A DNA stretch of 43,804 nt, taken from Candidatus Aenigmatarchaeota archaeon. GTDB lineage: Archaea > Aenigmatarchaeota > Aenigmatarchaeia > QMZS01. The notes beneath the pieces are model-generated. The model had not been told where the DNA came from, made no database searches, and worked only from the letters and a program-made list of their open reading frames with translations. How positions within the stretch are numbered: the stretch's first letter is position 1; each line of letters opens with the position of its first letter. Made by a program: the position numbers and the translations under genes. This document shows positions 1 through 43,804 of the stretch, piece after piece. The stretch is from contig JAUVLW010000007.1 of assembly GCA_030600555.1 (NCBI GenBank), positions 1 to 43,804 on the forward strand, read 5' to 3'.

Positions 1-122
1 TTCAATGATTTCAATGATTTCAATGATTTCAATGATTTCAATGATTTCAATGATTTCAATGATTTCAATGATTTCAATGATTTCAATGATTTCAATGATT
101 TCAATGATTTCAATGATTTCAA
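1..122. repeat. 9-bp tandem repeat (TTCAATGAT), about 13.6 copies, truncated by window edge
   Basis: Perfect 9-nt periodicity from base 1 to 122. Confidence 0.98.
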
Positions 123-155
123 AAATCGTACCATATAAATCAATTTATTTAAATA

Positions 156-545
156 TTACTTAAAAAGCCAGAATTCTACAATAAAGGTAGCAATAGCGAA
201 TGCCGTAATAGAAAAATTAAATTTCCAAATTTTCCGCGTATAAAATATTTTCTTTAAATTCTTTCCACCTGATTTCTGAATAATATTACCCGCTGCTACT
301 GAGATTATCATTCCAACCAAAACACCAGAAAATAGTTTCATTGCCCACCCGATTAAATTTTTATTTGCTCCTATTAGCATCAAGAATATTATTAACAATA
401 ATAAAAAACCAGCCTCTGGACTTAATTCCATCCATTTATTTTTGTTAGCTGTGGCTAATGTATACATCTTGTTATATGATCCTTGTTTCGAATAACCTTG
501 ATTCATGAGATTATGCATCCCACTTTTGAAACTTTTTTTCTTCAT
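156..545 (-). CDS. small membrane protein, unknown
   Basis: 129-aa ORF with two hydrophobic segments. Confidence 0.65.
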   Translation of the reverse strand: MKKKSFKSGMHNLMNQGYSKQGSYNKMYTLATANKNKWMELSPEAGFLLLLIIFLMLIGANKNLIGWAMKLFSGVLVGMIISVAAGNIIQKSGGKNLKKIFYTRKIWKFNFSITAFAIATFIVEFWLFK

Positions 546-624
546 AATAACAATTTGAATCTATTTTCTTTAAATTTTACTATTTTTGGCGACACAATAA
601 CTATTTTTCTTTTATCAACCATAA

Positions 625-1026
625 TCAACCAATCTTCGCCAACTCTTTAATCCATCGATTAAGAAGAAAACCAAAAAACCCAATTAACAGAACAGCATAT
701 ACTGGCAGGAAAAGAAATTCAGTTTTTAACAAATATGTGATTATTACTGAAATTATCAGAAGAACTAACACCGAACCTGAAAATATATTACCTCCAAAAT
801 TATATTCTCTCTTACCCTCTTTATTTTTTTCAGAAGAATAAGAAAGACCTTGCAACACAAACAAACTCAAAAAAGACGCAATAATAAAGAAATAGATTAA
901 AATTGCGCTGAAATCAATAATCCATGAAATTACTAAAGAAACCGGCAGGAGCAACAGAAAAGCAAATCCAATCAACTCCTCCAAAGTTATGGGTGATTTA
1001 CCCAAAGTCTCTCTATGACTTACCAT
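625..1026 (-). CDS. multi-pass membrane protein, unknown
   Basis: 133-aa ORF with about four hydrophobic segments; overlapping + ORF 924-1262 lacks protein-like composition. Confidence 0.65.
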   Translation of the reverse strand: MVSHRETLGKSPITLEELIGFAFLLLLPVSLVISWIIDFSAILIYFFIIASFLSLFVLQGLSYSSEKNKEGKREYNFGGNIFSGSVLVLLIISVIITYLLKTEFLFLPVYAVLLIGFFGFLLNRWIKELAKIG

Positions 1027-1070
1027 ATATTAGTTACTATCCTTTAATAAGTATATTAATCACAGAAAGT

Positions 1071-1244
1071 TCAGGAAAAAAGCAAATACACCCCAATTCC
1101 CAGAGAAATAATCCCAACCAAAATTCCAAGCATAGTAAACCCTTTTGGCTGCCAGCTCTCGGTTTGCGGAAATTTAAGAATCATAAACAACCCAAAAAGT
1201 ATCAACAAAATTCCAATAATCTTATTAATAATAAACTCAATCAT
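1071..1244 (-). CDS. 57-aa two-TM small membrane protein
   Basis: Manual translation MIEFIINKIIGILLILFGLFMILKFPQTESWQPKGFTMLGILVGIISLGIGVYLLFS*; below the ORF-track cutoff. Confidence 0.6.
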   Translation of the reverse strand: MIEFIINKIIGILLILFGLFMILKFPQTESWQPKGFTMLGILVGIISLGIGVYLLFS

Positions 1245-1270
1245 AATAAAATCCTTTTTTAAAGAGATAC

Positions 1271-1627
1271 TTAAATCGATTCTTTTTCAATATCTTCTAT
1301 AATCTTTTTAATTTTCTTTTTTAAATCAGGCAAATTACTTTTTACTATATCCCAAGTCAGGTCTAAGTCAACACCAAAGTACCCATGAATGAGTTTATCT
1401 CTTGTTTTAGCCATTTTACTCCAAGGTACCTCCGGATGTTTTTCTCTAAATTTTTCAGTAATATTTTTCCCGGCTTCTCCGATTATTTCTATTTCTCTAA
1501 TAATTGCGCTTTGTTTTAATCTATCTTTTTCAAATCCGGTTTTAGAAAGCCCAAAAGAAAAAGATTCTATATTTTTAATACTTTCTAAAATATGCTCTAA
1601 AAAAACTGATGGTTTTTTCTTGGTCAT
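1271..1627 (-). CDS. hepT: HepT-like (DUF86) toxin
   Basis: RX4HXY motif (RDKLIHGY) and HepT-like architecture; ATGA overlap with mntA. Confidence 0.85.
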   Translation of the reverse strand: MTKKKPSVFLEHILESIKNIESFSFGLSKTGFEKDRLKQSAIIREIEIIGEAGKNITEKFREKHPEVPWSKMAKTRDKLIHGYFGVDLDLTWDIVKSNLPDLKKKIKKIIEDIEKESI

Positions 1628-1908
1628 ATTATTTTAACTTCTTCACTCAAAATCTGCTTTTTTAGTAATGGGTGAATTGATTTATAAGTCAGAACATCCG
1701 CTTTTTTTCCCAGTTTTTTTTCCAATTCAATTTCCACTCCAGCGAGATCAAAAAGACTTTTCCGCCCTTTAAATTTAATCAAAATATCAATATCACTCCT
1801 CTTCTTAGCCTCGCCTCTTGCATAAGAACCAAATATTCCGGCTTTCACCACATCATTGCGTTTAAGTATTGGCACGATAATCTTTTTGATTTTTCTTATT
1901 TCCACCAT
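1624..1908 (-). CDS. mntA: MntA-like minimal nucleotidyltransferase antitoxin
   Basis: GSYARGEAKKRSDIDIL = GSX10DXD motif; likely start MVEIRK at 1908 rather than 2169. Confidence 0.85.
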   Translation of the reverse strand: MVEIRKIKKIIVPILKRNDVVKAGIFGSYARGEAKKRSDIDILIKFKGRKSLFDLAGVEIELEKKLGKKADVLTYKSIHPLLKKQILSEEVKII

Positions 1909-2230
1909 ATCCGGCTTGAATTCTCCTTCTTTTTCGCTCTGCGAAAAAGGGGCACCGTTCAAAGAACGAGTGTTTTCTTTAGTTTTACAACCTATCATAA
2001 CTTTATAGTTTTTGTAGGTATTTAAATTAAACCAAACAATCAAATTCTTTAATTTACACACCCCTTCTCCAAATATAAAAATTCTGTAATTAATATACTC
2101 TTTAAATATGTTAATTATGGGATACATTCCGTCGGGCTCGAAGCTTACAATCTGGAACGAATTATACAAAAGAGGGGCAAAGCCTGGGTTAAAGAATCTT
2201 GAATATTTCTATGAAGGGGGGAATCCAATG

Positions 2231-2629
2231 AAACTAAAGGAATTCCTTCCAAAGGTTGTAAAGACTGTTTTTGCGCCAACAACATGGCAGCAGAAAGAGG
2301 TATCAGTTAAAACAAATGAATATTCTGTGAAGTGGTATGTGTTCAAAGACCTTGATAATTACACTTATTTTAGAGTTGATGTGGACCTGAAAATAAAACA
2401 TAAAGGAAACAAAGGAACCGCAAAAATCAGTCTCGGAGAACCTGTGGTTGTTACAGAATATCCGCAGGAAAGTTATTGGCAGAAATCATTTTTTTATGAA
2501 ATCCTGAGGGTTGCATGGAACGATATGTTTTACAAAAAAAAACTGGAGGGATATCTTGACTGGGGAAGACTAAAAGTTTCCTGCTTTGAAGAAAAACTTT
2601 TAAAATATTTTGACTATTTAGGAAAATGA
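2231..2629 (+). CDS. unknown protein, tandem paralog 1
   Basis: G-rich Shine-Dalgarno-like stretch before ATG 2231; ORF remains open upstream to 2108; resembles next ORF. Confidence 0.65.
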   Translation, partial: KLKEFLPKVVKTVFAPTTWQQKEVSVKTNEYSVKWYVFKDLDNYTYFRVDVDLKIKHKGNKGTAKISLGEPVVVTEYPQESYWQKSFFYEILRVAWNDMFYKKKLEGYLDWGRLKVSCFEEKLLKYFDYLGK

Positions 2630-3117
2630 GCAAAAGTATATTTGAAGATAATCTTTCATACCCAAAGGAAAAAGAAATTATTAAATACACCGGACCCGAA
2701 CCTTTCAGAATCTACGGCAGTATGGGGAATTTGTTTAAAGATGTTTTCGAACTGGCTGGAAAAGATGTTTTTGAAGATAAAATTAAATGGGATGCGCTCA
2801 CAGATAACAAATCGTTTAATGTAAAATGGCATGTTGAAAAAAAATTTGATGGGTGGACTAAAGTAGAAGTCATTGTGGTCATACTTGGAAAACAAAACTC
2901 AAAAACAAGAGAAGGAGATATTATAATAACCGTTGTGCCAACTTTTATAACTGAAATTGATATGGGATTTTTTCAAAAAACTTTCTGGTGGATGTACTAT
3001 TTTATATACTACAAGAAAAAAAGAATCGAGGATTTCTACAGGGCAAAGAGTCTTATAAACAAATTTAAGCAGGAAATAGGGAACCTGTATGGAATGGAAT
3101 TGCAGGAATCCATCTAA
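2626..3117 (+). CDS. unknown protein, tandem paralog 2
   Basis: ATGA overlap with previous gene; shared KWxV...YKKKxxxxxxxxR pattern. Confidence 0.7.
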   Translation: MSKSIFEDNLSYPKEKEIIKYTGPEPFRIYGSMGNLFKDVFELAGKDVFEDKIKWDALTDNKSFNVKWHVEKKFDGWTKVEVIVVILGKQNSKTREGDIIITVVPTFITEIDMGFFQKTFWWMYYFIYYKKKRIEDFYRAKSLINKFKQEIGNLYGMELQESI

Positions 3118-3302
3118 AGAATACTAAATAATTGCAACAAGGAAATGAAATTACCCCTTCCTCCGACATTGTGTTCTTTACGAACAAAGAACCCCTTAAA
3201 TAACCCATAAACCAAAGAATTTATGGGAATTCTCCAAATTAAGTATTTTTATTTACCATTTCTAAGTAAATACTATTTAAATAGTTTTATTTACATTATA
3301 TA

Positions 3303-5228
3303 TTGTGGAATATGAAAAATAACAGAAACAATTTGGTTAAATTTCTTATTTTGGTGAGTTTTATCTATCTTTCCCTATTGCCTTGTTTTGCGTGCGGGAC
3401 CGGAATCGGCAACCTGAAAGTTTACGTAATCGACGATTCAACAGATGAAATTATAGAAGGAGCTTATGTAAACATTATCTTGGGTGAAACAGAAATTGAA
3501 AAAACAACAAATGAATACGGATATTCTTATTTTATCTCATTAAATTCAGGAAACTATGATATTTCTGTGAAAGCTAATAATTACATATCAGACCATGTTG
3601 AAGCCTGGGTTTGCGAAAATGAAACAGAAACAATAGAAATAAAACTGAAAAGTTCGCCAGAGCCTGATGAAGAAGATATAATCATCAGAGACTTAAAAAT
3701 AAGCCCCTCAACAATCTGCATGGATGAAGACAAAAGAATTGATATCTCCCTTCAAATAGAACTTGAAGAAGGAAATGATGTTGAGTTCACGGTAAAATTT
3801 TACTTATATGACGGAGATGACTGGGATTATCTGGGGAAAGAAAAAAGAACCCTTAATGAAGATGATGAAAGAACATTTGATGTAATTTATAATTATAACG
3901 CAAACAGTTTTGACAGAGGTCTTTATGAAATAAAAGCTGAGATAGAATACAATGATGTTGAAAAAACTGATTATGCTCACCTTCAAATCAGAGACTGCGA
4001 TGAAGAAGAATCCAATGACTATGAGGAATCAGAATATTCAGATTTTAAAATAAGCTCAATCTACTTAGACCCAATTTATCCAATACTTGGTGAAATGAAT
4101 ATCGTTAGGGTTCTAATAAGACCGGAAAAAAACATTGAAAAATACCAGACAATCAGAGTGGAAGCCTGGATAGATGGAAAACCTGAAAGATATGAGAATA
4201 TCGATTTTGGGTATATGGAATTCAGCAAAACTTTTGAATTTGCTTTTGATACCTCGCACTATGGAATAGGATACCACACAATAACCATTGTATTAATCTC
4301 TCAGAATGGAATCTCAGAAAACAAAAAAACATTCCAGATCCTTCAGGAAAGACCTGATTATTCAACTATTATTGAAGCCAATCAGAAACACTGTCTAAGA
4401 ATAAACAGTATCAATGTCCTAAACGCGCCTGTAAAAAAAGGCGACAGATCAGAGATAAGCATCATTGTTGAGAACTGCGGAACTTACATGGAAAGAAATA
4501 TAATTCTTGAATTAAACAATGGAGGAAAAACTCTTTCAGATTCATTTGAGTTAAGAAATGGAGAAAAAAGAGAAATAATTTTCAGAGTTGATAATTCAGA
4601 AACCGAAGATTTAATTTTCAAATTATGGAATGGGTACAACAATTTAGAAGAAACTTATGAACTTGTCACCTATTCAGGAATACTTTATATAGAACTTGAA
4701 CCAATTTATATTATCTGCAATAACGAAGACAATATAATCAGATTATATGTAAAAAACACCGGGAGAGTCAAAGATAAATTTGAAATTGTTTTCCCTGAAG
4801 ACATTGCAAGATGGCTAAAAGATTATCCGGAAACAATAGAACTTGAAGGCGGGGAATCAAGAACCATTGAACTAATCCTTAGACCAGCTCTTGATTCCGA
4901 CAAAGACAAAATTGAGTTTATTGTAAAAACTGAAGAATCTGAAACCATTATTGAATTAAAAATAGAGGTTAAGGAAACACCAAGCACTATAATTGAGGTA
5001 ACGCAATCTCCCGCAGACCAGTGGTTTGTATTCAGCAATATCACCATCCAAAAGGTTGCAATAACAACCTTTGTGCTCCTCTTACTGCTGATAGTGGTTT
5101 TACTCATGTGGGTGCTGTATAAACTGCTTAAAGAACACAGGCTGCACCTTAAAAAAGAGGAAAAAGTAAGAGAAATTCCCGCAGATTCAAAGGAAGAGAT
5201 TGTGAGCGTTAATTCACACAGACAATGA
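3303..5228 (+). CDS. secreted/surface-anchored protein with Ig-like/CARDB-like repeats and C-terminal TM anchor
   Basis: N-terminal signal segment, beta-rich repeats, TM FVLLLLLIVVLLMWVLYKLL near C-terminus followed by basic tail. Confidence 0.8.
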   Translation: MWNMKNNRNNLVKFLILVSFIYLSLLPCFACGTGIGNLKVYVIDDSTDEIIEGAYVNIILGETEIEKTTNEYGYSYFISLNSGNYDISVKANNYISDHVEAWVCENETETIEIKLKSSPEPDEEDIIIRDLKISPSTICMDEDKRIDISLQIELEEGNDVEFTVKFYLYDGDDWDYLGKEKRTLNEDDERTFDVIYNYNANSFDRGLYEIKAEIEYNDVEKTDYAHLQIRDCDEEESNDYEESEYSDFKISSIYLDPIYPILGEMNIVRVLIRPEKNIEKYQTIRVEAWIDGKPERYENIDFGYMEFSKTFEFAFDTSHYGIGYHTITIVLISQNGISENKKTFQILQERPDYSTIIEANQKHCLRINSINVLNAPVKKGDRSEISIIVENCGTYMERNIILELNNGGKTLSDSFELRNGEKREIIFRVDNSETEDLIFKLWNGYNNLEETYELVTYSGILYIELEPIYIICNNEDNIIRLYVKNTGRVKDKFEIVFPEDIARWLKDYPETIELEGGESRTIELILRPALDSDKDKIEFIVKTEESETIIELKIEVKETPSTIIEVTQSPADQWFVFSNITIQKVAITTFVLLLLLIVVLLMWVLYKLLKEHRLHLKKEEKVREIPADSKEEIVSVNSHRQ

Positions 5229-6046
5229 CTGCGCGAGATAAAGAATTAAATTTTATCTGGGAAAACACCAGAATATATAAAACAGAGGATTCTGAAATAG
5301 CTGCTCTATGCGATTTATATGATGGGCTTGAGAAAAGCGGTTATGAAATAGAAAAATTTCAAAAATGGGATAATCTAATCAACACATATTTTGTGGTTTT
5401 TGATAGATATCAACTTGAAGATATTTTGGGAACTCTTGAAAAACATAACAATCTTAACTATGATGAAAAATGGTTTGATACAACCTTAGATGATGTGGAA
5501 TATAAAAACAAATCATTGAGAATCCATCCCTCAAGCCGATTAACAGTAAATGACCTCCAAGCAAATCCGATGTTATTAGCCCTGTTAATTGGAGAACTTA
5601 GCAACTATGGTTACTATATTAACTCCATTAAATTTGATGAAGAATTCAAAGAAATTTATGTCAGCAGATATTATTCAAAAGAATCACCAACACATGCCAA
5701 TGCCTGTGCTCATATAATCTCAGAAGCTCTGGTAAAATTATCAGATTTGAATACTCGCAGTCAATATACTGATACAAATTGCATTTATTTTGAATCAGAA
5801 AGAAATCTGGGCGGAAAACTGGGATTTTCCTATGAGCCTCCCGTTTTAAAAATTGGAGGAAAACCCCTTTATGAAACTGGAAATATACCATATGCTCTTT
5901 TGAGATTGAGAGATATGGAAAAAAGACTCACAGAAATTGAAGGTAATCCAAAAGCAGAAAAAGGAATAAAAAAGGGAATCAATCAACGCAGAAAAAACCT
6001 TGAAAATCAGGAAGGTGCGTATTTTCCTTGCTTTAGAGTTCTATGA
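5225..6046 (+). CDS. unknown cytosolic protein, translationally coupled to surface protein gene
   Basis: 273-aa ORF, ATGA overlap with upstream CDS. Confidence 0.75.
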   Translation: MTARDKELNFIWENTRIYKTEDSEIAALCDLYDGLEKSGYEIEKFQKWDNLINTYFVVFDRYQLEDILGTLEKHNNLNYDEKWFDTTLDDVEYKNKSLRIHPSSRLTVNDLQANPMLLALLIGELSNYGYYINSIKFDEEFKEIYVSRYYSKESPTHANACAHIISEALVKLSDLNTRSQYTDTNCIYFESERNLGGKLGFSYEPPVLKIGGKPLYETGNIPYALLRLRDMEKRLTEIEGNPKAEKGIKKGINQRRKNLENQEGAYFPCFRVL

Positions 6047-6104
6047 TATTTCATAAACCCCTATTCTAAATAAAAGAAATTTAAATATTTCTGATAATTA
6101 TTGT

Positions 6105-6239
6105 ATGGTCAATCTTAAATGTCTCTTTGGATTTCACAAATGGGAAAAATTCATGGGTCCTCAAAACCGAGGGAACGGTAAATTCTCTCAGGAATATATC
6201 TGCAAAAGATGCAAAAAAATAAAAGAAGTTATGGGTTAA
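6105..6239 (+). CDS. 44-aa cysteine-containing microprotein
   Basis: Manual translation MVNLKCLFGFHKWEKFMGPQNRGNGKFSQEYICKRCKKIKEVMG*; CxxC and CxxxxHxW pattern; TA-rich promoter-like sequence upstream. Confidence 0.6.
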   Translation: MVNLKCLFGFHKWEKFMGPQNRGNGKFSQEYICKRCKKIKEVMG

Positions 6240-6355
6240 TTTTTAATTTTAATATCCTTAATTTATCTCAAAATTATCAAATCCCTGGTTTATCTTAGAA
6301 TCGCCAAATATTCAGACCATCCACCATCTTAACCAAAATATTTAAAAATTAAAAA

Positions 6356-6646
6356 TTAAAATTTCACAAGACTCTTAATAAGTTTGTCTTTTTCGTCATT
6401 GTAAGTTGTGAACATACCTCCAAGAACTTTCTCTATGTGGTCTAACCTGTCTTCCATTTTATTCATTATTCTCTTCATTTCCACAATACCGCACCAAACC
6501 TGAGCTACCTGCACGTTATCAGAGTTTCTGTAAGCGCATCTGTGCTTTCTTATTGATTCCAATAATTCGTTCAGTTCCTGCTCTGATTCTGCTGACAAAC
6601 ATTCTTTCCAGTCTGCTTTTTTACCATTCGTACCTAAATCTAGCAT
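6356..6646 (-). CDS. unknown 96-aa protein
   Basis: ORF with coherent composition and TATA-like upstream region. Confidence 0.6.
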   Translation of the reverse strand: MLDLGTNGKKADWKECLSAESEQELNELLESIRKHRCAYRNSDNVQVAQVWCGIVEMKRIMNKMEDRLDHIEKVLGGMFTTYNDEKDKLIKSLVKF

Positions 6647-6784
6647 TTATTTCACCTAAATTAATTAAGAAAAAAACTTTAAATACTAATTAAAATAGAG
6701 TAGTAACATTCTACTACTTATTTTAGGTGCATATTATGCTTTAAAATCCCAAACAAATTACTTTATATATAAAGAAAGATAATT

Positions 6785-7645
6785 ATGTTCAAAGGCATTG
6801 CTCCTGTTGCTGCGATTATTTTATTAATCGGGGTTACAATTGGAGGTATTATCTCCGCCTATATTGGAATTACCAGTTTAACTGATGACCTTGAACATAA
6901 TATCGAAAAATCAATAATAAAAGAATTTGATGCGCGGGGAGCAAATCTTAAAGTTGATGTTTTTGGAAACTGCAAAATCTACTTGAGGAATACAGGAACA
7001 AAAGATATACCTTTGGAAGCAATCGATCTTTACATTGATGATCAACCAGTAAATTATGAACCTTCGACAGGAATCATTAAAATGAAAAATGTCACAGAAA
7101 TTAGTTTTTCCGGTTTAACTTATAAGAGATATAATGTGAAAATAAACCTAATGGGTAAACTAATTGATCAAGGTTATATGATTTGCAGCGGCGGTGCTCC
7201 AGTATATGATTTCTCTTGTTCAATAAAAGCAGCTTGCAATGCAGCAGAAACAGAAGTTTTGGCTCTTTCAGATTTAACCAATGGTTTTGCCGAATTGGTG
7301 GGTGGAAATTATAGTTACAAGTTATGTTGTGAAAATATTAGTTCAGTAAAGACCGAATTGGATACTGATTGCAGCAATTCCTACACAGGCCTCATAACCC
7401 TGTCAAAAAACACAAATGCTTTTGTTGAAGATTATGGTATTGAAAGCCCTTCAGGTTTCAGCAACAAAACCAATATTTGCGTAGAATTTAACAATAATGC
7501 GAGACTGGAATGCGCCCGCACTACTTCCAATAACTGCGACAGCTGGAACTGGAAGAAATTAGTTTCATTTTCAGGAGCTACAAATGCAAATATCGGAAAC
7601 ATATCTGCTTACCCTAACAATGTGTTATGTTGCACAATTTATTAA
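6785..7645 (+). CDS. type IV pilin/archaellin-like surface protein, Cys-rich
   Basis: N-terminus MFKGIAPVAAIILLIGVTIGGIISAYI resembles archaeal class III signal peptides; many Cys in C-terminal domain. Confidence 0.7.
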   Translation: MFKGIAPVAAIILLIGVTIGGIISAYIGITSLTDDLEHNIEKSIIKEFDARGANLKVDVFGNCKIYLRNTGTKDIPLEAIDLYIDDQPVNYEPSTGIIKMKNVTEISFSGLTYKRYNVKINLMGKLIDQGYMICSGGAPVYDFSCSIKAACNAAETEVLALSDLTNGFAELVGGNYSYKLCCENISSVKTELDTDCSNSYTGLITLSKNTNAFVEDYGIESPSGFSNKTNICVEFNNNARLECARTTSNNCDSWNWKKLVSFSGATNANIGNISAYPNNVLCCTIY

Positions 7646-7774
7646 TTCAAAGTTTTTAAACAGTATAAATTTCTTAAAGTATAAATAATATCCCAACATA
7701 TCAATTATTAATGAAAATATGAAACACCCAATAATTGCGGGCTGGGTGCATAGTAAGTGGGATAAAATCAACAA

Positions 7775-8089
7775 TTAATCTTCAGCAACATCTTCAGATT
7801 TCTTTTTCTTTCCGCCTGAGAATAATTTTGAAATAGATTTCACCAAGGATTCAATAATCGATAAACTGAGATAAATTGTATACCCAAGAATTCCGATATA
7901 AATGAAAAAAAGAATGGTTCCTAAGTTCAAAGGCCAGTCAACCCCAAAGAATACTATCATAATCACAGGAAATAAAGCGGAAATACTGGATATCGCCAGA
8001 TACCTCAAAAGAAGTTTCACACCTTTATAAACAAGATACACAAAAATTAAAAATAAAACAATTATACCTGCAACCTCTAAATCAAGCAT
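7775..8089 (-). CDS. small multi-pass membrane protein
   Basis: 104-aa ORF, about three TM segments, charged tail; overlaps 3' end of PHP gene. Confidence 0.7.
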   Translation of the reverse strand: MLDLEVAGIIVLFLIFVYLVYKGVKLLLRYLAISSISALFPVIMIVFFGVDWPLNLGTILFFIYIGILGYTIYLSLSIIESLVKSISKLFSGGKKKKSEDVAED

Positions 8090-8919
8090 TTTGGAAAGTT
8101 AACAAAGAAAGAATGTGTAACCGAACCTGCAAGAGATATGTTAGCTAAAGAAGTTACTAGAGCTTGGGAGTAAACAGTTTCTCTTTTTGAGTGTTTCATC
8201 ATACTTTTTGTCAGAGTTTTTTTAAGAAAATTTTGCTGGTTTTTATCCATATAATCCATAGCTTTGGAAGGCTCTTTGTTTAATCTCGTCAGGTACCAAT
8301 CAGTCATATCATTTACAGAAACATATCTTTTTTTCAATCTGGTATTCCCGGAAATCAATTCTTTTAAAACAATATCAAGATCAAAATCGCAGTTTATTTT
8401 TGTAATCCCGCTTCCAATCCATTCTTTTTGATGCGCATCTGTTCCCGCAACCATTGGTTTATTAAACTTCCCCGCATATCTTAAAGCTCTTAAATTAGCA
8501 AATTTATCGAGGCACATTGCATTAAATACTTCAATCCCATCAGCAAATCTGGATAAATCTTTTATTCCTTTCTTCGCAAGGTCAAAAGGATGGGGCGCTA
8601 TAGAAATACCCCCTTGCTGATGAATTTTATCCATGGTTTCAAAAACATCCTGTTGCGGTTTTATCTCTTCGGTAATCCCCAAAGCAAGCAAATGCCCTTG
8701 AGTGGTTGAAATCTCTTCCCCGGGAATTATCACAAAATCATCAAATTTAAGTTTCTTCAACGAACCCCAACTTTTAAAGCTATTGTGATCTGTGATTGCA
8801 ATCCCATCCAATCCTCTCAATCTCGCCTCTTTTACCATTTCAACAGGGGAAGCCCGGTTTTCCTCTCCTAATATTTTCCCTTTCGAATACCAGGAATGAG
8901 AATGCAATTCAAGAAACAT
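8077..8919 (-). CDS. PHP-domain phosphoesterase
   Basis: LHSHSWYSKG, DGIAITDHNS, PHPFD, AGTDAH motifs. Confidence 0.85.
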   Translation of the reverse strand: MFLELHSHSWYSKGKILGEENRASPVEMVKEARLRGLDGIAITDHNSFKSWGSLKKLKFDDFVIIPGEEISTTQGHLLALGITEEIKPQQDVFETMDKIHQQGGISIAPHPFDLAKKGIKDLSRFADGIEVFNAMCLDKFANLRALRYAGKFNKPMVAGTDAHQKEWIGSGITKINCDFDLDIVLKELISGNTRLKKRYVSVNDMTDWYLTRLNKEPSKAMDYMDKNQQNFLKKTLTKSMMKHSKRETVYSQALVTSLANISLAGSVTHSFFVNFPKCLI

Positions 8920-8960
8920 AATACTATTAGTTTAGATTATAATCATTGACGACCCAGGAT

Positions 8961-11321
8961 TTAATAATAACCTTTCAGGGTTTCATAGAATTCTTTATAA
9001 TCAGGAATGTCTCCTATGATTAATTCTGCGGAACTACTTCCTGTGGTATTTACAGTAATATTCCCATTTTTGAACATTTTATTTAACATTCCCTGAGAAA
9101 AATTTATGTGATCTATTTTATTGAAAATAATTGAAGTTTGTTTTTTATATAATATTCCTGAGTTTGCAACAACCCTGTAATTTTGAATTGAAAATGATTT
9201 AACTTTTACGCTCCAAATCACCATAGGAACTGTGATTGGAAGCAACAAAATCAAAGGGAATATAATTATACTAATTCCTATTAAACCCACCAAAGAATTT
9301 GCCAAATCCGGTTTTGAAATCCTGATTGTTTCCGGGGAATAACTGGAAAGATTTCGTTCCATTTCAGATAACTGCTTTGAATCAGGTCTCTTATAGAATA
9401 TTAAATCAATCAACTCATCCTTGTTATCAATGCCCAGGATATAATTAATTTTAAAATTGTTTGAAATAAGCATCTGACCCTTCTTCCCTTCCTGCACCAT
9501 ATGCTCCCCTGCAACATTAAATCTTACAGACCCATACCCTGAAAAAGGATATTTCACGGTGGTTATATCCTTTATATTATCATACAAAACATAATAAAAA
9601 TCTTTGAAGAATATCCCTCTTGTAAAATAAATATAATCTTTGAAAAAAGTTAGTTTTGAATTTTTATAATAAACTATTTTATAAATTACAATAATAACGC
9701 AAAGAACAGTTAATATAATTGGGATTATTGCGATAAATGGATTAACAACAAACGCAAAATAAGAAGAACCCAAAATAATTATTGCAAAAATCAAAGTGAG
9801 CAATAAGTTTGCTTTGAACAATTCGATTACTTTAAAACTGGAATCCATTTTGTAAATCTTCTCCTGAGCGCCTATCCCTGATTTTGCCAGAATTGACTGA
9901 TATATTCCTTCAGATTTCTTTATGTTTACAAATTTAATATCCTCTGATGAACCTATTGACCAGAAATGTATGCTGCAGGTGTTGAACCATTTGTCAACAA
10001 AATTTTCTTTGAATATAACCGACATAATTTTATCATTGGTAAACTCCTTATTTTTTGAAGAGATAAAATTATATTTTTCCTCAATACTTTTGGATTTAAC
10101 AAAATATTTTGTTGAATTTATTTTGATTGCTATCTGAATTAAAACAATAATCCATACAAACATCAAAGGGAATAAAATGAGACAAACTGGAAGGACAATT
10201 AACAGAGGAACAATCGACCTTTTAGTATTCATTTTATATTCTGCGGTAAAATCTGTGTCTCTTGGCAAAGTTTTTGATTGATAAACAGTTTGTTTTTTAG
10301 ATTCAGATAGGTTAGAAGTTTGTTTCTTTGTTTCAGCAACTCTTGCGGTTTGTTGTTTTCCGGTTCCAACCAGAGAATTTGTTTCGCTTATTAATTTATC
10401 GATATTTGATTCCATCTCTTTGCCATTAGCCATATTTTTGAAAAGAACCTCCTGCTTGCTTCCCTGACAGCTAATCTTCACATCATACAATCTAAATATT
10501 TTATCAATAATTGTTTGTGTAATCATCGAATCAGAAAGATTTTCTATTGGTATAAAAGAATAATTCTTTGAGAGAAAACCCTCCTGATAAGTTATGGTAT
10601 CTGAATAAATGCTGTAAACCCTTCTCTTTAAATCCAAAAACCTGAAAATCAAAACGCCAAATGCCAGCAAAACCAAAAAACTGGATAAATATAAAAATAA
10701 TTGATTCTCCAGAACAAAACTAAATATACCTAACTCAATATCGAAAAATAACCAGACTATTAAAAATAATACAGTGGCTAAATTTCTAAATACCTCAAAT
10801 AAAACTCCTATCGAACTTGGACGTTCCTTTTGAACCAATTTTGATTTTGATAATTTAAACCCATTATACTGCATCATCTTTTCAACATATTCATACATCT
10901 TATTTGGGTTATCAATGGATTTCATGAATATTTCTGAAACACCGCTCCCTGCTGATTCCACTCTTACATTACCAGTCTTTAAAAGTTTATTCTCAATGTA
11001 AGGCAACCTCATAGTTACGTGAGTTATATTCCTAATAATCAATTCAGTTTCATTATTGGAAAATATTCCTCCCGAATTATGGATAATTTTATCTTTAAGA
11101 AAAGTATAACTTTCTTTCTTGTACTGAACATTCAGCGAATAATAATTAAATAGTTCAATAAAGACAAAAACCGCAACGATATATAAAAGATATTCTTTCA
11201 AAACCAAACTTGCTATTGAATAAATTATTGCAAAAAGAATGAATAAACCAATAGAAATTTTAAAAAAACTGTAATTAACATAAGCCGTTTTGTTTGGTTT
11301 TAATTTATATTCATAAGACAT
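8961..11321 (-). CDS. large membrane protein with repeated bacterial-type PH (bPH2/DUF304) domains
   Basis: 786 aa; repeated TM pairs each followed by a 'tfxkdxixxxxGixxxxxxxixxxxI' block. Confidence 0.75.
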   Translation of the reverse strand: MSYEYKLKPNKTAYVNYSFFKISIGLFILFAIIYSIASLVLKEYLLYIVAVFVFIELFNYYSLNVQYKKESYTFLKDKIIHNSGGIFSNNETELIIRNITHVTMRLPYIENKLLKTGNVRVESAGSGVSEIFMKSIDNPNKMYEYVEKMMQYNGFKLSKSKLVQKERPSSIGVLFEVFRNLATVLFLIVWLFFDIELGIFSFVLENQLFLYLSSFLVLLAFGVLIFRFLDLKRRVYSIYSDTITYQEGFLSKNYSFIPIENLSDSMITQTIIDKIFRLYDVKISCQGSKQEVLFKNMANGKEMESNIDKLISETNSLVGTGKQQTARVAETKKQTSNLSESKKQTVYQSKTLPRDTDFTAEYKMNTKRSIVPLLIVLPVCLILFPLMFVWIIVLIQIAIKINSTKYFVKSKSIEEKYNFISSKNKEFTNDKIMSVIFKENFVDKWFNTCSIHFWSIGSSEDIKFVNIKKSEGIYQSILAKSGIGAQEKIYKMDSSFKVIELFKANLLLTLIFAIIILGSSYFAFVVNPFIAIIPIILTVLCVIIVIYKIVYYKNSKLTFFKDYIYFTRGIFFKDFYYVLYDNIKDITTVKYPFSGYGSVRFNVAGEHMVQEGKKGQMLISNNFKINYILGIDNKDELIDLIFYKRPDSKQLSEMERNLSSYSPETIRISKPDLANSLVGLIGISIIIFPLILLLPITVPMVIWSVKVKSFSIQNYRVVANSGILYKKQTSIIFNKIDHINFSQGMLNKMFKNGNITVNTTGSSSAELIIGDIPDYKEFYETLKGYY

Positions 11322-11359
11322 AATTATACTGGAATTGGTTAAATAATAGAAATAAAAAA

Positions 11360-11770
11360 TTAGAGGTTATTAACTATTCCTAAAAAGAATTCCTTATCTT
11401 TCCTGTGCGTGAGCAATTCAACCACTTTGCCTTTTTCAACCCAGCGGGCTTCAGGATTATTTAGGTCAATTGGTTTGAGAATTTCCTGATTTGTCCTAAA
11501 CAAAAACATCGTGATTTCCTTTAGTTCTGATTTATCATCCCTCTCTTTTAGCCCAATTTTATATCTTTTGTATTTGCCAAGTTCTCTTATTAATTCTAAT
11601 TCACTCACTCCGGATTCTTCATATATTTCTCTTTTTGCTGCGGTTAACTCATCCTCCCCATCATAAAGGTGACCCTTTGGCAAAGACCAGGAGTTCCCGT
11701 TCTGGTTAACAACAAGAATTGCTCCATTTTTATTTATTACCACACCCCCAGCAATCTTTGTTTGTTTCAT
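11360..11770 (-). CDS. NUDIX hydrolase
   Basis: Nudix box GHLYDGEDELTAAKREIYEESGV. Confidence 0.9.
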   Translation of the reverse strand: MKQTKIAGGVVINKNGAILVVNQNGNSWSLPKGHLYDGEDELTAAKREIYEESGVSELELIRELGKYKRYKIGLKERDDKSELKEITMFLFRTNQEILKPIDLNNPEARWVEKGKVVELLTHRKDKEFFLGIVNNL

Positions 11771-11863
11771 AAATTAGTTATAATTTGTTTTCTAACAAAA
11801 TACTAAATTTTTAATCAATAAAAAAGAAGATTTTCCAACTAAACTACTAAATGTTTTTATATT

Positions 11864-12346
11864 ATGAAGGGACAGATTTTTATCCTCGGAGCAATGGGTA
11901 TTGTGGTTGCTTTGCTTATGATAATTCCAACCATTCAAAAAGAAATTTACCTGCCAAACACAGACAATTCCATGCTTAAAAATATTGCGGGAGAATATAA
12001 TTACTGGATTGCGTATTCAAATCTTGAAGGAACCTATAATATACTTGAGTTCGGAAATTTTGTAAAAGAAAATTATCCTAATTTGGAATTCTTTTATCTT
12101 TTCACCGAAGGCAATAACCTGAAAATTGCAAACTTCTTTGATGAAGAAATAGAATTTTCTGTAAATGGTGATGATTTTTCCATTGAGCCAAACCAATCAA
12201 CTGAAACCTCTTTCTCAGGTGAACTTGATTTTTCATCAAATTACAGGAATTTCAAATACACTCCTGAAAACGAATTCTCTGGGGCAATATTTCTTAGAAT
12301 TGATAAAGGAATCGCCAAGATTCAACTGCTTGAAATATTTGAATAA
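11864..12346 (+). CDS. membrane-anchored protein with pilin-like N-terminus
   Basis: MKGQIFILGAMGIVVALLMIIP N-terminus; single TM. Confidence 0.65.
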   Translation: MKGQIFILGAMGIVVALLMIIPTIQKEIYLPNTDNSMLKNIAGEYNYWIAYSNLEGTYNILEFGNFVKENYPNLEFFYLFTEGNNLKIANFFDEEIEFSVNGDDFSIEPNQSTETSFSGELDFSSNYRNFKYTPENEFSGAIFLRIDKGIAKIQLLEIFE

Positions 12347-12537
12347 TTAAATCCCAATCAACATCGCCTTTTTCTCAATGCATCTGAATGCAAGATATGC
12401 TATTGAAATTGATATTACTGAAAAAATCGCAAGATAAATTAACTGAGGTATAATCTGGGATAATGTTATCTGGATAATATTTAATTATATTTTTAACAAT
12501 TATATCGCTCATTATTAAATATGAAAGAAAAACTCAA

Positions 12538-14151
12538 TTACCTATATTTCTCAGTCTCCCATTCCTTTGATTTTCCTTTCTCAAGAGCCGCTTTGCTCAG
12601 GAATCCATGCTTGCCTTCAGGAGTGGTAATTAAACCTTTTATTGGGTCAAAAGCGTGTTCCATTATTTCTGCATCCTGCATCCTCAAATCTTTTTCCTCT
12701 ATCCCGTAAAATTCAGGAGGCAAGTCCGCCACTGAAACATCCATCTTTAAATATTCAATAATTTTTCTGAGAGCTAAAGTTGACTGGTCAACAGGGTCTC
12801 CTCCAACGCCGCCACCTCTTTCAAAAATAATGTATTTGTTTTCTCTCTCATCAAAACCTTTTTTTCTCAGGGCGAGCATCCAGGTATACAACCATTCCTG
12901 TTGTTCAGAACCAAGAGGGATTGGAACATGAGCTGGTTCAACTGGAGTAGGCCATCCCACATGAAGAACCCCAACATATTTGCCCCCATCAGACTCCATT
13001 TCATCTATGCAATTTTTTAAAGGATCTATGCCAGCCCCAAGAATATGTTCAAAGTCAATTGCAGCCTTGAAATGTTTTGTTCCCGCATGCTTGCACAAAA
13101 CAACAAAATGTTTTGGGTTGGTTAACCTGTATTCCTCTTCCATTCCCGCACCTACCATCGCGGTTTCAATCACAAAATCAATGTTGTATTTCTCAAGAAT
13201 TGGTTTTGGATCCTTAAGAATTTTTGGATTAAGATGACCCCATATATATTTCAAAGAAACCGCAGGAACCCATAGTTTTGTATCACCTTTAACTTCTTCA
13301 AAAGTTTTGTCTCCAACCACGCCGCACCACAGAGGGTCTCTTTTATCAGACATCCATTTTGCTGTTATGTAATAAGCAACTCTTTCAGGTCCATAAGTCA
13401 AATTGCTTGAACTGGAAAAAGAAAGCAATCTGCTCCTTAATTCTCTTTTTACATCAGCTATCTGAATATTTATAGCCTCACTTTTTTGTTCTTCTGAAAG
13501 TTTATCAAATCTACGATCCTCATATCTTATCTTATCTTCAATAGATTTTCTGGTATTTTCAAGAACTTCATCATACCTGCCTTCTCTAGTTCCTCCAACA
13601 ATCTCAAAAACAGTATCTTCTTTTATAGCCCAGTCAATTAGAGAAGGATTTTCATTAAGAAAATCATGAAATCTTCTTCCCCAAATATCAACAATTGAAG
13701 AAGGCTGGAAATCCTTTCCAAGCCAACCATAAGGTGTTGTTTCAGAAGCGTGCTGGAGATAATACTTTGCATTCAATTTACCGCTTCTCTCGAGATCTTT
13801 TACAAGAGAATCATGAGTCCTGCGATAATCATCTTCTATAGCAGAATCAAGAAAAATTCCCTTTGAACCCATTGCCCCGCATAACCCGTGAAAACCTATT
13901 TCGATATTTAAATCTTTTCTTAGTTTAACCATCTTATTTTCCAAATCAGGGGAAATAAATTCTGTTGAACGCTCAATGTCAACCTGCGTAAAATTAACCC
14001 CCTTCAACGCGGAATAAAATCCTTTTTGGGAAATATCTATAAGAGAAATCTTTTCTTCGGGTTTTGCCATGCTGAACATCCCTGAACTCACACCAATCAC
14101 ATATTCCCCCGCAGGTTTGGGTTTTGAATTCCCAAATAAACTAAAAGCCAT
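12538..14151 (-). CDS. conserved 537-aa protein, possibly TIM-barrel (xylose isomerase/AP endonuclease 2-like)
   Basis: Long ORF; alternating pattern and motifs VDIERS, IGFHGLCG, FEIVGG suggest a barrel; assignment tentative. Confidence 0.75.
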   Translation of the reverse strand: MAFSLFGNSKPKPAGEYVIGVSSGMFSMAKPEEKISLIDISQKGFYSALKGVNFTQVDIERSTEFISPDLENKMVKLRKDLNIEIGFHGLCGAMGSKGIFLDSAIEDDYRRTHDSLVKDLERSGKLNAKYYLQHASETTPYGWLGKDFQPSSIVDIWGRRFHDFLNENPSLIDWAIKEDTVFEIVGGTREGRYDEVLENTRKSIEDKIRYEDRRFDKLSEEQKSEAINIQIADVKRELRSRLLSFSSSSNLTYGPERVAYYITAKWMSDKRDPLWCGVVGDKTFEEVKGDTKLWVPAVSLKYIWGHLNPKILKDPKPILEKYNIDFVIETAMVGAGMEEEYRLTNPKHFVVLCKHAGTKHFKAAIDFEHILGAGIDPLKNCIDEMESDGGKYVGVLHVGWPTPVEPAHVPIPLGSEQQEWLYTWMLALRKKGFDERENKYIIFERGGGVGGDPVDQSTLALRKIIEYLKMDVSVADLPPEFYGIEEKDLRMQDAEIMEHAFDPIKGLITTPEGKHGFLSKAALEKGKSKEWETEKYR

Positions 14152-14264
14152 AATATATATTGTATTCCGTATAATAGGTTTTATCTCTGAATCAAATATC
14201 TCCTAAATCCATATAACAGATTTTACCTCCAAAAGAATATATATCTATAAAAACTAATCTAATT

Positions 14265-14528
14265 GTGAGGTGGAAAGGGACTTCCCTTTTATTAGGAGGA
14301 AATTCTACCCATTGATAGAAAACGCCTGAAAAGGCAAGGAAACTGAAAAGAAATACTCTGGTGGTGCTGTAAACATATGATATCTTTTTGATGAAGCATC
14401 CTCAGAATGGGAAAGGTTTCCACTAAATGAGATGCAAGCATTTGCGCTTAGACGAATGTCCTGCCCCCGACCTATGAAGTGTTCTTTGACGCTGAGAGGG
14501 CAACAAAAGGTAGATTAATCTACCTCAC
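14265..14528 (+). ncRNA. rnpB: RNase P RNA
   Basis: P1 ends GTGAGGT/ACCTCAC; CR-I-like GGAGGAAATTCTACC; CR-IV-like AGATGCAAGC...GCTTAGACGAATG; CR-V-like CAACAAAAGGTAGATTA; long-range P4 AATTCTACC/GGTAGATT with one bulged T. Confidence 0.85.
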
Positions 14529-14645
14529 ATCCTTTTTTTCTTTAATTCATTTTTTGGCGAGTTTATTCTTGAATTTATTTCTTAGCAAGTTTATTCTTAA
14601 GTTTATCTATTGGCAATCCTTTAAGCTATAAAATTTATTAATATT

Positions 14646-15836
14646 ATGGCGAAAATAGCTTCCTACAAAAAACAAATTAAAAAATACAAAAATAAACTGA
14701 TAAAACAGGAAGTTGTAAAAAATATTTTTGAAAAATCAAATGAACTAATAAAATTAACAAAAGACGGGCAGGAGTACCTCAAAAAACTGCCTGCAAATGA
14801 GAAAAAAATAATTGCGGAACAGCTTAAAAATATTAAATACAAATATATCACTCTGGAAAGATTGTTCAAGAAAAAAGAAAAAAGAAAAGCCGTCGACAAA
14901 TTTTTCTATTCCTTTGATGAACTCCCAGTACTCGGGAAAGAATACTGGTTTATGAAATTCACCTCAGACACAGGATCAAACACACAGTTATTTTTTATGT
15001 TTGGAAGAAGCACCGGGGATATGACTCTCAACGGAAAATATATCAAAGACCAACAATTGGATTCAAATAAATACAATGGGTACTCTGTGGGATGGGCTTA
15101 TGATAACAAACAAAAAAGTATAATAAATAATTTAGGGTCAATAGAAATATCTGATAACAAAATTAATATTGAAAATGGTTCGGTTTCTTCATGCTTCTGC
15201 GGAACTTTCCCAAAATACAATTTAAAAATTTCAAAAAATAATAAAGAGATTTGCAACCTAAAAATCACAGAGCCAAAAGACAAAAGTTTAAAATTTGAGT
15301 TTTGTGAATATCACAAAGCTGTTTTTGGATATGACCTCATAAACCTTTATTTTGATTTTGAGGGCAAATTATTTAACAAGAAATTTAAAGGGAAATGTTA
15401 CGTGCAAAAAGTTGTGGCTGTGGGTCCATTCATACCCTGGAGATGGGCAAGAATTGTCTTTAAAAATAAATCTATACTGCAGTATTTTGAAATAAATCCA
15501 GAACTCTTTGGTTTAAAATACAACAAATCTCTCAATTATTATGATTCGGTTTCAAAAAAAACATATGAGTATGCAGATATGGAGATTCAGGATTTTCCGT
15601 GTTCAGACGGCAAAATAAGATGGATTATTAAAAGCAAGAAAAATGATTTATATGCATGCATGAAAACTTACGGCAAAGAAGTATTTGATTTTAAAAGAAA
15701 AGGAAATTTCATTTATATTGAATATCTTGTTGAAGTAACTGATCTCAGCATAAACATTAACAATAAAAATGTTGGGATGAAAAATGTTGGGAGAGGGATT
15801 GGGATTGTGGAAGATACGCAGGGGTATGTTATTTAG
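14646..15836 (+). CDS. unknown 396-aa protein, beta-rich (lipocalin-like?)
   Basis: Single long ORF, coiled-coil N-terminus; no confident family. Confidence 0.75.
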   Translation: MAKIASYKKQIKKYKNKLIKQEVVKNIFEKSNELIKLTKDGQEYLKKLPANEKKIIAEQLKNIKYKYITLERLFKKKEKRKAVDKFFYSFDELPVLGKEYWFMKFTSDTGSNTQLFFMFGRSTGDMTLNGKYIKDQQLDSNKYNGYSVGWAYDNKQKSIINNLGSIEISDNKINIENGSVSSCFCGTFPKYNLKISKNNKEICNLKITEPKDKSLKFEFCEYHKAVFGYDLINLYFDFEGKLFNKKFKGKCYVQKVVAVGPFIPWRWARIVFKNKSILQYFEINPELFGLKYNKSLNYYDSVSKKTYEYADMEIQDFPCSDGKIRWIIKSKKNDLYACMKTYGKEVFDFKRKGNFIYIEYLVEVTDLSININNKNVGMKNVGRGIGIVEDTQGYVI

Positions 15837-15957
15837 GTTTTAGGGAATTCACTTTTTAATAAAATATTGGTAGTTTTATGAAAACAATTCGGTTAATAGT
15901 TGTTCCTCGGCTTACGCCTAAATTTTTGCTTCTCAAAAAACTTCAAGGAACAAAGCA

Positions 15958-18900
15958 CTAAAAAGAACTCAAAGAAAACTGCTTTGGTTTTTTCCCAAAT
16001 ATATTGTCCAGCTGACCTTGGATAAGTTCTAATTGCTCTTTTGTGTAATCCGGTATGTTGTATTGCTCAGCAATCCTCTTGCTCGCTTCAAGATATTTTG
16101 ATATTGTTCCCTCGGACACAGTCAACACAAGTTTCCCTTTGCACTTCAGGCATTTCCCTGACAACGGAGGTCTCCTGTAAATTGTATTGCATCCAACGCA
16201 CCTAAATGTCTGCCTGAAAAAAGTTCTTAAATTACCCTTAATATCTTTCAGAAAATGACTTGAAAGAATCTTGTAAGCAACCAGTTTTTCATCAACGCAA
16301 TTTAGTTTTTCAGCCAACCCCAACTGCATCATCACCTTATCAATCATACTCTCAACAGTTTTGTAGGAAGTAAGATGAACCCCGGAATTAATATCTGTTG
16401 TTTCAGTTGTGTAGCCTAAATCAGAATACATATTTCCTTTATCCAACCTGTCAGCAACCCTTTCTATATTTATCTCAAAAGGGAAGGGGTTATCTTTTGT
16501 TTTTTCATAGAATTCTTTTGGGTACTCAAAAACAACATCCATATCATAAACCTCATCATCAACTTCGCCCAAATCCAGAAGTGTTGTTATTGTAAGAGGC
16601 GCATCAGAGATGCTTCCTCTCCTCATCGGAAGGTATTCTCTTGAAAAATTAAGGAGGCAGTCCATGAGAAGCATAATCCCATTTTCTTCTCCATCGCAGT
16701 CCCTCCTGGTGCAGGCAAACAAATAAGGATGAGCATAATGACATCTGTTTGAAGTAAATCCAATCAATCTGCACACAACCGGAGAAAGTATGTGAGGGGC
16801 TATATCCAGAAACAATTGCCCAACCAAATCCTCTCTCTTTTTTGCATTATAGAAATGTTTAACCCCATAAAAATGTTTAAGCTCATCATCAATAAATTTC
16901 GATACTCTAAGGAAATAATCCGCAGCGCTGTTCTCGCCGTAAGTTGAATATAAAAAATCCTGAGGGAAAAGTTCAACAATCTGATTTTCATTCTCAAGTG
17001 GATTCCCGTCCCGGTCTTTTTCATACCCAAGTTCTCTTAATTTTTCAACGCTCGTGGAAATTTCTCTTGGTATAAAATGAGTTAACGGAGCATTAACCAT
17101 ATCATATCTTATTGTCCCATCCCTAAAAACATAAAGGTCATATTTTGCTCTCAATATTCCTTTATCCACCGGTTCCGGAACTTTATGTTTTGAACTGATT
17201 CCCCTAACCCCTTTTATTAAATTCATCCTGTGTTCATTTAATTTCTCATATCCTTCATTAAGCAACCCAAGCACATTTATTTTCTTCTTCACGATTTTTG
17301 GATTCTCCAGATGCTTCCCGCATTTCATGCAATAAGGAACTATTGAGTTTCCGTGTTCAGGGCAGGTAAACTCGCTGATTTCTGCGGTAATATAAGAAAC
17401 TTCCATAACATTCCTCATTCTGCCGCCTTCCTGACCAACAGGGAATAATACCTGAGGGGAACCTTTCATTTTTCTTTCCTGTGATTTCTCCGGTCTTCCC
17501 ATTCTCGTGCCAATATATTTTGTTAGTTTTTCCCTGATGTCCAACTTTGAAAATTTATTTACTAATTCAAAACCTTCAAGTTTGCTTTCCTTTAATTTTT
17601 CCAAATCCATTCCTTCGAAAGTTTTCAATAAAGGTTCAAAGTCCTCAAGAACAATAAACTGTTTGTCTATTGAAAGGGAATGAGGGATGAATGCTTTCTC
17701 AAGCAGTTCTTTTTTTTCGCAATTCTTAAGAACCAAACTCCCGTCTTTCTTCTCCCCTGAATTCAAATATTCCGCCAACCCAGCAACTTCTTCTGAAGAA
17801 AAATTGTCATAGAAATGAAGATATTTTGGGTGCAATGGAATTATCTCCGCAAGTTTCAGGGCTTCTTCAGAATTTATATTTAATGGATTTTTTATCAGTT
17901 CTTCTGTTCTTTCCAATCCAATCAACTTTCCCGCCGCCTCCTTTTTCTCATCTAAATCAAATTTCCACCATTCTTCAACATAAGCGCTTCTGATTAATTT
18001 CTCCCCATTTTCATAAAAATCCCCAAAGGTAATTAAAATATCCCCCACAAACAGAATTTTGTCAACATCTTTGTTCAGTTCCTTTGCCTTTGACTGGGTT
18101 TCAACTCTCACAACATCCCCGTTCTTTAATTTTACAATTGGAGGCTCTATATTATCGCACACCGAAACAGTGCACCCCTTTCCAGGAAGCTCAATCTTCA
18201 TCTGTGAACCTATTGCGGGGAAAGAATCCAGAATAATTAAAGTTGCTGGATGAAAACCAAAACAACCCGACCCTGTGTTTCTTGACCTTCCATATCTCAA
18301 TCGAAATCCACCCCTCAAATAAGGAAGGGAAAAAACAGGTCTGCCCGCGGGAACCTCTTCTATGAATTTGTATTCTTTATCTCCGCTACTTCCTTTTGTT
18401 TCTCCTTTTTTTAATTTAAGAAACCCATCAAGCCAACTCCAGGTTTCTGTTAATTTAAATTCATCTCCATATTTTTTTAATTTCTTAAGAAGTTTTTTTG
18501 CTTTCAATGGGAGACCATCAAGATAAATCAAACACATTCCTCCCCTTATTCTTGTTGTTCCAACTCTCTCAAGATCTTTGTATTTTGAAACTTCTCTTTT
18601 CTCGGTTGGTTCTCCGGTAATGCAGATAGGAACATTTTTTACAAGATAACTGATTTCTTCTTCATTTGGTTTGTATTGTTTCCTTGTTACATAGGTAAGG
18701 TAATCAGTAACTTCAGTAAAATATCTTCCAATTTCATCATTTGTTGGAATATATCTGTTTAATCCAAGCTCCTTTCTTATGCAGTCTGCAATAAATAAAG
18801 TAAATACCTGGGCTGTTCCCCCCGCAGTTCTTATTGGTCCTGCGTAATAAACAGACACAAATTTATCCTTTGGGTCAATTGTCACGCTAACAATTCCTTC

Positions 18901-19278
18901 AATCGGAGCGCTGACAACCCCTTTTGTATTATAAGCGCATCCAAACCTAAGACCGCAAAGTATTGCTTCTTCCATAGTGTCAAACTTTGAAAACTTCTGC
19001 AGGGCAATGTCCTTTGCTATCCCTAAAGCAACTTCATCGCTCCCAACACTATACTGTTTCTCAAGTTCATCTATCCTTATAATAATCTCCTTCCTGAACT
19101 CATTTAGCTGAGGGTGAACTATCTCAAGAATATCCACACAACGGTTGTTCTTGTCCGCAGCCCTTTTTGACTCAACAAAAAGCTCATAATCTTTACCCGA
19201 TTCCTTGGCTTTTGTGGCCTTATTATAGCTATTATCAACCTCTGACTTAATTCTCTCAAAATATTCCTCGGGGTTCAT
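15958..19278 (-). CDS. polC: DNA polymerase D (PolD) large subunit DP2, no intein
   Basis: 1106 aa; signature regions MNPEEYFERIKSEVD, YYAGPIRTAGGTAQ, zinc-binding Cys clusters; C-terminal PIP-like KQFSLSSF. Confidence 0.97.
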   Translation of the reverse strand: MNPEEYFERIKSEVDNSYNKATKAKESGKDYELFVESKRAADKNNRCVDILEIVHPQLNEFRKEIIIRIDELEKQYSVGSDEVALGIAKDIALQKFSKFDTMEEAILCGLRFGCAYNTKGVVSAPIEGIVSVTIDPKDKFVSVYYAGPIRTAGGTAQVFTLFIADCIRKELGLNRYIPTNDEIGRYFTEVTDYLTYVTRKQYKPNEEEISYLVKNVPICITGEPTEKREVSKYKDLERVGTTRIRGGMCLIYLDGLPLKAKKLLKKLKKYGDEFKLTETWSWLDGFLKLKKGETKGSSGDKEYKFIEEVPAGRPVFSLPYLRGGFRLRYGRSRNTGSGCFGFHPATLIILDSFPAIGSQMKIELPGKGCTVSVCDNIEPPIVKLKNGDVVRVETQSKAKELNKDVDKILFVGDILITFGDFYENGEKLIRSAYVEEWWKFDLDEKKEAAGKLIGLERTEELIKNPLNINSEEALKLAEIIPLHPKYLHFYDNFSSEEVAGLAEYLNSGEKKDGSLVLKNCEKKELLEKAFIPHSLSIDKQFIVLEDFEPLLKTFEGMDLEKLKESKLEGFELVNKFSKLDIREKLTKYIGTRMGRPEKSQERKMKGSPQVLFPVGQEGGRMRNVMEVSYITAEISEFTCPEHGNSIVPYCMKCGKHLENPKIVKKKINVLGLLNEGYEKLNEHRMNLIKGVRGISSKHKVPEPVDKGILRAKYDLYVFRDGTIRYDMVNAPLTHFIPREISTSVEKLRELGYEKDRDGNPLENENQIVELFPQDFLYSTYGENSAADYFLRVSKFIDDELKHFYGVKHFYNAKKREDLVGQLFLDIAPHILSPVVCRLIGFTSNRCHYAHPYLFACTRRDCDGEENGIMLLMDCLLNFSREYLPMRRGSISDAPLTITTLLDLGEVDDEVYDMDVVFEYPKEFYEKTKDNPFPFEINIERVADRLDKGNMYSDLGYTTETTDINSGVHLTSYKTVESMIDKVMMQLGLAEKLNCVDEKLVAYKILSSHFLKDIKGNLRTFFRQTFRCVGCNTIYRRPPLSGKCLKCKGKLVLTVSEGTISKYLEASKRIAEQYNIPDYTKEQLELIQGQLDNIFGKKPKQFSLSSF

Positions 19279-19312
19279 AATTAGGTCTGAATTTTAAAAA
19301 CAGGTTATTATT

Positions 19313-19531
19313 ATGGCAATAACTCTTAATGTTAGTCAGGAACTAATTAGTGAGCTTGAAGAAAGGAAATCCCACCATAAAGAAAGTTATGAAGATGTGA
19401 TTTGGGACCTTCTAGAAGATACTTTAGAACTTTCTGAACAAACACAAGCAGATATCAAAAAATCCGAAGAAGATATTAAAGCAAGAAGAATTTATACTTG
19501 TGAAGAAGTTAAAATGAGTTTGGGATTATAA
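19313..19531 (+). CDS. RelB/VapB-like antitoxin, apparently orphan
   Basis: 72 aa, ITLNVSQELISELEERKSHHKESYEDVIWDLLE...ARRIYTCEEVKMSLGL pattern typical of archaeal antitoxins. Confidence 0.65.
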   Translation: MAITLNVSQELISELEERKSHHKESYEDVIWDLLEDTLELSEQTQADIKKSEEDIKARRIYTCEEVKMSLGL

Positions 19532-19582
19532 AATATTTATTTTGATAACCAATCAAGTATATATCTATATTCCAATACTTTT

Positions 19583-20260
19583 ATGGAACCTGTGATTTCA
19601 AGAATCAAAAAAGGCGGAAATGTGTTTAAAATATTGGTTTATCCAAGAGAAGCCCTTGAATTCAGACAGGGCAAAAAAGATATTAGTGAAGTTCTTGCTT
19701 CAGAAGAAATTTATGCGGATATTGAACAAGGCGAGAAAGCGTCTTTGCAGGATTTAAAAAACGGGTTTGGAACCGAAAATATTATTGACATCGCCAAAAA
19801 AATCCTTCATGACGGGGAACTCCAGCTTCCGAAAGAATTAAGGGATGAAATGCTTAACAAAAAAAAGAAACAGATTGCGACAATTATTTCAAAGACCGCA
19901 ATTAATCCTCAGACAAAAGCTCCTCACCCAATTGAAAGAATTCTTGGGGTAATGGAAAAAGCCGGGTTGAATATAAATTTCTACGGGAGAGCAGAAGATC
20001 AGGTAAAGGAAGTAATTGAAAAAATCAAAGAAGAAATTCCGTTGTCAATTGAAACTGCAAAAATGGAAATAAGAATTCCCTCAACTTATGCGGGACCTGC
20101 GTACGGGCAGATTAAATTACTTGGAAAAATCCTGAAAGAACAGTGGAATAATGATGGGTCTTTTTCCTGCACACTTGAAGTTCCTGCGGGACAGAAAAAT
20201 GATGTTTATGACAAACTTGGGAGTTTGGCTCATGGGCAGGCTTTGATTAAGGAAGTTTAA
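19583..20260 (+). CDS. ribosome maturation protein SBDS/Sdo1
   Basis: Recognisable SBDS family features: FKILVYPREALEFRQGKKDISEVL, TPHPIERI-like KAPHPIERILGVME. Confidence 0.93.
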   Translation: MEPVISRIKKGGNVFKILVYPREALEFRQGKKDISEVLASEEIYADIEQGEKASLQDLKNGFGTENIIDIAKKILHDGELQLPKELRDEMLNKKKKQIATIISKTAINPQTKAPHPIERILGVMEKAGLNINFYGRAEDQVKEVIEKIKEEIPLSIETAKMEIRIPSTYAGPAYGQIKLLGKILKEQWNNDGSFSCTLEVPAGQKNDVYDKLGSLAHGQALIKEV

Positions 20261-20323
20261 ATTTAAAAAAATCCAGCAATATTTCTATAAAATTACAATA
20301 TTAGAAAAATTAAAAATAATCTA

Positions 20324-20860
20324 TTATTCTTTTACTTCCTCAGTTTCTGGTTTTTTAGGACCTGTGTTATTAATGAACCACATCATTGCTCCAATTACTA
20401 TGAAGATTATTATCAAAGCAATTAAGTCCTGTGTAAGTCCAAAATAGAACCAGTTCATTCCACCTACAGCTCCGTTGATAATCATCCATGCAATTACTAC
20501 AAGACCTATTATTAATGCCCATGCGTGCCAGCCTTCAAATTTATGTAGCCATTCAGGTTTTATTATTGTGATTATTAGGATTAAACCCATTATCACGGTT
20601 AAGTACATTACTGTTGCTGCTGTGATTCCGCTTAAGAAAGCACCCATTGCTGGTCCAAATGCCATCACTATCAGGAAACCTGCCACAAGACCGATTATTC
20701 CTGAAACACCTCTCGCTGTCTTTTCATCACTATTTCCAAATATCTTTGCTCTTAATAACAAACCGAAAAATATTGCGAAACAGAATATCCATGGGAACGC
20801 GAATTCGTATAATATTCTGCATACGCTCGGACTTGCTATAAATCCACAATCATATGCCAT
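20324..20860 (-). CDS. tandem-triplicated ~5-TM membrane protein, copy 1
   Basis: 178 aa; MAYDCGFIASPSVCRILYEFAFPW... shared by all three copies. Confidence 0.9.
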   Translation of the reverse strand: MAYDCGFIASPSVCRILYEFAFPWIFCFAIFFGLLLRAKIFGNSDEKTARGVSGIIGLVAGFLIVMAFGPAMGAFLSGITAATVMYLTVIMGLILIITIIKPEWLHKFEGWHAWALIIGLVVIAWMIINGAVGGMNWFYFGLTQDLIALIIIFIVIGAMMWFINNTGPKKPETEEVKE

Positions 20861-20939
20861 AATTTTAATAGTTTTAGTATATATAGGTTTAACAGCCTAT
20901 CGGCAATTATAAAGATTCTATAAAATAAAATCAAAAATG

Positions 20940-21455
20940 TTAACCTTCTTTTTCTCCAGTATTGTTAATGAACCACATCATCGCTCCAATTACTATGAAG
21001 ATTATTATCAAAGCAATTAAGTCCTGAGTAATTCCAAAGTAGAACCAGTTCATTCCTCCTACAACACCATTGATAATCATCCATGCAATTACTACAAGAC
21101 CTATTATTAATGCCCATGCATGCCACCCTTTAAATTCCTGTATCCAATCAGGCTTCACTATTGTAATCACTAAGATTAAACCCATTATCACGGTTAAGTA
21201 CATTACTGTTGCTGCTGTGATTCCGCTTAAAAAAGCGCCCATTGCTGGTCCAAATGCCATCACTATCAGGAAACCTGCCACAAGACCGATTATTCCTGAA
21301 ACACCTCTTGCTGTTTTGTCATCACTTTGTCCGAATATTTTTGCTCTTAATAACAAACCGAAAAATATTGCGAAACAGAATATCCATGGGAATGCGAATT
21401 CGTATAATATTCTGCATACGCTCGGACTTGCTATAAATCCACAATCATATGCCAT
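20940..21455 (-). CDS. tandem-triplicated ~5-TM membrane protein, copy 2
   Basis: 171 aa, near-identical to copy 1. Confidence 0.9.
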   Translation of the reverse strand: MAYDCGFIASPSVCRILYEFAFPWIFCFAIFFGLLLRAKIFGQSDDKTARGVSGIIGLVAGFLIVMAFGPAMGAFLSGITAATVMYLTVIMGLILVITIVKPDWIQEFKGWHAWALIIGLVVIAWMIINGVVGGMNWFYFGITQDLIALIIIFIVIGAMMWFINNTGEKEG

Positions 21456-21550
21456 AAATTAAATAGTTTTAATATTAATAATATCCGCAATCCCTTTATT
21501 AACCCCAGCAATATCACTTTACTAAAAAATTATAATAAAAAAATAAATTA

Positions 21551-22108
21551 TTACTTTTTCTCGGTGGAATTGATGAACCACATTATTGCTCCAATTACTA
21601 TGAAGATTATTATCAAAGCAATTAAGTCCTGTGTAAGTCCAAAATAGAACCAGTTTATTCCTCCAACATACCCGTTGATAATCATCCAGGCTAGTATTAC
21701 AAGACCTATTATTAATGCCCATGCATGCCCTCCTTTAAATCCAGTATCTTCTTTGCCCGGTTCGCCTTTTCCAGTACCAATGATCCAATCAGGTTTTACT
21801 ATTGTGATTATTAAGATTAAACCCATTATCACGGTTAAGTACATTACTGTTGTTGCTGTGATTCCTGATATGAAAGTTCCCATTGCTGGTCCAAAGGACA
21901 TAACTATTAAAAATCCTGCTACAAGCCCTATTATTCCTGCAACTCCTCTCGCTGTCTTTGTTGCTTTTCCATCATCGTCCACTCCGAATATTTTTGCTCT
22001 TAATAACAAACCGAAAAATATTGCGAAACAAAATATCCATGGGAATGCGAATTCGTATAATATTCTGCATACGCTCGGACTTGCTATAAATCCACAATCA
22101 TATGCCAT
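21551..22108 (-). CDS. tandem-triplicated ~5-TM membrane protein, copy 3
   Basis: 185 aa, same N- and C-termini, expanded loops. Confidence 0.9.
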   Translation of the reverse strand: MAYDCGFIASPSVCRILYEFAFPWIFCFAIFFGLLLRAKIFGVDDDGKATKTARGVAGIIGLVAGFLIVMSFGPAMGTFISGITATTVMYLTVIMGLILIITIVKPDWIIGTGKGEPGKEDTGFKGGHAWALIIGLVILAWMIINGYVGGINWFYFGLTQDLIALIIIFIVIGAIMWFINSTEKK

Positions 22109-22172
22109 AACTAAATATACTGAGATATATTAATAGAAAGAATTGACTAATATTTTAAAAGATTATACTTTT

Positions 22173-23609
22173 ATGAAAGTTAATAAAGTCTCTGAATTTG
22201 AATACTCAATTTCAAAAGAAGAAAGAGAAGGAATGAGAGTAGATGCGAAAATAATCGCAACAGAAAAAGTCAGGAATCAGATTGAGGATGAAGCAATTAA
22301 ACAGCTCACAAATGTTGCCTGTCTCCCTGGAATTGTCGCGCCTGTGTGCGGGATGCCTGATATTCACTGGGGCTATGGATTGCCAATGGGCGCTGTGGGG
22401 GCATTTGATTCAGAAGAAGGGATTATTTCCTGCGGATGCACAGGGTTTGACATAAACTGCGGAATCAGGGTAATTAACACTAATTTAACTTACAATGAAG
22501 TAAGACCAAAATTAAGAGAATTAATCGACCTTTTATTTAAAAATGTTCCAACCGGAGTTGGGTCAAAAGGAAAATTAAGAATTTCCAATGATGAACTTGA
22601 AGAGGTTTTAAACAACGGGGCAAAATGGGCTCTTGAAAACAATTATGCTGAAAAAGAAGATTTGGAGCACATGGAAGAATATGGGTGCATCAAAGGGGCA
22701 AACACAGATAAAATCTCCGAACTGGCAAAGAAAAGAGGACTTCCTCAATTAGGAACTTTAGGTTCAGGAAATCACTTCCTTGAAATCCAGAAAGTCGATG
22801 ATATTTTTGATTCAAAAACTGCCGAGGTTTTTGGGATAACTAAAAAAGATCAGGTGGTGATAATGCTTCACTGCGGTTCAAGAGGTCTTGGACACCAGAT
22901 TGCAACAGATTATTTAAAAATTCATGAAGCCGCATCAAAAAAATATAACATTAAACTTCCTGATTCTCAACTGGTATGCGCCCCGACAAATTCTCAGGAA
23001 GGACAGGATTATTTTGAGGCAATGAAAGGAGCAGTCAACTATGCTTTCTGCAACAGGACTGTGATGACCGACTGGGTAAAAGAAACCTTTGAAAGAGTTT
23101 TCGGGAGAACAAGAGATGAACTTGATATGAAATTAATGTATGATGTGTGCCACAATATCTGCAAACTTGAAGAACATGAAGTCAACGGGGAGAAAAGAAA
23201 ATTATATGTTCATAGGAAAGGAGCAACAAGAAGTCTTCCTGCGGGACACCGATTGCTTCCAAGCACTTATTTAAAAGTTGGTCAGCCAGTATTGATTGCG
23301 GGTTCAATGGGAACTGCAAGCTATATTTTAGTTGGAGGAGAAAATGCAAAAGATACTTTTTACTCAAGTTGCCACGGAGCTGGGAGAGTGATGAGTCGCG
23401 GAAAAGCAATAAGAAATTTCAGAGGAAACACTGTGAAAGAAGATTTACTAAAAGAAGGTATTATTGCAAAAGCAACATCCCCAAAAGTTCTTGCGGAAGA
23501 ATCCCCGAACGCTTACAAAGATATTGATGAAGTGATAAAATCCGTGGATATGGCAGGAATTTCAAAGAAAGTTGTAAGGGTTGTTCCTATGGGAGTTGTT
23601 AAGGGGTAG
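22173..23609 (+). CDS. rtcB: RtcB tRNA/RNA ligase
   Basis: MPDIHWGYGLPMGAVGAFD, GFDINCGIRV, GSRGLGHQ, NSQEGQDY motifs; likely ATG start 22173. Confidence 0.96.
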   Translation: MKVNKVSEFEYSISKEEREGMRVDAKIIATEKVRNQIEDEAIKQLTNVACLPGIVAPVCGMPDIHWGYGLPMGAVGAFDSEEGIISCGCTGFDINCGIRVINTNLTYNEVRPKLRELIDLLFKNVPTGVGSKGKLRISNDELEEVLNNGAKWALENNYAEKEDLEHMEEYGCIKGANTDKISELAKKRGLPQLGTLGSGNHFLEIQKVDDIFDSKTAEVFGITKKDQVVIMLHCGSRGLGHQIATDYLKIHEAASKKYNIKLPDSQLVCAPTNSQEGQDYFEAMKGAVNYAFCNRTVMTDWVKETFERVFGRTRDELDMKLMYDVCHNICKLEEHEVNGEKRKLYVHRKGATRSLPAGHRLLPSTYLKVGQPVLIAGSMGTASYILVGGENAKDTFYSSCHGAGRVMSRGKAIRNFRGNTVKEDLLKEGIIAKATSPKVLAEESPNAYKDIDEVIKSVDMAGISKKVVRVVPMGVVKG

Positions 23610-23635
23610 TTGAGATTTAATAAAAAAAGTTTAAA

Positions 23636-24247
23636 ATGAATGAAGCTGACGAAATAGAAGAAAAAAGCCAAGAATATATTAAATATTTTGAGAAAAATAA
23701 AGATAAAATTCCGAATATTGAAAAACTAATTAAAATATTAAAAAAAGACAAAAAAGCAGGACATATATTCCATGCAGAATGTGTCAAAAGATTTTTTGAA
23801 GGAGGTAAATTTGAAGTCACAAATATAGAAATTAACTACAAAGTTAATGGAATGACTAAAGATGTTGACATTGAATTAAATCATAATATAAACCTTCAAA
23901 TTTGGCATGGTGCGAGTGTCTCAGTCCACCGAGAATTAAAAAGGGGAAAAGTAAGTGGGGGGATCAAACCTTATTGGGGTGAAGACAAAGATGTAATTGA
24001 CAAGAAATTAAAACAGCTACCGGATGATAAATTTGGTTTATTGATTTGTTGGGAACATCATCTTGGAATTTCAGTTCTACCTGACTGGTTAGAAAAAATA
24101 CCTAGTAATAAATCAATAGCGAAGTTGTATCAAAATGGAATTCAAAACGATAGTATATTATATCACTCAAATAATTTTAAATATCTTGATTTAGCCAAAG
24201 AAGTAATTTCAGCTTTGGGATTTACGATAATAGCTACCAATATATAG
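23636..24247 (+). CDS. unknown 203-aa protein
   Basis: ORF with coherent composition; no confident family. Confidence 0.65.
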   Translation: MNEADEIEEKSQEYIKYFEKNKDKIPNIEKLIKILKKDKKAGHIFHAECVKRFFEGGKFEVTNIEINYKVNGMTKDVDIELNHNINLQIWHGASVSVHRELKRGKVSGGIKPYWGEDKDVIDKKLKQLPDDKFGLLICWEHHLGISVLPDWLEKIPSNKSIAKLYQNGIQNDSILYHSNNFKYLDLAKEVISALGFTIIATNI

Positions 24248-24400
24248 ATTCAAAGATTTGAAAAAGAAATTACATAGGTAAATTTTGAGATAAATAAAAA
24301 TAATCATCTATTGACCCCCCGTAGGATCAATAGGGTGCATGATAATAGAATATGTATTTAATCTATATATAATCTTAAATCCTTACATTATCTTATTTAT

Positions 24401-24964
24401 TTACTGACCTTCAAACAATTCATGCACAATCTTTCTCCAATCCTTCACAGGAAATATAAATCTTCCATCATAACACTTATCTCCAATACTCAAAGCAACC
24501 CTATTATCTTCCTCTTTAGTTAAATCCTGATAATAAAGACCGCCTAAACCCAATTTCATTTTAGAATTCCCATTAACATCATAAACATCATCAAAAAAAT
24601 AGTTAAAATCTTCTTCTTCATCAACATCTGGAGCCAAATCATAACCAAAACTTATTTCAGCAGTAAGCGCATCAGGATTTCTAGAAAATTTCCTATACCC
24701 ATTTACATAATTACTTCTTGATAAATCGAATTCCAAATATCTCACATCACCTATCAGCTCTTCTTTAACTACTTTCGCCCCCAATACCCCAAACATATCT
24801 TTAAATGGAATTAAAAAATCTGAATGTTTTTTGTATAATCGATCGGGAGCGAACTTTTCTGTTGATTCCTGAAGTGTTGGCAATTCTTTGGCTGCAATAT
24901 CCAAAGGTTTTATATATTTTCTAAGCTCAGTCACCATAGAATCATATTCTGTAGAGTTACTCAT
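24401..24964 (-). CDS. unknown 187-aa protein
   Basis: ORF with coherent composition. Confidence 0.65.
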   Translation of the reverse strand: MSNSTEYDSMVTELRKYIKPLDIAAKELPTLQESTEKFAPDRLYKKHSDFLIPFKDMFGVLGAKVVKEELIGDVRYLEFDLSRSNYVNGYRKFSRNPDALTAEISFGYDLAPDVDEEEDFNYFFDDVYDVNGNSKMKLGLGGLYYQDLTKEEDNRVALSIGDKCYDGRFIFPVKDWRKIVHELFEGQ

Positions 24965-24992
24965 TAATAGTTAAACAATTTATAAATATATT

Positions 24993-26087
24993 TCAAACAT
25001 CCCTCTCAATCAAATAATAAACAAATTCTTTTAGCAAATCTTTTGCTTTGTTTTCTTCCAGCAAAGGTTCTACTTCTTTCCAGGTGCTTTCAACAATTTC
25101 CTTTGCTCTCTTTTTTGAGTATTCGATTGCCCCATATTTCCTGATGATTGAAATTGCCTCTTCTCTTTCATCCATATCGTCTGTGTGCTTGTCTAAAATT
25201 TCCGTAAGTCTTTTTTTATCTTCTTCGTTCGCATTTTCTAATGTATGGATTACCATTAAGGTTCTCTTTCCTTCCTTAATATCATTCCCGAAAACTTTCC
25301 CGAATTTTTCTCTGTCTTCTCCCTTTAAATCAATATCTAAAATATCATCCTGTATCTGGAAAGCAACTCCTATTGTCTCAGCCACTTTGCCTATTCTGCT
25401 CGCCAATGCATCATCGCCACCTGACAAAATTACAGCCAGTTTTGCGGATAATCTTGAAAGACATCCTGTTTTGTAAGCACACATTTGCATATATTCTTCC
25501 TCCTCAATTTGAACATTTCCTTTATGCCAATAAATATCAGATGCCTGACCAAAACTTAAATTAAGCATCTCCTGAACATAAACTTCGTAAGCTCTTACAA
25601 GAACCTCAGGTTTAAACATATCCCGGTTTTTTGCGAAAGAAAGCAATGGGTCATAGTACATGAAATTTCCAGCATTGATTGCAATATCTTCGCCGTAAAT
25701 CTTATGGGTACATGGTTTTCCTCTCCTTAATTCACCCATATCCTCAACATCATCAATCATTATTGTTCCATTGTGGATAATTTCAGGAATAACCACGAAT
25801 TCCTTTAATTTCTCAATATCTCCTCCAACTGCTTCAGCAATCAATAAAAACAACACAGGTCTCCACCTTTTTCCTCCCCTATCAAGAAAGTCTCTTATAG
25901 GGTCAATAATCGCCTTTTGAGAGGCTTCAATGTTATATTTATACCTTGGTTTTCCAAAAGTGAATTCAAGCCATTCCTGGGTTACTTCACTGGGAAGATA
26001 TTTCTCAATAATTTTATCTATTTCAGGCTTTAATTTCTCCATATGACTGGTTATGCTGATACTTTCCAGATTTATTGGGGATACCAT
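24993..26087 (-). CDS. polyprenyl/geranylgeranyl diphosphate synthase
   Basis: DDVEDMGELRRGKPCTH and FQIQDDILDI aspartate-rich motifs; GGKRWRP. Confidence 0.94.
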   Translation of the reverse strand: MVSPINLESISITSHMEKLKPEIDKIIEKYLPSEVTQEWLEFTFGKPRYKYNIEASQKAIIDPIRDFLDRGGKRWRPVLFLLIAEAVGGDIEKLKEFVVIPEIIHNGTIMIDDVEDMGELRRGKPCTHKIYGEDIAINAGNFMYYDPLLSFAKNRDMFKPEVLVRAYEVYVQEMLNLSFGQASDIYWHKGNVQIEEEEYMQMCAYKTGCLSRLSAKLAVILSGGDDALASRIGKVAETIGVAFQIQDDILDIDLKGEDREKFGKVFGNDIKEGKRTLMVIHTLENANEEDKKRLTEILDKHTDDMDEREEAISIIRKYGAIEYSKKRAKEIVESTWKEVEPLLEENKAKDLLKEFVYYLIERDV

Positions 26088-26154
26088 TCCCTAATCTGTT
26101 TATTTTAATAAATATGATTTTTTGTTGATTCGTTAATTGATAAAATTCGCCAGT

Positions 26155-26589
26155 TCAAAAAATTAAATATTTTTTGCGTCCAACCAATTTAACAAATTTT
26201 TTCCCTGCATCATAAGATGTTCTTTTATTGCCTAAATTACCATAATTTCCGGAAGCGAAATATACTGGTTTTTCTCTTTTATCAATACTTGCTCCTCCTG
26301 CGCGACTATACCCTGGAATTCTCAGAAGATAATCTCCACTTTTTATACCAATATTCGATCCTCGATTATTTCTTATATTATCAACTAACTGGGGAAATAT
26401 TTCTAAAGATAATTTTTTATTCTTTTTAAAAAATGCTGGATTGATTTCCATATACCCGGAGGATTCTCCAATATATCCCAAAATTACATTTCTATCCAAA
26501 TCCTCAAGATACACGGGCATTTCCGGATGAAAAGGTTCGTCACTAAGAATTTTATGTGAAACGCCTTCGAAAAAATCAATTACTTCCAT
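26155..26589 (-). CDS. unknown 144-aa protein
   Basis: ORF only. Confidence 0.6.
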   Translation of the reverse strand: MEVIDFFEGVSHKILSDEPFHPEMPVYLEDLDRNVILGYIGESSGYMEINPAFFKKNKKLSLEIFPQLVDNIRNNRGSNIGIKSGDYLLRIPGYSRAGGASIDKREKPVYFASGNYGNLGNKRTSYDAGKKFVKLVGRKKYLIF

Positions 26590-26614
26590 AAATCTAAAAA
26601 ACTTTAAATATATA

Positions 26615-27880
26615 CTACCCTTGAATTATCTTAACAACCTCCTCAATACTCAAAAGGTTTTCTTCCCTTGTGTTCATATCCTTCAATTTAACCTTTCCTT
26701 CTTTCATCTCTTTTTCTCCAAGAATTGCGCAAAAAGGAATATTATTGGCATTTGCAAACTCAAGGTTCTTGCTTATTCCCCTGCCCGATAAATCAAAATC
26801 AACATTCAGTTTTTCCCTTAGTTTCTTAACAATTGGGAGAAATTTCTCATTAGGAATCCCAACAGGAATTAAATAAACCTGAGTGTTTGATTTTTTATCT
26901 GATTCAATAACAGAAGAAATTGCATCAAGCCCAAATGAACCCCCAACAGAAGGCATATCTCTCCCAAGGGATTTTGAAAGCAGTTCATCAAATCTTCCTC
27001 CCGCCCCCAAAGAAGAATTTGTTTTTTCTTTTGAGAATACTTCATAAATCGTTCCAGTGTAATAATTCAGACCTCTTGCAAGAGAAGGAACCAACTTAAC
27101 TTTTTCAAGATTATTAACTTCGATTAATTCGAATAGTTTCTCCAATTCCTCAACACCTTCCTTCCCGGTTTCTGTTTTCAACAATTCTCCCAACTTTGAA
27201 AGTATTTCTTCGTTAGTTCCTTTTATTTCAAGAACCTCAAAAATCTTTTCTGTCTGTTCTTCTTTCAGACCTTTTTCCTGGAGTTCCTTTTCAACACCAG
27301 CCTTCCTGATTTTTTCAAGTTTGTCTATTGAAAGAATAACAGAATTCTGGTTGTTCTCTATTCCCGCATATTCAAGCATTCCAATTAGAATTTTTCTGTT
27401 GTTTAACTGTATTTCAATCTCAAAATTTAATTTCTTGAAAACTTCCTCAAAGATTGAAATAATTTCAAGTTCAGCAAGTTCTGATTTTACTCCCGCAACA
27501 TCAAAATCAATCTGAGTAAATTCCCTGACCCTTGATTGTTTTATTGGTCCATCCCTGAAAACTTTCCCGATTTCATATCTCTTGAAAGGTATTTTCAGGT
27601 TTTGGTTTTCCTTTAGGAAACCCGCAAGAGTTATTGTAAGTTCATATCTCAAACCAAGACTTCTCTTTCCCTGGTCTTTAAGTTTATAACATTCCTTAAG
27701 TATTTCTTCTCCCCCACCATATTTTGAAGATAACAAAGAATAAGGCTGGAGTATTGGGGTTTCTATTGGATTGAATCCATATTTTTCAAGAACTTCCCTT
27801 ATGGTTTTTATGATATCCTCTCTCAATATCTGCTCTTTGGTTGAATAATTTTTTGTTCCCTTTAGACTTTCTTCGCCCAT
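26615..27880 (-). CDS. hisS: histidyl-tRNA synthetase
   Basis: Class II motifs; ALARGLNYYTGTIYEV, GAGGRFDEL. Confidence 0.95.
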   Translation of the reverse strand: MGEESLKGTKNYSTKEQILREDIIKTIREVLEKYGFNPIETPILQPYSLLSSKYGGGEEILKECYKLKDQGKRSLGLRYELTITLAGFLKENQNLKIPFKRYEIGKVFRDGPIKQSRVREFTQIDFDVAGVKSELAELEIISIFEEVFKKLNFEIEIQLNNRKILIGMLEYAGIENNQNSVILSIDKLEKIRKAGVEKELQEKGLKEEQTEKIFEVLEIKGTNEEILSKLGELLKTETGKEGVEELEKLFELIEVNNLEKVKLVPSLARGLNYYTGTIYEVFSKEKTNSSLGAGGRFDELLSKSLGRDMPSVGGSFGLDAISSVIESDKKSNTQVYLIPVGIPNEKFLPIVKKLREKLNVDFDLSGRGISKNLEFANANNIPFCAILGEKEMKEGKVKLKDMNTREENLLSIEEVVKIIQG

Positions 27881-27903
27881 AATTTATATTATTATTCAAA
27901 CCA

Positions 27904-28893
27904 TTAGACCCGCAATTTGGAGCAATCAAGAATTAATTCTCCCTCTTTTGAATATATTTTCGGGTTTTTCAACACAAAATCCCAATGAATTTTACTTTCA
28001 TTTATTCCACCCATACTCCGGTTTTCTCCAAGAGCAAAATGAATTGTGCCCAAAACTTTCTCGGATTCCAGGATTTTATCTGTTATCTCGGCCTTGGGAT
28101 TTATTCCCACCGCAAATTCCGCGATAGTATAAGCATTTGGGTCATTCAAATCCAGCAGTAAATTTTTTAGAATCTCTGCCTGTTCCCAGCCTTCAATATT
28201 CACAACGCGACCATCTTCTACTGACAAAATTATGTTTTGTTTTATTTTCCCCACCTTTCCGAATTTTGTTTCGCAAACCGGAGAACCGCAACCATCCACA
28301 ACAATTTTCCCGTTTGTTTTAGTCTCCAATGGCGCAACCTCAACCTCGCCATCAGGAAGATTTACCAGACCATGTTTATCAATAATTCCTGAATCTATTA
28401 TAATTATTCTTCCCTTTATCTCCAATTCAACATCAGTTCCCTTATCTGTTTTTACTCTTATAAAATCATTTTTCTCAAATATTCTTTTTACTTTCTCCCC
28501 GAGTTCCTGCATTTTATCATAATCCACAGGCACTGCCCTGCAAAACATTTCTTCTGTAATTCCTGGAAGCGAAGCAATTCTCACCCCGCTTTTTCGCGCA
28601 TTCATAACCGCGGTTGTGTGGGTCAAAGAATGCTGCGTCACTAAAAGCGCAACATTGGAATTCATTAATTCATTTGCTATTTCTTCCGGGGGTTCTTCCC
28701 TATCTCTTTCAAGTTTTATATTTTTAATTTTCACTATGGCTCCGGCCTCTTCGCAGGCTTCTTTAAAAGCATCAACTATACTGTCATTGTTTTCATTTAC
28801 AATCAATACCTTTTCATCTGACTTTATCTTCATACAGGTTTTGACGCAAACGCGGGCTGGTGTTTGTATATCCTTCTTAATAGATTTCTCCAT
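27904..28893 (-). CDS. M29-like aminopeptidase family protein
   Basis: NLPDGEVEVAPLE, IAEFAVGINPKA, HFALGEN, HWDFVL motifs. Confidence 0.85.
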   Translation of the reverse strand: MEKSIKKDIQTPARVCVKTCMKIKSDEKVLIVNENNDSIVDAFKEACEEAGAIVKIKNIKLERDREEPPEEIANELMNSNVALLVTQHSLTHTTAVMNARKSGVRIASLPGITEEMFCRAVPVDYDKMQELGEKVKRIFEKNDFIRVKTDKGTDVELEIKGRIIIIDSGIIDKHGLVNLPDGEVEVAPLETKTNGKIVVDGCGSPVCETKFGKVGKIKQNIILSVEDGRVVNIEGWEQAEILKNLLLDLNDPNAYTIAEFAVGINPKAEITDKILESEKVLGTIHFALGENRSMGGINESKIHWDFVLKNPKIYSKEGELILDCSKLRV

Positions 28894-29084
28894 AATATTA
28901 ATTTAATTTACCGAATTCATAAGTTTGTTTTTCTGAAATATTGGCTAAAAACCCTTTATTCTGGATTTCAAGGCAAATGAGATAAATGCTTAAAATCCCT
29001 CAGATCCCTTAAATTCGCCATAGAATCGCAAAATCTCCAAAAAAACACCGTAAAATGCCTATATATACCAATACAGGTATTATT

Positions 29085-29261
29085 ATGAGTGAAATGTTAG
29101 TAGTTCAATCAAAAGTGAAAGAATTCGCAAAACAGTCTGATGTAAACGTAGGTAGCGATTTTTCAGAAGGTCTTTCAAAAATGGTCGAAGAAGCAATTAC
29201 AAAAGCAGTAAACAGATCAAAAGCAAACGGAAGAAAAACATTGAGAAGTTACGACCTGTAA
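29085..29261 (+). CDS. histone-fold / DUF1931-like DNA-binding protein
   Basis: MLVVQSKVKEFAKQSDVNVGSDFSEGLSKMVEEAITKAVNRSKANGRKTLRSYDL; ATATATA promoter-like box upstream supports start at 29085. Confidence 0.85.
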   Translation: MSEMLVVQSKVKEFAKQSDVNVGSDFSEGLSKMVEEAITKAVNRSKANGRKTLRSYDL

Positions 29262-29360
29262 TTCAATTTTTTAATTTTTACTTGTTTTTTTTAAAATCAA
29301 AGATAATTAAACTTATCTAATTTCAGATTAAAGGCAAATAAAAAATAGTAACAATATTAT

Positions 29361-29643
29361 GCAGGAGTAGCCAAGTCTGGTCAGATAAAAGTCAGTTCGA
29401 CTTTATTACAGAAAAAGGCGCTGGACTCAAGTGAACCCTTTAAAAAAGGTTGTTTTATCGAAAAGATAAAACATATGTTTTTCGAAGAAAAACAAGGTCT
29501 AAACCCCAAAACAACAATAAGGATTTTGAGTTATCCAGTCTCTTAGTGAGTTCGACGGTTCGAATAAGGTTTTCTTTCTCGAAAGAAACACCTTAAGCAA
29601 AAGAAAGGAAAATTATATCTTAACGAAACTCCGTCCTCCTGCA
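29361..29643 (+). tRNA. tRNA-Leu(CAA) with three predicted introns (~29383-29413; 29432-29532; ~29565-29629)
   Basis: Acceptor GCAGGAG/CTCCTGC plus A73; D-arm GCCAAGTCTGGTC...AAAGGC; anticodon arm CTGGA-CTCAAG|intron|A-TCCAG; class II variable arm CTC/GAG; T-arm GACGG-TTCGAA|intron|T-CCGTC. Confidence 0.9.
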
Positions 29644-29699
29644 GTTTTTCAAAAAATGCACCTAAATAGCACCTAATTATTTAAATATTCTATAGATTT

Positions 29700-30224
29700 A
29701 TGAAGATAGAACTGGATATTGTTCCTATGGGGAATATTGATGAAGACACAATTGAGGTGTTAAAACAGAAACTAAAAGAAAGGAACTTTCTTGTGAGAGT
29801 TTACGCCAAAATCGAACTTCCAAAAACCTCGCTAAATGTGTACAGAAAACAATATAACTCTGATGTGATTACAGACACACTCAGGAACCTAAAAGGAACA
29901 GTTATTGCGATTACAGATGCGGATTTATACACAGATAAATTAAGTTATACTTTTTCAACAGTTGAATATGACGGGCCTGCTTTAATTTCAACCTACAGGT
30001 TGAACCCCGAGTATTATCAGGAAACACCAAATTTTAATTTATTGATTGAGCGTCTGGTAAAAGAAATAATTTATTCCGTAGGGAGGATAAAAGGATTGGA
30101 TGCTTGCCAGCACCCAAGATGCTTAATGCACAATATCACTTGTGTGAAGGATACTGATTTTAAAGTTATGGATTTTTGCAAAGAGTGCAAAATTAACAAC
30201 ACTCTTAAAGGTGTGGACTTATGA
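29700..30224 (+). CDS. archaemetzincin homolog lacking catalytic residues
   Basis: Archaemetzincin-like YRKQYNS, ERLVKE, CxxxxCLM...FCKEC; HExxHxxGxxHC replaced by YSVGRIKGLDAC. Confidence 0.85.
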   Translation: MKIELDIVPMGNIDEDTIEVLKQKLKERNFLVRVYAKIELPKTSLNVYRKQYNSDVITDTLRNLKGTVIAITDADLYTDKLSYTFSTVEYDGPALISTYRLNPEYYQETPNFNLLIERLVKEIIYSVGRIKGLDACQHPRCLMHNITCVKDTDFKVMDFCKECKINNTLKGVDL

Positions 30225-31093
30225 AAAAAAAGACGGAAACAAAGAAGGCAACCAGCAAAAGGAAAACTAAAATAATTGAAGAAAAGGAATTCCTGGAAGA
30301 CACTAAAACAAAAAAGAAAACAACCAAAAAAACTGCGGTTAAAGCTAAAAAAGAATCCATCGACAAAGTAAAAAAAGTTTCCAAAGAAAAAACAAAGAAA
30401 CCTAAAACCGACAAAGTGAAAAAGAAGTCCAAAAAAACAGAAGAAATTGAAGAGATTAAACCTTTGAGTTGCGAAGAAATTTTCCCGGAAAATGAAGAAG
30501 TTCAGGAAACTCCTTCAGAAGAATCTGAGGCTAACAAATTTAAAAGAGAACCAAAGAAAAAATATAAAGGAACTCTTCTTGAAAATAAAGTTTACATATT
30601 TAACAAAACCGATGGAGAAGAAGTTTATGATTACGGGTGTTTTGGAAAAATGAAAGATGACAAAAATGAACTCTCCCTTGAAGAAGCCCTTGTGCTTGCA
30701 AAAAGAAATAAACTGAAAATCTATGAAGGTAAAAAAGAATTAAATGTTGAGGAATTTTATGAATATGCCTGCTTGCAGGACAAAGAATTCCCGTGGAAAT
30801 TTACAGTATATGAGGAACTAAGAGGTCGTGGTCTTCTGGTAAGAACCGGGTTCAAATTCGGCACCCACTTCAGGGTTTACGCAAGAGGTGTAAAATTAAA
30901 GAGAGGTCCAAAATCAGTGAAAGAACACACAAGATGGATTGTTCATGCTATTCCTGAGAATTACACTTGTTCCTTCCCTGAACTATCCAGAGCTGTTAGA
31001 CTGGCTCACAATATTAGAGCAAAAATGCTTTGGGCGGTTGTTGATGATGAAGGGGATGTAACTTACTACGAAATTATTCGGAAAACTCCTTAA
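30221..31093 (+). CDS. endA: tRNA-intron endonuclease with Lys-rich N-terminal extension
   Basis: YEELRGRGLLVRTGFKFGTHFRVY, EHTRWIVHAIPE, SRAVRLAHNIRAKMLWAVVDDEGDVTYYEI. Confidence 0.95.
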   Translation: MKKKTETKKATSKRKTKIIEEKEFLEDTKTKKKTTKKTAVKAKKESIDKVKKVSKEKTKKPKTDKVKKKSKKTEEIEEIKPLSCEEIFPENEEVQETPSEESEANKFKREPKKKYKGTLLENKVYIFNKTDGEEVYDYGCFGKMKDDKNELSLEEALVLAKRNKLKIYEGKKELNVEEFYEYACLQDKEFPWKFTVYEELRGRGLLVRTGFKFGTHFRVYARGVKLKRGPKSVKEHTRWIVHAIPENYTCSFPELSRAVRLAHNIRAKMLWAVVDDEGDVTYYEIIRKTP

Positions 31094-31145
31094 TCCTACA
31101 AAATTAAATTTAAACTGATTTATTGTAAAATTTATAAAGGTTTTT

Positions 31146-31916
31146 ATGACATCAGGACTTATTATTCTGGACAAACCTTCTGGACCGACCAGTTTTGACT
31201 GCGTTGAAGGAGTTGGGCGAATCTTTGGGCTTAAAAAAGCAGGACACACCGGAACATTAGACCCTAAAGTAACCGGAGTTTTATTGATCCTTCTAGGGGA
31301 AACAAGAAAACTTGCGCCTCTTTTTGAGAAACTTGACAAGATTTATGTTGGGGTGATGCATCTACACAATGAAGTTCCCCTAAAAGAACTGGAAGAATGC
31401 GTAAAAAAATATACCGGAGTAATTACCCAATTACCACCAGTAAAATCAAGAGTGAAAAGAGTTGAAAGAGAAAGAAAAATCCACAGGCTTGAGATAAAAA
31501 AAGTTGAAGGGAATGATATTACTCTTCTGATTGACTGCGAACACGGCACTTACATAAGAAAACTCTTCCATGATATGGGAGAAGAACTTGGGTGCGGGGC
31601 TCACATGAAACATTTAAGGAGAATCGGAGTCAACGTATTTGGGGAAGAAGAAGTTGTTAGTTATGATGACCTGAAAACAGGGAAAGAGAAATATATTATA
31701 CCTAACGAAGAAATAATTGAAAGACTAAAAATAAAAAAAATTATTGTATCAAAAGAAGAAGGGAGTAAAGTTGAAAATGGGATTCCAATCCAGATAGAAG
31801 ATAAAAATAATTTTGTTCAGGAGGAAAGAGTTGCAATATTTATTGAGGATAAATTAAGAGCAATTGGGACTGTTGAAGAAGATAGGGTTAAGATTAACAG
31901 GGTTTTGAATGTCTAA
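31146..31916 (+). CDS. cbf5: tRNA/rRNA pseudouridine synthase Cbf5 (TruB/dyskerin family)
   Basis: LDKPSGPTSF, GHTGTLDPKVTGVL, CEHGTYIRKL, PUA-like C-terminus. Confidence 0.96.
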   Translation: MTSGLIILDKPSGPTSFDCVEGVGRIFGLKKAGHTGTLDPKVTGVLLILLGETRKLAPLFEKLDKIYVGVMHLHNEVPLKELEECVKKYTGVITQLPPVKSRVKRVERERKIHRLEIKKVEGNDITLLIDCEHGTYIRKLFHDMGEELGCGAHMKHLRRIGVNVFGEEEVVSYDDLKTGKEKYIIPNEEIIERLKIKKIIVSKEEGSKVENGIPIQIEDKNNFVQEERVAIFIEDKLRAIGTVEEDRVKINRVLNV

Positions 31917-31917
31917 A
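31893..31917 (+). repeat. 25-nt direct repeat, copy A (3' end of cbf5)
   Basis: ATTAACAGGGTTTTGAATGTCTAAA; 24/25 match with copy B. Confidence 0.95.
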
Positions 31918-31931
31918 CAATTAATTCCAAT

Positions 31932-32504
31932 TCAATCATAGAACTCAAGTCCATCATCTTTTTTAACAGGTTTTATGCCATGAAATTCAAGTCCATCATC
32001 ATAGAATTCAAGTCCATCATCTCTTATTTTTTCAGCCTCAAGCACTGCATATATGCATAAAGGACCGCAATCATAGTCGTTATTTTGGATAGAACCTAAA
32101 TCTCTTAAATATTTTAGTGTGTCTTCTGAAGGATGATTTTCATGGAAATATTCCCCAATTAAATAATCCTTTTCAAGACTAAATCTATCAGGAAATATAA
32201 TCAGATTACGAATATTAATTTCAGAAGTTGTTTCCTGAACAAGTCCTTCTATAGGGTCATACAATAGAGTTCTGGAATCATCCATATCTATTAAATAATT
32301 CCAGTGATTGCTATTATAATTATAAAACACCGCGTTACAATTAAATTTATCTGATAAATGTCTCATATCTTCACCTTCAAACCAATCAGTACGTCTCAAA
32401 TACCCTTTATGTCTTTTATAATCACCTTTTCTAATCTCTTCGTTTAATAATTCTCTAAAATATTCACCCGCTTCTTCAGGTCTAATTTCAATAGCTTCAA
32501 CCAT
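31932..32504 (-). CDS. Ulp1/C48-like cysteine protease candidate with C-terminal DDGLEF repeats
   Basis: HWNYLIDMDDSRTLLYDPI ... QNNDYDCGPLCIYAVLEAE = H-D-Q-C order; three DDGLEF[YH] units. Confidence 0.7.
   Translation of the reverse strand: MVEAIEIRPEEAGEYFRELLNEEIRKGDYKRHKGYLRRTDWFEGEDMRHLSDKFNCNAVFYNYNSNHWNYLIDMDDSRTLLYDPIEGLVQETTSEINIRNLIIFPDRFSLEKDYLIGEYFHENHPSEDTLKYLRDLGSIQNNDYDCGPLCIYAVLEAEKIRDDGLEFYDDGLEFHGIKPVKKDDGLEFYD
31935..32021 (-). repeat. three ~20-nt imperfect repeats encoding DDGLEF(Y/H)
   Basis: TAGAACTCAAGTCCATCATC / TGAAATTCAAGTCCATCATC / TAGAATTCAAGTCCATCATC on + strand. Confidence 0.95.
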
Positions 32505-32580
32505 TATTTAGTAGTAATTTAATCATATATAAAGATTTCTATGGTGGAATATATACTATTAAATATATCTTTCTTTAAAA

Positions 32581-32605
32581 ATTAACCGGGTTTTGAATGT
32601 CTAAA
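32581..32605 (+). repeat. 25-nt direct repeat, copy B (abuts the 3' end of the Sec61-beta gene)
   Basis: ATTAACCGGGTTTTGAATGTCTAAA. Confidence 0.95.
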
Positions 32606-32756
32606 TAACAAATCTCAAAACAAGCACAAGAATGCAGATTCCAAATCCTATTCCAAGAACAATCTCGGGTTTTAGGTTAATTCCATCCTCAATCTCTTCA
32701 GAATAATTAATTAATCCCGCTGTTGACTGAGGCATCCTTCTCTTTTCTTTTGCCAT
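32601..32756 (-). CDS. preprotein translocase Sec61 beta subunit
   Basis: Manual translation MAKEKRRMPQSTAGLINYSEEIEDGINLKPEIVLGIGFGICILVLVLRFVI*; missed by ORF track (51 aa). Confidence 0.92.
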   Translation of the reverse strand: MAKEKRRMPQSTAGLINYSEEIEDGINLKPEIVLGIGFGICILVLVLRFVI

Positions 32757-32782
32757 AATTATCTTATTAATTATAAAAATAG

Positions 32783-34279
32783 TCAGTTTGTCCTATAACC
32801 ATCTTCTTTTTTCCTTGTTTCGACTAATTCGCCGATTTCCTTGAATTTAAGCTCTTTATTTACGAGTTTCCCTATAATTTCCCTTAAATCTTCCATTTTA
32901 ACCCTAACCTGTTCTGTGGAATCCCTGTCTCTTATTGTAACCGTTTCATCCTTCATTGTGTCATAATCAAGAGTAATCCCATAAGGAATCCCTGCTTCGT
33001 CTGCCCTCGCATATCTCTTCCCAACGCTCCCGGAATTATCAAAAAAGCAGTCAAAGTCTTTTTTTAGATTTTTGTACAACTCAAACCCTTTTTCCCCAAG
33101 ACCGTCTTTTTTCACAAGAGGGAAAATTCCAATAGTAAAAGGGGCGACTTTTGGATTCAGGTTCAGGACCTCATCTTTGTAAGAAATTTCAAGTAAGGAA
33201 TATATATTCCGGTCAACACCAAAAGATAATTCAAGAACATGAGGGATAAATTTCTTTCCTTCGATTGTGACATGAAGATTCTCCCCGGAAACTTTTTCGT
33301 GACCTGACAAATCGTGGTCTGTCCTGTAATGAACCCCGCCCATTTCCTTGAAACCATTGAACTTCTCTGAAAAAACCTCAACATCAAAATGATATTTATT
33401 GTAAAACGCTTTCTCTTTTTCATTCAGTTCTTTGAACCTGAATTTCTCTGGGGGAATGCAAAGAACATTAAGATAGAACTGCTGGACTTTTGCAAGATAA
33501 TACAAATACATTTTTGGAAGTTTATCCAATAAATCGCCGCAACTTATTTCTTCAATATTTTCTTTATCTGTGAATTTAAGTCTCAATTTATAATCCTTAA
33601 CCTCCTCGAAATTCTCGCATTCATTTATTTTATCAGAGTCAAAGAAAATCTGAAGTTCTGACTGGGTAAATTCCCTTAATCTAAAAGTTCCCTGTCTTGG
33701 TGAAATTTCATTTCTGAAAGCTTTTCCCACAATTGCAAGACCTAAAGGAAGTTTCTCTCTGGTTGCGGAAAACATTCTCTTGAACGCAACATAACAACCC
33801 TGCGCGGTTTCAGGTCTAAGCGATCCCTTATCTTTTGAGCCTATTTTTAAAGGAAACATAAGATTAAGAAAATCAACTTCTCCGAGTTCTCCCCCGCAAT
33901 TGGGGCAGGTTATTCCCAGTTCTTTTATCTTTTCAGTAAGCTGTTTATTATCCAGATGCTCAGCAGTCTCGCTGGTTTTATCCTCAACAAGATGGTCTGC
34001 CCTAAAATCAGATTTGCACTTCTTGCAGCCTGTCAAAGAATCAACAAAATTCTCAATATGCCCTGAAGCAACAAAAACATTCTCCGGCATTATTTCAGTT
34101 GACTCAATTTCATAGAAATTCTCACCCAAACCCAAAAAATAATCTCTCCATAAATCCTCAAATTTCCTTTTCATCAAAGTTCCGAGATGACCATAATCAT
34201 AGAAACCCGAGACTCCTCCGTAAATCTCAGAACTCCTGAACAAAAATCCCCTCTTCGCTAAAGTTTCATCAAGACCCAT
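32783..34279 (-). CDS. glyS: glycyl-tRNA synthetase
   Basis: RGFLFRSSEIYGGVSGFYDYGHLG, RPETAQGCYVAFKRM, FRNEISPRQGTFRLREFTQ, zinc ribbon. Confidence 0.96.
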   Translation of the reverse strand: MGLDETLAKRGFLFRSSEIYGGVSGFYDYGHLGTLMKRKFEDLWRDYFLGLGENFYEIESTEIMPENVFVASGHIENFVDSLTGCKKCKSDFRADHLVEDKTSETAEHLDNKQLTEKIKELGITCPNCGGELGEVDFLNLMFPLKIGSKDKGSLRPETAQGCYVAFKRMFSATREKLPLGLAIVGKAFRNEISPRQGTFRLREFTQSELQIFFDSDKINECENFEEVKDYKLRLKFTDKENIEEISCGDLLDKLPKMYLYYLAKVQQFYLNVLCIPPEKFRFKELNEKEKAFYNKYHFDVEVFSEKFNGFKEMGGVHYRTDHDLSGHEKVSGENLHVTIEGKKFIPHVLELSFGVDRNIYSLLEISYKDEVLNLNPKVAPFTIGIFPLVKKDGLGEKGFELYKNLKKDFDCFFDNSGSVGKRYARADEAGIPYGITLDYDTMKDETVTIRDRDSTEQVRVKMEDLREIIGKLVNKELKFKEIGELVETRKKEDGYRTN

Positions 34280-34410
34280 AATTAAATCAGAAAGTTTTTA
34301 TGAGGGTTAAATATTCTTTAGTTATGCAAAAGCAAATAAACGGGGTAAAAACGCAATATGTCCTCAGATAACCTGAAGATTTGTATCTAAAACTGAAGAA
34401 TAAAAACTTT

Positions 34411-34752
34411 TTATTTTTTGAATTTTTTATACAGAAAAATTATGGCAGAAACAACGCAGTAGTTTATTGCTAAAGGAATTAAATAATTAAGTATAAAATG
34501 CAGTATTCGTTCTCCAAATGAAAATAAAGGTTGCGCTCCGGAATAAGTAAAAATCATAAAATATACTATGGGAATGGGTATTGGATAAAAAGTCAACTGG
34601 TACCAAATTCCTTCTGCAGGTGGAATAGCCATTGCATAATGGATTGTATAGGTTATATAGAGTGGGATGATAAATGTTAAGATTATTTTCCACTTTGTAA
34701 GTTTAAAAAATTCTTTATATTCCATATTACTATCTTGATTAATATTTATCAT
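34411..34752 (-). CDS. small membrane protein
   Basis: 113 aa, about three TM. Confidence 0.65.
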   Translation of the reverse strand: MININQDSNMEYKEFFKLTKWKIILTFIIPLYITYTIHYAMAIPPAEGIWYQLTFYPIPIPIVYFMIFTYSGAQPLFSFGERILHFILNYLIPLAINYCVVSAIIFLYKKFKK

Positions 34753-34817
34753 AAATTCTATTACATTACAGCATTATTTCGTATAACTTCAAATATATAG
34801 AAAGTACGAATACTATT

Positions 34818-35195
34818 ATGATATCAGCAAAAGAAGGCAATATTATATTTCTTAAACTCTCAAGAAATGAAACTCTTGAGGACCTGATAAATCTAATAGA
34901 AACCTATGAGATTAAATCCGGGGTTTTTGAAGGATACGGAAAACTCAGGTATATTGAATACAAGGAAGGGTTGATTGATATTGAAGACGCAACTCTCCAC
35001 GGAACAATTTCGGATTTACAGGGAAAACCTCACATAGAACTTTACTGTTACTCAGACGGAAAAACGCGGAGAATTGAAAAATTGGTTTCTGAAGATTTCA
35101 CAATAATTATAACGCGGTTTGATGAAATAGAACTGCATTCAAGGCTGGATGAAAAAGGCAAACTTGAACTGAGCATTGGTGAAGAAACAAAATAA
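34818..35195 (+). CDS. PPC/DUF296 domain protein
   Basis: IETYEIKSGVFEGYGKL... ATLHGTISDLQGKPHIELYCYSDGK pattern. Confidence 0.75.
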   Translation: MISAKEGNIIFLKLSRNETLEDLINLIETYEIKSGVFEGYGKLRYIEYKEGLIDIEDATLHGTISDLQGKPHIELYCYSDGKTRRIEKLVSEDFTIIITRFDEIELHSRLDEKGKLELSIGEETK

Positions 35196-35355
35196 CAAAT
35201 TGCTATTGGTTAAGAAATAAATTTATTGCATGGAAATTTCTTTTAGAATTTTTTTAGATTCAAACTTTTCAACCAATCCAAAAACTGGTTTAGTTAGATT
35301 CAACAAATAAACCCTAGTTTCTCCAAAATTATTATCAATAGTATCCAACAATTTA

Positions 35356-35607
35356 TCAATCAGGTTCGATAGATTTCTCAAAAATCATCAAAAACAAAGC
35401 AACCAAAGCGCAAATAAATATCAGAACTATAGAAAGAGGATTTGAAAAAACATTGTTAAGGACTTCTGAAAAAAGTCCAATAAATTTCAGCAAAGCCCTA
35501 AGAAAAGGAGAATTGTCAAAGAAAAGAGCAAATGATGTGGAGATAAAAGCCCCGCAAACAATAGCAATACCCATCCACACAAAATCATAGAATAATTCCT
35601 TGTTCAT
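35356..35607 (-). CDS. small two-TM membrane protein
   Basis: 83-aa ORF. Confidence 0.65.
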   Translation of the reverse strand: MNKELFYDFVWMGIAIVCGAFISTSFALFFDNSPFLRALLKFIGLFSEVLNNVFSNPLSIVLIFICALVALFLMIFEKSIEPD

Positions 35608-35632
35608 AAATTATGTTATTAGGATAATTATG

Positions 35633-37306
35633 ATGCAGAAAATAATCAAAAAACTGGCAAAGGAACTAAAAAATGAATTCCCAGAAATTAAAGAAGAAAA
35701 CTTCCAGTTTCCAGGGAAATTCGGGGATATTTCCTGCAATATCTGTTTTATTGAGGCGAAGAAAAAAAATAAAAACCCCTCGGAACTGAGCCTGAAAGCA
35801 ATAAAAAAAATAAAATTAATTCCTGAATTTAGAAAAATTGAAAATAAAAATGGTTATATTAACTTCCATTTAAATTATGAAAAATTAATTCCAAAAATAC
35901 TTGAAGATTATAAAATTTCCTCTGGGAAAAAAGAAAAAATAATGGTTGAGTTCTCAAACCCAAATCCCTGCAAGGCAATGCACATCGGAAACTCAAGAAC
36001 AACTTTTATCGGGGATTCTCTTTCAAGAATTTTAAAGTATTGCGGAAACGATGTGGTAAAAGCAAATTACTACAATGACCTTGGGAAACAAGTCGCAAAA
36101 ACAGTTCTCGCAGTTGATAAATACGGGCTTAAGAAAAATAAAAAAATCGACCACGAACTTGCGGAGATATACGCGAAACTGCATGCTGAAGGGGGCAAAG
36201 AAGAACAAGGGGAATTTAATATTATAGCTCAGAAGATTTTGTATGAACTTGAAAACAATACAGGAAAATATAAGAAAGAATGGAAAGAAGTTGTGAAAAT
36301 GGCAACAAAAGGATTTGAAGAAACCTACAAAAATTCAAAAGTAAAATTTGACATTTATTTTTACGAAAGCGATTTCAAGGAAGAAGGTAAAAAACTCTCC
36401 CAGAAACTTCTAAAACAGGGATATGCTTTTGAGAATGAAGGGGCTGTTGTGATAAACCTTGAAAAAGAAGACCCAACTATTCCCAACACAATCATAATTC
36501 GTTCAGATGGAACCGGTGTTTATCTCACTTCTGACCTCTCCCTTACAATCCATAAATTTAAAAAATTCAAACTTGACAAATCAATCTGGGTTGTTGGGGC
36601 AGACCAGAATAATCACTTCAAACAATTATTCAAAATACTTGAACTGCTTGGTTGCAAATGGACAAAAAACTGCGAACATGTAAACTATGGCTTGATTACT
36701 CTAAAAGGCTCAAAGATGAGTTCGCGTTCAGGAGAATTTATTCTAATTGATGATTTGATTGAAGAAATAAATGAAAAAGCCTGCAAGGAAGTCAGAAAAA
36801 GAAATCCCAACATGGACGGGGAACAAATCTTGAAAATAACTGAGAAAATTGGGTTGGGGGCTTTGAAATATGATATTCTGAAAGTTGAGAGAAACAAAAT
36901 GGTGGATTTCAGTCCTGAAAAAGCAATTAAATTTGAAGGAAACACCGGACCTTATATCCAGTACATGGTGGTGAGATGCAACTCAATCCTGAAAAACGCA
37001 GAGACTAAAGTATGCAGGATTAAAAAAGACGAAAAAATAAATCAGGTAAATGAACATGAAAAAGAGTTAATGAAAAAATTCCTTGAGTTTGAAGAAATTT
37101 TGGACAGGGCTGCCAGACAATTGAAACCAAATCTTCTGTGCAATTACACCTTTGAACTTGCAACCGCATTTTCAAAATTCTACGAGAATTGCAAAGTTAT
37201 TGGGAGTTATGAAGAAAGTTTTAGATTAAAGTTGGTTAAAAAAACCAAAGACCTTTTGGAGACTTGTTTGGATTTATTGGGGATTGAGGTTCCTGAGAAG
37301 ATGTAA
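35633..37306 (+). CDS. argS: arginyl-tRNA synthetase
   Basis: NPNPCKAMHIGNSRTTFIGDSLSR (HIGH-like), LKGSKMSSRSGEF (KMSKS-like); likely start MQKIIKKL near 35633. Confidence 0.95.
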   Translation: MQKIIKKLAKELKNEFPEIKEENFQFPGKFGDISCNICFIEAKKKNKNPSELSLKAIKKIKLIPEFRKIENKNGYINFHLNYEKLIPKILEDYKISSGKKEKIMVEFSNPNPCKAMHIGNSRTTFIGDSLSRILKYCGNDVVKANYYNDLGKQVAKTVLAVDKYGLKKNKKIDHELAEIYAKLHAEGGKEEQGEFNIIAQKILYELENNTGKYKKEWKEVVKMATKGFEETYKNSKVKFDIYFYESDFKEEGKKLSQKLLKQGYAFENEGAVVINLEKEDPTIPNTIIIRSDGTGVYLTSDLSLTIHKFKKFKLDKSIWVVGADQNNHFKQLFKILELLGCKWTKNCEHVNYGLITLKGSKMSSRSGEFILIDDLIEEINEKACKEVRKRNPNMDGEQILKITEKIGLGALKYDILKVERNKMVDFSPEKAIKFEGNTGPYIQYMVVRCNSILKNAETKVCRIKKDEKINQVNEHEKELMKKFLEFEEILDRAARQLKPNLLCNYTFELATAFSKFYENCKVIGSYEESFRLKLVKKTKDLLETCLDLLGIEVPEKM

Positions 37307-37391
37307 GATAATTCTTCAATCAAAATAATCAAGTCTGATAATTTTTTGGAAATATTATCCACTAAGGAAAAGCAATTCTACTAAAAACAAA

Positions 37392-37586
37392 TTATTGTTT
37401 ATAATAAGGAGAATTTTCATTCAATACTTCTGCATAAGGAACTAACCTGCTACCAACTCCCAAAAAACCCACAAGTTTGCAGGCATCAACAAAAGTGTCA
37501 GTTCCGCCAAGTGCTCCAACTGTGAATAATGCAGCATATACAGTGCCTTCCGCAAGATGATCTTTTACAATATAGGGTATTTTCAT
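37392..37586 (-). CDS. small unknown protein, 64 aa
   Basis: Start MKIPYIVKDHLAEG preferred over the upstream start inside fbp. Confidence 0.55.
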   Translation of the reverse strand: MKIPYIVKDHLAEGTVYAALFTVGALGGTDTFVDACKLVGFLGVGSRLVPYAEVLNENSPYYKQ

Positions 37587-37605
37587 AGTATGTTTTAAAT
37601 AAAAT

Positions 37606-38490
37606 TTATTTAAGTGCAGTTTCGAGCTTCTCAATAAGGTCCTTGTTTCCAATATAAGTTGGAACTCTCTGGGTTATGCTCTCAGGTTTAACCTCAAGAA
37701 TTGAACCTTTTCCATTTGAAGAAGCTCCTCCAGCCTGTTTAATTACATAAGCCAAAGTATTGCTCTCAACCAACAATCTTAGTTTTCCATTTGGTTTTGT
37801 GACTAATTCAGGATAAGCAAAAATTCCCCCATAATGGAGTATCTGATTCATATCCCCAACAAAAGAGCCCCCATATCTTAACTTTTGACCATCTGCTTCA
37901 AGAGATTCTATATAACTTTTAAATTTAGGCAACCATTCTTTTTTAAGTCCTCCAACACTGTATAAAATTCCAGGCTCGGGAATTTTTATATTTTCAGCCC
38001 TTAAAACAAATCCCCTTTTAGTGTTTATAAATTCATTGACGCTGTTCGGAGTTGCATAAACCAAAGAAATCACAGACCCATATAAAATATACATCGCGGC
38101 AACCATGTTTTTTCCCTGTGTTGGCAAATCCTCTTTGTATATTCCAATTATAATTCCCACAGAATTATTGCTCTCAATATTTGAAGAACCGTCCAAGGGA
38201 TCTAAAGTAATGTTAAAGGTTCCGGTTTCATTTAATTTTACTACGTCAGGCTGCTCTTCTGAAACCAATGTTTTTACCATCCCGGATTCTCTTAGTTCAT
38301 TTGTAATGTACTGGTCAGCCCATTTATCAGCAACAAGTTGGATTTCGCCAAACACATTTTCAGTATCTGCTTTTCCTCTTCGATAAGGAAGTTCATCACT
38401 GACTACTTTTGCAACACGGCTTAATTTAAGAATTAAAGATGTGAGTTCGCTGTCAACATTTTCAAGATGTTTTTCTAAGGTCTTCGCCAT
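37606..38490 (-). CDS. fbp: class I fructose-1,6-bisphosphatase
   Basis: NITLDPLDGSSNIESNNSVGIIIGIY; LRYGGSFVGDMNQIL. Confidence 0.92.
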   Translation of the reverse strand: MAKTLEKHLENVDSELTSLILKLSRVAKVVSDELPYRRGKADTENVFGEIQLVADKWADQYITNELRESGMVKTLVSEEQPDVVKLNETGTFNITLDPLDGSSNIESNNSVGIIIGIYKEDLPTQGKNMVAAMYILYGSVISLVYATPNSVNEFINTKRGFVLRAENIKIPEPGILYSVGGLKKEWLPKFKSYIESLEADGQKLRYGGSFVGDMNQILHYGGIFAYPELVTKPNGKLRLLVESNTLAYVIKQAGGASSNGKGSILEVKPESITQRVPTYIGNKDLIEKLETALK

Positions 38491-38539
38491 AATATAGTTA
38501 ATTATTTAAAGTAACCTATCAACTATCATTCAATAGAAT

Positions 38540-38947
38540 TTATTGTTGCAATATCTGCAATTCCATCATGTGTTTCTGGATATTATCCTGCAATTCTTTT
38601 CTCCTCTCAACCACTTTAGGTAAAACAGCTTCCATATCCTTTATTTTTTCTTTTACGTGTTTATCAACTTCGGTCTTATCCATTTTCACAAAAAGTTTTC
38701 TTCCCACATTAACCAAAAAAGAATTATCATCTGTGATTGTTGAAGGAACCAAAATACCAGAACCTATTTTTGAGAAACCTTCTCCCGCAACCAAACCTTT
38801 TACATCTTTTCTGAGTTTTGCGGATTCCTTTATCTTGGAACTTATCACATCATACTGCATTGAAATCTGTTCAAATTCCTTATTTAACATTTCAATGTGC
38901 ATATAAATTTCCTGCGCTTTTTTCTGCAATTCTTCCTGATTTGCCAT
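38540..38947 (-). CDS. pfdA: prefoldin alpha subunit
   Basis: Coiled-coil/beta/coiled-coil with LVPSTITDDNSFLVNVGRKLFVKM. Confidence 0.88.
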   Translation of the reverse strand: MANQEELQKKAQEIYMHIEMLNKEFEQISMQYDVISSKIKESAKLRKDVKGLVAGEGFSKIGSGILVPSTITDDNSFLVNVGRKLFVKMDKTEVDKHVKEKIKDMEAVLPKVVERRKELQDNIQKHMMELQILQQ

Positions 38948-38998
38948 AATATTGTAAAATTAATAAAAGGTTATTATAGATATATATTAAGTATATAT

Positions 38999-39448
38999 AT
39001 GGTGGAAGAGTATGAAGTTGTTCCTATTACGCCTTTAAGAAAAATTGAGCAAAGACTTGAAAGAATTGAACATGGATCTCCAGGATATAATTCTGTTCTA
39101 AAAGACCTCGCGGAAATGATGAAAGAAAACCAGCGAACTGTTGACCATCTGATAAACACCAATGCTGAGCTTATCACAAATATAAGCGGATTATCAAATC
39201 ATCTTGGATCTCTTACAACAAAATTTAAGGAATTTATGGATAGTATAGAAGTTTCTGAAACTAGTGAAGAACCTGAAGAATGGTCAAAAATAAAAGATGG
39301 AAACCGTAAACTTGAGGAAACCAACCAGGAGCTTTTAGACAAACTAAGAAAAATGGAAAGAAAAATGAAACTTGCTTCACTAAGCAAATATTATTATTCC
39401 TCAAGAAATCAGGGTCAACCTCCAGCGCAACAACAGGAAAGTTATTAA
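38999..39448 (+). CDS. coiled-coil protein, unknown
   Basis: 149 aa; start MVEEYEVV at 38999; Q/P-rich tail. Confidence 0.7.
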   Translation: MVEEYEVVPITPLRKIEQRLERIEHGSPGYNSVLKDLAEMMKENQRTVDHLINTNAELITNISGLSNHLGSLTTKFKEFMDSIEVSETSEEPEEWSKIKDGNRKLEETNQELLDKLRKMERKMKLASLSKYYYSSRNQGQPPAQQQESY

Positions 39449-39465
39449 AGTCTTCTTAATTAATT

Positions 39466-39804
39466 ATGGCAGAAACTAAAAAAAAGGTGAATATAAATAT
39501 AGACCAGAATAAAGACAGTTTTTACGCAAATAATCTTGCGGTCTTTAATAATCCAACAGAATTTGTTTTGGACTTTGCGCAGGTAATTCCTAAAGTGGAT
39601 ATGATTCAGAACGAACAAATGATAAGCTACAACATTAAACACAATTCAATAATCCTCGAACCTAAACAGGCAAAAATATTCCTTAATTTGTTAAAAGAAA
39701 ATATTGACAAATATGAGCACAAATTCGGAAAAATCAAATTATTGAAGGGAGAAAAAGAGAAGAAAAAAGGCATGTCAAAGGGATTTTCTGATTACATTGA
39801 TTAA
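39466..39804 (+). CDS. DUF3467-like protein
   Basis: YANNLAVFNNPTEFVLDFAQVIP pattern. Confidence 0.8.
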   Translation: MAETKKKVNINIDQNKDSFYANNLAVFNNPTEFVLDFAQVIPKVDMIQNEQMISYNIKHNSIILEPKQAKIFLNLLKENIDKYEHKFGKIKLLKGEKEKKKGMSKGFSDYID

Positions 39805-39921
39805 GCCTTTTATTGGATATGCTCGTTCTCGGATAATACTCCTTTTTTCGAAGGAAAACAGCATATTTATTACTTAAACAGTACAAACGAGTTTTATTTA
39901 TATATATTTAAACTTATTATT

Positions 39922-40092
39922 ATGGGAAAAATGGAGAGATATAGTGGTGGATTTCCAGGCACTACTGAAGTATATGGTCCTGGATTATCAGAAGAATCAA
40001 CAAGAGATTCTAAAAAACAACCTTTCTATGGTTATGACTTTATAGATAATCTAATCGGAAATAAACCACCTTACAACCAAACTGGCGCCTAA
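39922..40092 (+). CDS. 56-aa small protein, unknown
   Basis: Manual translation MGKMERYSGGFPGTTEVYGPGLSEESTRDSKKQPFYGYDFIDNLIGNKPPYNQTGA*; TATA-like tract upstream. Confidence 0.5.
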   Translation: MGKMERYSGGFPGTTEVYGPGLSEESTRDSKKQPFYGYDFIDNLIGNKPPYNQTGA

Positions 40093-40126
40093 TATCCAAT
40101 TCAACAAAAAATATTCAATAGTTTAT

Positions 40127-40299
40127 TTATTCCACCACAGTTCCGATAAATTCCTTTCCATTTAGATAATTCTCAAAATTGCTCAGATTTTTTCCATTTA
40201 ATACAACCACTTTAAGTCCCAACTCTTCGCCTTTCTTTGCCGCAATTGGGTCGAAAGATAGCCCCCGACCGAAATAATAATTGGATTATTCTTTTCCAT
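40127..40299 (-). pseudogene. pyrH: internally deleted UMP kinase (pyrH) remnant
   Basis: N-terminal MEKNNPIIISVGG then, in another frame, SFDPIAAKKGEELGLKVVVLNGKNLSNFENYLNGKEFIGTVVE*; core of the kinase absent. Confidence 0.7.
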
Positions 40300-40300
40300 C

Positions 40301-41734
40301 TTAATCAAGTTCTCTTTTCAACAATTCCCTAATCTTTTTTACATCAGCGCCTCTTCTTGTTTTCTTCATTACATGCCCGATTAAATAATCCATTGATTTT
40401 AGTTCCCCATCAAGATAATCCTTTACTGCTCTCTTGTGTTCACTCACAACAATTCTCACAATTTTTGCCAACTGTTCATCTTCCAAAGGTTTTTCATAGT
40501 CCAAATCAATCAGGATTTTTTCAGGAGTTCTTACTCTTTTTCCATCTATATAATCCTTAACCATTTCCCTAACAATCAACTCAGCAATTTCATCGCTGAT
40601 TAAATACTGCTGCAATAAATCCAGTATTCTCCTCAACTGCCTGACATCTACAGGAACATCTTTTAGTTTGAGGTTGTGATAGTTCAAAGTCTTTTTTAAA
40701 TATTTTGCGAGCAACACCGCAGAAGCTTTTTCATTATGGGTCTCGCACATATACTCAAAATAATGGGTTAACTCGGGTTCTGTTAACAGAGTATCTATAA
40801 GTTCCTCGGACAAACCATATTTCAAAAATCTGTGTTTTTTCTTCCCGGGCAACTCCGGAAGTTTTGATTTTATTTTATTTAACAGTTCATCTGAAAGTTC
40901 AAACTTTGGCAAATCAGGTTCAAAAATATAACCATAATCCGCCTCTCCTTCTTTCTCTCTTGCGCTGCTGGTTGTTTTTGTTTTTTCATTCCACAGCCTT
41001 GTTTCCATTTTTACGTTCTGTATATTTTTCTGTCTTAATGCTTCATACCCAAGAGCTTTCTCAACTTCCTTTGCCCCGGAAACATTTTTTATCTCAACTC
41101 TTTGTCCGTATTTTTTTTCTGTTTTTAATCCGCCTTTGTAATCATATTTATCCTCGTATCTGATTGTGGAAATATTTGCGTCAATCCTCATATTTCCTTC
41201 CTTTTCAAGGTCAGAAACATAAATAAACTGCAAAATCTGCTGGAGTTTTTGCACAAATAATCTTGCTTCCCTCGGGCTTTTTAAATCAGGTTCTGTGACA
41301 ATTTCCACCAAAGGTGTTCCGCTCCGGTTATAATCCATTAAAGCGCAATCATCTTTTCGCACTATTCTTGCTGGGTCTTCTTCAATATGAACCCTTCTGA
41401 TTCTTATGTCTCTGTCTCCCACTCTTAATTTGCCATTTTGCGCAATAGGTATCTCATATTGGGTTATCTGAAAATTCTTCGCCAAATCCGGGTAAAAATA
41501 AGTTTTCCTTGAAAACATAAATTCCTTGTTTATCTCCAGTTCCAAAGCATAAGCTATTTTTAATGCCAGTTCTATTGCTTTCTCATTTAATACTGGCTTT
41601 GTTCCGGGGAATCCGAGGCATACGCCGCATACATTCTCATTTGGCTCTGCCTGCTTAGTGGAACAAGGACAGAATAGTTTTGTTTCTGTGTTTAACTGCA
41701 CATGAACCTCAAGACCAATCATTATCTCCTGCAT
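40301..41734 (-). CDS. gatB: Asp-tRNA(Asn)/Glu-tRNA(Gln) amidotransferase subunit B
   Basis: IGLEVHVQLNTETKLFCPCS, DYNRSGTPLVEIVTEPD, C-terminal YqeY-like domain. Confidence 0.96.
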   Translation of the reverse strand: MQEIMIGLEVHVQLNTETKLFCPCSTKQAEPNENVCGVCLGFPGTKPVLNEKAIELALKIAYALELEINKEFMFSRKTYFYPDLAKNFQITQYEIPIAQNGKLRVGDRDIRIRRVHIEEDPARIVRKDDCALMDYNRSGTPLVEIVTEPDLKSPREARLFVQKLQQILQFIYVSDLEKEGNMRIDANISTIRYEDKYDYKGGLKTEKKYGQRVEIKNVSGAKEVEKALGYEALRQKNIQNVKMETRLWNEKTKTTSSAREKEGEADYGYIFEPDLPKFELSDELLNKIKSKLPELPGKKKHRFLKYGLSEELIDTLLTEPELTHYFEYMCETHNEKASAVLLAKYLKKTLNYHNLKLKDVPVDVRQLRRILDLLQQYLISDEIAELIVREMVKDYIDGKRVRTPEKILIDLDYEKPLEDEQLAKIVRIVVSEHKRAVKDYLDGELKSMDYLIGHVMKKTRRGADVKKIRELLKRELD

Positions 41735-42652
41735 AATATTTAATAAATTAAACTATTTTTGGAATTCAACAACATATTATAATCTTAAAGAATTCAATTA
41801 ATCATCTATATATTTATCACTTTCAATAATAGCATTTTCTCTTATTAATCATCTAAGATAATAGACTCACTAAGTATGGTCTTTTCTCTCATTTCACCAC
41901 AAGAGAATAGTATTTATAATTTTATATTTATGGAAGATAAAGAAAGTAAGGGGTTATATGAAGAGTTCAGAATTCGGGATGGAAAATCCTATAATTGCAT
42001 CTTATGCAGAAATCCTGCAGAATATACGAGGTATGGATATACCTGGTGCGAAGAACATAAAAAAAATTTAGATAAAGAACCTGAAGATTTGGAAGAAATA
42101 ATAATTGAAAAATATGAAATTACTGGTGATTAACAATACCTTAAACCTAACAATATTATGCTCCTGAAAATAGGAAATAAAGATGTAAACTGCAAAATAA
42201 AATATAAAAAAACCCGCCACGCTTATCTTAAATTAAACCCAAATTATTGTCTTGAGATTACATTGCCTGATAACCGTCAGGTATCCATAGAAACTCTCTT
42301 AAAAGAAAAGCAAAACTGGCTGAAGAGAAAGGTTGGAGAACTTGAAAAATCAGTGAAGCTTTTCGAGGGGGACTCAGTTTATTACAAAGGAGAAAAATAT
42401 AGTGTGAATGTGATAAGGGATAAAAATTCAGGGATAAAAATATTTGATAATTCAATTGAAATATGCAAATTCGGGAAAAGAAAAAGTGAAAATATATTGC
42501 TTGAATTTCTCGCAGATGAAACCCTTGAATATGTTTCAGTCAAAGCAGAAGAATTCTCCAATATTTTCGGATTATATCCAAAATCTATTTCAATAAAAAA
42601 CCTCAGAAGTTTTGGGCACTGCAAAAGAGATGGAAAGATTTTCTTTAATTCC
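41638..42652. repeat. inverted repeat, left arm (1015 nt)
   Basis: Pairs with 42790-43804 at constant coordinate sum 85442, a few percent mismatches. Confidence 0.95.
41930..42133 (+). CDS. small zinc-finger-like protein (IR left copy)
   Basis: MEDKESKG...CILCRNPAEYTRYGYTWCEEHKKN; CxxC...CxxH; TATA-like tract upstream. Confidence 0.65.
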   Translation: MEDKESKGLYEEFRIRDGKSYNCILCRNPAEYTRYGYTWCEEHKKNLDKEPEDLEEIIIEKYEITGD

Positions 42653-43060
42653 AAATTAATCTGTCTCCCAGTCCCGCTTATTGATTATGTTGTGGCTCAT
42701 GAATTAGTTCACCTAAAACATTTCAATCATTCAAGAGATTTTAAACTGGGAGTTGAAAAAATACTTCCTAATTATCGGGAACTTGAGAGGGAATTAAAGA
42801 AAATCTTTCCATCTCTTTTGCAGTGCCCAAAACTTCTCAGATTTTTTATTGAAACTGATTTTGGATATAATCCGAAAATATTGGAGAATTCTTCTGCTTT
42901 GACTGAAACATATTCAAGGGTTTCATCACCGAGAAATTCAAGCAATATATTTTCACTTTTTCTCTTCCCGAATTTGTATATTTCAATTGAATTATCAAAT
43001 ATTTTTATCCCTGAATTTTTATCCCTCATCACATTCACACTATATTTTTCTCCTTTGTAA
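42158..43060 (+). CDS. YgjP/WLM-like (DUF45) metallopeptidase; C-terminal ~80 aa are read-through into the opposite arm
   Basis: VVAHELVHLKHFNHSRDFKLGVEKILPNYRELERELKKI; sequence beyond ~42800 is antisense of its own N-terminal half. Confidence 0.8.
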   Translation: MLLKIGNKDVNCKIKYKKTRHAYLKLNPNYCLEITLPDNRQVSIETLLKEKQNWLKRKVGELEKSVKLFEGDSVYYKGEKYSVNVIRDKNSGIKIFDNSIEICKFGKRKSENILLEFLADETLEYVSVKAEEFSNIFGLYPKSISIKNLRSFGHCKRDGKIFFNSKLICLPVPLIDYVVAHELVHLKHFNHSRDFKLGVEKILPNYRELERELKKIFPSLLQCPKLLRFFIETDFGYNPKILENSSALTETYSRVSSPRNSSNIFSLFLFPNLYISIELSNIFIPEFLSLITFTLYFSPL

Positions 43061-43284
43061 TAAACAGAATCCCCCTCAAAAAGCTTCACTGATTTTTCAA
43101 GTTCTCCAACCTTTCTCTTCAGCCAGTTTTGCTTTTCTTTTAAGAGAGTTTCTATGGATACCTGACGATTATCAGGCAATGTAATCTCAAGGCAATAATT
43201 TGGGTTTAATTTAAGATAAGCATGGCGGGTTTTTTTATATTTTATTTTGCAGTTTACATCTTTATTTCCTATTTTCAGGAGCAT
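42772..43284 (-). pseudogene. truncated second copy of YgjP-like gene lacking HExxH
   Basis: Same N-terminal ~165 aa as 42158 ORF, ends at IR junction before active site. Confidence 0.85.
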
Positions 43285-43308
43285 AATATTGTTAATTTCA
43301 AGGTATTG

Positions 43309-43512
43309 TTAATCAGCAGTAATTTCATATTTTTCAATTATCATTTCTTCTAAATCTTCAGGTTCTTTATCTAAATTATTTTTATGGTCTTCGCACCAGG
43401 TAAATCCATATTTCATATATTCTGCAGGATTTCTGCATAAGATGCAATTATAGGATTTTCCATCCCGAATTCTGAACTCTTCATATAACCCCTTACTTTC
43501 TTCATCTTCCAT
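43309..43512 (-). CDS. small zinc-finger-like protein (IR right copy)
   Basis: MEDEESKG...CILCRNPAEYMKYGFTWCEDHKNN. Confidence 0.65.
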   Translation of the reverse strand: MEDEESKGLYEEFRIRDGKSYNCILCRNPAEYMKYGFTWCEDHKNNLDKEPEDLEEMIIEKYEITAD

Positions 43513-43707
43513 AAATATAAAATTATAAATACTATTCTCTTGTGGTGAAATGAGAGAAAAGACCATACTTAGTGAGTCTATTATCTTGGATGATTAATAA
43601 GAGAAAATGCTATTATTGAAAGTGATAAATATATAGATGATTAATTGAATTCTTTAAGATTATAATATCTTGTTGAATTCCAAAAATTGTTTAATTTATT
43701 AAATATT

Positions 43708-43804
43708 ATGCAGGAGATAATGATGGGTCTTGAGGTTCATGTGCAGTTAAACACAGAAACAAAACTATTCTGTCCTTCTTCCACTAAGCAGGCAGAGCCA
43801 AATG
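43708..43804 (+). CDS. gatB: second gatB 5' end, truncated by window edge
   Basis: MQEIMMGLEVHVQLNTETKLFCPSSTKQAEPN; two nucleotide differences from 41734-41638. Confidence 0.9.
   Translation, partial: MQEIMMGLEVHVQLNTETKLFCPSSTKQAEPN

Follow-up and report, generated by a model that had tools for sequence, protein, structure and literature searches.

The DNA analysed here, a stretch of 43,804 nt referred to as the window, comes from an Aenigmatarchaeota MAG (the host, G000) of 815 kb in 34 contigs that is 82% complete. The HisRS of the host, which shares 93% identity with that of two Aenigmatarchaeota MAGs, places it in this phylum. At positions 29361-29643 the window carries a class II tRNA-Leu(CAA) gene composed of four exons and three introns (Table 1). 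The joined exons gave a sequence of 86 nt (GCAGGAGTAGCCAAGTCTGGTCAAAGGCGCTGGACTCAAGATCCAGTCTCTTAGTGAGTTCGACGGTTCGAATCCGTCCTCCTGCA), which was called tRNA-Leu(CAA) by ARAGORN in either D-loop register; CCA is not encoded at the 3' end of exon 4. No ARAGORN call was obtained for the unspliced gene or the raw window, the raw window had no Rfam match at the gathering score, and relaxed E-values returned only chance Rfam matches at the locus.

Table 1. Coordinates, in the window, of the parts of the tRNA-Leu(CAA) gene and of the genes for the two candidate splicing enzymes.
Feature	Position	Strand	Description
Exon 1	29361..29382	+	Acceptor 5' strand GCAGGAG, D-stem 5' strand, start of D loop; same in G001, G004 and G006
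Intron 1, D loop, 31 nt	29383..29413 (33-nt alternative 29382-29414)	+	BHB central helix; missing in the G003 and G002 orthologues
Exon 2	29414..29431	+	D-stem 3' strand, anticodon-stem 5' strand, anticodon CAA (29428-29430), G37
Intron 2, position 37/38, 101 nt	29432..29532	+	BHB 4/4; family A element (AACCCTTT...GGTCTAAACCCCAAA); precisely missing in G006
Double-hairpin insertion within intron 2, 48 nt	29446..29493	+	AAGG repeats at flanks; missing from the G001 intron
Exon 3	29533..29564	+	A38, anticodon-stem 3' strand, long variable arm, T-stem 5' strand, T-loop TTCGAA
Intron 3, T loop position 59/60, 65 nt	29565..29629	+	BHB 4/4; family B element (TAAGG...CCTTAAGCAAAAGAAAGG); precisely missing in G007
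Exon 4	29630..29643	+	T60, T-stem 3' strand, acceptor 3' strand CTCCTGC, A73
RtcB, tRNA-splicing ligase	22143..23609	+	PF01139, E 8e-173
EndA, tRNA-splicing endonuclease	30221..31093	+	One N domain (PF02778), one catalytic domain (PF01974), basic N-terminal tail

An intron-tolerant tRNA assembler was written for this work, which scores stems, conserved loop bases and the BHB motif and permits introns in the D, anticodon and T loops only. When run on both strands of the whole window, it ranked the tRNA-Leu(CAA) gene at the top with a score of 32.6 compared to 24.0 for the next place; the maxima on dinucleotide-preserving shuffles of the window were 26.2 (3 shuffles) and 27.6 (20 shuffles). A search of the same assembly (82% complete) with the spliced sequence returned the gene itself and two other leucine tRNAs at 75-78%, and no second or intact Leu(CAA) copy was found. 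The preliminary description of this DNA had proposed a tRNA-Leu(CAA) gene with three introns and a class II product of approximately 86 nt. Its coordinates and stems were recovered, the length and identity of the product agreed with it, the independent assembler placed the gene first, and the intron hairpins that it quoted are present. A second intact Leu(CAA) gene, which it had named as an observation that would speak against it, did not turn up in the own-assembly search. A three-intron tRNA-Leu(CAA) gene with two introns at non-canonical positions is supported as the best reading of the locus.

The splice junctions were examined for a BHB motif, defined as a 4-bp central helix between the exon 5' of the cut and the 3' end of the intron, with 3-nt bulges. 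In the 37/38 intron, the central helix CTCA/TGAG was fully paired (4/4) and lay directly inside the CTGGA/TCCAG anticodon stem, and in the 59/60 intron the central helix TTCG/CGAA was likewise fully paired (4/4), with the GACGG/CCGTC T stem outside. Two registers are possible for the D-loop intron: TCTG pairs with CAGA at 4/4 in the 33-nt register, and CTGG pairs with ACAG at 3/4 in the 31-nt register. Since the G009 and G010 orthologues have CTGG/CCAG at 4/4, the 31-nt register is favoured, which corresponds to the boundaries first given. The intron 1 junctions, which the preliminary description had called ambiguous, are uncertain by one register, 31 versus 33 nt. The D-loop motif is of the relaxed type because its outer helix is broken by mismatched bases. 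When the D, anticodon and T arms were folded with their introns without constraints, the expected central helix formed in each. These results show at the sequence level that BHB-compatible folds, the lack of which had also been named as grounds for doubt, are present at all three junctions.

The census of the host genome placed this gene in a context that the preliminary description could not have seen. Eight tRNA matches were above the Rfam cut-off in the host, all with introns. With the assembler, 28 tRNA genes were rebuilt and all 28 were interrupted, by 54 introns altogether; seven of them carried three introns (Leu CAA, Glu CTC, Arg TCT, His, Lys TTT, Gln TTG and Ser TGA). The T loop was interrupted in 27 genes, the D loop in 15 and the anticodon loop in 12. 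The tRNA-Leu(CAA) gene is therefore ordinary in its own genome. On the unspliced loci of the 28 genes, ARAGORN found only one or two; on the spliced forms, it called all 28 with the assembled anticodon, an agreement that is supportive and no independent proof, since 27 of 195 shuffled candidates were also accepted. The census is partial, having been built from searches and stretches of sequence and extended by weaker matches and an intron motif, and the number of introns per gene is raised because part of the census was found through that motif. The lowest-scoring genes (27.2-28) lie near the best shuffled score (27.6).

Three intron loci (L068, L072 and L100) failed automatic assembly. On visual inspection, a Tyr gene with two introns was recognised at L072 and a one-intron initiator Met gene at L100; these two genes were left out of the census. 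L068 contains at approximately 1501-1595 (G000 C22:3703-3797) a partial Val-like tRNA near a full Val(CAC) gene, which resembles a broken duplicate. A tRNA-Leu with the anticodon AAG (A34), unusual for archaea, was observed in the host (L048 373-562; G000 C12:12472-12661, minus strand) and in G005 (L063, C26). Two genomes of the same class (G025 and G043, family f13) gave only 2 and 4 tRNA matches at 86-87% completeness, which may mean that tRNA genes are broken up still further there than in the host.

The orthologous tRNA-Leu(CAA) gene was found near EndA in several related genomes. All three introns occur at the same sites in G001. The 37/38 intron is missing in G006, the T-loop intron in G007, and the D-loop intron in G003 and G002, so that a natural empty site exists for each intron within the genus. 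The mature tRNA sequence is the same in the host, G001, G004 and G006, and the intron sequences differ. The 59/60 site contains a family B element (TAAGG...CCTTAAGCAAAAGAAAGG) in the host and G001 and a family A element (GCAACCC...GGTCTGCACCCCAAA) in G004 and G006, indicating turnover at one fixed site. Among seven distinct spliced orthologue sequences, all 161 stem cells (23 pairs) were paired, compensatory changes were seen in 9 of the 23 stem pairs, some of them with the two sides separated by an intron, and none of 500 shuffles matched this pairing. The comparison with orthologous genes suggested in the preliminary description bore it out: introns are individually missing in relatives, and the kept and covarying stem pairs show selection on the spliced tRNA, which argues against decay.

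Introns 2 and 3 of tRNA-Leu(CAA) carry dispersed hairpin elements, which recur in different tRNAs, at different positions and, now and then, in intergenic DNA. Over 48 nt, intron 3 was 98% identical to the intron at 37/38 of the host's own Glu(CTC) gene, and intron 2 was 89% identical over 46 nt to the D-loop intron of Ser(TGA) in G008. Within the host, the Glu(CTC) 59/60 and Arg(TCT) 37/38 introns have 77 nt in common at 97%, and within G008 the Gly(TCC) 59/60 and Ser(TGA) D-loop introns have 65 nt in common at 100%. The mark by which transposable tRNA introns of the Thermoproteales type are recognised, introns that are nearly the same although their tRNAs are unrelated and their positions differ, is therefore found here. 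The matches mostly end before the 3' splice end, where the bases pair with the local exon, indicating that the shared unit is an internal cassette and not the whole intron. When up to two mismatches were allowed, the motif GGTCTGCACCCCAAA gave 20 matches in the host and 98 in nine genomes, compared to one for the reversed control; the family A element of intron 2 matched with two mismatches. The 20 host matches were mostly within tRNA genes and a few were intergenic. The match at C25:19790 lies in coding DNA and looks like chance.

An intergenic family A copy was found on C3 of the host at approximately 18810-18905 (C3:18887; L092 ~1425-1525); over a length of 96 nt it is 96% identical to the intron at 59/60 of Val(TAC). 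The syntenic intergenic spot measured 37 nt in G004 compared to 116 nt in G000, and the element was missing in G006 too. Insertion was also visible inside introns. Intron 2 of tRNA-Leu(CAA) equals an alignable 52-nt G001 intron plus a double hairpin of 48 nt between AAGG repeats; the GTTTTATC...GATAAAAC hairpin is part of this insertion, and related double hairpins occur in the Glu(CTC), Arg(TCT) and G008 introns. The 37/38 intron of Gly(TCC) was 305 nt in G005 (L022 1233-1683, C16) compared to 63 nt in G008 (L057 418-653, C62), and the extra DNA includes copies of mobile hairpin elements, i.e. they are nested. The closing helix of the family B/C hairpins covaries to some extent, with two-sided changes in 4 of 11 pairs.

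No reverse transcriptase that could serve as a mobiliser was found in 11 genomes. A Y1 transposase of the IS200/IS605 type was considered and rejected: it was present in 5 of the 11 genomes, G000 not being one of them, and the flanks of two copies had no family A motif. In G006 (L122, C6, ~9370-9445), a family A element lies not inside a tRNA-Leu(TAA)-like gene but starts right at its 3' end. An A-rich tail was observed after the intron hairpins (window 29565-29612, L055), which reads AAAGAAA, or AAAGAGAAA where the stem is TTTCTCTTT. It repeats the 3' strand of its own hairpin and could pair with the 5' strand; a triple-helix or switch role would be speculation.

The window also encodes the two enzymes that would be needed for splicing (Table 1). 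The Tyr, His and Lys of EndA align with those of solved EndAs. One EndA match each was found in 10 of 11 genomes of the family, one of them 96% complete, at E up to 10, a search that a very divergent beta subunit could escape. The Crenarchaea-specific loop (CSL), which is linked to relaxed substrates, is missing from this EndA: at the FGK...LSL site the protein has 11 residues fewer than the Crenarchaea-type chain 2cv8 and aligns with 1a79 almost without gaps. Between the catalytic Tyr and His lies a conserved basic stretch, KLKRGP, six residues longer than in M. jannaschii; its length is matched by the EndA of N. equitans, which is listed as broad (PMC6379350). We hypothesize that this stretch replaces the CSL/ASL. 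An AlphaFold model of EndA (four sequences) had a mean pLDDT of 48.7, too low for loop placement. Efficient removal of relaxed introns is ascribed to (alpha-beta)2 and epsilon2 EndAs only, with the single-subunit type held to strict BHBs (PMC6379350), which weighs against removal of the D-loop intron by this EndA. Elsewhere in the window, a tandem array of three paralogues encoding small membrane proteins (MAYDCGFIASPSVCRILYEFAFPW...) was noted on the minus strand at 20324-22108. Near the contig end, at 41876-43566, there is an inverted duplicate of a gene pair (~85 aa; zinc-peptidase-like ORFs of 300 and 170 aa), which is possibly an assembly feature.

We conclude that the locus is very probably a working tRNA-Leu(CAA) gene whose three-intron transcript would be spliced by EndA and RtcB, and that it is one case of a genome-wide invasion by hairpin elements that appear to move. 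We infer from the sequences that each intron would fold against the exon just upstream to form a BHB or relaxed BHB, that EndA would cut both intron ends in the cell, and that RtcB would join the exons into the 86-nt mature tRNA. The short BHB introns of the D, anticodon and T loops would have been colonised in this Aenigmatarchaeota lineage by small hairpin elements, which appear to pass from one tRNA gene or intron position to another and, on occasion, into intergenic DNA.

It is unlikely that these are instead old, vertically inherited host introns, perhaps with a guide-RNA or regulatory role, whose likeness to each other arose by gene conversion and not from mobile elements. No transposase is linked to the elements, and the conservation of intron 1 in G000, G001, G004 and G006 indicates that at least this intron was inherited. 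However, near-identical stretches lie in unrelated isoacceptors and at different positions, the 59/60 site holds family B in G000/G001 but family A in G004/G006, and an intergenic copy is present. We regard as very improbable a decaying tRNA pseudogene with inserted repeats, the Leu(CAA) function being supplied by another gene. The insert load is unusually large and the repeats are related to intergenic elements, as such a gene might have it, but the assembly holds no other Leu(CAA) copy, all stem pairs are kept with compensatory changes across introns, the exons are the same in G001, G004 and G006 despite differing introns, and 28 of the 28 assembled tRNA genes of the genome are in the same state.

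An assembly or binning artefact, in which tRNA pieces were brought together in a chimeric contig, might be suspected of a source MAG that is 82% complete and in 34 contigs. It is scarcely credible, however, because G001, an independent MAG, has this gene too, interrupted at all three of these sites, and because its position close to EndA recurs in several related genomes. Self-splicing introns of the group I type are known from tRNA genes of other archaea and of bacteria, and archaea do have group I introns (PMC6125680), but we give next to no credence to them here: the introns are only 31-101 nt, no Rfam family, and with it no group I core, was matched at the gathering score, and BHBs are found at all junctions.

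The working, element-invaded tRNA-Leu(CAA) gene favoured here has precedents in part. Three introns per tRNA and the transposition of tRNA introns are both established for the Thermoproteales. Three-intron pre-tRNAs are known from Pyrobaculum calidifontis tRNA-Glu(UUC) and P. islandicum tRNA-Pro(UGG) (PMC4390854), and P. calidifontis has 71 introns in 46 tRNA genes, with a maximum of three per gene (PMC8450103). There, too, up to three BHB introns occur in one tRNA at canonical and non-canonical sites; in contrast, the present host belongs to the DPANN phylum Aenigmatarchaeota, its T loop is interrupted in 27 of 28 genes, and its EndA is probably of the single-subunit type rather than (alpha-beta)2. 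Transposition of Thermoproteales tRNA introns was established by work of 2010, as far as it is described in PMC4033280 and PMC4090602. Judging from these descriptions, very similar introns likewise occur in unrelated tRNAs and positions, a likeness of pattern; in the Aenigmatarchaeota introns examined here, the shared unit is an internal hairpin element that also occurs in intergenic DNA and in nested form.

Near-universal interruption is common to this host and to Atabeyarchaeia and Freyarchaeia, in which, according to the part of PMC11291895 consulted, 92-95% of the tRNA genes are interrupted and more than half of them have several introns, often non-canonical; these are Asgard archaea, unlike the Aenigmatarchaeota host. 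ARMAN-1/2 (Micrarchaeota) are likewise ultrasmall archaea with several and non-canonical tRNA introns (PMC12397907, PMC4033280), but their epsilon2 EndA is a three-unit fusion, whereas the host EndA has one N domain and one catalytic domain. The double-hairpin elements and short mobile DNA of organelles, as outlined in the consulted parts of PMC5910586 and PMC4478555, are also tiny repeated mobile DNA; for the double hairpins the likeness is one of shape only, and the elements described here reside in tRNA introns of an archaeon. A literature search for tRNA introns together with Aenigmarchaeota gave nothing on topic by title or opening of the abstract, in a collection that mostly leaves out subscription journals. 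What is unusual here is the completeness of the invasion, the preference for the T loop, the presence of elements beyond the tRNA genes and an EndA that is probably of the single-subunit type.

A broader proposal is put forward more tentatively, as one with slightly less than an even chance of being right. Tiny hairpin elements, mainly housed in Aenigmatarchaeota tRNA introns, could move at the DNA level from one tRNA gene or loop to another and into intergenic DNA and nest within each other, splicing by a single-subunit EndA without CSL/ASL could make them harmless, and the rule that relaxed introns require an (alpha-beta)2 or epsilon2 enzyme would then fail.

These findings indicate that standard tRNA finders overlook nearly all tRNA genes in such genomes, and an EndA that is probably single-subunit calls into question the link that has been stated between the type of this enzyme and the diversity of introns. 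The mechanism by which archaeal tRNA introns spread has been described as unknown (PMC4090602). Because nine related genomes have the same tRNA site empty, or filled with one or another element, and a few intergenic copies exist, intron gain is directly traceable in this genus. Randau and Soll, as cited in the consulted part of PMC3293823, proposed that tRNA introns protect against integrating elements, and the host, with 27 of its 28 assembled genes interrupted in the T loop, offers a test bed for this idea.
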